DNA from: Phycisphaerales bacterium | GTDB taxonomy: Bacteria; Planctomycetota; Phycisphaerae; Phycisphaerales; UBA1924 | Direction: 5' to 3' | Length of the DNA stretch: 64,000 nucleotides | NCBI GenBank assembly: GCA_029260295.1 | Contig: JAJDDN010000008.1 | Coordinates: 902,193-966,192 of the forward strand | In this document: one piece after another, positions 1-64,000 of the stretch | How positions within the stretch are numbered: position 1 is the first letter of the stretch | How the letters are laid out: each line of letters opens with the position of its first letter | The notes under the pieces: generated by a model | Told to the model about the DNA's origin: nothing | Seen by the model: only the letters and a program-made list of their open reading frames with translations | Database searches by the model: none | Position numbers and translations under genes: made by a program

Positions 1-951
1 GAGGAGGATCAGGAAGACTGGGCCTCCGATGAGGGCGGTGAGTACGCCGATGGGGATGCGGCCGGCGTTGGTTTCGATGACTCTGGTGATGAGATCGGCC
101 CCGACGACCATTGAAGCGCCGACGATTGCGGATCCAATAAGGAGCCCTTTGTGTCTGGGGCCGATGAGGACTCGGACGATGTGGGGGCTTACTAAGCCTA
201 CGAATCCGATGGGGCCTGCGAGGACGATTGAGATGGTGGTGAGGACGCCCGCGCCGACGAGTTGGGTGATTCGGATCTTTCCGATGCGGAGGCCGACGCT
301 TTTGGCTTCGTCGACGGGGAGGGCACCGGCGTCGTAGGACTTTGACTGGATGAGGGCGACCGCGATGACGAGGGCGGCGATGATTGATGCGATGATGAGG
401 TGGGTGCTTGTTAAATCTTCACGGAGGTGGCCCATCATCCATCGGGAGGTACCGAAGCCTCGGTCGGGCATCTGGGCGGCGACGAGCATGGTGGCGGCTC
501 CGAGGATGACCGAGGTAATGACGCCGATGAGGATCATGGTGACGGGGTCGATGACGCCTCGGCGCTGGGAGAGGGAGTAGACGAGGGCGAGGACGGTGAC
601 GGCTCCGATGAGGGCGGGGAGGGATGCTCCGCCGACGCTCAGGGTTGCACCAGTGATGAAGATGGTCAGGGTGACAGCGAATCCTGCTCCGGCGGACAAG
701 CCCATGAGGTCTGGGGCGGCGAGGGGGTTTCGGAGGAGGGATTGGAGGAGGACGCCGGCGACGCCGAGGGTTGAGCCGACGATTGCTCCGGTCCAGATGC
801 GGTGGATGCGAAGTTCTTGTATCAATGGGTCATCGGGAATCCCCCACCCCCCAAAGTGAAGACCGTTTGTGCCTGCCATGAGTCTGAGTATGGCGATAAG
901 GGCGAATGCTACAGCAAGGAGGAGAAGGATGGTGATAGATTTCCGGTTCAC
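1..951 (-). CDS. FecCD/BtuC-family iron-siderophore/cobalamin ABC transporter permease (3' end outside window)
   Basis: Manual minus-strand translation from a GTG start (VNRKSITILLLLAVAFALIAILRLMAG...) gives a continuous frame ending ...AGPIGFVGLVSPHIVRVLIGPRHKGLLIGSAIVGASMVVGADLITRV.., which is the FecCD permease signature. The supplied track missed it because it has a GTG start; the + ORFs here are shadows. Confidence 0.9.
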   Translation of the reverse strand, partial: MNRKSITILLLLAVAFALIAILRLMAGTNGLHFGGWGIPDDPLIQELRIHRIWTGAIVGSTLGVAGVLLQSLLRNPLAAPDLMGLSAGAGFAVTLTIFITGATLSVGGASLPALIGAVTVLALVYSLSQRRGVIDPVTMILIGVITSVILGAATMLVAAQMPDRGFGTSRWMMGHLREDLTSTHLIIASIIAALVIAVALIQSKSYDAGALPVDEAKSVGLRIGKIRITQLVGAGVLTTISIVLAGPIGFVGLVSPHIVRVLIGPRHKGLLIGSAIVGASMVVGADLITRVIETNAGRIPIGVLTALIGGPVFLILL

Positions 952-1021
952 GGTCTAGTTTATGCGCAGGACTGGTGCGGAGTGGTTAGGATGAGGAACA
1001 ACACTCTGGAAGGGGTTTGAC

Positions 1022-1591
1022 ATGACTGAGCCGAAGATTTTGTGGGATGCTGAGTTTGATCCGAAGATTAAATCGTATTACTTGTGGCCAACGACGATCT
1101 TTCTGTGCATTACGATCGTCGGTATCCCGTTTGCGATTGTGTATTTTATGCTGGGAAACTGGTTGATTCAAAAGCACATCGACAACCTGGGATGCTCGCT
1201 CAGTGAGCGGACTTTGGAGATCAAGAAGGGGATTCTCAACAAGACCGAATCAACGATCCCGCTGGAGAAAATTACGGATCTGCAGATGTTCCAGGGGCCG
1301 ATCATGCGGCAGCTTGGGCTTCGAGGGTTCAAGGTCGAGACGGCGGGGCAGTCGTCTGGGCCTGCTGGGGGATCGCTGGTCAATATGGTCGGGATTGTGG
1401 GTGCTGTGGAGTTCCGCAAGACGGTACTGGATCAGCGTGATCGTCTGGCTTCTGGGGGTCAGGCGGCGGTTGCATCGGTGGCCATTCCGGCGGCGGGTTC
1501 TGCTTTTGAGGCCTCGGATGGCTCGGCTGAGATTCTGAGCGAGATCCGGGATGTGCTGGTGCGGATTGAGTCCAAAATGGGCGATTCCTAG
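1022..1591 (+). CDS. PH domain-containing (bPH2/DUF304-type) membrane protein
   Basis: Two N-terminal hydrophobic segments, then 'LGCSLSERTLEIKKGILNKTESTIPLEKITDLQMFQGPIMRQLGLRGFKVET', typical of YdbS-like bPH2 proteins. Confidence 0.75.
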   Translation: MTEPKILWDAEFDPKIKSYYLWPTTIFLCITIVGIPFAIVYFMLGNWLIQKHIDNLGCSLSERTLEIKKGILNKTESTIPLEKITDLQMFQGPIMRQLGLRGFKVETAGQSSGPAGGSLVNMVGIVGAVEFRKTVLDQRDRLASGGQAAVASVAIPAAGSAFEASDGSAEILSEIRDVLVRIESKMGDS

Positions 1592-1683
1592 GGTATTGAT
1601 CCAAGGGTATTTGTGTGGGTGCGGGGGATGTAGGGGGCTATGATTGCCACCTGATCCAGATGACTTAAACCGAGGAAACTGCT

Positions 1684-2124
1684 GTGGCCAACCTGATTAC
1701 TTGCCGACTTGTGACACCGAGTGAAGAGCTTCTCAATGAAGAGGTGGTCTACGCCTCGGTCCCGCAGCACGATGGGCTTGTGGGGTGTCAGCATGGGACA
1801 TCGCCATTGGTTTCACAGCTCGGGATTGGCAAACTGCGTCTTGATTTCCCCAGCGATGCTGGCGGCGGATCGCGTGAGTACTTTGTTGATGGCGGGTTCC
1901 TCAAGATGGCTGACAATGAGCTGATCATTCTTGCTGAGCGTGCGGTTGCTGCTGAGGAGATTATCGAGAGCGAAGCGAAGGCCGAGTTGGCTGAAGCGAA
2001 TGCTCGGGTGATCCCTGACGATGCATCCAACAGGATGGAAGCGGTTGCTAAGTTGAGCCGGGAGCGTCAGGCGGCGGCACTCAAAGTCTCGATGGCCAAG
2101 ACGAGCAAGGTTGTGGGCATCTGA
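1684..2124 (+). CDS. atpC: F0F1 ATP synthase subunit epsilon
   Basis: 'LITCRLVTPSEELLNEEVVYASVPQHDGLVGCQHGTSPLVSQLGIGKLRLDF...FVDGGFLKMADNELIILAERAVAAEEI' matches the epsilon N-terminal beta-sandwich pattern. Confidence 0.88.
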   Translation: MANLITCRLVTPSEELLNEEVVYASVPQHDGLVGCQHGTSPLVSQLGIGKLRLDFPSDAGGGSREYFVDGGFLKMADNELIILAERAVAAEEIIESEAKAELAEANARVIPDDASNRMEAVAKLSRERQAAALKVSMAKTSKVVGI

Positions 2125-2148
2125 TTCTTGTTGATTAAAGACCTTTGA

Positions 2149-2176
2149 AAGCACCCTGCTTTGGGGTGTTTTTTTA
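2149..2176 (+). terminator. Rho-independent terminator after atpC
   Basis: GCACCC-TGCTTT-GGGGTG followed by a long T run. Confidence 0.7.
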
Positions 2177-2384
2177 TATCATGAGTTGGTGCCTTAATGT
2201 CCAAATAACTTGCGAACACGGGCAGTACATCTGCTAACCGGGTGAAATATATCAATTTTGAGCGATCTCCTGCCGATGAATAGATACAGGATCGCGTCCT
2301 TTTGGGCCTGCGAATTTGATTAGTGTGGGGTGGAATACGGGATCCATCTCGACTGTTGACTCCCGATGTGGTAGGATTTATACG

Positions 2385-2783
2385 ATGACCCGACTTCTTG
2401 CAACCTTGACCCTCATACTCGCGGGGCTTTCGCCTTGGGCGATCGGTCTGTCTGAGGGGATGGATTGCGGCGAGCAGGCTTGTGTGGTTGAGGTCGTTCA
2501 GGATAGTTGCTGCGGCGAACCTTCTGAGCCGATGTACTGCCCGATGTCCGATGGGCCTTGCCGGTGCGGGATTTCTGAGACTCCAGTTCCGGAACGGCAG
2601 CCGCCGGCTCCGCTTCCGAGCACCAACCATCCGACACTTGTGACTGTTTTAACTGCTCCACCGATCATGGTGGACTTGATGAGCGATGAGACCCTGCACG
2701 CCAAGGCGAGCGGGCTCGTTCTCTCCCCCACTTTCAGCTCTCACAACCAGAGGCAGGCCTCGCTGGGTGTTTGGCGGCTGTAG
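2385..2783 (+). CDS. small Cys-rich exported hypothetical protein
   Basis: ATG at 2385: MTRLLATLTLILAGLSPWAIGLSEGMDCGEQACVVEVVQDSCCGEP...YCPMSDGPCRCG; signal peptide followed by a Cys cluster, directly upstream of the cus-like operon. Confidence 0.6.
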   Translation: MTRLLATLTLILAGLSPWAIGLSEGMDCGEQACVVEVVQDSCCGEPSEPMYCPMSDGPCRCGISETPVPERQPPAPLPSTNHPTLVTVLTAPPIMVDLMSDETLHAKASGLVLSPTFSSHNQRQASLGVWRL

Positions 2784-2878
2784 ATCTTGAATCAGTAGAG
2801 AAGGTACGCGCATACATCTATGCGTGCTGTTCTATTTGACTCGATTTCTATCCGTATCCAAATACCTAGGAAGTTCCT

Positions 2879-4306
2879 ATGTCCTCCAAACTTTGTCTGT
2901 GTGCACTGAGTGCCTTTGCGGTTGTTGCCGCGACTGGTTGTTCGTCGCCGTTTGATCGTCGTGATTCGTATTCGAAGACGATGCCTCCGGAGATCCGGTA
3001 TCCTGAGCCGTCGGTGTACCGTGAGGGTGATGATCAGGGATCGTCGCCCCAGATCGGTGACGAGATCGCCAACGACGCGGACGAGTACATCCGGTACGCG
3101 TTGTTTCATAGCCCTGAGGTTGAGTCGGCGTATCAGCGTTGGCGGGTGGCTTCGGAGCGGCTGCCTCAGGTGCGGTCGCTGCCTGATCCCCGGCTGAACT
3201 TTGGGTTCTTTCTCAATGAGGTCGAAACCAGGGTTGGGCCTCAGCAGGCGCGGGTTGGGCTCCAGCAGACTTTTCCATGGATCGGGAAGCTCCGGGTGCG
3301 GGAGGACGCGGCGGCTAAGGGAGCCTTGGCGGCGTGGTTTCAGTATCAGGAGGCGCAGCTGCGGGTTGCTGAGCGGGTGATGATCGCGATGCATGATCTG
3401 GCGTATCTTGACCGGGCGACGGCGATCACGCGAGAGAGCTACGAGCTTTTGGTTTCGTTTGAAGAGGTTGTCCGGGCGCGGTACCGGCTTGGGAGTGGGT
3501 CGCACCCTCAGCTGATTCGGATCCAGGTTGAGCTTGGGCAGCTCGATGACCGGGTTGTGCAGCTTGAGTCGATGCGGGGATCGTATGTGGCGGCGCTCAA
3601 TGCGGTGTTGAATCGAAGCAGCTCGGCGACGGTGCCTGTGATTGAGAACTTGCCAGCGCATCTGGTGGATGATGATGCGGAGAAGATCGCGGATCTGGCG
3701 CGTGGGTCAAGCCCGGTGCTGGCGTCGATGAATCAACGGATCGAACAGGCACGGTTTGAGACCGATGTTGCTCGCAAGGACGGGTACCCGGATTTGACTG
3801 TCGGGATTGATTTCATTGTGACCGACGAGGCGGCGGGGCCGACGATTACTGAGAGCGGGGACGATCCGATTTTGCTGAGCTTTGGGATGAATCTTCCTAT
3901 ATGGCGTGAGAAGTATGACGCTGGGGTGCGCGAATCGATCGCCAAACGGCTCTCGATCAGCCACCAGCGGCAAGCGGCGTCCAATACGCTCTCTGCGCAG
4001 GTCCATCAGGTGTGGTTCGAGCATACCGATGCGGCGCGACGGGCGCGATTGTATGAAGATTCGTTGATCCCCAAAGCGAAGGAATCGCTCGCGGCGTCGA
4101 TGATCGGGTTCCGGAATGGGGATTCGGAGTTTCTTGATTTGCTTGATACGCAGCGGACGCTGCTTGAGTTTGCCATTACCGCAGAGCGGGCGCGGGCCGA
4201 TAGCGGCAAGGCGCTGGCGACACTCAACCGGTTGGTTGGGGAGCCGGTGCTGACACACACGCATGACCAAACAACTGACTTTACAACCGGCGAGGTGCAG
4301 CCATGA
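2879..4306 (+). CDS. TolC-family outer membrane efflux protein (CusC-like lipoprotein)
   Basis: Lipobox 'AFAVVAATGCSS'; TolC-like 'SLPDPRLNFGFFLNEVETRVGPQQARVGLQQTFPWIGKL'; genetic context with CusB/CusA. Confidence 0.88.
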   Translation: MSSKLCLCALSAFAVVAATGCSSPFDRRDSYSKTMPPEIRYPEPSVYREGDDQGSSPQIGDEIANDADEYIRYALFHSPEVESAYQRWRVASERLPQVRSLPDPRLNFGFFLNEVETRVGPQQARVGLQQTFPWIGKLRVREDAAAKGALAAWFQYQEAQLRVAERVMIAMHDLAYLDRATAITRESYELLVSFEEVVRARYRLGSGSHPQLIRIQVELGQLDDRVVQLESMRGSYVAALNAVLNRSSSATVPVIENLPAHLVDDDAEKIADLARGSSPVLASMNQRIEQARFETDVARKDGYPDLTVGIDFIVTDEAAGPTITESGDDPILLSFGMNLPIWREKYDAGVRESIAKRLSISHQRQAASNTLSAQVHQVWFEHTDAARRARLYEDSLIPKAKESLAASMIGFRNGDSEFLDLLDTQRTLLEFAITAERARADSGKALATLNRLVGEPVLTHTHDQTTDFTTGEVQP

Positions 4307-6333
4307 GTACGAAATCGAGCAAGTTCCAAAGTATGATCGGTTGGGTATGGAACCATATCTCTGCGTCGGTGGCACTGGTGCTGATTGTTGGTGCGTTGAT
4401 GCTGGGGTATTCCATTGGGCAACTCGCGGAGACCGTTGCTGGGGGCTCGGTGGTTGAACATGATCACGACGCGGAGCAGGCAGCGGGTGTTGATTACACC
4501 TGCTCGATGCACCCGTCGGTGCGGTTGTCTGATGGGGACGCGAAGTGCCCGATCTGCTTTATGGATCTGATCCCGGTGGCGACTGGTTCGCAGGACGGCG
4601 GGGATCGGCTGACGCTGTCTGAGTCGGCGATCGCGCTGAGTAGGATCGAGACGATGGAAGTCGGACGGTTCTTTCCGTCTGCTGAGGTTCGTCTGTACGG
4701 GAAGCTTGGGTACGACGAGACTTCCGTGGCCCGGATCAGTGCGTACTTTCCGGGGCGGATTGATCGGTTGTTTGTCAACTATGTCGGCGTGTCGGTCAAT
4801 GAGGGTGACCACCTTGCTGAGATGTACAGCCCGGAGTTGCTTGCAGCGTTTGAAGAACTCCGGCAGGCGAAGAACTCTTTGGAGCAATCAGCGAATGCGA
4901 GCGACTTTATGCGTGATACCTCCCGGCAGATCATGGATGCATCGCGTGAAAAACTCCGGCTCTTTGGTATTTCTCAAGAGCAAATCTCTCGTGTTGAAAC
5001 AGGGGACTTTGATTCGGATCAACTGACTATGTATTCGCCGATCAGTGGCGTGGTCACTCGGCTTGGTGCACGCGAGGGGGATTATCTGGAGACTGGGGAT
5101 CAGATAGCGACGGTGGCGGATCTTTCGCGGCTGTGGCTTGATCTTGAGGCGTACGAATCGCAGCTTCCGATGTTGCGATGGGGATTGCCGGTCACCTTTA
5201 CGGTCGAGGCGCATCCGGGTGAGGTGTTTGATGGGCGGATTTCGTTTATTGAGCCCATGGTTGATGATCGGACACGGACGGCGGCGGTGCGTGTGGCGGT
5301 CGACAATACGGACGGGCGGCTTAAGCCTGGGATGTTTGCGACGGCGGTTGCTCGGCCAAAGATTGCGGCGGATGGCGTGGTGGTGCCTGATGATCTTGCG
5401 GGCAAGTGGGTGAGCCCGATGCACCCTACGATTGTGAAGGATGATCCGGGATTGTGCGATGTGTGCGGGATGGATATGGTGAGCGTGGAGTCGCTGGGGA
5501 TTGTTGGTGATCCTGCGTTGGTTGCAATGCCTTTGGTGGTCCCGAGGTCTGCGGTGCTCTTTACGGGGACGCGGTCGCTTGTGTATGTCCGGGTTGCGGA
5601 TGAGGAGGAGCCAACTTACGAGGGGCGGGTTGTTCATCTTGGGCCTTTGGCTGGTGATTTTTATACGGTACGGTCTGGGATTGGAGAGGGTGAGGATGTT
5701 GTGGTGCATGGGGCGTTCCGGGTGGACAGCGCGATGCAGTTGCTTGCCAGGCCCAGTATGATGATGCCAGATGGTGGACGGAGTGGCGCGGGTCATAACC
5801 ACGGCGGGGATGCTGCTGATATGCCTGCGATGGATATGGAATCAGCGGTGCCTGATTCGTTTATGGAGGGTCTTGTGCCGGTGTACTCGGCGTATCTTGA
5901 TGCTCAGGAACAACTGGCGGATGATGATCTTGGTGGGTTTCTTGGAGCGGTTGTAGAACTCAACAAGTCTACGGAGTTGGTGAACACTTCGGGGCTCTTT
6001 GGCGAATCGTTGGGATTGTGGAATCGTTCTTCGAAGCAACTTTCGGTAAGCCTTGATGGGGCTGATATTGAAGATGCACGCAAACGGTTTGAGACGATGA
6101 CCGCGGGGGTGATGGCGTTGCAGCAGCGGTTTGGGAATCCGAGCGGCGAGACGCTGCATGTGGCGTTCTGCCCGATGGCCTTTGACTTCAAAGGTGCCAA
6201 GTGGATCCAGCGGGGCACGGAGATTAACAACCCGTACTTCGGTGATGCGATGCTGCGGTGCGGTGATATTCAGGAGACGCTTGAATCTGTAAAGGCCGGA
6301 GATGACCATGACAGGGGGCCTATTAATGACTGA
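4303..6333 (+). CDS. efflux RND transporter periplasmic adaptor subunit (CusB-like) with two heavy-metal-binding modules and a C-terminal DUF3347-like domain
   Basis: 'YTCSMHPSVRLSDGDAKCPICFMDLIPV' and 'WVSPMHPTIVKDDPGLCDVCGMDMV'; CusB hairpin/lipoyl region 'GRIDRLFVNYVGVSVNEGDHLAEMYSPEL'; C-terminal 'VPVYSAYLDAQEQLADDD...FCPMAFDFKGAKWIQ'. Confidence 0.92.
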   Translation: MSTKSSKFQSMIGWVWNHISASVALVLIVGALMLGYSIGQLAETVAGGSVVEHDHDAEQAAGVDYTCSMHPSVRLSDGDAKCPICFMDLIPVATGSQDGGDRLTLSESAIALSRIETMEVGRFFPSAEVRLYGKLGYDETSVARISAYFPGRIDRLFVNYVGVSVNEGDHLAEMYSPELLAAFEELRQAKNSLEQSANASDFMRDTSRQIMDASREKLRLFGISQEQISRVETGDFDSDQLTMYSPISGVVTRLGAREGDYLETGDQIATVADLSRLWLDLEAYESQLPMLRWGLPVTFTVEAHPGEVFDGRISFIEPMVDDRTRTAAVRVAVDNTDGRLKPGMFATAVARPKIAADGVVVPDDLAGKWVSPMHPTIVKDDPGLCDVCGMDMVSVESLGIVGDPALVAMPLVVPRSAVLFTGTRSLVYVRVADEEEPTYEGRVVHLGPLAGDFYTVRSGIGEGEDVVVHGAFRVDSAMQLLARPSMMMPDGGRSGAGHNHGGDAADMPAMDMESAVPDSFMEGLVPVYSAYLDAQEQLADDDLGGFLGAVVELNKSTELVNTSGLFGESLGLWNRSSKQLSVSLDGADIEDARKRFETMTAGVMALQQRFGNPSGETLHVAFCPMAFDFKGAKWIQRGTEINNPYFGDAMLRCGDIQETLESVKAGDDHDRGPIND

Positions 6334-9300
6334 TCAAACACCTCATGTGAATCCGGGTCCGATTGGGCGTGTTGTTCGGTTCTGCTTAGAACAGAAGCTT
6401 GTCGTGGCGTTGATTCTCTTTGTGATGATTTTTTGGGGGATCATGGTGGCGCCGTTTGATTGGTCGATCGGGGATCTGCCTCGGGATCCGGTGCCTGTTG
6501 ATGCGATCCCGGATATCGGTGAGAATCAGCAGATTGTGTTTACCGAATGGATGGGACGGAGCCCGCAGGATATAGATGATCAGATCTCGTATCCGATGAC
6601 TGTTGCACTGATGGGTATTCCGGGTGTCAAGGACATCCGTAGCTATTCAGTGTTTGGGTTCTCGACGATTTATATCGTGTTTGAGGATGGGGTTGAGTTT
6701 TATTGGTCGCGGTCACGGGTGCTTGAGAAACTCAACTCGCTTCCTGCGGGGACGCTGCCGACCGGAGTGAGCCCAACGCTTGGGCCTGACGCGACGGCGC
6801 TTGGGCAGGTGTTCTGGTACACGCTCGAAGGGCGTGATGAAAATGGCAACCCGACGGGTGGTTGGGAGCCCGATGAGCTGCGGTCTATCCAGGATTTTAC
6901 GGTCAAGTACCAGCTCGCGAGTGTTGAAGGTGTGAGCGAGGTGGCGTCTATTGGCGGGTTTGTGCGTGAGTATCAGGTTGATGTGAACCCCGATGCGATG
7001 CGGGCGGCGGGGATCTCGCTGAGCCAGGTGATTGATGCGGTCCGCAAGAGTAATCTTGATGTCGGTGCACGGACCCTTGAGGTGAACCGGGCCGAGTATA
7101 TTGTGCGGGGCCTAGGGTTCATCAAGAGCCCGGAGGATCTTGAGCAGACGGCGATTACATCGCGCGACGGCATTCCGATCCTTGTTGGGGATATTGCGCA
7201 TGTGGCGTTTGGACCGGCGCTGCGTCGCGGGGTGCTGACTAAGGCGGGTGTTGAAGCTGTGGGCGGGGTTGTGGTTGTTCGGTATGGCGAGAACCCGATG
7301 GCGACGATTGATCGGATCAAAGAGCAGATACAGCGGACGGCTTCTGGGCTGCCTACCAAGACCCTGGCGGACGGGACGGTTTCGCAGGTGACGGTTGTGC
7401 CGTTCTATGACCGGTCGGGGCTGATCAAAGAAACGCTTGGGACGCTGAACTCTGCGATCGAGCAGCAGATGTACATAACGATTCTGGTTGTGGTGCTGAT
7501 GGTGATGCATCTGCGGTCGAGTATTCTGATCGGGGCGATGCTGCCGATCACGGTGCTGGGGACCTTTATCGGGATGAAGGTGTTCCGTGTGGACGCCAAT
7601 ATCGTCGCGCTCTCTGGGATCGCGATCGCGATCGGAACGATTGTGGATGTCGGGATTGTGCTCAGTGAAAATATTTTGAGGCATCTTGAGGACGCGAGCG
7701 ATGACGAGCGGCCGTTGGAAGTAATTTATCGCGCGACGACCGAGGTCGGTGGCGCGGTGTTGACTGCGGTAGCGACGACGGTTGTTGGGTTCTTGCCTGT
7801 GTTTACGATGCAGGCGGCGGAGGGGAAGCTGTTTGGGCCCTTGGCGTATACGAAGACCTTTGCGTTGATTGCTTCGATCGTGATTGCCCTCACAATTTTG
7901 CCCGCGGCGGCTCATGTTCTTATGGGTATCCGGGTGCCTTCGAAATCAATCCGTGCGACGGCTTCGATCGTGCTGGCTCTGGTTGGGATTGTGATTTCGG
8001 TCATGATTCAGCCGCTGGGCGGGGTTCTGGTGACGGCGCTCGGGGTGTTTTATCTTGTTGATCAGTGGTTGCCCAAGGGGATTAGCCGAGCGGTGCGGTG
8101 GTCTACGAATCTTGTCGTTGTGTCGATTGTGCTGGTAGTGCTTGCCAGGTCTTGGGAGCCGCTGGGGCCGGAGCTTGGGACGGCAGGTAATGCGTTGTTT
8201 ATCGCGCTTGTTGTTGGTGTGTTGCTGCTGGCGTTCTGGATCGTGCGGATTCTGTTCCCGCTGATTCTTGGATGGGCCCTTGATCACAAGATCGTGGCGC
8301 TCTCGCCTGCGGTGTGTATCGCGGTCTTTGGGGCGACGGTTTGGCTCGGGTTTGATCAGGTGTGGGGCTGGCTGCCTGAACGGGTTCGGCAGACGGATCG
8401 GGCGGTTTCGATCGCCCACGCGCTGCCTGGGCTGGGCTCGGAGTTCATGCCATCACTGGATGAGGGATCGTTTTTGTACATGCCCTCGGCGATGCCTCAT
8501 GTTTCGATTGGTGAAGCGACGGACATTCTCAAGGAGCTTGATCTTCGGATTCTGAGTGTGCCCGAGGTGGAGATGTCGGTTGGGAAGATCGGGCGTGTTG
8601 ATAGCCCTCTTGATCCGGCGCCGATCTCGATGGTCGAGACGATTATCCAGTACAAGAGCGAGTACATCACCAGCGAGGACGGCGAGATGATCCGTCAGTG
8701 GCGTGATGAGATTCAGTCGCCGCAGGATATATGGGATGAGATTGTTCAAGCGGCGCAGATGCCGGGGGTCACGAGCGCACCCAAGCTGCAGCCGATCGAG
8801 ACTCGGATCGTGATGCTTCAGTCTGGGTTCAGGGCCCCGATGGGGATCAAGGTGTACGGGCCTGATCTTGAGACGATTGAATCGTTTGGACTAGAGCTTG
8901 AGCAGATACTCAAGGAAGTCCCAACGATTCAGCCCGCGGCGGTGTTTGCGGATCGGGTCGTGGGCAAGCCGTATTTGGAGATTGAAATTGATCGCCAGCG
9001 GATCGCTCGGTATGGGATTCAGATTGCCGACGTGCAAGAAGTGATCGAGGTTGCGATCGGCGGCAAGGCGCTGACGATGACGGTCGAGGGGCGTGAGCGG
9101 TATCCGGTCCGGGTTCGGTATCTTCGCGAGCTTCGTGACCAGCCCGATACGCTGACACAGATTCTGGTGCCGTCGCCGGACGGGACGCAGGTGCCGCTCG
9201 GTGAACTTGCGTCGATCAACTACCGGCGCGGGCCTCAGATGATTAAGAGCGAGGACACTTTCCTTGTGGCGTATGTTTTGTTTGACAAGCAGCCGGGGAC

Positions 9301-10057
9301 GGCGGAGGTTGCGGTTGTGCATGATGCGCAGGCGTATATTGATGAGCAAATTCGATCAGGTCGGCTTGTGGTCCCTGCGGGCGTGAGCTATGTCTTCTCG
9401 GGTTCGTACCTCAATCAGATCCGCGCGGCCAAGCGCTTGAGCATTGTGCTGCCGCTGTCGTTGATGGTGATTTTCTTGCTCTTGTATTTCCAGTTCAAGA
9501 AGGTCAGCGTGACGCTGATGGTGTTCTCTGGTGTCTTTGTCGCGTGGGGCGGCGGGTTCATGATGCTCTGGTTGTACGGGCAGCCTTGGTTTATGGACTT
9601 TGATGTGATGGGCACGAACATGCGTGAGTTGTTCCAGATCCGTCAGTACAACCTGAGCGTTGCGGTGTGGGTTGGGTTCTTGGCGCTCTTTGGGATCGCG
9701 ACTGATGACGGGGTGATTATGGCGACGCGGATTGAGCAGGCGATGCGTGAGGACAAGCCTGATTCGATCAAGGCGATCCGCCAAACGGTGATTATTGGCG
9801 GGCGTCACCGGATCCGCGCGGCGGTGATGACCAGCGCGACGACGATCCTTGCGCTGCTGCCTGTTTTGACCAGCACCGGTCGCGGTGCAGATATTATGAT
9901 CCCGATGGCGATCCCGACCTTTGGGGGGATGGCCGTGGCGTCTATTACCTGGTTTGTTGTTCCAATCCTGTATTGCTGGGCGCAGGAATGGAAGATCCGA
10001 TTGTCCAATGCTCCATTTACAAACACGAAAACTCTCAAAGAAGGAGATCTCTCATGA
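6326..10057 (+). CDS. efflux RND transporter permease (CusA/HME family)
   Basis: 'DAIPDIGENQQIVFTEWMGRSPQDIDDQISYPMTVALMGIPGVKDIRSYSVFGFSTIYIVFEDG', '..GIATDDGVIMATRIEQAM..', typical of heavy-metal RND permeases; ATG at 6326 overlaps the end of the adaptor gene. Confidence 0.95.
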   Translation: MTDQTPHVNPGPIGRVVRFCLEQKLVVALILFVMIFWGIMVAPFDWSIGDLPRDPVPVDAIPDIGENQQIVFTEWMGRSPQDIDDQISYPMTVALMGIPGVKDIRSYSVFGFSTIYIVFEDGVEFYWSRSRVLEKLNSLPAGTLPTGVSPTLGPDATALGQVFWYTLEGRDENGNPTGGWEPDELRSIQDFTVKYQLASVEGVSEVASIGGFVREYQVDVNPDAMRAAGISLSQVIDAVRKSNLDVGARTLEVNRAEYIVRGLGFIKSPEDLEQTAITSRDGIPILVGDIAHVAFGPALRRGVLTKAGVEAVGGVVVVRYGENPMATIDRIKEQIQRTASGLPTKTLADGTVSQVTVVPFYDRSGLIKETLGTLNSAIEQQMYITILVVVLMVMHLRSSILIGAMLPITVLGTFIGMKVFRVDANIVALSGIAIAIGTIVDVGIVLSENILRHLEDASDDERPLEVIYRATTEVGGAVLTAVATTVVGFLPVFTMQAAEGKLFGPLAYTKTFALIASIVIALTILPAAAHVLMGIRVPSKSIRATASIVLALVGIVISVMIQPLGGVLVTALGVFYLVDQWLPKGISRAVRWSTNLVVVSIVLVVLARSWEPLGPELGTAGNALFIALVVGVLLLAFWIVRILFPLILGWALDHKIVALSPAVCIAVFGATVWLGFDQVWGWLPERVRQTDRAVSIAHALPGLGSEFMPSLDEGSFLYMPSAMPHVSIGEATDILKELDLRILSVPEVEMSVGKIGRVDSPLDPAPISMVETIIQYKSEYITSEDGEMIRQWRDEIQSPQDIWDEIVQAAQMPGVTSAPKLQPIETRIVMLQSGFRAPMGIKVYGPDLETIESFGLELEQILKEVPTIQPAAVFADRVVGKPYLEIEIDRQRIARYGIQIADVQEVIEVAIGGKALTMTVEGRERYPVRVRYLRELRDQPDTLTQILVPSPDGTQVPLGELASINYRRGPQMIKSEDTFLVAYVLFDKQPGTAEVAVVHDAQAYIDEQIRSGRLVVPAGVSYVFSGSYLNQIRAAKRLSIVLPLSLMVIFLLLYFQFKKVSVTLMVFSGVFVAWGGGFMMLWLYGQPWFMDFDVMGTNMRELFQIRQYNLSVAVWVGFLALFGIATDDGVIMATRIEQAMREDKPDSIKAIRQTVIIGGRHRIRAAVMTSATTILALLPVLTSTGRGADIMIPMAIPTFGGMAVASITWFVVPILYCWAQEWKIRLSNAPFTNTKTLKEGDLS

Positions 10058-10803
10058 AATATTTATCGACTCTTGCCGTGTGTGCTTGTTGCACGCTTCT
10101 GTCCACCACCACTCTTGCTGGGCCTGATCACAACCATGATCATGGCGCGTCGATTGGAAAGGCCACCGCAACAACTGCGACGGTTCACTACACACTCAAT
10201 ACCTGCGCCATTTCTGGCGAGGCGTTGGGGAGCATGGGCGATGCGATCGTGAAGGTCTATGACGGTCGCGAAGTCAAGTTCTGCTGCTCGATGTGCGTCC
10301 CGAAGTTTGAGAAGGATCTCGAAGCGTCGTTTGCAAACCTTGACGAGCAGATTATTGAATCACAGCTCCCGTTCTACCCCACCACCACCTGCGTTGTATC
10401 CGGCGAACCGCTCGGCGGGGACGACATGAGCGACCCAATCAACATGGTTCACAACGGCCGGCTTGTCCGCTTGTGCTGCAGAATGTGCACCAAGGATTTT
10501 AAAGCAAACCCCGAGGCCTACATCGCCAAGCTTGACGAGGCGGTCATCGCCCAGCAGAGCGTGCACTACCCGCTGACGGCTTGTCCGATTTCGGGCGAAG
10601 CACTCGGCTCGATGGGTGATTCGATCGATGTCGTGTACGCGGGCCGGCTTGTCAAGTTCTGCTGCATGATGTGCATCCCGGATTTTGAGAAGGACCCGAT
10701 GGCGACGATCTCGAAGATTGATGCTGCATGGACGGAAATGCATAAAGATGCCGACGGGAATCAAAATCACGAGATGAAGAACGACCACGATCACGGCGGC
10801 TGA
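10054..10803 (+). CDS. periplasmic protein with three tandem Cys-rich YHS/TRASH-like repeats, probable metal binding
   Basis: MKYLSTLAVCACCTLLSTTTLAG signal peptide; three repeats of the form '..YPLTACPISGEALGSMGDSIDVVYAGRLVKFCCMMCIPDFEKDP'; His-rich start and end (DHNHDHG, NDHDHGG). Confidence 0.8.
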   Translation: MKYLSTLAVCACCTLLSTTTLAGPDHNHDHGASIGKATATTATVHYTLNTCAISGEALGSMGDAIVKVYDGREVKFCCSMCVPKFEKDLEASFANLDEQIIESQLPFYPTTTCVVSGEPLGGDDMSDPINMVHNGRLVRLCCRMCTKDFKANPEAYIAKLDEAVIAQQSVHYPLTACPISGEALGSMGDSIDVVYAGRLVKFCCMMCIPDFEKDPMATISKIDAAWTEMHKDADGNQNHEMKNDHDHGG

Positions 10804-10824
10804 GTCAACACACCACCGAACAAA

Positions 10825-10873
10825 CTGATCATGCTGATCGTGCTTTGCATGCTTGGGTGATCGGTTTTTTTAT
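10825..10873 (+). terminator. possible terminator between convergent cus and nos units
   Basis: Imperfect hairpin CTGATCATGC...GCATG..TGATCGG followed by a T7 run. Confidence 0.4.
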
Positions 10874-10895
10874 GCGCACATACCTTGGTCTGGGA

Positions 10896-11351
10896 TCAGT
10901 CCCGTTTCCAGAGTGTCTCGAAACTGACGACCTGGCCCTCGATTGGAGCGGCGAAGGCATCGGCCTCGGCCTTTGTAGTGAACGAGGCGATGTGCGAGGC
11001 CATGGGTGTGCGGAGTTGATCGGATTTGACATACCAGGCGTCGGCCATTGATATCCACTCAGAGGATCCGTGGTCGTGGCTCCATCGATCGGTGATGGTG
11101 AGTTCTGTGTGCTTGGATTCGAAGATCATCTGGCAGTTGAAGTCGTCGAAGGTCATGGGTTCGTTTCCGCGATCGCCGTCGATGATGGTCGCGGTGGCGA
11201 AGCGTTCGTCGGAGATGATCATCCCGCACTCGATGCAGATGGAATCGCCGTAGCGGATGTTGGGTGGGCCGCCGTCTGAGTCTGCTCCGCATCCGGATAA
11301 CGCCATGATTGCTAGGACGCTTCCCAGACCAATCGAAGGTGCGAGATTCAT
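10896..11351 (-). CDS. nosL: NosL-family copper chaperone lipoprotein
   Basis: MNLAPSIGLGSVLAIMALSGCGADSD (lipobox), 'CIECGMIISDERFATATI..DGNEPMTFDDFNCQM' style NosL motif; adjacent to nosYFD. Confidence 0.85.
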   Translation of the reverse strand: MNLAPSIGLGSVLAIMALSGCGADSDGGPPNIRYGDSICIECGMIISDERFATATIIDGDRGNEPMTFDDFNCQMIFESKHTELTITDRWSHDHGSSEWISMADAWYVKSDQLRTPMASHIASFTTKAEADAFAAPIEGQVVSFETLWKRD

Positions 11352-12241
11352 ACCGAGCCCCTTTTCGAGAAGATGAGCACCGCGATGGCGAGCGGGACGA
11401 TTGTCCAGACGCCGAGGACGAGTGCGAGGATCCACGGGAGCATGCTGCCGAAGGTTTGGGAGGCGTACATACCGACGGGACCCAGGACATCGAGCGAGGC
11501 GTTCATGTTGACGATGACCGCCATCTTGAAAGCCTGCAGCGGGTTCATCACGCCGATGGCGAAAACCTCTTGCACGCGGAGTTTGAAGAGAATCGTACCC
11601 GCCATCAGCCCGAGATCGCTCAGGAAGACAAGGATCAGCCAGGCAAACAATCCAAGCCCGGTCGCCACGCCGCTCCGGCGGGACAGCACCGAGAGGAGCA
11701 TCCCAACAGAGAGCATCGCCAGCGCGAGCATGCAGGTAAAGAGGACGAGCATGACAAATGCACTGATGCCCACGCCCCCCACTCGCCATGCCAAGACACC
11801 GGCGCTGAGGCCGAATCCGATGCACATCGAGCAGCACAACGCGACGGCTAGGCCGATGTATTTGCCTAGCAAGAGTTCAGTTCGTGAGATGGGCTGGGCG
11901 AGCAGGTACAGGAGCGTTCCGCGTTCGCGCTCGCCGGCGATCGACCCGGCACCGGCGATGAGGGCCATGAGCGGGACGACGAGCATAATCAAGTTCAGCA
12001 GCCCGGCGGTGGTTCTGCCGAAGCCGGCGAAGCCGTGAGAACCTGAACCGGCGAGTGACATGAAGGACACCGCGACAGCGAGGACCGTGAAGGCGACGGT
12101 GTAGAGAATAAACCAGCGGCTCGAAATCGCATCGCGGAACTCGCGGCGGGCGAATGCGATGACGCTGGAGACTCTGGACAGGTGCGAACCGATCGCGGAG
12201 GAGCTTGGCTCACTTGATGTTTCAACTGGGAGTGCGGTCAT
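11348..12241 (-). CDS. nosY: ABC transporter permease NosY-like
   Basis: Multi-TM protein, 'AFARREFRDAISSRWFILYTVAFTVLA...GAGSIAGERERGTLLYLLAQPISRTELLLGKYIG'; nos cluster context. Confidence 0.88.
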   Translation of the reverse strand: MTALPVETSSEPSSSAIGSHLSRVSSVIAFARREFRDAISSRWFILYTVAFTVLAVAVSFMSLAGSGSHGFAGFGRTTAGLLNLIMLVVPLMALIAGAGSIAGERERGTLLYLLAQPISRTELLLGKYIGLAVALCCSMCIGFGLSAGVLAWRVGGVGISAFVMLVLFTCMLALAMLSVGMLLSVLSRRSGVATGLGLFAWLILVFLSDLGLMAGTILFKLRVQEVFAIGVMNPLQAFKMAVIVNMNASLDVLGPVGMYASQTFGSMLPWILALVLGVWTIVPLAIAVLIFSKRGSV

Positions 12242-13113
12242 TTGGAATCCTCCTGGACTTCATCGAGGATCTCGAAGTCGCGGACTTCGATTTCTGCTCT
12301 TGCGAGGACGGAGACTGGCTCAGCTTTGCGGTTGCGCGGGACCGAGACGCAGAGGCCGTGGCCGTTGAGGTTGACGGCATGGCCAGCATCACGGAGGACA
12401 GTCGCGGCGGTCTCTTCGGTGCCCATGCTTAGGTACAGACGCATGGTCTGGACCCGCGATTCGGTTGGCCAGAGTTCTTGAGGCGAAACATCTTTGACCA
12501 GCTTGCCCTTCTCCATCACCAGCACACGCCCGGCTAGCGAAAGGACCTCGTCTGGACGGTGCGATGCAAAGAGGAGTGTCTTGCCGTCGTCGCGGAGTTG
12601 GCAGAGGGTGTCGATGACCTCGCCTCGGCCTGAGGCGTCGAGGTTTGAAGTGGGTTCGTCGAGGACAATGATGGGTGGATCGGCGATGAGCGCGATGGCG
12701 AGTGCGAGGCGTTGTTTCATGCCGCCTGACAAGTCGCGGACGCGTTTCTTCTCGTGGCCTTGCAAACCAACCTTGGCCAGCGCGAGGGCCGCCCCACGGC
12801 TATCGACCTTGCGGAGATTGGCAAAGAACATGATCGACGATCCGAGCTTGGCATCGTCGTGGAAGGCGAGTTCTTGTGGGACATAGCCGACGAACGAGCG
12901 GGCTTTCTTGCCTTTGGTGCGGACATCGACGCCATGAATGGAGACCGTACCTGCTGAGGGGAAGATGCCTAAGAGTGAGCGGACCAGCGTGGTTTTGCCT
13001 GCGCCGTTGCTCCCCCAGAGGGCGATCGATTCACCTTCGGACAGGTTGAAGGAGAGGTCATCAACAGCGACGACGCTCCCGAATTTTTTGGTGACATGGG
13101 ATGCTTTGATCAT
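12238..13113 (-). CDS. nosF: ABC transporter ATP-binding protein NosF-like
   Basis: Walker A 'GSNGAGKTTL', signature 'LSGGMKQRLALA', Walker B 'PIIVLDEPTSNLD'. Confidence 0.9.
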   Translation of the reverse strand: MIKASHVTKKFGSVVAVDDLSFNLSEGESIALWGSNGAGKTTLVRSLLGIFPSAGTVSIHGVDVRTKGKKARSFVGYVPQELAFHDDAKLGSSIMFFANLRKVDSRGAALALAKVGLQGHEKKRVRDLSGGMKQRLALAIALIADPPIIVLDEPTSNLDASGRGEVIDTLCQLRDDGKTLLFASHRPDEVLSLAGRVLVMEKGKLVKDVSPQELWPTESRVQTMRLYLSMGTEETAATVLRDAGHAVNLNGHGLCVSVPRNRKAEPVSVLARAEIEVRDFEILDEVQEDSK

Positions 13114-14522
13114 ACGAAGGCCCTTTGTGATGGGTCAGGATCGGCAATGACTGGTAGACGGCGTTGATGTGCGATGAGCCAACCCCCGAGGCATGAGATC
13201 GAGAGCAAACCGAGTGAGAATGCAATCATAGGAAGGCGCGATGCTTTCTGCGTGCTGACAAGCAGATCGAGCGTTGGGGGCTTGGTGAGGGGGGAGGTGT
13301 CGATAAAGATAGGTTGCGGGCTGAGTTCTGGAAAGGCGCGGGCGGTGAGTTCGATGGCTTGCTGGGCTGGGCTATGAAGGAAGATGCGGAGGTTTGGCTG
13401 ACGGGCGAGCAGTGACCGGAAGAGACTGCGTGGTTCGTGGGGGAAGTCACCGATGCCGTCGTTGTCTTGATCGAATCCGGAATAGTTGGACCAGAAGTTA
13501 CCGATGCCGTCTGCTGAGAACTCGTTGAGCATGAGCTGGCCGCGCCCGTGGACGGTGACCTGCTCTTCGTTTTCTACGAATGCATTATTGGTAATGACAT
13601 TGTTGTGGGTGATGGGCGTGGAGAGGAGGCCGATCTCGTTGAAGGCGACCTTGTTGCCTGTGATGATCCCCCAGGAATCGACCGACGACGGGGAGTTGTC
13701 GACATACATCCCGACGCGGTTGGCGAGCAGGGCGTTGTTTTTAATGATGATGGCATCGCAGTCTTTGAGCCCGATGCCGTAGCCGCTGGTGCCACGGTTG
13801 TTGATGATGGAGTTGCCGATGAGGGTGATGTCGTTGGAGTACATCAGGTAGATGCCCACGGAGTTGGCGACGAGTTGGTTGTCAGCCAGGGTCGTGTTGT
13901 GGGAGTACATAAAGTGCAACCCGTACCGCGAATCGGTGACATAGTTGCGGGCGACAGAGAGATCTTCGGAGTACCAGAAGACCATGTCGCGGACGGCATC
14001 GATGGTGTTGTCCTCGATGACGGAGTTGTGGCTCCACCAAAGGCGGATGCCGTCGCCGCGGCGTCCGAGTTCGAGCTCTTTACCGACGATGGTGTTGTTA
14101 CGGATGATTGAATCGGCTGCGGGGCGGAGATCGATTCCGAAATAGACATCTTCGAAATAGTTATCCTCAATGACAACCGGACCTTCGACGGCTCGGATGC
14201 CGGCGGGCTCCTTATCGACCGTCGAACCCGAACCGCGGATCGTAAACCCACGAATCGTGACATCACCAACCATAATCTCAATAACCGAACCCTTGCCGAG
14301 CCCGTCAATGGTGACGAGGCCTTGGCCTTCGAGGGTGATCGGTTTATTGATCTGGAGGTAACCCTCGTAGAAACCCGCGGGGACTACGACAGTTGAGCCC
14401 GGCTCGGCGGCCTCGATGAGCCGGGCGATTTCGTCGCTTGACTTATGTGTTATTTGCGCTTGAACCCCGAACACCGCGGCAAAGAGTACACATAAGCCCG
14501 CGATGTATTGGAGTTTCAACAT
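13110..14522 (-). CDS. nosD: nitrous oxide reductase accessory protein NosD (periplasmic copper-binding, right-handed beta helix)
   Basis: MLKLQYIAGLCVLFAAVFGVQA signal; repetitive 'VIEDNTIDAVRDMVFWYSEDLSVARNYVTDSRYGLHFMYSHNTTLADNQLVANSVGIYLMYS'; C-terminal TM. Confidence 0.92.
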   Translation of the reverse strand: MLKLQYIAGLCVLFAAVFGVQAQITHKSSDEIARLIEAAEPGSTVVVPAGFYEGYLQINKPITLEGQGLVTIDGLGKGSVIEIMVGDVTIRGFTIRGSGSTVDKEPAGIRAVEGPVVIEDNYFEDVYFGIDLRPAADSIIRNNTIVGKELELGRRGDGIRLWWSHNSVIEDNTIDAVRDMVFWYSEDLSVARNYVTDSRYGLHFMYSHNTTLADNQLVANSVGIYLMYSNDITLIGNSIINNRGTSGYGIGLKDCDAIIIKNNALLANRVGMYVDNSPSSVDSWGIITGNKVAFNEIGLLSTPITHNNVITNNAFVENEEQVTVHGRGQLMLNEFSADGIGNFWSNYSGFDQDNDGIGDFPHEPRSLFRSLLARQPNLRIFLHSPAQQAIELTARAFPELSPQPIFIDTSPLTKPPTLDLLVSTQKASRLPMIAFSLGLLSISCLGGWLIAHQRRLPVIADPDPSQRAFV

Positions 14523-14524
14523 GG

Positions 14525-15205
14525 TTAAGCTGCGGCCTGCTTTGCTGCTTTCTTTTCGGCCTTCTGGGCCTTGACAAGCGGAGCATACGCCCGCCAGTGG
14601 AAGAACAATGAGATGACCACCACACCAGATGCGATAGTCGCCAAGATCAACCCGGGGCCTGCCTTGGCGATGGTTTCGAACTGACCGATGAACCCGCTGC
14701 CCAAGATCGGAGGCACAAACGGCTCGATTGAGTTTGAAAGCGGCGCGTCGGGATCGAGATTCATCCCGAAGTGGCTCATCCATAGATACAAGTCGATCAG
14801 GAACACTGCGGGGAATGTGATCACGGGGATAATCAGAATCACTGCCCACCGGCTGTGGATCCAGCTTGCGAGTTCGAGCATGACGACGAACAGGATCATG
14901 AAGTACACGCCGACATGCCGTTCGATTTGAGCGGCTTCTTCGAGTGGACGCATCCCGATGTAATGATTGAGACTATTGATCTCGGCGACATCACCCGAGA
15001 GGTGATTCACATACGCAATGAGATGTAGGTTTTCGGGGTATTGCGGGGCGACCAGCTCCATGCTCCAGAAGGGAACAAAGAGTGCTACAAGAAGCATAAT
15101 CCTGGCGAGGAGGAGCAAGAACCCCGGGGCGCCGTACTTCAAGCTGTTTTTCTTGAGATCGTCCTGATCCACGCGTGGGCCGACGATGTGATCGATGAAT
15201 GTCAT
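14525..15205 (-). CDS. integral membrane protein of clade II nos cluster (NosB-like position)
   Basis: Several hydrophobic segments; 'SMELVAPQYPENLHLIAYVNHLSGDVAEINSLNHYIGMRPL'; lies between nosZ and nosD as in clade II nos operons. Confidence 0.65.
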   Translation of the reverse strand: MTFIDHIVGPRVDQDDLKKNSLKYGAPGFLLLLARIMLLVALFVPFWSMELVAPQYPENLHLIAYVNHLSGDVAEINSLNHYIGMRPLEEAAQIERHVGVYFMILFVVMLELASWIHSRWAVILIIPVITFPAVFLIDLYLWMSHFGMNLDPDAPLSNSIEPFVPPILGSGFIGQFETIAKAGPGLILATIASGVVVISLFFHWRAYAPLVKAQKAEKKAAKQAAA

Positions 15206-15319
15206 CCGCTGATTCTCCTGAAGTGTTTGGCATGTCCTGCTTGGATGCCTGCTTTAAATACGCTGCGACGCGCGGTAGCGCGTCGCAGCATGTGTATGTC
15301 TCTGAAGAGCAAGTAGAAC

Positions 15320-17311
15320 TTACTCGTTAGGCTCGACCATGAGGTAGCCCATCATCTCCAGGTGGAGTGCTGAGCAGAACTCGGTGCAGTAGAACGGGAA
15401 GGTGCCCGCGGTGTCTGCAACAAACTCAACAGTCGCTGTTTCGCCTGGCTCAAGACTCAGTGTGATGTTGTATACTGGGATCGAGAAGCCGTGGGTCGCG
15501 TCAACAGCACGCTCGGTGTTGGTGATGCGCCAGGTGACGGTGTCACCCTGCTTGACAGTAACATGCTCAGGAGTGAAGTGGCTCCGGACCGCGGTCATGA
15601 AGACCTCGACCTCGTGATCGCCCTTCCGCTCGACGCGTTCCATCTTGGGACGCGGTGCCCATGGATCAACCGCCTGGGTATGTGGATCCCAGCCGATTTC
15701 TGGGTACACAGACCATGCGTTGAGCTTATCAGCCTTGATGATCTGAGCGTAGTGAGGCTCGCCGACACCCAGTGGCATGTCGTAGATCACAGGCATTTCG
15801 GTGCCCTGCTTGGAGATGTCCAGGAGCTGGAAGTTCTGCGGGAGCAACGGACCGACGCCGATGAAGCGATCGACCGCCCACTTGTTGTATGCGACGAGGT
15901 ACTTGCCGTCTGGATCGACGGTATCACCTTCAGCGGCACCGAGGTGGCCGATGTTGTAGTGAACCGGAGTCTTGTGGACGAGTGTCCAGTCTGGCTCAGG
16001 GTTGCCAGCACCATATGAACCACCGAGAGTCCAGCGGGCGACCGCTGAGTCAAGGAAGAGCGAGGTGTAGGCGTAGCCGTCAGGGCCGAACTGGGTGTGT
16101 AGTGGGCCAAGACCGACTTCAACCTGTGCTTCCATGACGCTATCGAAATCGAGAACGGGGACGCCGAACTCATCATGACCTGAGAAGGTCTTGTTATCGA
16201 TGGCTGCTTTGATCTTGGCGAACGAGTAGATGGTGGTGTGCGGATCGAGCTTGCCCGAAACGACAATGAAGTCACCCTTAGGAGCAACATCAACACCGTG
16301 AGGGCTGCGTGGCTCTGGGGTCACATGAAGGAGGCCTTCGGCGATCGCTGTTTTGAGCGAGATCACTTCCATGCCCTTGATGGTGCTGGTTTTGCCGGCC
16401 TGGAAGACTTTTTCAGCCTTCTGCCAGTTGATGATGTGGAGGTAGTCGGTCGCGTTCATGCTGACGCCGGCCTCGAATGGTGGGTTCTTCTCACCCTCGA
16501 CCCCGATACCGCCGGTGGCAAGTTCAGTGTTGATCGAGTTGAGGAAGAAGTAGCCATCGCTCTCGAGCTTGCCACAGTCGGCGATGTCCTGCCAGTATGG
16601 TGGGAGCTCGATCGCGAATGATTTGTCCTTATCGATTCGGCCTGCTTTGCGGTCAAACTTCCACATGGTGACGGCGCCACGGAAGTTCTCTTTGTACTCG
16701 CTCATTGGGGCATAATCAGCACCCCAAGGCACATTGTACTGCGCGGTCTCAAAGACATAGTCGGTGTTTGGGGTGACGAATGCACCGCCGTGATCGTTGA
16801 TGAACAGTGGGTTCTTGACGATCTGCTTGGTTTCAAAGTCACGAAGGTCGATCACGGCCATGCGTGCGTTGGACTTGTCGTTGACAAAGAGCCATTCGCC
16901 GTCGTAGTCGCCGTTGGTTTCCGAAAGCGCTGGGTGGTGTGTATCGCCCCAGAGGTTTTCTTTGCCCTGAACATTGCCTTCTGAGAGGATGTTGTTACCG
17001 ACGCCGTAGCCGTAGCCCTGCCATGGCTCTGGGGTAAAGACCGCGATGGTCTTGAGCAATCTCATCGATGGGACACCGATGACAAAGACTTGGCCCGAAT
17101 GACCGCCCGAGGACATGATGACATACTCGTCCATCATGCCTGTGGGTGTGTAGGTCTTGGCAGCGGCGATCAGGTCCTGCGTGGTGAGACCGCGTTCCTT
17201 AGCGACCTTCTGAACATCGTTCATGGACTGTGCCATGACCGACGACGACATGCCGAGCGTTATAGCCCCGGCCATAAGGATCATCTTGGATCCTAGTTTC
17301 GAAAGCGTCAT
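15320..17311 (-). CDS. nosZ: Sec-dependent (clade II/atypical) nitrous oxide reductase
   Basis: Sec-type signal without twin arginine (MTLSKLGSKMILMAGAITLGMSSSVMAQ); 'VIMSSGGHSGQVFVIGVPSMRLLKTIAVF'; CuA motif 'FPFYCTEFCSALHLEMMGYLMV'. Confidence 0.96.
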   Translation of the reverse strand: MTLSKLGSKMILMAGAITLGMSSSVMAQSMNDVQKVAKERGLTTQDLIAAAKTYTPTGMMDEYVIMSSGGHSGQVFVIGVPSMRLLKTIAVFTPEPWQGYGYGVGNNILSEGNVQGKENLWGDTHHPALSETNGDYDGEWLFVNDKSNARMAVIDLRDFETKQIVKNPLFINDHGGAFVTPNTDYVFETAQYNVPWGADYAPMSEYKENFRGAVTMWKFDRKAGRIDKDKSFAIELPPYWQDIADCGKLESDGYFFLNSINTELATGGIGVEGEKNPPFEAGVSMNATDYLHIINWQKAEKVFQAGKTSTIKGMEVISLKTAIAEGLLHVTPEPRSPHGVDVAPKGDFIVVSGKLDPHTTIYSFAKIKAAIDNKTFSGHDEFGVPVLDFDSVMEAQVEVGLGPLHTQFGPDGYAYTSLFLDSAVARWTLGGSYGAGNPEPDWTLVHKTPVHYNIGHLGAAEGDTVDPDGKYLVAYNKWAVDRFIGVGPLLPQNFQLLDISKQGTEMPVIYDMPLGVGEPHYAQIIKADKLNAWSVYPEIGWDPHTQAVDPWAPRPKMERVERKGDHEVEVFMTAVRSHFTPEHVTVKQGDTVTWRITNTERAVDATHGFSIPVYNITLSLEPGETATVEFVADTAGTFPFYCTEFCSALHLEMMGYLMVEPNE

Positions 17312-17393
17312 TGTATTTCCTTTCCTGCTGGATTATGAAATGACTAGGTGTTGATTTGAAAGAACCCCACAGCGTTGCGGGATTCAGAACCAC

Positions 17394-18506
17394 TCAATCA
17401 ATGGTGGAGATTGAACGGATGTAAGTGATAATGTCGTTGAGCTGATCGTCGGACATCGCGGGGTTCCCGCCCTTTGGAGGCATGTCCACACCGGTGGTGT
17501 TGGCAGCGTCCCAGATTGGGCGTCCCATTTTGACCATCGTAGCGATCTCTTTGTCGGTCGACTCTTTGATAAAGTTACTCGTTGTAAATGGCTTGCCGAG
17601 CCCTTCCATGCCTTCGCCGCTGGGGCCGTGGCATGCTGAGCACATCGAGACAAAGAAGTCTCGCCCGACAACCGGAGCTGAGCTTTGTGCGTTGTCGGCA
17701 CCGTTAATCGAACGGATGTACTCGATGATGTTGTTGAGATCATCGTCGGACATTGCGGGGTTACCACCCTTGGGGGGCATGTCGATGCCGGTAGTATTTG
17801 CGGGGTCCCAGATCGGACGCCCCATCTTAACCAACATGATGATTTCTTTGTCGGTCGAATCTTTGACAAACTGGCTATCTATAAAGGATTTTCCGAGCCC
17901 GTCCATGCCTTCGCCGTTGGGGCCGTGGCATGATGAACAAAGAGCTACATAGAGGTCACGACCGGGGCCGTCGAACGCGACCACGGCGGTTGATCGTTCG
18001 ATGATCCAGCTGTCCATGCTTGATCTTGGTGCTGAGGGGTCTTGAATCGAGCGGAGGTGGACGATGACATCATTAATCTGCTCGTCACTGATGTTCTGTG
18101 CGCCGCGGGCGGGCATCATGACACCGGTGGTGTTGAGCGGGTGGTCTGGAAGCCGGCCCACGGCGATGTTGTTAAAGAGCTCTGCATCATCGCTGTCTTG
18201 GATGTAGCCGTTGTTAACCAATGGCTTGCCCAAGCCGACGACGCCCTGAGCTTTGTCACCGTGACAGACTTTGCATGTATTCATGTAAACCGTCTCACCA
18301 AGCGAGAGCTGTTCTGAAGGAGCACCTAAGAATGCGACGGCGGTATGCGCCACCCGGTCGGAGCTCGGAGGCCCTGCGATGACGACGATCGCAAGAATCA
18401 CAGGGAGCGTAATGGTTATCAGGACCAATACCCCAATGGATTTCCACTTATATGGATCAGCGTTGTGCGTAAGGCCTGTATGTGATTGAACTTGAAAATT
18501 TGACAT
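17394..18506 (-). CDS. membrane-anchored c-type cytochrome with three CxxCH domains
   Basis: CKVCHGD, CSSCHGP, CSACHGP; N-terminal TM; two near-identical C-terminal repeat units ('GRPIWD.ANTTG.DMPPKGGNPAMSDD.LN.II.YIRSI'). Confidence 0.92.
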   Translation of the reverse strand: MSNFQVQSHTGLTHNADPYKWKSIGVLVLITITLPVILAIVVIAGPPSSDRVAHTAVAFLGAPSEQLSLGETVYMNTCKVCHGDKAQGVVGLGKPLVNNGYIQDSDDAELFNNIAVGRLPDHPLNTTGVMMPARGAQNISDEQINDVIVHLRSIQDPSAPRSSMDSWIIERSTAVVAFDGPGRDLYVALCSSCHGPNGEGMDGLGKSFIDSQFVKDSTDKEIIMLVKMGRPIWDPANTTGIDMPPKGGNPAMSDDDLNNIIEYIRSINGADNAQSSAPVVGRDFFVSMCSACHGPSGEGMEGLGKPFTTSNFIKESTDKEIATMVKMGRPIWDAANTTGVDMPPKGGNPAMSDDQLNDIITYIRSISTID

Positions 18507-19257
18507 AGTGAAGCGGTCTCGGTGTGATTACTGCATTTCTGGACATACAAGTACTCTTATTGCCAATGAGTATATATTCCTGCCTGAGGATAAATCAATG
18601 CGTAAATTCGAAATCCTGAGGCTTCACTACAAAATACGCCCCAACTGAACACTAGGGGCATTTTACCAAAACAAAAAGAAATGAATTCTATTCTGATGCC
18701 CCTTTTTAGGCTCTGAATTAGAACTCAGCGAAAAAACTGTGACAAACTGAAACTCAGAGGCTCAAGTGGAACAAGTTGTTCAATAGTTCGCAAATATAGA
18801 CCATGGGTTCACTATCAATCTTAGAGAGCACAATTTGCCTTCCCAGTACCCAATCAGGGCATGAGCCCTCACAATAAGCGATGCATTGAAAATGTGCGGA
18901 GGATCGAGTTTCCCCTCGAATCCAGATACTCAACTGAGAATCAGGGGCAATGAGGATGGATTCATGGCAAAAAAATAGCACTGGAAGTCTGAAGCCAACC
19001 AGTGCCACACCCGAAACGGGCTGAATGAATAAACATATAAATCCTGGATCTTGACCGTCTCGTCACAAAATCATTTGGGACAGAATCGAATCTGCCATCT
19101 GGGTAAACAGATGGCTTGGACGAGCGATCAAGCATTTACATGCCTCATCCAACAACGCACCATCTGTGGAGATCCGCGCAAGGATTTTCTTGATTTTTCG
19201 AATTTATATGCTGAAGGCTCTGGATGCACACATAAATAGGAACATCGACACAATGAC

Positions 19258-21618
19258 CTATCTGCACCCGCTGTGCTCAGAGGCACGCTCCATCGCTCTT
19301 TGCACCCACAGGTTTTTGACACCATATTGCGTAACTAGACTGGAAAAAGATGACTCCATGAGGAGAACTCCATCATTTGTGAATCCTGAATCGCAGAGGG
19401 CTGCGCCGAGGGCGTTCTGAACTTTAGAGAATAGTTTTTCGTTAGCGAGCCCCTGGAGTTGGAGACAGGATTCGTCTGCACGAATGAGGAAGCCGAGCGC
19501 CTGTTTAAAGTCGCCGGATTCAAGATATGCAGAGCCCAGCAAGAAATCTGCTTCGGCGAGGTTATATCGCCAACTATCGGGCATTGCGGCCCAGACCGTT
19601 CGAACGGAGATCATATGGGGAATACATTCTCCGTACCTGCCTTGGTGGAAATAATTCTTTGCAAGGTTCCTGTACATCCGAATAACTATCGGATCTGACG
19701 CTAAGTGGCTTTTTAGTGTGACTTCGAGTGCGTGTTTAATGTGCAGTTCGCCCTCTTCGAGTTTGCCAGCCGAAGTCAGCACAACACCGAGCGAAGAATG
19801 GAACTGCCCAAGATCTTTTTCCTCATGGTATGTTGGGTTATTGGGTGCCGAATCGATGACCCTGCGGAATAACAGCTCGGCAGTGGCGAAGTCTTGCTGG
19901 AGCCAAAAAAGACCTGCAAAATTCGTGAGCACCGTGCTTTGTACCGACCATGAAAGCCTGTCGAACGATTGGTGATCGATCAGTTGCTGATACATTTGGC
20001 GTGCGGTCTTGTAATCGCCGCAGGTTTGGATACCGTGAGCGATCCCCCGCCAATCATTGGCCCGTTGCTCGGTGAGTTCACCATCGATGGTCATGAGTTC
20101 TTTGGCCTGCAGGTAGGGCCGCATCGCATCGGAGAAGTTTCCAACCTGCGTGAGTGAATACCCTTTGGCGAAGAGATATGTTTGTTTGTATTGAGTTGGG
20201 ACTTCGGACAAATCTCCGAACTCACTCTCAGTGAGCTGAATCACACGGGCAGCTTCGGCGTGGAATCCGTTCCTTGCGTGCTCTCCGATGAGCCGAATAC
20301 GAGCGTTCAGAACTCCTAGTCGACCAGGAACATCAGATCCATCGTTTGCCGTTTGTGGGTCCCCGAGCGCCTGGGTAATGGCGCCGGGGATGCCGGGAAT
20401 GTGTCCCCTTTCGAGCTCTCCATGACTTGATACATCTGTCAAGAAAACAGATCCGGGGAGAACCATAACGACAAGCAGAAGACCCGCCACAGAGACTGCG
20501 CGGTATGCCATTGATTTGATTCGACGAGTTGGCAATCTATCGTTCGGCCAAGACCCCTGCAGCCTGTCCGCGGCACTCCTTAGTGCGACAGCGGCGTCTT
20601 GGACTGTTTCGAATCGCATTGCCGGGTCCGGGTGGATCATTCGGCAGAGGACCTGCGTGATTGGCTTTGGTAGCGTTGGGCAGGAGTCGCTGGGTTGATA
20701 GTTGAAAATTTCACGGGAATGCTCGCAACACAGAGTCCCATCGAGTGCTTCTGCTGCGAGTACCCCGATTGAATAAATATCGCTGCTGATCGTGTCGCCC
20801 GATGATTGACCGCTGCGCCGTTCGGGGCTCATGTAACGCAGGGTGCCGAACATTTCAGGATTGATGGTTTGAATATCGATGGGGATTGCTTGGCCGTGGA
20901 TAAGCTTGGCGATCCCGAAGTCGATGACGGTTGGAATGAGCTTCCCAGTAACGGGGTCTTTATGAATCAGAACATTTGATGGCTTGATGTCGCGGTGGAC
21001 GACACCGTTCTGGTGTGCATACTCGAAGATTTCACAGAGGTTCAAGAGAAGGTCTATACGATGGTCGAATGAGACTTTATTGTCATAGAGATATGACGAG
21101 AGTGGGCTGCCTTGAACTTTCTCCATAACAAGAAACGGCTGCGAATGGAGCTGAGATTCGATAACCCCAACCTGGTAAATCCGCGCGATTGCGGGGTGCT
21201 CTAGGCGAGCCAAGAGGTGTGCTTCGGCCTGGATTCTTGAGGTCGCTTGCTGGGAGCAACTCAGTGGGCGGAGGACTTTGATCGCGACTTCGCGCTGCGG
21301 ATTCTCTTGGACTGCGTGATAGACGATGCTGCTGGAGCCTTGCCCTAGAACTCTTTGGAGTTTAAAGCCGGGGATTTGTATGCTGCCTGAGCCGAGAACC
21401 TCGGGGCGGTAATCGATGACGGTGTTGGCATCGACGATCGGGGTGTCGAGGAGAGATTTCGCCTGAGGCTCATGCTCGAGGAGCGAATAAACTTCCTGGC
21501 CGAACTCAGTATCACCATTACAAAGCTCGGCGATGATCGCGTCGCGATCATCGGGCTTTGCAGAGATCACGGCTTGAAGTATCTCTGTAACTCGATTGTG
21601 TCTTTGCTCACTATTCAT
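19258..21618 (-). CDS. serine/threonine protein kinase with TM segment and C-terminal TPR region
   Basis: 'VLGQGSSSIVYHAVQENPQREVAIKVL', 'GVVHRDIKPSNVLI', 'VIDFGIAKL', 'YMSPERR'; TM 'VAGLLLVVMVLPGSVFL'; start at 21618 overlaps the sigma gene stop. Confidence 0.93.
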   Translation of the reverse strand: MNSEQRHNRVTEILQAVISAKPDDRDAIIAELCNGDTEFGQEVYSLLEHEPQAKSLLDTPIVDANTVIDYRPEVLGSGSIQIPGFKLQRVLGQGSSSIVYHAVQENPQREVAIKVLRPLSCSQQATSRIQAEAHLLARLEHPAIARIYQVGVIESQLHSQPFLVMEKVQGSPLSSYLYDNKVSFDHRIDLLLNLCEIFEYAHQNGVVHRDIKPSNVLIHKDPVTGKLIPTVIDFGIAKLIHGQAIPIDIQTINPEMFGTLRYMSPERRSGQSSGDTISSDIYSIGVLAAEALDGTLCCEHSREIFNYQPSDSCPTLPKPITQVLCRMIHPDPAMRFETVQDAAVALRSAADRLQGSWPNDRLPTRRIKSMAYRAVSVAGLLLVVMVLPGSVFLTDVSSHGELERGHIPGIPGAITQALGDPQTANDGSDVPGRLGVLNARIRLIGEHARNGFHAEAARVIQLTESEFGDLSEVPTQYKQTYLFAKGYSLTQVGNFSDAMRPYLQAKELMTIDGELTEQRANDWRGIAHGIQTCGDYKTARQMYQQLIDHQSFDRLSWSVQSTVLTNFAGLFWLQQDFATAELLFRRVIDSAPNNPTYHEEKDLGQFHSSLGVVLTSAGKLEEGELHIKHALEVTLKSHLASDPIVIRMYRNLAKNYFHQGRYGECIPHMISVRTVWAAMPDSWRYNLAEADFLLGSAYLESGDFKQALGFLIRADESCLQLQGLANEKLFSKVQNALGAALCDSGFTNDGVLLMESSFSSLVTQYGVKNLWVQRAMERASEHSGCR

Positions 21619-22300
21619 GCGCCAGCTCTCTTGCAAGCCAGAGACGGGCATGGTTCCAGTCGAGCTGAACGGTCCGTTCGGAAACATCGAGATATGTCGA
21701 TATATCGCTGGTTGAAAGACCCCCGAAATACTTCATTTCGACAATCTTCGCCTGACGCTGGGCGACTTGCTCTAAGCGTTCGAGGGCTTCATTGAGTTCG
21801 AGGAGTTGGATTTCATCGAAGGAGGCTTGGCCCCCGAGATCAACGATGATCGAGCTTGGAGCAGACCCTCCGCCCCGGGCTGCTGCGGAACGGTCTCGGA
21901 TATGATTGATGAGAACCCTGCGGATCATGATCGAGGCAACAGCGAGGAGATGGGCCCGTTCATTCCATTTATCTGTACGCTGTTTGAGGACACGCGAGAT
22001 TGCTTCGTGGACGAGTTCGGTAGCCTCGATGGTGATTGACTGGTGGGATGTGGAGAGGTGCCACGCGGCAATGTTGCGGAGTTCTTGGTAAACAGTGGCA
22101 CAAAGATCGTCTGTGGTGAGCGAAGGATGTATTTGCGAATGCTGCTGTGCGTCAACAACAGAATCGGCGGTCTGCGAGGATGCAGCTATATCTTGATTTT
22201 GCATCTCGAATCTCCGGTCCTGATCACCATGCGGCCGGTGTGCTGCTGATTTCTGACTGAAATCAACCGTCCGCTGGTTCTCTATACGCAATAAATCCAT
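21611..22300 (-). CDS. ECF-type RNA polymerase sigma factor (TIGR02999-like)
   Basis: 'YQELRNIAAWHLSTSHQSITIEATELVHEAISRVLKQ', 'RRVLINHIRDRSAAARGG', 'RQAKIVEMKYFGGLSTSDISTYLDVSERTVQLDW'; exact start uncertain (an internal Met is possible). Confidence 0.9.
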   Translation of the reverse strand: MDLLRIENQRTVDFSQKSAAHRPHGDQDRRFEMQNQDIAASSQTADSVVDAQQHSQIHPSLTTDDLCATVYQELRNIAAWHLSTSHQSITIEATELVHEAISRVLKQRTDKWNERAHLLAVASIMIRRVLINHIRDRSAAARGGGSAPSSIIVDLGGQASFDEIQLLELNEALERLEQVAQRQAKIVEMKYFGGLSTSDISTYLDVSERTVQLDWNHARLWLARELAHE

Positions 22301-22575
22301 GTGTGTTCAGGCTATGCCTCACATGAATAATGTATTCCCAATACATAAGGAAGCCTGAGAACACGCATTGATTATAGTCGCACCCACAGAGACGCATATT
22401 TCGTATCTCACTGGGGCCTTTCGACTTAGATCGCGGCCGGAGTCCAGACAGGGCGGTTTTTGTATCTCAAATAGGCTTTGCATTGTAATTTGACAAGAAA
22501 TTTCGATATTCTGCGCTTTGATTTTGCCGGGCTAACTCGAATCAAGGGAGGATTGTCAAAGATGCCTTAATTGAC

Positions 22576-22605
22576 AACGCCCGGCTCTGGATAGAGCCGG
22601 GCGTT
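22576..22605. terminator. perfect 12-bp-stem hairpin just downstream of tRNA-Gly
   Basis: AACGCCCGGCTC-TGGATA-GAGCCGGGCGTT. Confidence 0.65.
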
Positions 22606-22613
22606 TCTTGAAA

Positions 22614-22684
22614 GCGGGTGAACAGATTTGAACTGTCGACATTCACGTTGGCAACGTGACGCTCTACCACTGAGCTACACCCGC
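22614..22684 (-). tRNA. tRNA-Gly (GCC)
   Basis: Minus strand GCGGGTGTAGCTCAGTGGTAGAGCGTCACGTTGCCAACGTGAATGTCGACAGTTCAAATCTGTTCACCCGC folds as a cloverleaf; anticodon loop TTGCCAA. Confidence 0.93.
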
Positions 22685-22822
22685 GTTTGGTTGTCGCTGA
22701 CCTGACATTCATCGGGCCTGCAGGGGTAAAAATAGACCATAAAGTGCCGTTGGTCAATCTGTTTTTGAATCAACCTGACATGTGGTGGGATTGGAGCGAG
22801 AATTGAGGCGTTGAGGGGTGAA

Positions 22823-24733
22823 TTATTGGCCTTGGGCTTTGGTGATAGCGGCGATGACCTGCTTGGTGGAATAGGCGTTGGAGAGCCAGATGGGGTCCGG
22901 GTTGCCTGGTTCGTAGACGACCAGGAGCGGAATTCCGGTTTGACCGAGGTCTCGGAGTTTTTGCCATCCTGGGGCGGAGGTCGATGTCACATCGGCGGCC
23001 ATGGGGACCACCCCAGCACTGAGCAGGGCCGACTTGACGGGATCACGCGAAAGGACGGTTGCTTCGAGGGTCTTGCAGTTGAGGCACCATTCGGCGGTGA
23101 AGTCCAGCACAACGACCTGGCCGTTGGCGAGGGCTTCATCGAGGGCTTCTTGGGTGTAGGGCTGCCAGAAGTAATGGTAGAGGTGGCTGGTTTGGTTGGA
23201 GGCGATCGCGACGCCGGAGGTGGCGACGAGGATGCCCATGACACTGAAGACCAATCTTGGCCCGAACTTCTTTGAGATCATGATGGTGCGGACGAGGAGG
23301 AGCCCGCCTGCGCCCAGTCCGAGGAGAGCGATGACCCACCAGTGGATTGCTTTGAACCACCATGGGGTGCCCCACCCTTGTCCGGAGGCGACGGAGATCA
23401 TGGTGGTGCCTAGGAAGTAGGCTCCGGCGGCGAGCATCAATAAGCCCATGACTTGTTTGACGAGTTCACTCGCTGGGCCAGTCTTGGGTATTTTGTTCAT
23501 CCATTTGGGGTTCATGGTGAGGATGAGGTAGGGGAAGGCCATCCCGAAGCCGAGGGAGAAGAAGATGATCATGACCTGCCAGGGCTGCATGGTGGCGGCT
23601 CCGGCGAGGAGAGCACCGGCAACGAATCCGAAGCAGGGGAGCCCGAGGATGGCGGTCATCATCCCGAACATGAATGAGCCTGAGGCGGAATCCGCTTTTG
23701 GGTTGATCATGTAGGTTGCTTGTGGGAGCTTGATGGTAAAGAGGCCCATGATTCCCAGTCCCATGACGCCGATGAGGAGGCCGATGATTCCTGTGACCCA
23801 CCAGACGCCGAAGATGATTGAGGGGTCTACAAAGTCGGCGACGAAGGCGACGGGGATGCCGATGCCCATCCAGAAGGCGATGACACCGAGGGCCATCATG
23901 GCGCCGAGCTTGATGGCTTTGGACTTGCTTTCGCCGGCGTGATTGGTGATGGTCATCACTTTGAGGGGAATAACTGGGAGGACGCAGGGGGTGAGGTTGA
24001 GGATGAATCCGCCAAACGCGGCGGCGAGGGCGATGACGGCGATGCCTGCGGCGGAGTCGATCGGAGGAAGTACGAAGAGGCCTAGGAACTGGCGTTGATT
24101 ATTAAGGGGTTCGGTGGTTGATCCTTGGGTGCCTTCAAAGGTGTCGGGGTTGGAGAATGCGGAGGGGTCGAAGTTGTCGAAGAGTGGGTTTGCTGCAATG
24201 GCTTCTGGGGTGTCGGTAATAGTGAGGTTGATGGACTGGTTGTCGAGAGTTGGGGGGAAGCAGGTGGTGTCGTCGCAGGCTTGGTAGAAGGTTGCGATGT
24301 CGATAGAGAAGTCGCCGAGAGGGGCATCTGGGCTGATCTGAATTGGGATGTAGGCCACGGCTTTGCCGGAGTAGGTGAGGAGATCAACAGGGGGGCCCAT
24401 GAATCGGACTACTGCGATGTGTGGCTCTGGCCATTGAACCTGGCCAGCAGTCACAGAGTCTGGAACGGTGAGGTCGATCGTGGTTGGGATTGCGGCGAAA
24501 TCGCCCATTTCATCTGGGATGACAGGGTCATTTGGGTAGATGTGGAAGCCGTCTTGGTGATCGAGGACTACGGCAATAACAAGGCTGCCGCCGGGCTGGA
24601 CGGAGGATGTTGATGCGGTGGCTGAGACGATTACGGGATTGGCATCAGAACCGAAACCGGGCTGGGCGTACGACTGGGCCGTCATTGCAACGACGATGAA
24701 GAGAGCGAGGATTGATTGCATGCGTTTGAGCAT
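22823..24733 (-). CDS. DsbD-like thiol:disulfide interchange protein (N-terminal periplasmic, CcdA-like TM, C-terminal thioredoxin)
   Basis: Central 'GFILNLTPCVLPVIPLKVMTITNHAGESKSKAIKLG', C-terminal 'VVLDFTAEWCLNCKTLEATVL'. Confidence 0.92.
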   Translation of the reverse strand: MLKRMQSILALFIVVAMTAQSYAQPGFGSDANPVIVSATASTSSVQPGGSLVIAVVLDHQDGFHIYPNDPVIPDEMGDFAAIPTTIDLTVPDSVTAGQVQWPEPHIAVVRFMGPPVDLLTYSGKAVAYIPIQISPDAPLGDFSIDIATFYQACDDTTCFPPTLDNQSINLTITDTPEAIAANPLFDNFDPSAFSNPDTFEGTQGSTTEPLNNQRQFLGLFVLPPIDSAAGIAVIALAAAFGGFILNLTPCVLPVIPLKVMTITNHAGESKSKAIKLGAMMALGVIAFWMGIGIPVAFVADFVDPSIIFGVWWVTGIIGLLIGVMGLGIMGLFTIKLPQATYMINPKADSASGSFMFGMMTAILGLPCFGFVAGALLAGAATMQPWQVMIIFFSLGFGMAFPYLILTMNPKWMNKIPKTGPASELVKQVMGLLMLAAGAYFLGTTMISVASGQGWGTPWWFKAIHWWVIALLGLGAGGLLLVRTIMISKKFGPRLVFSVMGILVATSGVAIASNQTSHLYHYFWQPYTQEALDEALANGQVVVLDFTAEWCLNCKTLEATVLSRDPVKSALLSAGVVPMAADVTSTSAPGWQKLRDLGQTGIPLLVVYEPGNPDPIWLSNAYSTKQVIAAITKAQGQ

Positions 24734-24969
24734 TGACTTGGGACTCCGGGGATATAGGTCGGGAATGCGTTGATCGTATCGGCATTGATTGGTCGTGATG
24801 GCCAACGGCGGGATTAGAAGATTTGTTCCCCAAGATCATCCTCTGGCCCGAAATCATGGGCGAAATCGTGGAGAATCCGGGCCAGAGTGCCCGATATAAG
24901 TCACAATTGACTATCCGCATGTACAGCGGGATGGTGTATCTGTTTGTATGGAGCTTTCGTCCGATGGGC

Positions 24970-25983
24970 ATGCTTGACCAGAATGAAATCGATGCGATGA
25001 TGGCTGCGGTTGACGACGGCGGCTCCGACGAGCCGTTGCCGCAGATAAGCATCTTTTCTCGGACCCGCAAAGATCTTGATAATGTCGAGGTTCGCCAGTA
25101 TGACTTTAAGCGTCCCGAGCGGGTATCCAAGGACCAGATGATGGCTCTTGAGACGCTCCACGAGGCGTTTGCACGGAACTTTGGGGCGTCGCTTTCAGGG
25201 TTTTTGCGGACGATTGTTGAGGTGCGGGTGGCCGCGTGTGAGCAGATGACTTATGGAGAGTTTGTTTCTGGCCTCCCGAACCCGACGAGTTACAACCTGA
25301 TTCAGACGGACAAACTTGAGGGACAGATGTGCCTTGAGATTTCGCCTCTGATTATCTACCCGATTATCGACAGACTGCTCGGCGGTACGAACCAAGACCT
25401 CTTTATCCCGCAGCGTCCGATGACCCCGATCGAGCAGCGTCTGATCTCCAATGTACTTGGACGGGGGCTCGAAGCACTCAGCGAGGCATGGAGCAGCGTC
25501 AAAGAGCTTGAGTTCAAGATCGTGGCCCATGAATCGAACCCGCAGCTTGTGCAGATCGTGCCTCCCAATGAAGTGGTGATGGTGATCGGGCTTGAGATGC
25601 GTATGTCGTCGCGTGCAGGGACGATGAATCTGTGTATTCCGTACAATGTCATCGAGCCAGTGATGGACGACTTGAGTAGCCAGAGCTGGTTTGCGGTATC
25701 CCGGAACGATGACGACACCAGCTTCGAAGACCGAATCACTGAGAATCTGGACCAATCCGGCGTCCAGGCATCGGTGGCGATTGCCAACACAACCATTTCG
25801 CTTCGGGAACTCTCTGAACTCTCGGTAGGTGATCTGATCGTGACTACACATGACGCTAAAAACCCTGCGGTGATCTATATCGAAGGTGAGCCTAAGTTCT
25901 TGGCTCAAGCGGGGCAGCATCGGAATAATCGTGCGGTCCGGGTTCTCAAGAGTATCGCTAAGGGCGAGCGGATCGACGGATAG
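24970..25983 (+). CDS. fliM: flagellar motor switch protein FliM
   Basis: MLDQNEIDAMM (EIDA motif), 'YDFKRPERVSKDQMMALETLHEAFARNFGASLSGFLR', 'TNQDLFIPQRPMTPIEQRL'; C-terminal SpoA-like 'ISLRELSELSVGDLIVT'. Confidence 0.93.
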   Translation: MLDQNEIDAMMAAVDDGGSDEPLPQISIFSRTRKDLDNVEVRQYDFKRPERVSKDQMMALETLHEAFARNFGASLSGFLRTIVEVRVAACEQMTYGEFVSGLPNPTSYNLIQTDKLEGQMCLEISPLIIYPIIDRLLGGTNQDLFIPQRPMTPIEQRLISNVLGRGLEALSEAWSSVKELEFKIVAHESNPQLVQIVPPNEVVMVIGLEMRMSSRAGTMNLCIPYNVIEPVMDDLSSQSWFAVSRNDDDTSFEDRITENLDQSGVQASVAIANTTISLRELSELSVGDLIVTTHDAKNPAVIYIEGEPKFLAQAGQHRNNRAVRVLKSIAKGERIDG

Positions 25984-26276
25984 TTGATTTACTGCCACTG
26001 GGGCTGTTTAGACGCCCTGCTTTGCCTCCTCAGTTATCTATATATAGAAGTTCAAAGTTTGATCCTGTCTGGGAGGTGTTCTAGACTTCTGGACGGCGGG
26101 CTTGTAAGGCCTGTTGATTGGAGACCTTTGTATGAACGATGGTTGTGCACAATGTCGGTGATTGGCTTTCCCAGCCAGATCACCCACCAGACGGGAAGGA
26201 CGCGGATCATGCGATGATCTGATCGTCCATTTCGGATGGGTTGCGGACTCTTGGATGAGCCGCGGCTGGCGTGCAT

Positions 26277-26317
26277 GACCGGAACTCTTATGGGAGTCTC
26301 CGGTCGTTTGCGTTTTT
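26277..26317 (+). promoter_or_regulatory. hairpin plus T-run in the nusA leader (attenuator or terminator candidate)
   Basis: GACCGGA-ACTC..GAGT-C-TCCGGTC followed by GTTTGCGTTTTT. Confidence 0.5.
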
Positions 26318-26426
26318 AGAAATCCGATGCCAGTACTTTCTGCTGGTGTCTTTGAATCAACCGGCGGCAATGATCGCCAGACATCCCACCAACTTAACAA
26401 CACAACTGAAAGCCTGGAGCCCCCAA

Positions 26427-27812
26427 ATGAACACCCAAGAAATGATGCGAATCCTCGATGGTATTGCCCGCGAACGGAATGTCGAGAAATCTCTTCTGAT
26501 CTCTGATCTTGAGGCCGCGATGGTTTCGGCTTGCCGGAAGTACTTTGGGACGCTTGATGCTGAGGAGTTCTCTTGCACGGTTGATCCGTTGACCGGGGAG
26601 ATCAGTCTGTTCCGTTATGACGAGCCGCTTGAGATCAGCCCAGAGGACTTTGGCCGCATCGCTGCCCAGACCTTCAAGCAGGTGATGATCCAGCGTTTCC
26701 GCGATGACGAGCGTCAATCGCTGATGGAAGAGTTTGCAGGCCGCCAGGGTGAGCTTGTGACCGGGACGGCCCAGCGGTACGACCGCGGGGCACTCGTTGT
26801 CCAGGTTGATCGTGCTGAGTGCGTGATGCTCCGGAGTGAGCAGATCCCGGGCGAGCAGTTCATGCCTGGTGACCGGGTGCGGGCGTTTGTGCTTGATGTC
26901 AAGGACATGGGGGCGCAGGTCAAGATTTACCTGAGCCGGGCGCACCCTGACTTTATCAAATACCTGTTTGAAGTTGAAGTCCCCGAGGTTCTCGACCGGA
27001 CGATTGAGATCAAGGCGATCGCACGAGAGGCGGGCTACCGCACGAAGATGGCGGTTTCATCGATCGACTCGAAGGTTGACGCTGTCGGCGCCTGCGTTGG
27101 TATTCGCGGCTCGCGGATCAAGACCATCGTTGAAGAACTGAATGGCGAAAAGATTGACATTGTCCGCTGGAACGAGTCCTCGCAGATTCTAATCGCCAAC
27201 GCGCTCAAGCCTGCTGAGGTCAATGAGATCTCGCTGTGCTTCGAGCTTGGGCGTGCGACTGTTGTTGTGCGTGATGATCAGCTGTCGCTCGCGATCGGGA
27301 AGCGTGGCCAGAATGTCCGGCTTGGTGCTCGATTGACGGGCTGGGATGTTGACATTCTCACTCCTGAAGAGTTCACCAAGGGCTTGACGATCTTGTCGGA
27401 GACCCTGACACAGATCGAAGGCGTGACCGAAGACAAGGTTGACCGCTTGGCGGCTTTGGGCATGATCACGGTCTTTGACATCGAAGAGATCGGTGCTGAG
27501 GTCCTTGAAACAGAGCTCGAACTTACACCTGAAGTTGCCGCCCAGGCTGTTGAACTCTGTGCGGCCAAGGCATTGGTTGTTGCCGAGATCCAGGCCCGCG
27601 AGAAGGAAGAAGCGGCGGCCAAGCGTGCCGAGGAAGAAGCGGCGGCCTCGTCGATTCTTTCTGGCGATGTGAACCCCGCCGACAACCCAGAGGCTGCAGC
27701 CGCTGCGATTCTGGGCGGCGCGATTGGGGCACCGGCAACCGAAGAGGCCGTGGCTGACGAAGCCGAGGTCAAAGAGGCTGACAACCGTGCCTCCGACATT
27801 TTGGGCGGATAA
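26427..27812 (+). CDS. nusA: transcription termination/antitermination protein NusA
   Basis: 'MNTQEMMRILDGIARERNVEKSLLISDLEAAMVSACRKYFG', 'VGACVGIRGSRIKTIVEELNGEKIDIVRW', 'LAIGKRGQNVRLGARLTGWDVDI'. Confidence 0.95.
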   Translation: MNTQEMMRILDGIARERNVEKSLLISDLEAAMVSACRKYFGTLDAEEFSCTVDPLTGEISLFRYDEPLEISPEDFGRIAAQTFKQVMIQRFRDDERQSLMEEFAGRQGELVTGTAQRYDRGALVVQVDRAECVMLRSEQIPGEQFMPGDRVRAFVLDVKDMGAQVKIYLSRAHPDFIKYLFEVEVPEVLDRTIEIKAIAREAGYRTKMAVSSIDSKVDAVGACVGIRGSRIKTIVEELNGEKIDIVRWNESSQILIANALKPAEVNEISLCFELGRATVVVRDDQLSLAIGKRGQNVRLGARLTGWDVDILTPEEFTKGLTILSETLTQIEGVTEDKVDRLAALGMITVFDIEEIGAEVLETELELTPEVAAQAVELCAAKALVVAEIQAREKEEAAAKRAEEEAAASSILSGDVNPADNPEAAAAAILGGAIGAPATEEAVADEAEVKEADNRASDILGG

Positions 27813-27911
27813 AAGATTGGAATACCCACCGCACGCGGATTGCTTGCGGTGATTGAATACAGCAGACTGAGACACATTGACACTTTGACCGTTCGCTGAA
27901 CGGAGGACCAC

Positions 27912-30749
27912 TTGGCTAATACACGAATCTTCGAGCTCGCAAAAGAACTCGGCATTAAATCTAAATCAATCGTTGAGAAGTGCCACGCTGAAGGCATCCC
28001 CAAGGATGTCATCAAGAATCACATGTCAACGATCTCGATCGGTCTAGAGCAGACTGTTCGCGAGTGGTTCAGCAGCGAGAACACCGAAGAGTCTCCGCAC
28101 ACTGCGGTTGAGAAAACCGAAAAGGTTGATCTCGAGAAGGTCAGGACACCAGCCAAGGCAAAGAAGGCCAAGAAAGCTGTTGACGGTAGCACAGATGAGA
28201 CTGGTAACTCGGCTGTTGCCGTCGTCGCCGCTCCGCCTCCACCACCGCCTGCAACCAAGGTGGTCCCAACAGCACCTGCTGCACCGGCAGCACCTGCTGA
28301 AACCAAGGCGCCCAAAGCGTCTAAGGCACCCGCAGCTGCAGCTGCAGCACCGAAGGCAGCACCCGCTGTCCCTGTTGTTCCCGCTGCCAAGGCTCCGGCG
28401 GCAGAAGTACCGGCTGAGCCTATCGTCAGTGCTCCCGCTGCAGTTGAACCTGCACCTGAGGCAGCGGCAGACGATGTAACCGGCGTAGCAGACACTGCCA
28501 AAGCTGCTGCCAAGGCTCCGAAGAAGACTCCCCCACCGCCGCCACAGATGAATGTACCAACGCGTCCATCGGTGATCGTGCCGGCCGGGCCAAAGATCGA
28601 AGATTTGCAGAAGAAAGTTATTAAGCTTTCGGGTCCCAAGGTGATCCGTGTTGAGGCACCTGAGCGGATTGATCCGCCTCGTCGTCGTCCACCACCTCGC
28701 GAGGGTGGCGGGTATCAAGGCGGGGGTGGTGGCGGATACGGTGCTGGAGCGGGTCCTTCTGAAGGCCGTGCCCCTCGTGGCGGTTCGACACGCCGTCGTC
28801 CTCAAGGTGGCGCGGGTGTTCGTCCATCGGGGAGCGCAGGAAGCGGATGGAGTGAAGCGGATCTCAAAGAACGCGAAGCACGCCTCAAGCAATCCGGTGG
28901 TTACCTGCAGCGTCGTCAGAACCAGATGCGTTCGACCGCTGCGGCCTCGCAAAGTGCGGCCAAGGTCGGCGGGAAGGTTTCGATCTCGGAACCATTCACC
29001 ATCAAAGATCTGTCGGCAGCAACCGGTGTTAAGGGTGCCGACATTGTCAAGAAGCTCTTTATGCAGGGTGTGATCTCGAACATCAACTCCGGGATCGAAT
29101 CCGAAAAAGCCCAGGAGATCATGATTGACTGGGACATCGAGCTCGAAGTCGCAGAGGCCAAGGGTGCAGAAGAGCAGGTCGCCGAGCAGTTCGCTGAGCG
29201 TGACCGGACCAACGAGAAAGCACGCGGGCCGATCGTGACCATCCTTGGTCATGTGGATCACGGCAAGACCTCGCTGCTCGACAAAATCCGCAAGGCCAAT
29301 GTCGCCGATGGTGAAGCCGGCGGTATTACGCAGGCGACCAGCGCGTTCCGGGTTCCTGTCAAAACCGGAAGCGACGAGAAGTATGTCACCTTTATTGATA
29401 CACCTGGCCACGAAGCGTTTACCGCGATGCGAAGCCGAGGTGCCAATGTGACTGACATTGTCGTGCTGGTTGTTGCGGCCGATGACGGTGTGATGCCTCA
29501 GACTATTGAATCGATCTCGCACTCCAAGGCTGCGGGCGTTCCGATTATTGTCGCGCTCAACAAGATTGATAAGGAACAGGCGACCGATGGGAATATCCAG
29601 CGGATCTTGGGTCAGCTTGCTGAACATGGTCTAAACCCGGTTGAATGGGGCGGAGATACCGAAGTCATTAAGACCTCTGCAACCAAGGATATTGGTATCC
29701 AGGAGTTGCTTGAGATCCTTGATCTCCAGGCTGAGATCCTGGAACTCAAGGCGGATTATTCTGGTCAGGCACAGGGCACGGTTATTGAGGCCAACCCTGA
29801 GGGTGGGCGTGGTAATGTGGCCAACATCCTTGTCCAGGAAGGGGAGCTGAAGGTTGGCGACTTTATTGTCATGGGCCGAGCTTTTGGTCGCGTGCGTGAC
29901 ATTACTGATGACCATGGCAAACGGATCAAGAAGGCGCTGCCACCGATCCCGGTCCAGATCTCTGGTATCAACGATCTGCCTGACGCGGGTGACAAGTTCT
30001 ACTGTGTCAGTTCCCTGAAGGAAGCAGAGAAGGCGGCTGAACAACGGCGCGAACGCGAACGGCTTGAGCATCTCGCTCAGCCGAAGGTCACGCTTGACTC
30101 GATGTTCTCACAGATGGCTGACAACGAGCTCAAGGAAATCCTTGTGGTGCTCAAGGCCGATGTGCAGGGCTCGGTTGATGTGCTCAAGTCTGAGATCGAG
30201 AAGGTTTCGGGCGATGAGGTCAAGGTCCGCGTGATCCACTCGGCTGTGGGCGGGATTACCGAGTCTGACATCTTGCTGGCCAACGCGTCTGACGCGGTGA
30301 TCATCGGGTTTAATGTTATTGCCAACTCCAAGGGCCGTACGCTGGCGGAGGCTAAGCGGGTCGAGATCCGGAACTACCAGGTCATCTACCACATTGTCGA
30401 GGACATGAAGAAGGCGGCCGAGGGGATGCTTGCTCCGGAGATCCGCGAAGAGGTCCTGGGTCATGCCGAGGTCCGCGAGGTCTTCAAGGTATCCAAGGTC
30501 GGCGCCATTGCGGGTTGCTATGTCACCAACGGTGTTGTGCAGCGTGACGCGTTTATCCGTGTTACACGCGACGGCGTTGTTGTTGAGAACAACCGGAAGC
30601 TCGATCAGCTCAAGCGTTTCAAGGACGATGCGAAGGAAGTTCGCTCGAACATGGAATGCGGCATGAAGGTCGCCGGGTACGACGACATCAAGACCGGCGA
30701 TGTGATCGAATGCTACAAGAGTGTTGAGATCGCTCGGACGCTTGATTAA
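27912..30749 (+). CDS. infB: translation initiation factor IF-2
   Basis: '[19 protein letters not shown]', '[18 protein letters not shown]', 'VALNKIDK'; Pro/Ala/Gly-rich N-terminal extension. Confidence 0.97.
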
Positions 30750-30772
30750 ACGGACCTGCTGGAGACTGTTCT

Positions 30773-31177
30773 ATGAGACGACGGGCACAACAGATTGCTT
30801 CGACGCTGCAGCGTGAGTTGCAGAAGGTAATGGCCAAGGGCTTTAATGACCCACGCATCCGCGGGATGATCACGGTCACCAAGGTTGAGTTGACCGATGA
30901 TCTAAAGAACGCCAAGGCGTACATCAGTGTGATGCCCGAGGAACGCGCTGAACTCACGATGCACGGGATCAAGGCGGCGTCCAAGCGGATCCGCCGGGAT
31001 GTGATGGAGCGGATCCATATGAAGGAGATGCCATCGCTGCGGTTTGTCTATGACCATGGGATGCGAGAGCAGCAGGTTATTTCTGATCTGCTGGCGGCTG
31101 ACCCGTTCCGTGACAAGGTGCCGGCCCTTCCCGATGAGCAGATCGAAGACGACCAGATTGAATCGACTGAGGAGTAA
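30773..31177 (+). CDS. rbfA: ribosome-binding factor A
   Basis: 'RRRAQQIASTLQRELQKVMAKGFNDPRIRGMITVTKVELTDDLKNAKAYISVM', downstream of infB. Confidence 0.93.
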   Translation: MRRRAQQIASTLQRELQKVMAKGFNDPRIRGMITVTKVELTDDLKNAKAYISVMPEERAELTMHGIKAASKRIRRDVMERIHMKEMPSLRFVYDHGMREQQVISDLLAADPFRDKVPALPDEQIEDDQIESTEE

Positions 31178-31179
31178 GC

Positions 31180-31824
31180 GTGGCGTCCAGTGATGCGTAC
31201 AACCCGGAAGCCTTGCTAGCCCTGATTGGCCAGAGCACGGATTGGTCGGCCCCGGTGGATGCCGAGTCCGTGTGCCCGAGCCCTGAGTGGTGCACCGACC
31301 CGCTTGTCCATGAGCTGGTGTTCTCGATGATGTTGTGGGAATCGTCGATCGAGAACGCGGTCAAGGCGATGGCGAAAATCCATGCGGAGTTTGTGGATTA
31401 CAACGAACTCCGGGTGTGCTTTCCTCATGAGATCGAGGCCCTGCTTGGGTCGCGGTATCAGCGGGCCGAGGACCGGTCAACGCGGCTCATCGATTCGCTG
31501 CGGCAGATCTACTTCACGCATCAACGACTGACTCTTGAGCCACTGCGTGAGATGAGTAAACGAGAGGCACGGGATTTCTTGGTGTCGATCGAATCACTCC
31601 CGCGGTTTGTTGTCTCACGGATCCTGCTCCTCGGGCTCGAAGCTCATGCACTACCGATGGACGCGAAGATCGCCCGGGCATTGCACAAAGCGGATTTGAT
31701 CAAGAGCGCCAAGAATCCCGACACGATCGCGGTCACCCTCGAACGCTCCATCCGGGCGAATCAATCGCTTGAAACCTACACACGCATGGAACGCTGGCTC
31801 ATTTCATTCGAAGGTAAATCATGA
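31180..31824 (+). CDS. hypothetical protein, possibly a degenerate HhH-GPD (endonuclease III-fold) protein
   Basis: 'FLVSIESLPRFVVSRILLLGLEAHALPMDAKIARALHKADLI' resembles the HhH/Asp region of Nth-type proteins but lacks GVGRKTA, VDTHV and the Fe-S Cys. Confidence 0.45.
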   Translation: MASSDAYNPEALLALIGQSTDWSAPVDAESVCPSPEWCTDPLVHELVFSMMLWESSIENAVKAMAKIHAEFVDYNELRVCFPHEIEALLGSRYQRAEDRSTRLIDSLRQIYFTHQRLTLEPLREMSKREARDFLVSIESLPRFVVSRILLLGLEAHALPMDAKIARALHKADLIKSAKNPDTIAVTLERSIRANQSLETYTRMERWLISFEGKS

Positions 31825-34800
31825 TTCATCCGCGGCACCCCTGCATGGCTGGATTGGCCCTCACCATCGCCGCACTGGCTGGGTGCTCGACTGGTCAATC
31901 GGTTTCGCCCAATCCCAAGCCCAGCACGCAATACACCGCAGGATTTGAGAACCTCGATACACAATCCAGGCTTGAGATGCTCGCCGAACGCGAAGCGATC
32001 AATCCATCGGTCAGCGACCGTGGCTTTGCCAACCGGATCATGAAGGGGCGGCTCTTAGAACTGCCGGCCGGGACTGCCGAGTTTGAACGGGCCCACCGCT
32101 CGGGCGACGAGGTGCTTACCGATGTTCTGGGTCATACCGGATCTGCCCAGAGCGATGAGATCCCGCTGCTTCCTGCGATTGCCAAGGGGTATGTGCGTGC
32201 GCGTGCCGCGATGCTTAATGATGAGACCGAGCAGGCTGTTGGCTTGTTTGAGCAGCTCCACTCCGCATCCCCGGAGTCTGCCGAAATATTAATCGGTCTC
32301 GGGGATGCCCACAATCGCGCGGGCAACCGGTTGCAAGCGTCGCAGGCGTATCTGCGTGCGGTCGATCTCGGCGACCGGACGGTCCGTGCACTTGTGTACG
32401 GCGCGATGGGATCGACCGACGATCCCGATCGGGTCATCGAACTCGGGGCGATGATCTGGACTGCTGAGGATTCTCATGATCGTGCCGGGCGGCTGCTTGG
32501 TGGGGTGATGCTTGGGCAGGCGTTGATTGAGAGCGGTCACTTTGCGGCCGGTGCTGAGATCATGTCCGATGCGATGAATCTGCTCGATGCCCAGACTGTT
32601 CGTGATCCGCGCTACCGGCGCGAGCTTGTGCAGCTCTATACCAAGCGTGCAGAGCAATACGCCTCGCTCGGGGATGCGTGGATGCTTCTGAACCGATCTG
32701 ATCGGGCGATGGAGCATTACGATCTTGCGGGATCAATGGTGACCAGTATCCCACTAGAACTGATGAGCCGGAGAGTTGCGGCCCACATGATGAGCGGGCA
32801 CAGCGCTCAAGGTACTCTGGCACTGCTGGACTGGATTGAGGCCAACCCCGGGAATGACTCTGGGGATTTCGAAGAACTCCTCGGGACCCTGAGCGACCAT
32901 CCACTGATCGGGGAGCTGGTCTTTGATTCGCTTGTTGCACGAACACAGGACCGGGCCAATCCGGTCTCCCAGCGGCGGGCACTCTTGGGGATGACGCTGG
33001 GGCTTGCGGAGAGTTCAGAGCAGAGCGTGGCCCTTCTGTCGGCGGCTGATCCTGAAATCGTTTCGCCTGTTGGCTGCGCCCGTGTGCTGAGCCGGTTTGA
33101 AAGCCAGGCGGCAAAGATCGGTGCGTTGATGACTGTTCTTGAACGCGCACCAACGATCGGGGCGGTCGCGGTTCCTGCGTTGATCCGGCTTGATGGGCGG
33201 CCTGTTGAGATGCTGGCGGCGATCGAGGGGGATTCGCAGTCGGCTCAACTGATGCGGTGCTTGATTGTGCTCAACCTGCAGCGGCCCGACCTGCTCGAAT
33301 CTTTGGGCGCGATGGACGCGGATTCATTGCCACTCGATACGCTTTCGACAAGCTGGTTGATTGCCCACGGCAGAGCGGCCGCGATGGGGGCACGGTGGGA
33401 GCTTGCGGATCGGCTGCTCAAAGAATGCGCTTCGCGCGAGGCTTCGATGGATGCTGCGGAGCGGTTTTTCTATGTGAACTCGCTTGTGACGGCTAATCAG
33501 TTTGCACAGGCTCTTGAGATCATTGAACAACGGGTGTCTGAGCCTGACGCTACGGCGGGTGATTGGCTTGAGTATGCTCGGATCATTCAGGTGGCCGGGG
33601 ATCAGGGGAAAGTGCTCGAAGCCCTCGAACGCGCGATTGAACTGGATCCGTACGACGAGACGATCTATGAGCAGTTGATTTCATTGCGGGGACCATCTGG
33701 AGCGTTTCAGGATGTAGACGAGCTGCGCAGCATTACCCGGTCGCTTGCGCAGCGGCTGCCGGGCTCGGCGTTGGTCAAGCTCATCCGCACGCACGAGATG
33801 GTTGCCGGCGGCGAGGCGATGATTCCCCGGAGCGAGCGGATGCTCGTTGATATTCACACGCAGCATCCGTGGCGCGAGATCGGGACGGATCTGATGCTGA
33901 GTATCTGGGCGACCCAGTCATCGACAGGAGATGCCAACGCGATCCGGCGCGGTCTTGGTTGGATTGATGGCCAACTCGAATTCATGCCGGGATCTGTAGG
34001 GCTCATTGGAGCCAAGGCTCGGCTAATGGTGCTCGGGGGCGATTCACTTGGCAGTGAGTTCTTTCTTGATGAGATGCACGAACTGATCCCTTCGCGGTCA
34101 CTGGGGCGGCTCCACGAGGGGCTGATCCGTTCTGATGAGCAGCGGCGTGATGAAGCGGACCAGCTCTCGTTGTCGAGGCTTGAGGGTTTGGTTTCGGTTT
34201 CGGATTGTTTGGAGCGGCTCGAACGGGCCGCGGGCTCGGGGCGGCTCAATGAATACGAACCCGATGTGCTTGTGCCAATCGGCGACTCGTGGAAGCTCGG
34301 GATGGGGCAGACATTGCGGATTGTTCGGGTGCTTGGTGCACTCGCCCAGGCGGGCGACGAGGTTGCCGGCACGACCCTGATGCTCGAACTCGTTGAACGA
34401 ACAAGACAGCAGAGCACCGGCGAGTTTGTCGAAGGCGGGATCGATCCGCTGGCGTCGTTGAATCTGATCGAGATTGTGATCCGGCCGAACGCGCCCGGGT
34501 TCTCGATGGACCGGTACGAACAACTTCTGCGGGATCAGAGTGCTGATCCTGATGCGGGCGATCTGATCACCGCTTCGCTCCAGGCCCTGCTTAAGTGGCG
34601 GACCCCGAGTGATGCACTGGATCTGGTTGCTCGGCTGAGTATCACCAATGATGGGCTCATCGACGAAGACCTGGTTTCAACGCTCGCGTCGTTGCTTGGG
34701 CAGATCGGATCGGCTGACGATATTACGCGATCAATCGAGCGGCTTGAATCGGCGGGGCTGCTTGCCAGTGCACGCGATTCGGCGGTTCTTTCGATCGGGA

Positions 34801-35519
34801 CGCTCAAGGAAGAGGCGATGGCCGATGCGGGCGACCGGGGCGGGGTGATCGCGGATCTGGTGTACTCGATCGCGGTCGTGGCCTCGTTCTATGAGCGGGA
34901 TGCCGAATCAACAGCGATGTACCGGCTTGCCCTTTCGCACGATCCGGACCATGCGTGGGCCAACAATGATCTTGGGTACCACATGGTCGAGGACGGCGGG
35001 GATCTTGACGAAGCCGAGCGGCTGCTGCTGATTGCTCACCAGGCCGAGCCTGATGCGGCGAGTATTACGGACTCACTTGCTTGGGCTCGCTATGCGATGG
35101 GGATCATGGAGAACGAGCTCGATGAGAATGGCGAGATTGTCCGCATGGGCGCCAAGGAGTTGCTGCAGGAAGCGTTGTCGCTTGATGATGGCCCGGAGAA
35201 TGCGACGATCCATGACCACCTGGGTGATGCGCTTTGGATGCTTGGTGAGTTTGATGATGCGCTCTCGGCGTGGCTTGATGCGGAGACTCAGCTCAGAAGC
35301 CGACTGACGGAGCTGGCCAACCAGACCATCGCCAACCCGACGGCTCTTGAATCGATCCGGACAGAACTCAGCACGATCCGGTTTAAGATTGCTGATGGGG
35401 AATCTGGGCGTGTGCCTGGGGTGACCAAGACTGCTGTGGGGCTTCCTGTGCCCGATCCGTCTGAGGTGACTGATGAAAATTCGAGTGATATAGTCAACGA
35501 GATTGACCCTACGAAATAG
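31821..35519 (+). CDS. large TPR-repeat lipoprotein
   Basis: Lipobox 'ALTIAALAGCSTGQ'; repeated TPR-like helices, e.g. 'AWANNDLGYHMVEDGGDLDEAERLLLIAHQAEPDAASITDSLAWARYAMG'. Confidence 0.75.
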   Translation: MIHPRHPCMAGLALTIAALAGCSTGQSVSPNPKPSTQYTAGFENLDTQSRLEMLAEREAINPSVSDRGFANRIMKGRLLELPAGTAEFERAHRSGDEVLTDVLGHTGSAQSDEIPLLPAIAKGYVRARAAMLNDETEQAVGLFEQLHSASPESAEILIGLGDAHNRAGNRLQASQAYLRAVDLGDRTVRALVYGAMGSTDDPDRVIELGAMIWTAEDSHDRAGRLLGGVMLGQALIESGHFAAGAEIMSDAMNLLDAQTVRDPRYRRELVQLYTKRAEQYASLGDAWMLLNRSDRAMEHYDLAGSMVTSIPLELMSRRVAAHMMSGHSAQGTLALLDWIEANPGNDSGDFEELLGTLSDHPLIGELVFDSLVARTQDRANPVSQRRALLGMTLGLAESSEQSVALLSAADPEIVSPVGCARVLSRFESQAAKIGALMTVLERAPTIGAVAVPALIRLDGRPVEMLAAIEGDSQSAQLMRCLIVLNLQRPDLLESLGAMDADSLPLDTLSTSWLIAHGRAAAMGARWELADRLLKECASREASMDAAERFFYVNSLVTANQFAQALEIIEQRVSEPDATAGDWLEYARIIQVAGDQGKVLEALERAIELDPYDETIYEQLISLRGPSGAFQDVDELRSITRSLAQRLPGSALVKLIRTHEMVAGGEAMIPRSERMLVDIHTQHPWREIGTDLMLSIWATQSSTGDANAIRRGLGWIDGQLEFMPGSVGLIGAKARLMVLGGDSLGSEFFLDEMHELIPSRSLGRLHEGLIRSDEQRRDEADQLSLSRLEGLVSVSDCLERLERAAGSGRLNEYEPDVLVPIGDSWKLGMGQTLRIVRVLGALAQAGDEVAGTTLMLELVERTRQQSTGEFVEGGIDPLASLNLIEIVIRPNAPGFSMDRYEQLLRDQSADPDAGDLITASLQALLKWRTPSDALDLVARLSITNDGLIDEDLVSTLASLLGQIGSADDITRSIERLESAGLLASARDSAVLSIGTLKEEAMADAGDRGGVIADLVYSIAVVASFYERDAESTAMYRLALSHDPDHAWANNDLGYHMVEDGGDLDEAERLLLIAHQAEPDAASITDSLAWARYAMGIMENELDENGEIVRMGAKELLQEALSLDDGPENATIHDHLGDALWMLGEFDDALSAWLDAETQLRSRLTELANQTIANPTALESIRTELSTIRFKIADGESGRVPGVTKTAVGLPVPDPSEVTDENSSDIVNEIDPTK

Positions 35520-35556
35520 GGCCAGCGAGTAGTTTTACGAAGAAGAGGTAGCAGCG

Positions 35557-36318
35557 ATGGCTGGACATAGTAAATGGTCGAATATCAAGCACCGCAAGGC
35601 ACGCCAGGACAAGGTCAAGGCGCGGGTGTGGTCCAAGTGTTCTAAAGCGATCATGGTCGCGGCCCGCTCGGGTGGTCCTGATCCAGACTCGAACCTGACT
35701 CTTCGCTACGCGATTGATGAAGCGAAGTACTCCAATATGCCTAAGGACACGATCAAGCGGGCGATTGATAAGGGTGCCGGCGAGGTCGGCGGGGCCGACT
35801 TCCAGGAGCTTGTTTACGAGGGCTACGGCCCGGGCGGGACGGCGCTGCTAATCCTGTCGCTTACTGACAACAACACACGCACCGTTGGCGATGTCCGCAA
35901 CTCGTTTAAAAAGGGTGGCGGGTCGATGGGCAACGCGGGGACGGTCGCGTTTATGTTTGCGACCAAGGGGCAGATTATCCTTGATGCCAACAAGTACGAC
36001 GAGGACACCATCATGGATGTCGCGCTCGAAGCTGGTGCTGACGATGTGATCTCTCCTGAGGGCGACGGCGATGACAAGGGGATGTGGACCATCATGACCG
36101 ATGTCGGTGAGTTCCAGGCGGTCAAGGTTGCTCTTGAAGCGGCGGAGATCGAGATTGTCGAAGCGGAGATCGCTCGGATCCCGGACAACACGGTTGAGGT
36201 TACGGGCGATGATGTCCGCAAGATGATGAACCTGATCGAGGTGCTCGAAGAACTCGAGGACATCCAGAAGGTGTATTCGAACGCGGACTTTGATCCTGAC
36301 GAACTCGCCAAGCTCTAA
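35557..36318 (+). CDS. YebC/PmpR-family regulator/translation factor
   Basis: 'MAGHSKWSNIKHRKARQDKVKARVWSKCSKAIMVAARSGGPDPDSNLTLRYAIDEAKYSNMPKDTIKRAIDKGAGE'. Confidence 0.96.
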   Translation: MAGHSKWSNIKHRKARQDKVKARVWSKCSKAIMVAARSGGPDPDSNLTLRYAIDEAKYSNMPKDTIKRAIDKGAGEVGGADFQELVYEGYGPGGTALLILSLTDNNTRTVGDVRNSFKKGGGSMGNAGTVAFMFATKGQIILDANKYDEDTIMDVALEAGADDVISPEGDGDDKGMWTIMTDVGEFQAVKVALEAAEIEIVEAEIARIPDNTVEVTGDDVRKMMNLIEVLEELEDIQKVYSNADFDPDELAKL

Positions 36319-36321
36319 GCG

Positions 36322-36801
36322 ATGAAAGGCTGGGCGACATTCTCGGAGTGCGAGGCGTACCGGTACACGCTGGGCCGGCGGTGGGAAACCGGCGGCAGGC
36401 GGGTGTGTTTTTGTTTACTGAATCCATCGACGGCGGATGCGACCAAGCTTGATCCGACGCTGACGCGATGCCATCGGTATGCGGTGCGTTGGGGGTTTAG
36501 CGCGATGGATGTGGTCAATATCTTTGGGCTGCGGTCAACGGATCCCAAGGGATTGAAACTCGTTGATGATCCGATCGGGGTTGATAATGATCGGCATATC
36601 GCAAGGCTCGCCAAGCAGGCGGATCTGGTGATCGTCGGATGGGGGACGCACGGGGTGATGAATGATCGGCATACCGAGGTGCTCGGTGTGCTTAACACGG
36701 TATGCGTGCCCCACTGTCTTCAGGTAACAAAGCACGGGTTCCCCAAGCATCCGCTGTATCTCAAGGCGGATCTGGAGCCGATGGTCTTCCCCCCAAAGTA
36801 A
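36322..36801 (+). CDS. DUF1643-domain protein
   Basis: 'RRWETGGRRVCFCLLNPSTADATKLDPTLTRCHRYAVRWGFSAMDVVNIFGLRSTDPKGL'; stop codon lies inside a CCCCCCAAAGTAA repeat. Confidence 0.85.
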   Translation: MKGWATFSECEAYRYTLGRRWETGGRRVCFCLLNPSTADATKLDPTLTRCHRYAVRWGFSAMDVVNIFGLRSTDPKGLKLVDDPIGVDNDRHIARLAKQADLVIVGWGTHGVMNDRHTEVLGVLNTVCVPHCLQVTKHGFPKHPLYLKADLEPMVFPPK

Positions 36802-36849
36802 CCCCCCAAAGTAACCCGCCAAAATACCCCCCCAAAAGATCACGGCTAT
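36789..36849 (+). repeat. C-tract repeat block: (CCCCCCAAAGTAA)x2 + degenerate unit + AGATCACGGCTAT
   Basis: Copies at 36789 and 36802; AGATCACGGCTAT at 36837-36849 recurs inverted at 44836-44848. Confidence 0.75.
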
Positions 36850-36870
36850 GGGGCAGTGGACTCTGGTCAG

Positions 36871-36918
36871 AGAAGAAGGTCATCATCACCTTGGGGAAGG
36901 TGATGATGACCTTCTTCT
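36871..36918 (+). repeat. long hairpin family copy A
   Basis: AGAAGAAGGTCATCATCACCTT-GGGG-AAGGTGATGATGACCTTCTTCT, perfect 22-bp stem. Confidence 0.95.
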
Positions 36919-37027
36919 TTTGAGGAGAGGTTATCAACAATGGGACCGGGTGTTGTGCTTGCGTGGAGCTGAAACGCGCTTTCGTGTTTTCGATGATTTC
37001 TGGCCCAGTATCGACCTGTTGTGTCGC

Positions 37028-38167
37028 TTACTCACAACCCATTGTGATCGCTTGGATGAATGTGCTGATATCGAAGAAGTCCAATGTCCCGTCCTTGTTG
37101 AGATCAACATCTGGGCTCCCAGCTGCAAAGAGATTTATAAACGCATTGATATCGTTGAAATCAAGCTGATTATCCGCAACAAAATCGTATGGGCATCGAG
37201 ATGGGACATTGAGCGTGAGCGTTGAGCCACTGAGATACACATAGCCCGAATCGTCATCGAAGAGCTTGATGTCACTCACAGATGTGTTATTGGGGAGTTC
37301 GATGGTCTCAACCGGCAAGAAAGTCTGCGTGTTGTACAGTATGATCCGGCTTCCGAGTGCGGTAAAGAGCGTGCCCCCATCGGAGGTGAGAGCCTTTCGA
37401 CCTCCTCCAACCTGACCCGCGAGGAGGAATGAGTCGGTACGCAAGACCTGCGAGCCCGCTAGATAAATCCGCGATCCATCAGGACTCACGACTCCGTGGG
37501 TCGTCCCGCTGACTGATCCATGATTGTCTTCGAGTATAATTGGCGCTGATGGTTGATTCAGATCGAGTTTGTACAAGGAGTTGGGGCTGAAAGATTCACC
37601 GACATACAGGAACTCGCCGGTTGGATCCTTATGAAAGGTGGGACTCGCTCGGATTATCCGTCCTGAGGCGGCGCCTGTCACTGTCTTTGTTTCGATGTTG
37701 ATCTGTACGATTCGGGCAAAGCCCGAGCTGTAGGGATTGGCTGAGGCAAAGACGCGTCCTGGTGATGTTTCTACAACATCCCATGTTAAAGACGATCCGA
37801 TCAAATCTCCTACGACATATTCTTCCAGTTCATAGGTATCAAGATCGAGCGAGACGACCGAGGCGGCTTGGTTCAGCGCGATATACGCTCTCTGTCCATC
37901 GTGACTCAGGTCCATCCCGCGAGGTGAAGGTCCTACAAACACACGGTCGAGCACTTCGCCGGTGATTGAAGAAACGACCGCGATCTCATTGGCCAGAGGG
38001 ATCGCGACATATACCAGATCTCGCGAGCTGTCTAGCAACACTTCGTGACCGGTACCCCCGAGATCGGCATGAATGATGATATTTTTGCTCGTGTCCACGC
38101 CTGCGAACACTGATCCGCATGCCAATGAAACGACGCCAATTGCAAGCTTTGAACTTATTTTAAACAT
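37028..38167 (-). CDS. YncE-like beta-propeller exported protein with C-terminal GC-type dockerin-like segment
   Basis: MFKISSKLAIGVVSLACGSVFA signal; 'LLDSSRDLVYVAIPLANEIAVVSSITGEVLDRVFVGPSPRGMDLSHDGQRAYIALN'; C-terminal 'CPYDFVADNQLDFNDINAFINLFAAGSPDVDLNKDGTLDFFDISTFIQAITMGCE'. Confidence 0.8.
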   Translation of the reverse strand: MFKISSKLAIGVVSLACGSVFAGVDTSKNIIIHADLGGTGHEVLLDSSRDLVYVAIPLANEIAVVSSITGEVLDRVFVGPSPRGMDLSHDGQRAYIALNQAASVVSLDLDTYELEEYVVGDLIGSSLTWDVVETSPGRVFASANPYSSGFARIVQINIETKTVTGAASGRIIRASPTFHKDPTGEFLYVGESFSPNSLYKLDLNQPSAPIILEDNHGSVSGTTHGVVSPDGSRIYLAGSQVLRTDSFLLAGQVGGGRKALTSDGGTLFTALGSRIILYNTQTFLPVETIELPNNTSVSDIKLFDDDSGYVYLSGSTLTLNVPSRCPYDFVADNQLDFNDINAFINLFAAGSPDVDLNKDGTLDFFDISTFIQAITMGCE

Positions 38168-38411
38168 CTGAATATTCCCTTCTATCAAATTGAGTGTACT
38201 AACAATCTCTGGTGCATATTTTAGCAAATAAATCTTACCGCTCAATGATTAAAGCATCAATATACGCGTTAATTGTATATATAGTCGGTCGCCCCGCTTC
38301 AGTGTCGCGTAAACGGGGTACCCGCGCGGCCAATCAGGTTTATGAAGAATTATGATGAAGATATTCATGAGCCGAAGACGGCACCCTTGATCAATCTTTC
38401 GCCCCTCTCAA

Positions 38412-38462
38412 AGAGAAGAAGGTCACCAACCCCTGGGTGAGGGGTTGGTGACCTTCTTCTCT
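38412..38462 (+). repeat. long hairpin family copy B
   Basis: AGAGAAGAAGGTCACCAACCCCT-GGGTG-AGGGGTTGGTGACCTTCTTCTCT, perfect 23-bp stem. Confidence 0.95.
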
Positions 38463-38510
38463 GTTTCGTCTTAGTTTTTTCTCATAGGGAACCGGCACCT
38501 AGGATGGTCC

Positions 38511-39095
38511 ATGACCAAACACACTGTAACACGGTTCTTTGAAGTTGTTCATATTGTTGCGCTCAGTGCGTGGTTCGGGACCGTTGGGATGTCCGGGATT
38601 GTGGCGGCGACGGTGTTCCCGATTGTTGGGCGGATGAAGCCGACGCTTGGGGCGTACCCGGAATATACAGGGGATCATGCGCTGCTTGCGGGTGGATTGA
38701 TCGCGGGGAAGGTGTTCTTTCTTGTTGATATGGTGCAGTTTATTTGTGCGGCGATCGCGCTGGGGTCGTTTATGACGATGGTGGTGGCGGGGTATTCGAT
38801 CAATACCCTAGTGCGGGTGCTGCGGTCGGTGGTGCTCTTGTGCACGATGGGGTTGTTGAGCTGGCATCTGTTTGTCTTGATGCCTGGGATGACGGAGAAC
38901 CTTCGGAACTACTGGGACTTTGCGGCGGCAGGCGGCAACGAGCAGGCTGAGATCTATAAGAACGCGTTCTTTGACAACCATGAGCTCGCGGCCAACTCGC
39001 TCAAGGCGTTGATGGCGACGACACTGCTGTGCTTGGTGCTTGCGGTGTGGACCGGGACTGGATCTGGGACTACTCGACAAACCGAGCAGGCTTGA
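38511..39095 (+). CDS. DUF4149-like integral membrane protein
   Basis: Four hydrophobic segments; 'RFFEVVHIVALSAWFGTVGMSGIVAATVFPIV'. Confidence 0.6.
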   Translation: MTKHTVTRFFEVVHIVALSAWFGTVGMSGIVAATVFPIVGRMKPTLGAYPEYTGDHALLAGGLIAGKVFFLVDMVQFICAAIALGSFMTMVVAGYSINTLVRVLRSVVLLCTMGLLSWHLFVLMPGMTENLRNYWDFAAAGGNEQAEIYKNAFFDNHELAANSLKALMATTLLCLVLAVWTGTGSGTTRQTEQA

Positions 39096-39106
39096 TCAGA
39101 TTCTGA

Positions 39107-39742
39107 TCAGCGGCGACGGCGGGTGATGCCCAGAGCACCGAATCCCAAGAGCGACAATGCACCCGGGCTTGGGACGAAGCTGACATTGTCGATCGCGGAT
39201 TGGTCAGCGCCGTTGGTGTACTCACCACGGAAGTACATGCCTGTGAGATCGGCGAGGACTGCTTGGATGTCCGCTTGGGTGGCATCGGTCGCGGACAGTG
39301 ATGCGCCGCTTGCGCTGCTGACAATCTTCCAAGAAGCGGAAGCATCGACGAGAATATCCCATGAAGTCCATTGATTGAGAACCGGAGCAACGCCTGCGGC
39401 GATGCCGATCTCAAGTCCGCCACCAACGAGGATAATGTCTGCGCGGTTGGTGATGGTCTGGCTGCCTTGGATACCCATGATGTCGTAGCTGATCGAGTTG
39501 CCATAGAGGCCTGAGAGGTTGCCAAGATCATCGCTCGGCGCGGAGAAGAACCAGAACTGTCCGGCGACAACATCGACGGCGCGGATCGCGCCGAGCCCGC
39601 CGTTGCCGATGGAGCCGTCCCATTGGAAGTCGCGTCCGTCACTAAAGAGGCCCCAGCCTTGGGCATCGGAATCGAAGTCGTAGGCAATATTGGACAACGC
39701 GGGGGTCGCGATAAGCAGTGCGATGATTGATAGTGAACGCAT
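39107..39742 (-). CDS. PEP-CTERM-like exported protein
   Basis: MRSLSIIALLIATPALS signal and C-terminal 'VPSPGALSLLGFGALGITRRRR'. Confidence 0.8.
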   Translation of the reverse strand: MRSLSIIALLIATPALSNIAYDFDSDAQGWGLFSDGRDFQWDGSIGNGGLGAIRAVDVVAGQFWFFSAPSDDLGNLSGLYGNSISYDIMGIQGSQTITNRADIILVGGGLEIGIAAGVAPVLNQWTSWDILVDASASWKIVSSASGASLSATDATQADIQAVLADLTGMYFRGEYTNGADQSAIDNVSFVPSPGALSLLGFGALGITRRRR

Positions 39743-39862
39743 GGTGGAACTCCTGTACATATGAACGGTCCTGTGTGTGCACCAAATATGCCCCAGGATC
39801 GGGAGTAATGCCAGCAAATCTCCGCCAGCAAATCTCCATTTTTTCGGACGCTATGATCCGCC

Positions 39863-40615
39863 ATGACAATAGACAAAGCACCGATTCATCCAAAGGGTAA
39901 GGACAACCCTCGCGGGCTCAAAGATATCCCGTTTGCGCTCCCTGAGGTCACCAAGGAGCAGCGGAGCGGTGCGCTCAAGCTCGCCAATGCACTCAAGAAG
40001 CATTATCCGGATTCCAAATGCGAGCTGGACTTTACGAATCCGCATGAACTCCTCAACGCGACGATTCTCTCTGCGCAGTCCACCGATGCGGGCGTCAATA
40101 AGGCGACGCCTGGATTGTTCAAGGCGTTCCCGACCCCTGCGGATTACGCGGCTTCGACTCCCGAGAAGATTCAGCCGTATATCAAGACGATCGGGCTGTT
40201 CCGGAACAAATCCAAATCGATCCACGCGTCGATGACGATGGTGGTCGAGGATTTCGGTGGCGAGGTGCCTGGGAATATGGCGGACCTGCTCAAACTCCGA
40301 GGCGTTGCGCGCAAGACGGCCAATGTGGTTCTGGGCAATGCGTTCGGGGTCAACGACGGGGTGACGGTTGATACGCATGCCCAGCGGCTGGTGTGGCGGT
40401 TCGGGATTGTCGATGAGCCGAAGATGGATACGGCGAAGATCGAGAAGCTGTTGATGGCGTTGTTCCCGAGGCCTCGGTGGTCGGAGATCGGGCACATGCT
40501 CGTGCTGCATGGTCGGTACAACTGCACGGCGAGGCCCAACTGCAAACACGATCATCCGATCTGCGTGAAGTTCGGGGTCAACTGTGACAAGGCGTACAAC
40601 AAGTCGAAGCTGTAA
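39863..40615 (+). CDS. nth: endonuclease III
   Basis: 'ELLNATILSAQSTDAGVNKATPGLF', 'LLKLRGVARKTANVVLGNAFGVNDGVTVDTHAQRLVWRFGI'; C-terminal four-Cys segment. Confidence 0.92.
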   Translation: MTIDKAPIHPKGKDNPRGLKDIPFALPEVTKEQRSGALKLANALKKHYPDSKCELDFTNPHELLNATILSAQSTDAGVNKATPGLFKAFPTPADYAASTPEKIQPYIKTIGLFRNKSKSIHASMTMVVEDFGGEVPGNMADLLKLRGVARKTANVVLGNAFGVNDGVTVDTHAQRLVWRFGIVDEPKMDTAKIEKLLMALFPRPRWSEIGHMLVLHGRYNCTARPNCKHDHPICVKFGVNCDKAYNKSKL

Positions 40616-40629
40616 ATCAAAGCACTCGT

Positions 40630-40676
40630 AGAAGAAGACCACCAACCTCTGGGAGAGGGGTTGGTGGTCTTCTTCT
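40630..40676 (+). repeat. long hairpin family copy C
   Basis: AGAAGAAGACCACCAACCTCT-GGGAG-AGGGGTTGGTGGTCTTCTTCT; 21-bp stem with one G.T pair, between convergent genes. Confidence 0.95.
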
Positions 40677-40709
40677 TTTGGGACGGTGATCGAGGTTTGG
40701 AAGACCCGG

Positions 40710-41621
40710 TTAATCGGTCAGAGCAGAATCAAGAGTCTCATGGAAGAGGGTGGTCTGATCAACCATGATGAAATGCAGGCTCTCTTCAATGACCACAACT
40801 TGAGCGTCCGGTGCGGCGGCGTACTGACCCGCAAAGAGATCCCTCACTTGTGTTACTGGAACGCCCATCATTTTGTCATGCGCGACCAGTACTGTGATCT
40901 CCGCTTCGATCTGCGCGATGTCCTCTCGCAAATCTGCGGCCAACAACTCGCCGACTGCTGTTGCAACCGTTGCTTGATCCGAAGCTTTCGACCAATCGGC
41001 CAAGACCGATTGGTAGGGTTTGTCTTTGACGAGCCGGGCAAGGCCAGCGAGCTGTTGTTGGTCGAATGATTTTCGCGGCATATCCGCCATTTGCTGCGCA
41101 AATGCTGGTGCCATCTGGGCGGCTTGCTCGGGCGTGGCGCCCGGCATGAACAACCCGGCAAGGAACGGGAGACTATCGACGATGACCAACTCGGTGATCG
41201 GTGTCTCATCTGCAAGGGCTGCTTTGAGGGCGACAAATCCACCCAATGAATGCCCCACCACGACCGGGTCCGCTCCCGGAGAATCTATCAGATGTTTGTT
41301 GACTGCATCGGCGATCGCGTCGGTGTAGGTTTCATCGGTTTCAAACGGAGCTGCGCCCGCGAACCCGGCGACCTGCACTATGCGGAGATCATATTCTTGG
41401 AACGCGCCAGCGGTGCTTGTCCAGACATCTGATCCCGATGCCAATCCTGGGATCAAGACCACAGTCCGACCCTCGGCATCACCGCTCCGCGTGACCGAGA
41501 TGATCCCTGTTGCGGCTTGGACAGCCATTGCGTGATCGTTCGCAGGTTGGGCGATCCCCACCGACAAGAGCCCCCCAACGACCAGAACTCCTACGCTCGC
41601 CATCGTTCGATAATCGTTCAT
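40710..41621 (-). CDS. alpha/beta hydrolase, exported
   Basis: Signal-like N-terminus; 'VVLIPGLASGSDVW', nucleophile elbow 'VVGHSLGGFVALKAAL', final 'VVIEESLHFIMVDQ'. Confidence 0.88.
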   Translation of the reverse strand: MNDYRTMASVGVLVVGGLLSVGIAQPANDHAMAVQAATGIISVTRSGDAEGRTVVLIPGLASGSDVWTSTAGAFQEYDLRIVQVAGFAGAAPFETDETYTDAIADAVNKHLIDSPGADPVVVGHSLGGFVALKAALADETPITELVIVDSLPFLAGLFMPGATPEQAAQMAPAFAQQMADMPRKSFDQQQLAGLARLVKDKPYQSVLADWSKASDQATVATAVGELLAADLREDIAQIEAEITVLVAHDKMMGVPVTQVRDLFAGQYAAAPDAQVVVIEESLHFIMVDQTTLFHETLDSALTD

Positions 41622-41814
41622 CTATCTTTCCTCTCTCTATGTGATTCTGACATTCAAATCATACCCGCAAGGCACAGACGCCCACAGATTGTCAGTATAA
41701 AGCGGGCTTTGCCCAAGAATATTCCAGCGCATACACCCCCCACCCCCCCAAAAGAAGAAGGTGACTGCAGGGCCCTCGGCATTGACGAGTTGTCAATGAC
41801 CAAGGTGTGTGACC

Positions 41815-42819
41815 TCAGCGGTGGCGTGCGGGGTTGTTGATCGCGCCGTAGCGGGGGTTGTGGCCTGTCTGGTTATTGGCTTGGGCATCGGAGATGTCGT
41901 ACAAGCGGTAGTAGGAGCCACGGTAGTTTGTGCGGACATAGATGTCCCATGAGGTGAACCCGGTGTCGCCGTAGGGCTGGGCTGGGTCGTCGTTGTGGAA
42001 GCCTTCGGGCGGGGCGAACACACCGACATGCCCGTCGAGGTAGTAGGTGGACCCGCCTTCGCTGTGGCGGGTGGTCCATTGGTCAACATTGCCCCATTCG
42101 CCGTCGGTTGAGCCGCCCGAGCTGTTGTTGTTGAACCACCACGAGCTTTCTTCGATAATCAGAGGCAGCCCGGGCATCCGGACAACGAGGCCGTCGGCGA
42201 TCATCGACGAGAACTCGTCGGCACTCAGCACCGAGTCGTTGGGCGCTGGTTCTTTGAACATCCAGACATCGAACTCGACCGAGTCTTTGGCGCCCTGCGC
42301 GGGGGCGTTGAATGTGTAATCGAAGTTGAGTTCCCCGCTGCCGTAGTATCCTGGGTAGCGGGTAATGTTGGGGTCATCTTCGATCCCGAACGGGTCGCGT
42401 CTTTGGTTTGTTGGGCATTCAACAATATCGCTCGCGTTGTCAACATAATCCATGAGCAGCCCCGCGCCCCGGCGTGCCGTCCCGGTGCGGTTAAAGAGGT
42501 ACGCCCAGTTGATGGTGTTGAGGTGCCCCGCGTTGTTCCGAGGGCCGCGTGTTGTTTCAAAGCGACCAGTAGGCATGGACTGGCCTTTGAAGTCCATCGC
42601 GTAGAGTTGATTGGCGAGCCCGAGTTGCCGCATGTTGGAGAGGCAGATTGTTTTCTGCGCGGTCGCTCGTGCTTGACCGAGCGACGGGAGCAAGATCCCG
42701 ATCAGCAGTGCGATGATCGCGATCACAACAAGCAACTCGATGAGCGTAAACCCACCGCCCGCACGCCACGCCTTGGGCAGATGCCCTGACCGAGTTCGAG
42801 TTGACGAGCATTGAAACAA
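41815..42819 (-). CDS. type II secretion/prepilin-type N-terminal cleavage/methylation domain protein
   Basis: '[56 protein letters not shown]'. Confidence 0.92.
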
Positions 42820-42956
42820 GACGAGACCCCTTGTACTGGACTACCACGAAGCTCCAATATACCAAACTGCAGCCCAAGGCGAGCACGAAATCTCGCATTA
42901 CCACCGAAATCAGCCCCTTCCACCCCCCACCCCCACTCCCCACCAATGCGGGGAAT

Positions 42957-43003
42957 AGAAGAAGGTCACCAACCCCTGGGAGAGGGGTTGGTGACCTTCT
43001 TCT
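42957..43003 (+). repeat. long hairpin family copy D
   Basis: AGAAGAAGGTCACCAACCCCT-GGGAG-AGGGGTTGGTGACCTTCTTCT, perfect 21-bp stem. Confidence 0.95.
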
Positions 43004-43016
43004 TTCAACAAACAAA

Positions 43017-43090
43017 CGATCCCGCTGCGATTCGAACGCAGAACCTTTGGCTTCGGAGGCCAACGCTCTATCCAGTTGAGCTACGGGACC
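43017..43090 (-). tRNA. tRNA-Arg (CCG)
   Basis: Minus strand GGTCCCGTAGCTCAACTGGATAGAGCGTTGGCCTCCGAAGCCAAAGGTTCTGCGTTCGAATCGCAGCGGGATCG; anticodon loop CTCCGAA. Confidence 0.92.
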
Positions 43091-43094
43091 CTTT

Positions 43095-43115
43095 CCCCCC
43101 AAAGTAAAGATCACG
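43095..43115 (+). repeat. C-tract repeat copy CCCCCCAAAGTAAAGATCACG
   Basis: Shares CCCCCCAAAGTAA and AGATCACG with the 36.8 kb block. Confidence 0.6.
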
Positions 43116-43177
43116 CCCAAAGGGCATCATCCAGTCGTCTGGGGGGAGCGAAGTGAGTCTACGATCCTTCCACCTCA

Positions 43178-44569
43178 ATGGCAAACACCCAAACCAATCT
43201 TGCACCACTCAAACTCGTCCTCCTCATCACCTTTCTAGGCTCCATGGGCACCGCCGTCATCACCAGCGGCATCGCCTTCCTCACCGACCAAGGACTCGGA
43301 TACACAGCCACCCAAAACCTCCTCCTCGCCCTCGTTCTCGGAGGGGTCTACATCCCCGCCGCCCTGCTCAGCGGGCCGCTGCTCCGGTGGACAGCCGCCA
43401 AGGCCCATCGCCTCACCACCAGGCGCTCGCTCATCGCGATCATGCTGCTCACCGCGTTGATCGCCCAAGCCCCGCTGCTCGTCAGCCGGATCAACCCGGG
43501 GCTTACCGAGCTTGCCGTGTGGGTCATGGGCATCGCGTACATGATCGCATCGGGGATCCAGTGGCCCATCGTCGAAGCGTACTTGTCGGGAGGCCGGCGC
43601 TCGACGCAACTCCGAGGCGCGATCGGCAAGTTCAACATCGTCTGGTCCTCAGCAATGGTCCTCTCCTACTGGCTCATGGCCCCGCTCATCGAAGAACACC
43701 CCTTCATGATCATCTCGCTCCTGGGCGTCATCCATCTGCTCATCGCGGGATTGGTCTTCATGCTCCCGAGCGAACCGGCTCAGCATTTTTCTGATGATCA
43801 TGATCTTCGGTGCCCTCCTTCGACCGCTTCGGCGAAGGAGGTCTTCGGTGGCACGAAGTCTTTGAGTGTTCAGGGGTCTTTGGTTTTTCAAGACCTCCTT
43901 CGCCCAAGAGGGTCGAAGGAGGGCACCGAAGAGGAGTACCCACCGATCTATGTCCCGCTGCTGACCGTCTTCCGGATGATGCTCATCGCGAGCTACATCA
44001 TTCTGTCGGTGATGATCCCGCTGATGCCGAGCATCGAGAAGCAACTCGGGCTCGACGAACTCTGGTGGACACCCATCGCAAGCACCTGGCTCATCGTCCG
44101 CGTCCTCTTCTTCATCCTCTTCGAACGCTGGCACGGCTGGCACGGCCACTGGTGGACCCCATGGCTCGGAATGACCGCGATGCTCACCGGATTCGCAATG
44201 GCCATCATCGCACCCGCAATCGGACAACTCATCGGAGCCCACCTCTTCGGCATCGACTACCCCTCAATCGAAGTCAACACCGTAGGAACCATCGTCCTCA
44301 TCACAGGCCTCTCCCTCACCGGCGTAGGCATCGCTGCGATCTACTACGGAGCCCTCTACTACGCAATGGCAGTCGGTGGATCAGATGTAGACTCCGGAGG
44401 CAAGCACGAAGCCTTCATAGGCATGGGCTACACCGCCGGCCCCCTCTGTGGATTGGCAGGCGGCTTCATCTACCAAGGCGGACTCGGAGTCATCGCCGTC
44501 ACCAGCGCAGTTGTTTTAGCAATGGTCGGCGTAGCCATCGTCAAAGCCCTCAAGCACTCCAAGCCTTGA
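43178..44569 (+). CDS. MFS transporter with in-frame palindromic insertion in the central loop
   Basis: About 12 hydrophobic segments; 43 residues encoded by the palindrome at 43804-43932. Confidence 0.8.
   Translation: MANTQTNLAPLKLVLLITFLGSMGTAVITSGIAFLTDQGLGYTATQNLLLALVLGGVYIPAALLSGPLLRWTAAKAHRLTTRRSLIAIMLLTALIAQAPLLVSRINPGLTELAVWVMGIAYMIASGIQWPIVEAYLSGGRRSTQLRGAIGKFNIVWSSAMVLSYWLMAPLIEEHPFMIISLLGVIHLLIAGLVFMLPSEPAQHFSDDHDLRCPPSTASAKEVFGGTKSLSVQGSLVFQDLLRPRGSKEGTEEEYPPIYVPLLTVFRMMLIASYIILSVMIPLMPSIEKQLGLDELWWTPIASTWLIVRVLFFILFERWHGWHGHWWTPWLGMTAMLTGFAMAIIAPAIGQLIGAHLFGIDYPSIEVNTVGTIVLITGLSLTGVGIAAIYYGALYYAMAVGGSDVDSGGKHEAFIGMGYTAGPLCGLAGGFIYQGGLGVIAVTSAVVLAMVGVAIVKALKHSKP
43804..43932. 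repeat. nested palindromic element (129 bp) inside the MFS gene
   Basis: Outer 22-bp arms TCTTCGGTGCCCTCCTTCGACC / GGTCGAAGGAGGGCACCGAAGA; inner 15-bp arms GGCGAAGGAGGTCTT (43831-43845) / AAGACCTCCTTCGCC (43890-43904). Confidence 0.92.
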
Positions 44570-44607
44570 CACCAACACCCCTTACCCTCCACCCCTCAAA
44601 GCAAGCC

Positions 44608-44748
44608 GGGTGCCACTACTCGCCGTCCCCGGCGCAGTAGTGTCTTGACGGCAGTAATGCCTTGGTGGCAGTAGTGTCTTGACGGCAGACGACCTATACC
44701 CGAATCCCTAAGACACTACTGCGCATAAGAATGCGAGTAGTGGCACCC
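44608..44748. repeat. nested palindromic element (141 bp), MITE-like
   Basis: Outer 16-bp arms GGGTGCCACTACTCGC / GCGAGTAGTGGCACCC; inner 15-bp arms GCGCAGTAGTGTCTT / AAGACACTACTGCGC; internal 21-bp direct repeat GCAGTAGTGTCTTGACGGCAG (44634, 44668). Confidence 0.92.
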
Positions 44749-44764
44749 ATTCTCCGTACACTCA

Positions 44765-44815
44765 AGAGAAGAAGATCATCATCCCCTCTCCCAGGGGATG
44801 ATGATCTTCTTCTCT
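44765..44815 (-). repeat. long hairpin family copy E (loop in opposite orientation)
   Basis: AGAGAAGAAGATCATCATCCCCT-CTCCC-AGGGGATGATGATCTTCTTCTCT, perfect 23-bp stem; loop reads GGGAG on the minus strand. Confidence 0.95.
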
Positions 44816-44820
44816 CTCAA

Positions 44821-44879
44821 CCCCCCACCCCCCCAATAGCCGTGATCTTAAACTTTGGGGGGTCTTAAACTTTGGGGGG
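44821..44879 (-). repeat. inverted copy of the C-tract repeat block
   Basis: Minus strand reads CCCCCCAAAGTTTAAGACCCCCCAAAGTTTAAGATCACGGCTATTGGGGGGG, matching the 36789-36849 block. Confidence 0.75.
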
Positions 44880-45081
44880 TGGAAACTTTTTTCGGACTTG
44901 GGCGTACACCTGATATGGATCACGGGGATTTGGGGGGGATCGGTGGGCCCGATACTTGATGGATTGGCTGATTTAATCAGCGGATTCGTCTAAATCGAGC
45001 CCGATGGTCGATCCATGGTGTATGTGGGACCTGTGCTCAGGTCTTTTCGTTCTTTGTATAATGGGTCTTTGTGGAGTTGAA

Positions 45082-47334
45082 ATGAAACCATCTAAACGAA
45101 TCCTTCTAGCTGTTCTTGGAAGCACTCTCGGGCTCACAGCGTTGCCCGCTTATGCCAATACCTCGAGTCCAACCGAACCCGCCAGCGCCGATCTCGTCTG
45201 GGGCCTCGCGTCCCAAGGCGACGACTCAGGCATCGCCGATCTCCTCATGCCCCAAGCATGGGACGCGACCGGGGAAGCCGAGTTCGTAGACGCACTCGCG
45301 CTCCTCCAAGAGAACCTCGACAAACGCGAGGTCACCCGCACCGAGTCCATCGAAGAAGCCAACACCACCCTCGACGAGCACTTCGCAGCATTCGAAGACA
45401 CCGGCTCATACATCGAGCTTTCTAAAGCGCTCAGCGCATCAGTAGCCCTCCAGCTGCTCCACGAAAACAAAGACCGCTTCTTCGCCGATGCAAAGATCTC
45501 GCGTCTGATCAATGAATCCATCGCCGCCGCCAAGGACGCCGAAGGACAAGGCGACTGGCTCATCGCCTCCGAACTCTTCTACCGCCTCAACGCACTCCAC
45601 GACCAGGCAGGAACATTCAAAACAGATGTCGACCGCCTCACCACCCGCCTGACCATGATCCGTATGTATGTCCCAGAACGACTCTGGGAACTCCGCAACG
45701 AACGCCGCCTCGCCGAAGAACTCGACGGGCTCCCACCCTACAACCCCTACGGCGACCTCTTCACCGACAAACTCAGCGGGATTGATTCGGTAACAGTCCG
45801 CACCGCCCTCCAGCGCAGCGCGGCCCAGCACATCGGTCGCCAATCAAAGCAGCACCCCAACGGCGTGTCGATGAACCACCTCATCCTCGGCGGGCTCGAT
45901 GCCGTCCGGACCATGGCCACCACCACAGACCTCGACGCCGCCTTTGACGGGTTCGCCAACGAGAAAACCCACTCACGCTTCATCAGCGAACTCGACGCAC
46001 TGAGCACCAAGTTTTCCGACAACGCCAAACCCGCCAGCGCCTACGACCTCCGCCGAGCAATCGACTCGATGCTCAGCGCCTCGCGTGACAGCGTCAAGGT
46101 CATGCCAGAAGCCCTGCTCCACGAGTTCGGCAACGGCGCCATCGCACAGCTCGACCCATACACAGCCATCATCTGGCCAGACGAGGTCGCCCGCTTCCGC
46201 CGCTCAACCCAAGGCGAGTTCATCGGCGTAGGCATCCGCATCCAGCTCGACGAACTCCAGAACATCACCATCGTGACACCGCTGACCGGGACCCCCGCCC
46301 AGCGTGCCGGGCTCCAAGCCGACGACATCATCAAAAAGGTTGACGGCATCTCCGCGATCGGTCTTGGTCTCGACCAAGCCGTCGAAGTCATCACCGGTCC
46401 ACCAAACACCGATGTCACCCTAACAATCGAACGCACCATCGAAGACGCCGCGGGCGAAGAAGTACTCAAAGAGTTCGATTACACCATCACCCGCGCCAAG
46501 ATCGATCTCCCATCAGTCACAGGCTGGTCCAGAACCGGGCCCGCCAACGACGACTGGGACTACTTCATCGACCAAGACAAAGGCATCGGCTATGTCAAGC
46601 TCACAGGATTCACCCAAGACACCACCAAAGACTTCGACCGGGCCGTCGCCCAGATGAAGAAACGCGGACTCAACGCCCTCGTCCTCGACCTCCGCTACAA
46701 CCCCGGCGGATTGCTCGACCAAGCGGTCCAGCTCTCATCACGCTTCGTCCCAGAAGGCATGGTCGTCAAAACCGTCGATGCCTCAGGGATCACCCAAGAC
46801 CGCCAAGATGTCCGCGCAGTGAATCCAAAGTACTCCGTGCGTGATCTCCCGGTCGTCGTCCTCGTGAACGAAGGCTCGGCCTCAGCATCAGAGATCGTCT
46901 CGGGCGCCATCCAAGCCGGTGCCCACAACGGGCTCAACAAAGCACTCGTCGTCGGGGCCCGCTCCTTCGGCAAGGGCTCGGTCCAGAATGTCTACATGCT
47001 CCCAGGCGGGCTCGCCGCAATGAAGCTCACCACCCAGCACTACCACATCGACGCACCACGCGCGATCCACAAAGTGCCCGGCGCCACCGAATGGGGCATC
47101 GAACCAGACCTCCATGTCGAGATGCTCCCAAGCCAGCAGGCCGCCGCGTTGATGCTCCGCAGAGATGCAGACATTTTCCCCATCGACCAAGACGGCAATG
47201 TGATCGAGGACGCCGAGCGTCCCAATCCAAACACCCTGATCACCGACGGGATCGACCTGCAAATGCAGACCGCCTTGGTCCTGCTCCAGTCCCAGGTGGA
47301 CGATTCAATCGCCAAAACGACCATGAAAGACTGA
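45082..47334 (+). CDS. S41-family C-terminal processing peptidase with PDZ domain
   Basis: Signal peptide; PDZ 'GEFIGVGIRIQLDELQNITIVTPLTGTPAQRAGLQADDIIKKVDG'; 'NALVLDLRYNPGGLLDQAVQLSSRF', 'VVLVNEGSASASEIVSGAIQ', 'GARSFGKGSVQ'. Confidence 0.95.
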   Translation: MKPSKRILLAVLGSTLGLTALPAYANTSSPTEPASADLVWGLASQGDDSGIADLLMPQAWDATGEAEFVDALALLQENLDKREVTRTESIEEANTTLDEHFAAFEDTGSYIELSKALSASVALQLLHENKDRFFADAKISRLINESIAAAKDAEGQGDWLIASELFYRLNALHDQAGTFKTDVDRLTTRLTMIRMYVPERLWELRNERRLAEELDGLPPYNPYGDLFTDKLSGIDSVTVRTALQRSAAQHIGRQSKQHPNGVSMNHLILGGLDAVRTMATTTDLDAAFDGFANEKTHSRFISELDALSTKFSDNAKPASAYDLRRAIDSMLSASRDSVKVMPEALLHEFGNGAIAQLDPYTAIIWPDEVARFRRSTQGEFIGVGIRIQLDELQNITIVTPLTGTPAQRAGLQADDIIKKVDGISAIGLGLDQAVEVITGPPNTDVTLTIERTIEDAAGEEVLKEFDYTITRAKIDLPSVTGWSRTGPANDDWDYFIDQDKGIGYVKLTGFTQDTTKDFDRAVAQMKKRGLNALVLDLRYNPGGLLDQAVQLSSRFVPEGMVVKTVDASGITQDRQDVRAVNPKYSVRDLPVVVLVNEGSASASEIVSGAIQAGAHNGLNKALVVGARSFGKGSVQNVYMLPGGLAAMKLTTQHYHIDAPRAIHKVPGATEWGIEPDLHVEMLPSQQAAALMLRRDADIFPIDQDGNVIEDAERPNPNTLITDGIDLQMQTALVLLQSQVDDSIAKTTMKD

Positions 47335-47358
47335 TACCGGCATTATCATGCTGCCAAG

Positions 47359-47384
47359 AACCCCGGATCGCTCCGGGGTTTTTT
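47359..47384 (+). terminator. Rho-independent terminator after the S41 peptidase gene
   Basis: AACCCCGGA-TCGC-TCCGGGGTTTTTT. Confidence 0.85.
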
Positions 47385-47641
47385 CATGCCAATATTCATT
47401 CGATACCCCTGTTTAACGCAACATAGCCGCCTTTTTAGACCATTGGGTTCGGTTTGTGGTCCATCTGACACCTACAATGTGCGGAATCGGCCTTGTGGAT
47501 CAGCGCGATCACCTCGGACGGACTCAAACAGGACCCCGAAACGACCGATATTTGTCAGGTCGCCATGCGGGTATCCTGAAGCGTAAGTCGGGACACATAC
47601 AGCACATCGACCACCCCTGTCATAGTGAGGTCGACCAGATT

Positions 47642-48760
47642 ATGAGCAAACGCATGCCAGCAACAGCCCCCCAAAGTAATGACTCGAAAGCGGTGTCGTC
47701 CGTGACCAACAAATCCAATGAAATCACCCCCGCGATGATGCTCGAATGGCTGCGACAGATGCAGCTCATCCGCGAGTTCGAAAACCGCACCATGCAAGCC
47801 TACCAACAAGCCAAGATCGGCGGCTTCTGCCACATCTACTCCGGTCAAGAAGCATGCTGCGTCGGAACCATCGCCGCCACCAACGACGACGACCCCATCG
47901 TCACCGCCTACCGCGACCACGGCCACGCACTCGCGCGAGGCATGACCCCAGAAGCATGCATGGCCGAGATGTTCGGCAAAGTCGACGGATGCGCCAAAGG
48001 CAAGGGCGGGTCGATGCACATGTTCGACAAACCAAACTGGCTCTTCGGCGGACACGGCATCGTCTCCGCACAAACCCCGCTCGGTGCAGGACTCGCCTTC
48101 GCTGAAAAATACAAGCTCGAAGTCATGGGCGAAGGCAAAAAGAAAGTCTCCCTCGCATACCTCGGAGACGGCGCGATTGATCAGGGGGCGTTCCACGAAG
48201 CACTCAACTTCTCAGCAGTCCACGATGTCCCCGTCATCTTCATCATCGAAAACAACGGCTACTCGATGGGCACCGCGATCTCTCGACACACCGCCAACGC
48301 CGACAACTTGATCTCACGCGGTCAGTCCTACGGCATCAACTCCATCGAAATCGACGGCCTCGACATCTGCCACCTCTACAACGAGTTCAAACCCTTCGTA
48401 GACCAGTGCCGCGAGAACTCCCGTCCCGGATTCGTGGACCTCAAGACCTACCGCTACCAAGGCCACTCGATGTCCGATCCCCAGAAATACCGGACAAAGG
48501 ACGAGGTCGACGCGTTCAAGGACAAAGACTCGATCGCCAAACTCCTGAGCGACCTACTCGGAGACGGGCTCATCACCGAAGCCGCGTGGAAAGACATGCA
48601 ATCGGAGATCAAAGACCAGGTCCGTGCAGCCATGGACTTCGCCGAAAACTCACCGATCCCAGAAGCAGGCGAGCTCTACACCGATGTCTACGCAAACCCA
48701 GAAAAGAACCTCTCCCCCACCGCCACCTACACCCACGGCACCAAGAACCCACTGATGTAA
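47642..48760 (+). CDS. pdhA: pyruvate dehydrogenase (acetyl-transferring) E1 component subunit alpha
   Basis: 'REFENRTMQAYQQAKIGGFCHIYSGQEACCVG', ThDP motif 'LAYLGDGAIDQGAFHEALNFSAVHDVPVIFIIENNGYSMGT', 'TYRYQGHSMSDPQKYRTKDE'. Confidence 0.96.
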   Translation: MSKRMPATAPQSNDSKAVSSVTNKSNEITPAMMLEWLRQMQLIREFENRTMQAYQQAKIGGFCHIYSGQEACCVGTIAATNDDDPIVTAYRDHGHALARGMTPEACMAEMFGKVDGCAKGKGGSMHMFDKPNWLFGGHGIVSAQTPLGAGLAFAEKYKLEVMGEGKKKVSLAYLGDGAIDQGAFHEALNFSAVHDVPVIFIIENNGYSMGTAISRHTANADNLISRGQSYGINSIEIDGLDICHLYNEFKPFVDQCRENSRPGFVDLKTYRYQGHSMSDPQKYRTKDEVDAFKDKDSIAKLLSDLLGDGLITEAAWKDMQSEIKDQVRAAMDFAENSPIPEAGELYTDVYANPEKNLSPTATYTHGTKNPLM

Positions 48761-48770
48761 AACAAAAGCC

Positions 48771-48932
48771 ATGAGCACCTACGGCCCACTCATCCTGATC
48801 TGCATTGCCTTCGCGGTAATCCTCGGCCTGCAGGTATTCTTCACGCTCTTCCTCGGATACAACCGGACAAAGCGTGACACATCATCCAGCGACACCCAAC
48901 CAACCGTCATCCCCAACGAGCCAACACCATGA
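48771..48932 (+). CDS. 53-aa single-TM protein between pdhA and pdhB
   Basis: MSTYGPLILICIAFAVILGLQVFFTLFLGYNRTKRDTSSSDTQPTVIPNEPTP*; stop overlaps the pdhB ATG (ATGA). Below the ORF track length cutoff. Confidence 0.7.
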   Translation: MSTYGPLILICIAFAVILGLQVFFTLFLGYNRTKRDTSSSDTQPTVIPNEPTP

Positions 48933-50008
48933 CAACCCTCCCAATGATTGACACAGACATCCACCCCGCAATCGAGGCCCACCTCGACATGCCCGCGATG
49001 CTGCCAAACGACCAGCTCCCTTCCTTCGAAGGCGACCGGATCATCCAGTACCGCGAAGCACTCCGCGAAGCGATGTCCGAAGAGATGCGCCACGACAAAC
49101 GCGTCTTCCTGCTCGGAGAAGAAGTCGCCCAGTACAACGGTGCCTACAAAATCTCCCAAGGCATGCTCGATGAGTTCGGTGCCAAACGCATCATCGACAC
49201 CCCGATCTCCGAGAACGGCTTCGCAGGCATGGCCATCGCAGCCGCGATGTCAGGACTCCGCCCGATCGTCGAGTTCATGTCATGGTCGTTCTCATTCGTT
49301 GCTGCGGATCCGATCCTCAACAACGCCCCCAAGATGCTCTACATGTCCGGCGGACAGTTCGGCTGCCCCATCGTCTTCCGAGGAAACGACGGCGCAGGCG
49401 GACAGCTCGCCTCAACCCACTCATGGTGTGTTGAAGCCCTCTACGCCAATGTGCCCGGCTTGAAGATGGCGATCCCATCAAACCCCTACGACGCCAAGGG
49501 CCTGCTCAAAACAGCCATCCGCGATCCCGACCCCGTCTTCTTCATGGAATCCGAGCGGATGCTTGGGGACAAGGCGCATGTGCCTGAGGAAGAATACTAC
49601 ATCCCATTCGGCCAAGCCCGCCTCGCCCGCGAAGGCGACGCCGTGACCTTGGTGAGCTTTGGTCGTCCGGTGCATTTCTGTATGGAAGCCGCGGAGCGAT
49701 TGGCTGCTGAGGGCATCGAGGTCGATGTCCTCGACATGCGAACGATCCGTCCGCTGGACATCGAATCCATCATCGAGCGCGTCAAGATCACCAACAAGGT
49801 CCTGGTCGTCGATCAGTCCTGGCCCTTCGCATCCATCGCGTCGGAAGTCATCACCCAAATCTGCGAACGCTGCTTCGACTGGCTCGACATGGCACCCGCA
49901 CGCTTAAATACCGCCGATGTCCCAACCCCATACGCCAAGGGCCTCGAATACGACTACCTGCCAAACCCAGAGCGGATCGTCGAAGCTGTCAAGAACATGA
50001 TCGACTAA
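48929..50008 (+). CDS. pdhB: pyruvate dehydrogenase E1 component subunit beta
   Basis: 'QYREALREAMSEEMRHDKRVFLLGEEVAQYNGAYKISQGMLDEFGAKRIIDTPISENGFAGMAIAAAMSGLRPIVEFMSWSF'. Confidence 0.96.
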   Translation: MTTLPMIDTDIHPAIEAHLDMPAMLPNDQLPSFEGDRIIQYREALREAMSEEMRHDKRVFLLGEEVAQYNGAYKISQGMLDEFGAKRIIDTPISENGFAGMAIAAAMSGLRPIVEFMSWSFSFVAADPILNNAPKMLYMSGGQFGCPIVFRGNDGAGGQLASTHSWCVEALYANVPGLKMAIPSNPYDAKGLLKTAIRDPDPVFFMESERMLGDKAHVPEEEYYIPFGQARLAREGDAVTLVSFGRPVHFCMEAAERLAAEGIEVDVLDMRTIRPLDIESIIERVKITNKVLVVDQSWPFASIASEVITQICERCFDWLDMAPARLNTADVPTPYAKGLEYDYLPNPERIVEAVKNMID

Positions 50009-50060
50009 AAATACTGCTCTACCGAACGATTGATTTGTTGAACTGATTGAGGATACGAAA

Positions 50061-51374
50061 ATGGCCATCAACATCACCATGCCCCGCCTTTCTGACACCA
50101 TGGAACAAGGCACCGTCGTCAAATGGCATGTCAATGCCGGCGACAGCGTTTCAACCGGAGATGTCATCGCAGACATCGAGACCGACAAAGCAACCATGGA
50201 ACTCGAATCATTCGACGACGGCATTGTCGCCTCCCTCGCAATCGCAGAGGGCAAGACAATCAATGTAGGCGAAACGATTGTGATCCTCGCAGAAGACGGC
50301 GAATCGGCAGAAGACGCGATCGCTTCAACAGGAGCTTCTGCACCAGCCGCCAAGCAGGTGGGTGGAGCTGATGGTCCATCCCCATCGGCAACCGCAGTCG
50401 CAGAGCCACCAGCAATCAATGTCAACACCGAGAGCGAGCGAGTCTTTGCATCCCCGCTCGCCCGCAAAATCGCCCGCGAGCACAACCTCCCGATGAACTC
50501 GATCACCGGGTCCGGCCCTTCAGGACGGATCATCAAGAAAGATGTCGAGCAACTCATCGCCGGCGGCGCACTGACCGTCGCGCCTGTTCCAACAGCACCA
50601 GCCGCTCAAATGGCACCACTCCCCGCACCCGGCGCAGCACTCCAAGCACGCAATGTCCCGCTCAACACCATGCGTGGGATCATCGCCACCAAACTCGTCG
50701 AATCCAAAACGACCATCCCCCACTACCAGGTCACCATGTCGGCACGCATGGACTCACTGAGCAACCTCCGCACCGAACTCAACGAACAACTCGCTGCCCA
50801 AAGCGTCAAGCTCTCCGTCAACGACTTCATCGTCCGTGCCTGCGCCATCGCGATGCACCAGCACCCGTTCATCAACTCAAGCTGGAACCCGGGGTCTGGA
50901 CAGTCGGGACCATCCATCGACCTGCACGGGCATGTCAACATCGGTGTCGCCGTCTCGCTCCCAGAAGAAAAAGGCGGCGGCCTCGTCGTCGCAACGATCC
51001 CCAACGCCGACCAGATCGGGCTCCGCCAGATCTCAGCAGAAACCAAACGCCTCGCCGCCAAAGCACGCGACAAGGGCCTCGCACCAGCAGAACTCTCCGG
51101 CTCAACCTTCACGATCTCTAATCTCGGCATGTTCGGGGTGGATCACTTCACCGCGATCGTCAACCCACCAAACGCCGCGATCTTGGCTGTAGGCCGTGCC
51201 ATTGATAAGCCATTCATCGAGTACGACGAGAACGGCGAAGCCGAGCTTGTCGTCGGCTCCGAGATGTCCATGACCATCTCAAGCGACCACCGCATCATCG
51301 ATGGCGCCATGGCCGCGGCCTACCTCAAGACCGTCAAAGAACTCCTCGAATCACCCGCCTCACTCCTGGTCTAA
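50061..51374 (+). CDS. dihydrolipoamide acetyltransferase (E2 of pyruvate dehydrogenase)
   Basis: Lipoyl motif 'ADIETDKATMELESFDDG'; E3-binding region 'FASPLARKIAREHNLPMNSITGSGPSGRIIKKDVE'; C-terminal 'SDHRIIDGAMAAAYL'. Confidence 0.95.
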   Translation: MAINITMPRLSDTMEQGTVVKWHVNAGDSVSTGDVIADIETDKATMELESFDDGIVASLAIAEGKTINVGETIVILAEDGESAEDAIASTGASAPAAKQVGGADGPSPSATAVAEPPAINVNTESERVFASPLARKIAREHNLPMNSITGSGPSGRIIKKDVEQLIAGGALTVAPVPTAPAAQMAPLPAPGAALQARNVPLNTMRGIIATKLVESKTTIPHYQVTMSARMDSLSNLRTELNEQLAAQSVKLSVNDFIVRACAIAMHQHPFINSSWNPGSGQSGPSIDLHGHVNIGVAVSLPEEKGGGLVVATIPNADQIGLRQISAETKRLAAKARDKGLAPAELSGSTFTISNLGMFGVDHFTAIVNPPNAAILAVGRAIDKPFIEYDENGEAELVVGSEMSMTISSDHRIIDGAMAAAYLKTVKELLESPASLLV

Positions 51375-51377
51375 TCA

Positions 51378-51815
51378 ATGGACTCCGACAATCGCAAACC
51401 CCAAATGTACATCGGCCCTGAGTCCCACGGCGATTCGCTCATGGACGAAGCTCGCGATCGGATCCGGGCTGAAGATGAAAACAACAAAGAAGGCGTCAAA
51501 CTCGCACGCCGTCTGGTCGTGGCGTTCATTCTGATCGTGCTGCTGGGCGTGGTCTTCTATGCCGTACTGCCCCAGTACGGCCTCAAGCTCGACCCGATGA
51601 TTCCCGTGCTGAGCTTCCTGACAATCCTCATCGGCGCAGTCCTCACCGCAGCCGAAGAAGCCAAAGACTCCGACGACCCTGATGACCCTGATGACCCAGA
51701 CGATAATGACAACGAATCAGGCGGCTGCTGCAACGGCGACCAAAACGACGGCTGCGCAGTCGGCATGTGCCCCGGCCCAAGACCATTGCGGATGTTCCGC
51801 AAGCCTACTAAATAA
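51378..51815 (+). CDS. hypothetical membrane protein with acidic DDPDDPDDPDD run and Cys-rich tail
   Basis: Two TM segments, then 'KDSDDPDDPDDPDDNDNESGGCCNGDQNDGCAVGMC'. Confidence 0.6.
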   Translation: MDSDNRKPQMYIGPESHGDSLMDEARDRIRAEDENNKEGVKLARRLVVAFILIVLLGVVFYAVLPQYGLKLDPMIPVLSFLTILIGAVLTAAEEAKDSDDPDDPDDPDDNDNESGGCCNGDQNDGCAVGMCPGPRPLRMFRKPTK

Positions 51816-51827
51816 ATCGCAACCTAA

Positions 51828-52079
51828 TCAGAAGATGTATGTCTGCAAAATCCAGTGGATGCCATAGGTCGTTGCGGCACATAGCACAATCCAGTACAGC
51901 AGTTTCATCTCGGCCCATGCATCTTCACCCCATTCACCTCGCGCCAACGAGATTATGTCGGGCATCAGCCAATACTTCACACACTCCAAGAACCCCGCCC
52001 AACCGTCGAAGATGACCCAGCCATACCCAATATAAAGCGGGATACTACAGACAACCAGGACTATCAAATAGATTTCCAT
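51828..52079 (-). CDS. small hypothetical membrane protein
   Basis: Intact ORF MEIYLIVLVVCSIPLYIGYGWVIFDGW...LLYWIVLCAATTYGIHWIL. Confidence 0.5.
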   Translation of the reverse strand: MEIYLIVLVVCSIPLYIGYGWVIFDGWAGFLECVKYWLMPDIISLARGEWGEDAWAEMKLLYWIVLCAATTYGIHWILQTYIF

Positions 52080-52082
52080 GTG

Positions 52083-52397
52083 TTACCAACTCTCATTCGC
52101 ATCAGCAAGTCCGGTCCCGGTGAGGAACCGGATCGCATTCAATACACACATGAATCCAAAGACGAGTGCCAGCAAACCACCGACACCAAATATCATGTAG
52201 CCATAATACGAGAACTCGGCAACTGACTTTCTTTGAGATCGACCACTTGTTTCGGTTATCATCCCCGCATTGCCCATCCCAAGCCCGAACTTGCATACCC
52301 CTAGACTTGCAATGAACAATATTGCCGTGCCCACAACCAGATACATCTGTTCCGATCGAGAACTGCATTTACACATCATGCCTGAGACCAATGACAT
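52083..52397 (-). CDS. small hypothetical membrane protein
   Basis: MSLVSGMMCKCSSRSEQMYLVVGTAILFIASLGVCKFGLG...; start inside the track ORF so that it does not overlap prfB. Confidence 0.5.
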   Translation of the reverse strand: MSLVSGMMCKCSSRSEQMYLVVGTAILFIASLGVCKFGLGMGNAGMITETSGRSQRKSVAEFSYYGYMIFGVGGLLALVFGFMCVLNAIRFLTGTGLADANESW

Positions 52398-52407
52398 TGC
52401 CTGCTCC

Positions 52408-53518
52408 TTACCCCCGCTCAGCACGCCGGCGTTTGAGCTCCGCATCAATAAACGGCTGCACATCCCCACGATCCAGCACCGTTGATGGATTCGCCTCAAG
52501 CCCCGTCCGGTGGTCCTTGACCCGGTTGTCGTACAACACATAACTCCGGATCTGCGCCCCCCAGCCGCGGTGTTCGAGCTTGCCACCCCCGGCTTCGTCG
52601 ATCTCCGCCTGCCGCTTATCCTCGGCGATCTGTTCGAGCTTCGCAGTCAAAATCGTCATCGCCTGACGACGGTTCTGCTGCTGCTCGCGGTGTGTAGATG
52701 CAAGGATCATGATCCCCGTGGGTTTGTGAATCAGACGGATCGCAGACGCGACCTTGTTCACATTCTGACCACCAGGACCCGACGATCGCGCAAAGGCCAT
52801 GATCTCAAGATCGGCATCAGGAATGTTAACCTCCGCCTCAGCAAACTCGGGAACAACATCAACCGTAGCAAAGCTCGTCTGTCGCTTCCCCTGCGCATTA
52901 AACGGCGAGACACGCGCTAGCCGGTGCGTGCCTTTCTCACAACCGAGGTACCCGAACGCAAACGGCCCCTTGACATGCAGCGTGACCGAGTCGAGCCCGA
53001 CCTCTGAGCCGTGGGATTTTTCGACTTCTTCGATGTCGAATCCTTGGCTCTCGAAGTAGTACAGGTACATCCGAAAGAGCATCTCGCACCAATCGTTGGC
53101 CTCGGTACCACCGTCGCCCGCCGAAATGGTGAAGAAGCAATCACGCGTATCGTGCTTGCCCGAGAGCAAGGACTGGATCTCGATCTTGTCCATCCGCTTG
53201 ATGAGCTTGAACAACTGCTCGTCGGCTTCCTTGAGCAGATCATCATCACCGTCTTCGCGCGACATCTCAAACGCAAGTGTCGCGTTCTCGAAGTCTTCGG
53301 TGACTTCCTTGATCGGATCGGTCTGAGCCTTGATCAGCTTGAGCTCGGCAACGGTCTCGTTGGCCTTGGTCTGGTTATCCCAGAAGTCCATCGCCCCCAT
53401 CCGCACTTCGAGTTCGCCTAGTTTGGCGCGTTTGTTTTCATAGTCAAAGAGAGTCACGGATCGTTACAATCCGCGCCTCTAAGTCGTTAATCACATTCTG
53501 ATGTGCTTCCAGGTGCAT
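52408..53518 (-). CDS. prfB: peptide chain release factor 2 with programmed +1 frameshift
   Basis: Main frame has 'RVSPFNAQGKRQTSF' and 'SSGPGGQNVNKVASAIRL'. Upstream zero-frame ORF from 53518: MHLEAHQNVINDLEARIVTIRDSL-TGA, with the CTT TGA C shift site at 53449-53443 leading into DYENKRAKL. Confidence 0.93.
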
Positions 53519-53607
53519 GCTCAAAGTCCTTTCTGAGAACTCATCTTAGTTTTATGGCTCAACTGTAGCATCCGGAGGGGGTGTTTGTCCGTAGAATGGA
53601 TCGTGAA

Positions 53608-53875
53608 CATGGCCCTTCTCCAACTTGCACAAACGACCCCAGACCGCGTCATTCCTCAAGAAGAGGCGATGCGGGAGGGGATGTCGCTCCTGATGATGCT
53701 GTCCCTGCTCGGAGTACTGGTCGTGACCCTGCTCGCCGTGCTGGTGGTGATGCGAAGCGTCCGCCGAAAGAAATCAAAGCACCAAGCCGAGCCTACGGAT
53801 GTGAGCCTCGATGTCTGGGTCGAAGCAGGCAAACGGCTCGATAGCGGGATCACCGAGTTCGACGAAGATCTGTAG
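53608..53875 (+). CDS. small single-TM hypothetical protein
   Basis: MALLQLAQTTPDRVIPQEEAMREGMSLLMMLSLLGVLVVTLLAVLVVMRSVRRKK...; start uncertain (the track uses 53585). Confidence 0.5.
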
Positions 53876-53891
53876 CAGATCAATTAACTCA

Positions 53892-54950
53892 TCAATCTGT
53901 AAGCGAATCCAGCCAGCCCTGTGCACGCGTGTGGCCCAGATCACGGGCTCGACGCCCCCACAAAACAGCATCACCGCGCTGATCAGCACGCTCAAGCCAG
54001 ATGGCGGCATCGAATGCCGCCTGGGCATTGTCCCTATTGAGGGTAGCGAAATCGACCATACGTGAAGCCGCGTCCCCCGGACGCCCGATCATGCCGAAGC
54101 TCTCAGCTAGCAGCCGCATGGATTCTGCATCGTTCAGGGCATCCTGAGGCAGAGCCGACAGAAGCTCAATAGCCCGCTCCGGATTCCCCGAACGCTTCTG
54201 GATGTTCGCTTCCAGGATGGTCCACGCCGGGACATGAGGCTCGAGCTTCCGCACCTTCTCGATATGCTGCTGAGCGAGAGCGAGCTTATTCTGGCGGAGA
54301 GATATCTTGGCCCAGGTCGCCCAGACCATCGCTCGGTCCGGAGCAAGCCTTGCAGCGATCGCGAGCGATGCCTTGGCCTCCTCGAGCTTGTTGAGTTTGA
54401 ACTGAATATTGGCGAGATACAGCGGGTAGTCCGCGTTATTGAGATCACCCCGCATCGCGGCTTGGTAATGGACCATCGCCATCTCGGGCTGGTCAATCGT
54501 GTTGGCCAGTGTGCCAGCAGTAAACTGGGCCTTGGCGTCGACCCCCTCCGTCTGCTCAATGGCGGCAACGATCTGCTCGTAGGCAAGCGGGAAGCTTTGG
54601 GTGAGCATGTAAAGATCCACAAGCGCGAAACGGAGATCCGCATCAAGCGGATATTTGCTAATCGCGGCCTTGAGAATCGTGACGGCGGGTGAATATTCCT
54701 CAGACGAGACATACACCTGCACACTCTCCAGAACCTGCTCGATGGTCTGAATAGGGGCGGCTTGCGGGATGGATTCGCCGGTAATCGACGGGGCTAGCTG
54801 GCTCTCTGGTGCACCACTCAGCAAGGAACGGGCCGCGAGGATAATCAGCGCGACAGAGACCAGACCAGCGACCACAAGCCCTAAGGTGGCGGCCTCGATC
54901 GAGCCCATTGATTTGGGGTGGTATTTGATAGCGTACTTTGGGAGGGTCAT
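53892..54950 (-). CDS. TPR-repeat membrane-anchored protein
   Basis: N-terminal TM (MTLPKYAIKYHPKSMGSIEAATLGLVVAGLVSVALIILAA) followed by TPR-like helices. Confidence 0.7.
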   Translation of the reverse strand: MTLPKYAIKYHPKSMGSIEAATLGLVVAGLVSVALIILAARSLLSGAPESQLAPSITGESIPQAAPIQTIEQVLESVQVYVSSEEYSPAVTILKAAISKYPLDADLRFALVDLYMLTQSFPLAYEQIVAAIEQTEGVDAKAQFTAGTLANTIDQPEMAMVHYQAAMRGDLNNADYPLYLANIQFKLNKLEEAKASLAIAARLAPDRAMVWATWAKISLRQNKLALAQQHIEKVRKLEPHVPAWTILEANIQKRSGNPERAIELLSALPQDALNDAESMRLLAESFGMIGRPGDAASRMVDFATLNRDNAQAAFDAAIWLERADQRGDAVLWGRRARDLGHTRAQGWLDSLTD

Positions 54951-55023
54951 CGCTTGTATTATCGTCGTCGCGTACACTGTTAGCACAGACAATTCCAATG
55001 AACTTGCCCGAAAGCAGATCAAA

Positions 55024-58000
55024 ATGACCACGCCCCCCACCACCACACTCGAACCAATGTCCAAAGCCTACGACCCGGCAGCGACAGAACCCGTCATGTG
55101 GTCCAAATGGATGGATTCCGGAGCGTTCCACGCCGATCCGAGCCGGGTACTCGACGGCGACGCCCAGCCCTACACAATCCTCATCCCCCCGCCCAATGTC
55201 ACCGCCGCCCTCCACCTCGGACACGCCCTCAACAACTCCATCCAGGACATCCTCATCCGCGCCCACCGCATGAAGGGCTTCGAGACCCTCTGGATGCCGG
55301 GGACGGACCACGCCGGGATCGCGACCCAGACGATGGTGGACAAGAAACTCAAGGAAGCGGGGAAGCCGGGGATCGCGGACTACAAGAAACGCGAACTTAC
55401 CGGCGAGCCGGGACGCGAGGAGTTCCTCAAACTCATCCATGAGTTCAAGGACGAATATGAAGAACGCATCACACAACAGCTCATGGCGATGGGCTGCTCC
55501 TGCGACTGGGAACGCCAACGCTTCACCATGGACGACATCTGCGCCCGAGCAGTACGCGAAGCATTCTTCCAGTTGTTCAAAGATGGCCTCATCTACCGAG
55601 GCAAACGCCTCGTCAACTGGGACCCCGTCACACAAACCGCGCTCGCAGACGACGAGGTCGAGAACGAAGAGGTCGCAGGCCACTTCTACTACCTCCGCTA
55701 CCCGCTCGTGCATCAGACCGAGCCCGGCAATCACGATCCCGTGACATGGTCAGAGCTTGTGCGTCGTGGATACCCCGACGCCGAAAATCATCCCGAAGAC
55801 GAGCAGGCATGGATCACCGTCGCCACCACCCGCCCCGAGACTTACATGGGCGATACAGGCGTTGCTGTAAATCCCAAAGACCCACGAGCCAAGGCAGTCA
55901 AAGGGTTCTTCTGCGAACTCCCAATCGTCGGCCGCGTGATCCCGATCATCGAAGACGACTATGTCGTCCTCCCCGTCAAATACGGCGGCCAAGAAGGCGA
56001 CACCAAAGCCGAGATGTCCACCGGGTTCCTCAAAGTCACCCCCGCCCACGATCCAAATGACTGGATGATCGGCCAACGCCACAACCTCGAACCCATCAAC
56101 ATCATGGCCCCCGACGCGAGCATCTCCGATCAGCACGGCTGGGACCGCGAAACAAACAAAGAAGGCGGGCATATCTTCGTCGGCAAGAGCAGAGAAGACG
56201 CACGCAAACTCGTCATCGAAGAATTCAAAGCACGATCAGTCGCCGAGGGAAGCAGCGGATCATTGCTCGAACGCATGGTGCCCTACAGCCACAGCGTCGG
56301 CCATTCCTACCGGAGCCACGCCGCCATCGAACCATACCTGAGCGACCAGTGGTACTGCAAGGTCTCCGACGACAAACTCCGAGGCAACGCCCAGCGTGCG
56401 CTCAAACCAGAGCAACGCACCGAAAGCTCCATCAAGGATTGGCCCGAGTCACGCCCGAAGATGGTCGCCGACGACACAACCGACGGCACCATGAACTTCT
56501 TCCCCGCCCGCTACGCTAAAACCTACGAAAACTGGCACGACAACCTCCGCGACTGGTGCATCAGCCGCCAACTCTGGTGGGGGCATCGGATTCCAGTGTG
56601 GTCGCGTGAGAGAATGACCAGCGATGACATTGAGCAACTCAAGCTGGTTCTATCGGTTGGTTACGACCCATTCTCCGACGAACCAGACGAGCCGGCAATC
56701 AGCCGCACTGAAAATGAAGATGGCACAGTGTCAATGCATGTTTGTTTCCAAAATGAGAACAACACAGACATCAAGCTGTTTGAATCTGCTGGATTCACAA
56801 GAGACCCCGATGTCCTCGACACCTGGTTTTCCTCCGCGCTCTGGCCGCTGTCGACGATGGGCTGGCCGGATGCCTCTGCCGCGAAGGACTCATCAGGCAT
56901 CAACGATTTCGAGTCCATGCTCGCAGCATTCAACCCATCCTCCGTCCTCACAACCGCCCGCGAGATCATCACCCTTTGGGTGTCGCGGATGACGATGTTC
57001 AACCGCTATTTCCTAGGTGACGACAAGGCCGGGAAGGCACCGTTCAAGGATGTCTTCATCCACGCGATGATCCAGGACGGCGAAGGACGCAAGATGTCCA
57101 AGTCCCTCGGCAACGGCGTAGACCCGCTCGACATCATCCACTCCCACGGCGCCGACGCCATGCGCTTCACCCTCTGCCAGATGACCACCCAGACGCAAGA
57201 TGTCCGCATGCCCGTCGAGATGGACGAATCCACAGGCAAGAACACCTCCCCCAAGTTCGACATCGGCCGCAACCTCTGCAACAAACTCTGGAACGCGGCT
57301 AAATTTGCAATGATGATGCTTGAGAAGAACCCAGTCTCCGCAGGCATGCCGATCGACCCACAAGAACTGTCACTCGTAGACCGCTGGATGCTCTCACGAG
57401 TCGCCCACGCAACAGGCGCGATCAACACCGCCCTGCGGAACTACATGTTCAAGGACTACGCCGACGCGATCTACGATCTCCTCTGGCGTGACTTCTGCGA
57501 CTGGTATCTCGAATCCATCAAACCAACAGTCGCCGATGATGCAAATCAGGCGGCCGTGCTTCGGCTCGTTCTTGATTCCATCTTGCGTTTGATGCACCCG
57601 GTGACCCCATTCATCACCGAATCCATCCACGAACGCCTCTCCACAATCCCGATGCGAGAAGTCACCGGGTTCAGCTTCGACCAAACCCAATCAACCGGCA
57701 CCCTCTGCCAGTCCGGCTGGCCAACGCCCGACCAAGCCCTGCGTGACGAGGTCGCCGAGGAGGCGTACGACCGTATCCGATCACTGATCACCCTCATCCG
57801 CGAGATCCGTGCATCCAACAAGGTCCACGCCAAGCGTGCGATCGTGCTGCATGTCTCGGGTTCACTCGCCGAGGACATCACACGATGGTCGCCGCTGGTC
57901 GAAACACTCGGGAACATCAAAGAGGTCACTTCAGCCGAAGCCCCCGAAGCAAGCGCAGCGTTTGTCTTCGAAGGCAGCGAGTACCGCCTCTCCGACCTCG

Positions 58001-58212
58001 CCGACGCTGTAGATGCATCCGTCGAGAAGGAACGCCTCACCAAAGAACTCGCCGACCTCGAAAAAGCAATCGGCGGCCTCAAAGGCCGGCTCTCAAACCC
58101 CGGATACACCGACAAAGCACCCGAGCACCTCGTCAACCAAACCCGAGGCGAACTCGAACAGAAAATCCAAGACCGCGACTCAATGAAGGCCTCACTGGAC
58201 AAGCTCGGATGA
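55024..58212 (+). CDS. valS: valine--tRNA ligase
   Basis: 'YTILIPPPNVTAALHLGHALNNSIQDILIRAHRMKGFETLWMPGTDHAGIATQ', 'DGEGRKMSKSLGNGVDPLDII'. Confidence 0.97.
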   Translation: MTTPPTTTLEPMSKAYDPAATEPVMWSKWMDSGAFHADPSRVLDGDAQPYTILIPPPNVTAALHLGHALNNSIQDILIRAHRMKGFETLWMPGTDHAGIATQTMVDKKLKEAGKPGIADYKKRELTGEPGREEFLKLIHEFKDEYEERITQQLMAMGCSCDWERQRFTMDDICARAVREAFFQLFKDGLIYRGKRLVNWDPVTQTALADDEVENEEVAGHFYYLRYPLVHQTEPGNHDPVTWSELVRRGYPDAENHPEDEQAWITVATTRPETYMGDTGVAVNPKDPRAKAVKGFFCELPIVGRVIPIIEDDYVVLPVKYGGQEGDTKAEMSTGFLKVTPAHDPNDWMIGQRHNLEPINIMAPDASISDQHGWDRETNKEGGHIFVGKSREDARKLVIEEFKARSVAEGSSGSLLERMVPYSHSVGHSYRSHAAIEPYLSDQWYCKVSDDKLRGNAQRALKPEQRTESSIKDWPESRPKMVADDTTDGTMNFFPARYAKTYENWHDNLRDWCISRQLWWGHRIPVWSRERMTSDDIEQLKLVLSVGYDPFSDEPDEPAISRTENEDGTVSMHVCFQNENNTDIKLFESAGFTRDPDVLDTWFSSALWPLSTMGWPDASAAKDSSGINDFESMLAAFNPSSVLTTAREIITLWVSRMTMFNRYFLGDDKAGKAPFKDVFIHAMIQDGEGRKMSKSLGNGVDPLDIIHSHGADAMRFTLCQMTTQTQDVRMPVEMDESTGKNTSPKFDIGRNLCNKLWNAAKFAMMMLEKNPVSAGMPIDPQELSLVDRWMLSRVAHATGAINTALRNYMFKDYADAIYDLLWRDFCDWYLESIKPTVADDANQAAVLRLVLDSILRLMHPVTPFITESIHERLSTIPMREVTGFSFDQTQSTGTLCQSGWPTPDQALRDEVAEEAYDRIRSLITLIREIRASNKVHAKRAIVLHVSGSLAEDITRWSPLVETLGNIKEVTSAEAPEASAAFVFEGSEYRLSDLADAVDASVEKERLTKELADLEKAIGGLKGRLSNPGYTDKAPEHLVNQTRGELEQKIQDRDSMKASLDKLG

Positions 58213-59234
58213 TGCGAACTTTGCTAGTCGCGGCGGTTGTTGGATCGGTGGTTTTGCCGATAGGGTGCTCTTCATCATCCAAGACCCCCACCACCCGCGC
58301 GGCCCCGGTGCAACGATTCGTCGCCGGACGCGAGCGGTGGTCGTACCAAGGCAACCCAGGCTGGACCTACTTCACCCCCGGCGCGACTATCCGCACAACC
58401 ATCACCGATCGCCAGATGATCATCCGAATCCCAGCATTCGTCGAACTCTCCCAGATCCACGCGCGCACCGCCCTGACCACGCTCCCCCCAACCACCGAGC
58501 CCGTAGACACCTACTTCCTTGGATCACGCAGGCAATGGGAAACCATGACCAAAAAACTGCTCAAGGACCGAGCGGGCGTCTACCTCTCCATCGAACGCGG
58601 CGGGTTCAGCATCGGAACCACCGGCGTCTACTACGACCTCGGTCCCCGCGACTCCTTCACCATCGCCGCCCACGAAGGCTGGCACCAGTACGCACACTCC
58701 GTGATGATCGATCGCCTCCCCGTCTGGCTCGACGAAGGAATCGCGTGCTATTTAGAAGGCTTCCGCTGGGACGAGATCCAACCCGATTCGCCTCGATTCC
58801 TCCCATGGGCAAATCTTGAACGCTACGACCAGCTCCGCAACGCCCACGCCAACGGCTCGCTCATGTCATTACACACACTGGTCAGCAACCGCCCCCAAGA
58901 TCTCATGGCCACCAACAAAGGCGGAAACCGCGTGCTGACCTACTACGCCCAGCACTGGGCGCTCGTCCATTTCTTCCGTGAGTTTCAGGGCGGTCGATAC
59001 TCGTCCGGACTCGCCAGAGTCTTACAACTGACGCTCCGAGGCGAGCTACTCGACAACCTAAGCGAAGCCGATGCGCGTTCAATGCGTATCCGAAGATCTG
59101 GCGCCGGCGTGCTCTCGATCATCGCGCCGGGCGTTCCACTCCGAGAACTCGACGCACAGTATCAAGAGTTCATCAAAGACATCGTCCGCCCCGGCGGACG
59201 CAACGCCGCACTCAGCGGCAAGTCACCTGTTTAA
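58209..59234 (+). CDS. putative metalloprotease-like lipoprotein (DUF1570-like, HExxH)
   Basis: Lipobox 'VGSVVLPIGCSSSS'; 'SFTIAAHEGWHQYAHSVMIDRLPVWLDEGIACYLEG'. Confidence 0.7.
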   Translation: MMRTLLVAAVVGSVVLPIGCSSSSKTPTTRAAPVQRFVAGRERWSYQGNPGWTYFTPGATIRTTITDRQMIIRIPAFVELSQIHARTALTTLPPTTEPVDTYFLGSRRQWETMTKKLLKDRAGVYLSIERGGFSIGTTGVYYDLGPRDSFTIAAHEGWHQYAHSVMIDRLPVWLDEGIACYLEGFRWDEIQPDSPRFLPWANLERYDQLRNAHANGSLMSLHTLVSNRPQDLMATNKGGNRVLTYYAQHWALVHFFREFQGGRYSSGLARVLQLTLRGELLDNLSEADARSMRIRRSGAGVLSIIAPGVPLRELDAQYQEFIKDIVRPGGRNAALSGKSPV

Positions 59235-61261
59235 TCTTCACTCGGCAGATCAGGCTCGATACCAAGGTATGGCAGCACGCGTTCAGTGATCCGGCGGACA
59301 ACCGGCCCAGCAACGCGCGAGCCGTAGTGGCTCCGGTTCCTGATATGCTCTGGCCCCGGATCATCAATCACAACAATCACTACGATCTCCGGCGCCCCCG
59401 CGGGCGATGCCGCGATGAAGCTGGTGTTGTACTGCTTGGCGAAGTAGCCCCCGGAGTTGTTCGGGCGGCGCATGCCCTGCGGCGGGATGCACGGGATGTA
59501 GGCAGTGCCGGACTTTCCGAACATCGAATACTTGGGCGCGGGCGCGTCGTTTGAGCTCCGATCCCTGTCGTCCATTCTTTGGGCCACCAGCGACATCGGC
59601 CCGCGGACTCGGATCGCCACTTCAGACTTAAATACCCGCTCGATAATAATCTCATCCTTGGTCAGACCAGGACGATCATCACGACCCGCGGCCGTCAATC
59701 GGAGCTGCGGCAGGGTCCCCGCCATCTCACCACTACGGGCAAAGACGGAGAACGCGCGAACCATCTGCACAGGAGTCACAGCAACCTCGTAGCCCATGCC
59801 GACCGAGGTCTGCGACCATTTCGACCAGCTCTTCTTGCTCGTCACCAACCCGGGCTGCTCGCCCATGATTCCAAGCCCAGACCGACTCCCAAATCCCAAC
59901 GCCCGAACAGTCTGACGAAGATCGTTGTGATCAAGACGATTGGTCGCGACGGACATGCCCATGTTTGATGAGAACTCAATCACACCGTCCCAGCTGAGCT
60001 CTTTGCGGTAGGTCACATCGGTCAGCGAGCGACCGGGATAGGGCTGGAAGTAGTTGACATCAAACTTGAGAATCTCGTCATCGGGGAGGAGCCCCTGTGT
60101 TTTCGCAAGAGACCACACAAACGGTTTAAAAGTAGACCCCGGCTCATACAAATCACGCACGCACCGGTTCCTGGTGAGTGCCTCGTCAACACCACGCTGA
60201 GGGTCCGGCTCAAGAACCCGCCATCGAGGACGCTCCGATTCATCAGGAAGCGTCGCGGCGGGCTGATCCCCCTTGGGGTCGTACCACGGAAAATCGACAA
60301 GCCCCGGGACATCACGGATGACATCGGCCATCGCCAGAACCTCGCCGGTGTGCGGATTCAAAACCACCGCCCGCGCCCCGGCAGAATCCGCAAACTCGGC
60401 TCCGAGTTCCAACTCTTCGAGCACAATACGCTGTATCTCAAGGTCGATCGAGAGACGGACATCATCCCCGCGTTGCTCTTCGGTCCATGCGCCCCGCTGG
60501 ACCCAGAGCGGCCCACCGCTGGCGTCGCGGACATAGGTGAGCGAGCCATCGGTGCCATGGAGTTGGTCATCATATAGATTCTCAGCACCAAGGATTCCCG
60601 TTCGTTCGGTGGCTTTGTCATCGATGAACCCAAGCTTGCCGATGATCGAACCGACAAGCTGATCGGCGCTCCCCTGCCTGACCTGGTGTTCTTCGAGAAA
60701 GATACCTGAGAGTTTGTTATCGTCTTTGAAAGTCTTGACAGCATCGGTGGTATGCATATCAAGCAAGCCACTGACGGGAAGGTAGCGGCTGAGCTGAGGA
60801 CGCTTGATCGCAACACCCCCGCTATCAAGTTCAGGGGCAAGGCCATCACGCTCCCGTTGGTCCATGCGTTCAATGACCGCCGCCCGCCGGTTGTTCTCGA
60901 TAACCGCCCCAACGATCTTCTGCCCGAGCTGACCAGGATCAATAGACAACACACCAGCGAGCCCCATGACCGCTTGATCAAGATTGGCTCCAATAGTCGT
61001 AGGATCAACGATCACACGCTTGGCGATGCGGGTCGTAGCAAGCACCCGCCCCCGGCGATCAAGCAAATCCCCGCGCGTCGCCCCGAGTGTATGAGTTGTC
61101 GCTCTGGGCTGAACATGAGCCGCAAGCTCAGGGGAAGGCAGAATCTGCAGCTGAGCAACACGCCCGAGGACCAACACAAGTGCCGAAATGACAAGAACCC
61201 GCAGCGTGAGAATGACTCGGTTGAACTGTTGATCTTGAGAAGGGGTGATCGCGGTACTCAT
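59231..61261 (-). CDS. ftsI: penicillin-binding protein 2 / FtsI-like peptidoglycan transpeptidase
   Basis: 'ATRGDLLDRRGRVLATT', SxxK in 'EPGSTFKPFVW', SxN 'EFSSNMGM', 'FGKSGTAYIP'. Confidence 0.9.
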   Translation of the reverse strand: MSTAITPSQDQQFNRVILTLRVLVISALVLVLGRVAQLQILPSPELAAHVQPRATTHTLGATRGDLLDRRGRVLATTRIAKRVIVDPTTIGANLDQAVMGLAGVLSIDPGQLGQKIVGAVIENNRRAAVIERMDQRERDGLAPELDSGGVAIKRPQLSRYLPVSGLLDMHTTDAVKTFKDDNKLSGIFLEEHQVRQGSADQLVGSIIGKLGFIDDKATERTGILGAENLYDDQLHGTDGSLTYVRDASGGPLWVQRGAWTEEQRGDDVRLSIDLEIQRIVLEELELGAEFADSAGARAVVLNPHTGEVLAMADVIRDVPGLVDFPWYDPKGDQPAATLPDESERPRWRVLEPDPQRGVDEALTRNRCVRDLYEPGSTFKPFVWSLAKTQGLLPDDEILKFDVNYFQPYPGRSLTDVTYRKELSWDGVIEFSSNMGMSVATNRLDHNDLRQTVRALGFGSRSGLGIMGEQPGLVTSKKSWSKWSQTSVGMGYEVAVTPVQMVRAFSVFARSGEMAGTLPQLRLTAAGRDDRPGLTKDEIIIERVFKSEVAIRVRGPMSLVAQRMDDRDRSSNDAPAPKYSMFGKSGTAYIPCIPPQGMRRPNNSGGYFAKQYNTSFIAASPAGAPEIVVIVVIDDPGPEHIRNRSHYGSRVAGPVVRRITERVLPYLGIEPDLPSED

Positions 61262-61265
61262 GGTT

Positions 61266-61655
61266 TTAATCCTCACTATCGAGTACATAGATGCGGGTGC
61301 CGTCATCGAGAGTCCAGTATTCGGGATCAATCGCACCCAGTTGCACCGGCATATCATCAACCAACTCATCACCGATCGTTTCGGGCTCATACGGATCAAG
61401 CAGGTCAATCCGGCGCTGGGTCTGATCGGTCATGGCCGAGTCAATCTCGTCGCCAATCATCGCCCGGATCTGATCGGGAGTGATGCTCGCAGCGATCTGG
61501 GCGCGAAGCTCCATAGACCGGCGATCAAGATCACGCGACCGCATCCGCGCCTGCGTCATCTCGTTGGAAGCGACCAATCTGGACTGGCGTACAGAGAGCA
61601 CCCCGACCCCGGTCGAACCAAGCGCAAGGATCAGCACAATCAACTTTACAAACAT
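61266..61655 (-). CDS. small single-TM protein in the FtsL position
   Basis: N-terminal TM plus a helical charged segment (MFVKLIVLILALGSTGVGVLSVRQSRLVASNEMTQARMRSRDLDRRSMELRAQI); lies between ftsI and rsmH. Confidence 0.5.
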   Translation of the reverse strand: MFVKLIVLILALGSTGVGVLSVRQSRLVASNEMTQARMRSRDLDRRSMELRAQIAASITPDQIRAMIGDEIDSAMTDQTQRRIDLLDPYEPETIGDELVDDMPVQLGAIDPEYWTLDDGTRIYVLDSED

Positions 61656-61676
61656 CTTCGGCTCCGGCTGATGGCT

Positions 61677-62444
61677 TTATTTGGCGGGGACTTTGAGCTT
61701 CATGCCCACACGAATATCATTGGCATCATCGAGCCCATTGAGTTTGACAAACTCGCCCACACGACGCGAGGTGCCCAAGAGTTTCATCGAAATCTCGCCG
61801 AGCGTATCGCCCGATCCAACGGTATAAGCATCCGAGCTGGTGACAGCAGCCTTGGGCCTGGGTGTTGCCTTGGGCACTGAGATCCTTGCGTTTGCGGGGA
61901 GTCTGAGCTTCATACCAGGATTGATGATCCCGCTCGATCCGATCAACCCTGCGTTGAGCGTCTGGATTTCTATCCAGCGGTCGCCATCACCAAGTGACTT
62001 CCGAGCGATCTGGTAGAGCGAGTCGCCTTCTTGGACGGTGTAACTCTGATGTGTGATCGGCCCAAGATCGCGAGTGGCATTTGATTGGCTTGCTAGAACC
62101 TGTCCACGAACATCCTCAATGCCAGTGCTAAACCCGTTGCTCAAGCCATTGAGGAACGAGCCGGTCCGGTTTGAGCCGTTGGCGATCACGACCGGATCGT
62201 GTTCTAATACTGTTGATGTCTGCTCATATCTTTGGGCCGTCTGATCAGGCATGACCTTCTCGATCGCCTCACCAATACGGTTACGCTCTGCTCCAGGGAG
62301 CTGGGCGATCGGCTGTCGGCTCTGTGCTTCGAGACGGTCTGGGTCCATCGTGCTGGCTTGTGAAAAATAATCACTGACAAGCACGCCGACCACAAGGATC
62401 AGGACAAAGCTCAAGATAAGTGCAAGTTTGCTTTCTCTGGTCAC
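61677..62444 (-). CDS. LysM-domain protein with N-terminal TM
   Basis: Two LysM units: 'SYTVQEGDSLYQIARKSLGDGDRWIEIQTLN' and 'AYTVGSGDTLGEISMKLLGTSRRVGEFVKLNGL'. Confidence 0.9.
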   Translation of the reverse strand: MTRESKLALILSFVLILVVGVLVSDYFSQASTMDPDRLEAQSRQPIAQLPGAERNRIGEAIEKVMPDQTAQRYEQTSTVLEHDPVVIANGSNRTGSFLNGLSNGFSTGIEDVRGQVLASQSNATRDLGPITHQSYTVQEGDSLYQIARKSLGDGDRWIEIQTLNAGLIGSSGIINPGMKLRLPANARISVPKATPRPKAAVTSSDAYTVGSGDTLGEISMKLLGTSRRVGEFVKLNGLDDANDIRVGMKLKVPAK

Positions 62445-62541
62445 GGCCGAATCCTTGGCTGGGTGCCTGCAGTTGAAACAAAATACTGTTACAAGTTACC
62501 AAATACAAATTGAAACGCAATCCTTCACGCTTCAAAGTGGA

Positions 62542-63507
62542 CTACTGGGCCGCTGAGCCGAGCACCCGACACACACGCAACTTAGCCGAACGCGATCTCG
62601 GGTTCATCCCGATCTCCTGCTCGCTTGCCCCTGCGGGCTTGCGTGTGATCAGCTCGACGAGTCCGTCCTCGTTCATCCGGGCAAACGATTGTTTGACCGG
62701 ACGATCTTCGAGCGAATGGAACGCGATAATCGCGATCCGAGCGCCTTCGTTCAACCATCCCGAATCACCGGCTTGCACTTTCTTAACCCCGAACTTCACG
62801 GAGCGGAGGAGCGATTCGAGTGATCCGAGTTCATCATTAACCGCGATTCTCAGCGCCTGGAAGGTGCGGGTTGCGGGGTGAATAGAGCCTCGGGGTCCTC
62901 GTTTGGGTGGAATGGCCGAACGGATGAGATCGGCGAGTTGATCAGTCGTTTCTATCGGCGAAAGTCCCCGTGCTTCAACAATCATTGATGCGATCCGCCG
63001 CGCGTGCCTTTCCTCGCCAAAATGCTTGATCATGTCCCCGAGTTCACGCTCCGGGAGCGTATTAACCAGCTCGGCCGCATCGATCGGCGTGGACTGATCC
63101 ATCCGCATGTCCAGCGGGCCCGAATGCCGAAAGCTCAGCCCACGCTGGGGATCATCTACCTGCGTGCTGGCAAACCCCAAATCCGCCAGCACCATATCGG
63201 CCGCGATACCCAGCTTTGCGAGCTCTTTAGGCAGCTGCACAAAGTTCCCCTGGATCGCCACAACATTGGCAGACCCAGGATCGTCCGGAGCCATCGCCTC
63301 ACGCACGGCCTGCTCAGCCCGCGCCAGATTTCCCGAATCCATGTCATTGAGAACAATCGTCCCCGTCGGACCCACAGCCTTGGCAATCAAGCACGCGTGA
63401 CCACCCAAACCAGCCGTGCAATCGACAAAGACTTGCCCCTGCTGGGGTTGCAAGAGATCAACGACCTGATCGGCCAACACCGCGATATGTGAATACTGCT
63501 CGGACAC
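62542..63507 (-). CDS. rsmH: 16S rRNA (cytosine(1402)-N(4))-methyltransferase
   Basis: 'VFVDCTAGLGGHACLIAKAVGPTGTIVLNDMD', 'MVLADLGFASTQVDDPQRGLSFRHSGPLDMRMD', 'RTFQALRIAVNDELGSLE', 'IAFHSLEDRPVKQSF'. Confidence 0.96.
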   Translation of the reverse strand: MSEQYSHIAVLADQVVDLLQPQQGQVFVDCTAGLGGHACLIAKAVGPTGTIVLNDMDSGNLARAEQAVREAMAPDDPGSANVVAIQGNFVQLPKELAKLGIAADMVLADLGFASTQVDDPQRGLSFRHSGPLDMRMDQSTPIDAAELVNTLPERELGDMIKHFGEERHARRIASMIVEARGLSPIETTDQLADLIRSAIPPKRGPRGSIHPATRTFQALRIAVNDELGSLESLLRSVKFGVKKVQAGDSGWLNEGARIAIIAFHSLEDRPVKQSFARMNEDGLVELITRKPAGASEQEIGMNPRSRSAKLRVCRVLGSAAQ

Positions 63508-63535
63508 ACCCCACAGTATCCCCTATCCTCTCCCG

Positions 63536-63910
63536 ATGCCTCGCAATCCACCAATCCCTGCCCCGATCGTGCTCACCACCACCCGCACAAACGCACAAGC
63601 AGCCCAAATCGTCTACGGGCTCGATCTCAGAGGCATCATCGCAACGGTCACCGCCAACCCGCTCAGATCCAAAGACCCAATCGCGATCGTCCTCACCAAA
63701 GGCGACGAAGCCATGGCACGAGCCGCCATTGAATCAATCTGGGACGCACTCCTCGAATCCACACCCCGCGCATGGGATCTCAACGGAAACTGCTTCTTCT
63801 GTGGCTACGACATCACCGGATTGATGACCCCGGCAATCTGCCCCGAATGCGGCCACGAACTCGACTCCATCGCCGCTCGGCGTGCCGCCTCCGAAGGCCG
63901 AATCGACTAA
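63536..63910 (+). CDS. hypothetical protein, DUF2007-like N-terminus with C-terminal zinc ribbon
   Basis: 'NCFFCGYDITGLMTPAICPECGHELD' four-Cys ribbon. Confidence 0.55.
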   Translation: MPRNPPIPAPIVLTTTRTNAQAAQIVYGLDLRGIIATVTANPLRSKDPIAIVLTKGDEAMARAAIESIWDALLESTPRAWDLNGNCFFCGYDITGLMTPAICPECGHELDSIAARRAASEGRID

Positions 63911-64000
63911 CGAGCCGCGTCCCTAAGGGCGTGGTGTTAGTTTGTATAAAGACCCCAACCAGACGGTCGCGGGGCGGTAAATACTTACCAACCCCAGAAA

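Follow-up and report, generated by a model that had tools for sequence, protein, structure and literature searches.

Clustered long palindromes at a GC-skew switch in a Phycisphaerales chromosome, a candidate replication-termination element

Five hairpins and their surroundings

The window, by which we mean the whole 64-kb stretch of DNA analyzed here, lies at positions 902,193 to 966,192 of contig C8 of the Phycisphaerales genome G000 and carries five long, near-identical hairpins, A–E, set among genes for a DUF1643 protein, a dockerin/propeller protein, endonuclease III, an MFS protein and a tRNA-Arg(CCG) (Table 1). An earlier note, made from the sequence alone, had reported five such hairpins with a single G·T pair in copy C, and all of them were found at the positions it gave, with stems of 21–23 bp and loops of 4–5 nt, perfect but for that one T·G. 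The same note placed all five in intergenic space, a description that we make more specific for copy B, which lies between divergent genes. The hairpins are stable as DNA (z −7 to −10), and the corresponding RNA fold is very stable as well. The flanks of the copies are unrelated to one another, with no conserved flanking bases or tag and no target duplication, and a search of the window against Rfam at the gathering score returned two tRNAs only, leaving the hairpins unmatched. CCCCCCAAAGT motifs are present near A, D and E; this motif is common across the intergenic DNA of the genome and is therefore not specific to the hairpins.

Table 1. Hairpins and neighboring features, in window coordinates
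Feature	Positions	Strand	Description
Hairpin A	36871..36918	+	22-nt arms, 22-bp stem, loop GGGG; the DUF1643 (+) and dockerin/propeller (−) genes converge on it
Hairpin B	38412..38462	+	23-nt arms, 23-bp stem, loop GGGTG; ~50 bp before the 38511 gene, with divergent genes on either side
Hairpin C	40630..40676	+	21-nt arms, 21-bp stem with one T·G, loop GGGAG; 14 bp past the endonuclease III stop codon
Possible degraded half-copy AAAAGAAGAAGGTGAC	41750..41765	+	partner arm absent
Cumulative GC-skew maximum of the window	42690		switch from + to −, inside the hairpin cluster
Hairpin D	42957..43003	+	21-nt arms, 21-bp stem, loop GGGAG; 13 bp beyond the 3' end of tRNA-Arg(CCG)
tRNA-Arg(CCG)	43017..43090	−	adjoins hairpin D
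Hairpin E	44765..44815	−	23-nt arms, 23-bp stem, loop CTCCC on + (GGGAG on −); inverted relative to A–D; after the MFS gene

A–E are the sole hairpins in the window scoring at least 17, in agreement with the earlier statement that no copies occur elsewhere in it; the top score in five dinucleotide-block shuffles of the window, which served as control, was 10.5. The 1.12 Mb of G000 searched outside the window held only two more hairpins at or above 17, a single pair at ~31.8–32.1 kb of contig C2 that sits within a tandemly repeated unit of ~250 bp and is weaker than A–E. A covariance search of the genome and its relatives, proposed in the earlier note, was informative on both counts: a model built from four copies recovered, from the whole 2.91-Mb genome, A–E and the C2 pair only, and further copies were found in relatives of the same genus, as described below. 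The chance of five of seven copies falling in one given 8 kb is ~3e-10, and the term "dispersed," which the note had applied to the element, does not suit copies confined to a few kb.

The hairpin family in related genomes

Searches of 60 relatives with the four-copy model gave matches confined to the same genus, and a general model built from 27 hairpins detected copies in 12 of the 21 genus members and, across 120 genomes of the family, in only one other genus. An exact pattern for the tip, run against 84,980 species genomes, matched two records (CAJXXI010000015.1 and JAEPOJ010000004.1), both from this genus. Viral contigs yielded no match to the hairpins, and no description of the family was found in full-text literature, a coverage in which subscription journals are mostly not included. 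All closely compared genomes are draft assemblies of several contigs each.

Members of the family share a common plan of ~20 near-perfect Watson-Crick pairs and a tip close to CCCC-TGGGnG-GGGG, with an arm sequence that is particular to each genome (AGAAGAAGGTCACC in G000, CAAGTTACTCATC in G019, GAAGGAACCGTCC in G009, and ATGAAGGAACATCCCC in G018). The conserved part across relatives is thus the tip; the constant ends described in the earlier note, AGAAGAAG/CTTCTTCT, are invariant in G000 only and differ in the relatives, where the ends are genome-specific, so that they hold for the genome of the window and not as a signature of the family. Copies, numbering ~2–15, are grouped within a few kb and are local rather than genome-wide, and in genomes with two clusters (contigs C44 and C46 of G009; C24 and C68 of G018) both clusters carry the same arm. 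Hairpin clusters were also seen in G150 and G061.

Contig C8 of G019 is syntenic with the window, and its hairpins lie after the DUF1643 gene, before the orthologue of the 38511 gene, after endonuclease III and beside tRNA-Arg, as in G000; near its skew switch, G019 has a further 72-bp stretch that duplicates most of tRNA-Arg(CCG) almost exactly. The copies in G019 mostly carry the arm of that genome, and two have AAGAAGATCA arms nearer to the G000 type. A second common locus, shared by G009 and G018, displays the same concerted arm behavior, which is thereby seen in two genome pairs. Changes on both sides were recorded for 21 of 23 pairs, a count that alone proves little because the sequences were picked for being hairpins. 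G·U makes up 1.3% of the paired inner cells, and this figure, along with arms that change together within a genome, argues for a DNA-level palindrome subject to homogenization rather than a selected RNA stem. The earlier note had taken the compensatory changes as a sign of selection on the folded form; for a folded RNA, that reading does not stand.

A shared neighbor gene or mobilizing enzyme was considered and rejected, given that only dockerin and PEP-CTERM-type secreted-protein genes recur, along with housekeeping genes, those for HflX and GcpE among them. Nor did the notion that the hairpins delimit a cassette of genes surrounding the dockerin gene hold up as a general rule.

Position relative to strand composition

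Plotting the copies against replichore position, also suggested in the earlier note, proved informative: the change of GC skew from + to − falls inside the hairpin cluster. On C8 (966 kb, 83% covered by the skew reading), sites with a skew above 0.08 in the 20 kb to the left and below −0.08 in the 20 kb to the right occur only at 939–946 kb, and the hairpins span 939.06–947.0 kb. The drop at 944 kb is equalled by 0.4% of C8 positions and is large enough to leave the skew nearly saturated negative directly to the right of the cluster. Along C8, the skew at 4-fold sites agrees between + and − genes (r = 0.82), which ties it to the direction of the forks more than to transcription. Hairpins are missing from most + to − crossings of G000, and a single-terminus reading was dropped because C8 has several skew crossings. 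A simple position-weight search of the window and the relatives for dif produced no convincing site. Under a strict assignment of sides, the G-rich loop is on the + strand in 8 of 10 copies left of the switch and 3 of 9 right of it (p = 0.07, superseding p = 0.013–0.024 from an earlier, looser assignment), an opposition that is no more than suggestive and that strand composition could explain.

Orthologous blocks on the two sides of the cluster (left, 27912, 31180, 31821, and YebC; right, S41 to 57885), whose order and strand are kept in several species, allow the switch to be compared between genomes with and without hairpins at the locus. Coding-strand 4-fold skew, left/right, was +0.15/−0.55 in G000 and +0.34/−0.46 in G019, both with hairpins, vs +0.26/+0.26 in G006, +0.24/+0.23 in G004, and −0.22/−0.26 in G003, where the same blocks have none; in the remaining genomes that are hairpin-free at the locus the skew drop was at most 0.40. 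The large sign change is accordingly confined to the two species that carry hairpins at the locus, ten others lacking it; this contrast comes close to one evolutionary event because G000 and G019, which have the locus in common, are sister species.

In G006, the YebC-Nth locus lies elsewhere in the genome and has no hairpins. The hairpins of G006 are at 102.1 and 110.0 kb of contig C6, and the sharpest + to − drop in the 120 kb examined is at 102.5 kb. A domain linked to recA and a parS-like site, with recA called by reading the translation rather than by family search, is collinear between G000 (867–899 kb) and G006 (50–87 kb), and in both genomes the + half of this domain ends at a hairpin cluster, the other border genes being different. 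G006 offers the best evidence that the hairpins follow the fork-meeting point and not particular genes, with the qualification that its negative stretch of ~11 kb may itself be an inversion. The clusters of G009, G018, and G003 sit in regions of weak skew or of skew with a constant sign, and the one on C24 of G018 is without a switch.

Possible roles of the hairpins

Fork traps are known only in Tus-bearing groups and some Bacillus species (PMC10331603). Neither Tus (PF05472) nor RTP (PF02334) was found in any of the 21 genus genomes, the E. coli and B. subtilis controls being positive. Like the Tus-ter and RTP-ter systems, the hairpins constitute several short intergenic sites near a fork-convergence point, where a sharp skew change is expected, and sites at such a point were found in G000, G019, and G006; unlike ter, they are 47–51 bp hairpins with genome-specific arms and are not conserved across the family. 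Resemblance to matS/MatP and dif/XerCD extends to their being DNA motifs of the terminus region; matS sites are 13-bp palindromes scattered through a large macrodomain, and dif occurs once, as a 28-bp site. Integron attC sites similarly form hairpins between genes that are alike within one genome, but the stems described here are perfect, by inspection without extrahelical bases or terminal core boxes, and most of the genes lying between them are ordinary chromosomal ones.

The explanation that we tentatively prefer, at somewhat less than an even chance, is that the hairpins are genus-specific palindromic DNA elements tied to a regular fork-meeting place and helping to fix the meeting point; they may represent a replication-termination element of an undescribed kind. 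The arms would be recognized by a putative protein, either as a duplex dyad or as an extruded or single-stranded hairpin; recognition by a protein, already raised in the earlier note, is probable. At the cluster, fork progress would be stalled or fork fusion resolved, in which case the strand bias would switch over a few kb rather than tapering off across 100 kb or more. A role as a fork barrier is plausible, and the near-saturated negative skew to the right of the cluster would be compatible with a block to forks traveling rightward. Arms that drift together in each genome could reflect homogenization of the copies or an obligation to match one recognizer. The hairpin structure, the clustering, the genome-specific arms, and the location at the sharp skew switch are observed facts, and protein binding, fork arrest, and the direction of causality are what we infer. 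If the hairpins do mark the fork-meeting point, move with it, and change their arms together, they would amount to an independent solution to the fork-trap problem and would offer a way into the unusual strand bias, with its multiple jumps, of these chromosomes.

A rather unlikely but substantial alternative is a mobile or self-propagating palindromic repeat, of the REP or MITE kind, that is found near termini through favored insertion or survival and has no part in termination. REP elements, which mostly carry GTAG or CGTC tags, do occur in Planctomycetes (PMC3733652), and REP, BIME, and REPIN sequences are, like the hairpins, intergenic palindromes with species-specific arms. A second palindromic repeat in G000 likewise has genome-specific arms, Y1 transposases are encoded in 15 of the 21 genus members, and copies at comparable spots can have opposite orientations (C in G000 vs 14217 in G019), all of which suits mobility. 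However, the hairpins have longer, near-perfect stems and few, locally clustered copies, with no GTAG/CGTC-type tag seen in their flanks, and, unlike in REP/RAYT systems, there is no consistent RAYT: Y1 transposases do not track the hairpins, as no Y1_Tnp was found in hairpin-bearing G019, G006, and G004, and G002, G008, G010, and G013 have Y1_Tnp without hairpins. Even if merely a repeat that collects at termini, the family would offer a clear natural example of the concerted evolution of palindromes at similar positions.

Alternatively, the hairpins might be a by-product of fork convergence, with quasi-palindrome template switching and over-replication creating them, perfecting the stems, and homogenizing the arms. 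Near-perfect Watson-Crick arms that change in concert in each genome and sit at the skew switch are in keeping with this proposal, which we nonetheless regard as improbable: the flanks of the copies are unrelated, and local template switching alone would not keep the complex tip that is common to species and loci.

About equally improbable is a locally favored style of strong bidirectional transcription terminator, a possibility that the earlier note had mentioned. The stems resemble intrinsic terminators in being GC-rich and near gene ends: A, C, and D come immediately after a gene or a tRNA, and E comes after the MFS gene. The base of the stems, AGAAGAAG/CTTCTTCT, might pass for A/U tracts, and the RNA fold is very stable. 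Yet B, and at least one G019 copy, lie between divergent genes, which is not a terminator position; the arms of the relatives lack A/U tracts (CAAGTTACTC, GAAGGAACCG) and the tails are weak; a terminator scan flags B alone among the five; and, one pair aside, no other hairpin of at least 17 exists in 1.12 Mb, with G·U nearly absent. The earlier note held that copies all coinciding with ordinary intrinsic terminators and evenly spread over the genome, with no conserved-end signature in relatives, would be just such a style; here, the copies are unevenly spread and the relatives do carry a signature, in the tip. Individual copies may terminate transcription, a function that would leave the cluster, the divergent position of B, the turnover of arms, and the lack of tails unexplained. 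Least probable is that the switch marks the breakpoint of an inversion or other rearrangement, with the hairpins as recombination scars: G006 and G004 carry the DUF1643-Nth block in the orientation opposite to that in G000, and the negative stretch of G006 (102–113 kb) could be an inverted segment, but the G000 blocks flanking the switch match those of G006 in both order and strand, so that the sign change is not a gene inversion, and the junction is backed by the independent G019 assembly.

Three sharp − to + skew jumps on C8, at 263.8, 602.3, and 871.6 kb, are each at most 1 kb from a perfect parS-like TGTTCCACGTGGAACA (chance for three minima and three sites, ~2e-7), some ten parS-like sites, dispersed in position, fall at sharp skew jumps of an origin-like kind, and further parS-like sites that were examined in G000 and G006 follow the same pattern. 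No description of parS-marked multiple skew jumps in Planctomycetes was found in full-text literature, again with subscription journals mostly outside coverage. If the jumps are origins, the hairpin cluster is the single place on C8 with a sharp boundary where forks from two of them would meet. More speculatively, and in our view doubtful, the hairpins could be a third, unrelated bacterial fork trap, in which DNA hairpins with fast co-evolving arms would fix the meeting point between neighboring origins on a chromosome with many origin-like, parS-marked loci. Seven genus members have 4–14 parS-like sites per genome and the rest one or two, and hairpins are present in 6 of these 7 site-rich genomes vs 4 of the 14 others (p = 0.02, not corrected for relatedness).

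parS-like sites and GC-skew jumps

Sites resembling parS (TGTTCCAYGTGGAACA) are dispersed in G000, the genome that holds the window, and in G006, a relative of the same genus, and every site listed in the table lies at a sharp change of GC skew from negative to positive, with the skew falling slowly to either side. The jumps look as if about 10 origins were present on one chromosome, and their coincidence with the parS-like sites is possibly of greater importance than the hairpins themselves.

Features in G000 and related genomes
Feature	Genome and contig	Position
parS-like sites	G000 C8	263.6, 602.2, 872.4 kb
parS-like sites	G000 C2	171.4, 294.5 kb
parS-like site	G000 C3	240.3 kb
parS-like sites	G006	C6 54.4 kb; C8 89.8 kb; C10 10.3 kb
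Tandem hairpin relatives	G000 C2	31820-32122 (L041 11823-12122)
Longer hairpin	G006 C6	110021-110074
Longer hairpin	G004 C320	1534-1588
~140-bp palindromic repeat	window	44606-44747
Palindrome in MFS-like gene	window	43824-43911
Motif CCCCCCAAAGTnAAGATCACG	window; also genome-wide	36789-36815, 43095, 44849-44879
Second tRNA-Arg(CCG) copy	G019 C8	23969-24040
DnaA-domain proteins	G000	C6 383300; C5 81782

Hairpin relatives and other repeats

The hairpin at 869.2 kb of C8, the contig with the window, sits close to a skew jump. On contig C2, two weaker hairpin relatives stand in tandem within a duplicated unit of ~250 bp, accompanied by a copied sequence that resembles the 869.2 kb hairpin. A longer hairpin (GCGAACCCAGYAGGTCATCATCACC..) is nearly identical by letter between G006 and G004, another congener, whereas other family members differ in this respect.

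The ~140-bp palindromic repeat (GGGTGCCACTACT..AGTAGTGGCACCC) is dispersed over many locations in G000; in the sister species, G019, its arms differ from those in G000 and yet match each other (GGGTGCCCCGACT..AGTCGGGGCACCC), and thus this second family also displays concerted arm change. The MFS-like gene contains an imperfect palindrome (CCGCTTCGGCGAAGGAGGTCTT..AAGACCTCCTTCGCC), and a similar sequence at ~32.0 kb of C2 suggests that a repeat was inserted in frame. The intergenic motif, frequently in tandem, occurs about once per 40 kb across G000.

Second tRNA copy and DnaA-domain proteins

The second copy of tRNA-Arg(CCG) in G019 comprises most of the gene (72 bp, 97% identity); it adjoins a hairpin and is close to the skew switch of G019, the positive-to-negative change. 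G000 encodes two DnaA-domain proteins, with Bac_DnaA matches of 218 (C6) and 152 bits (C5).
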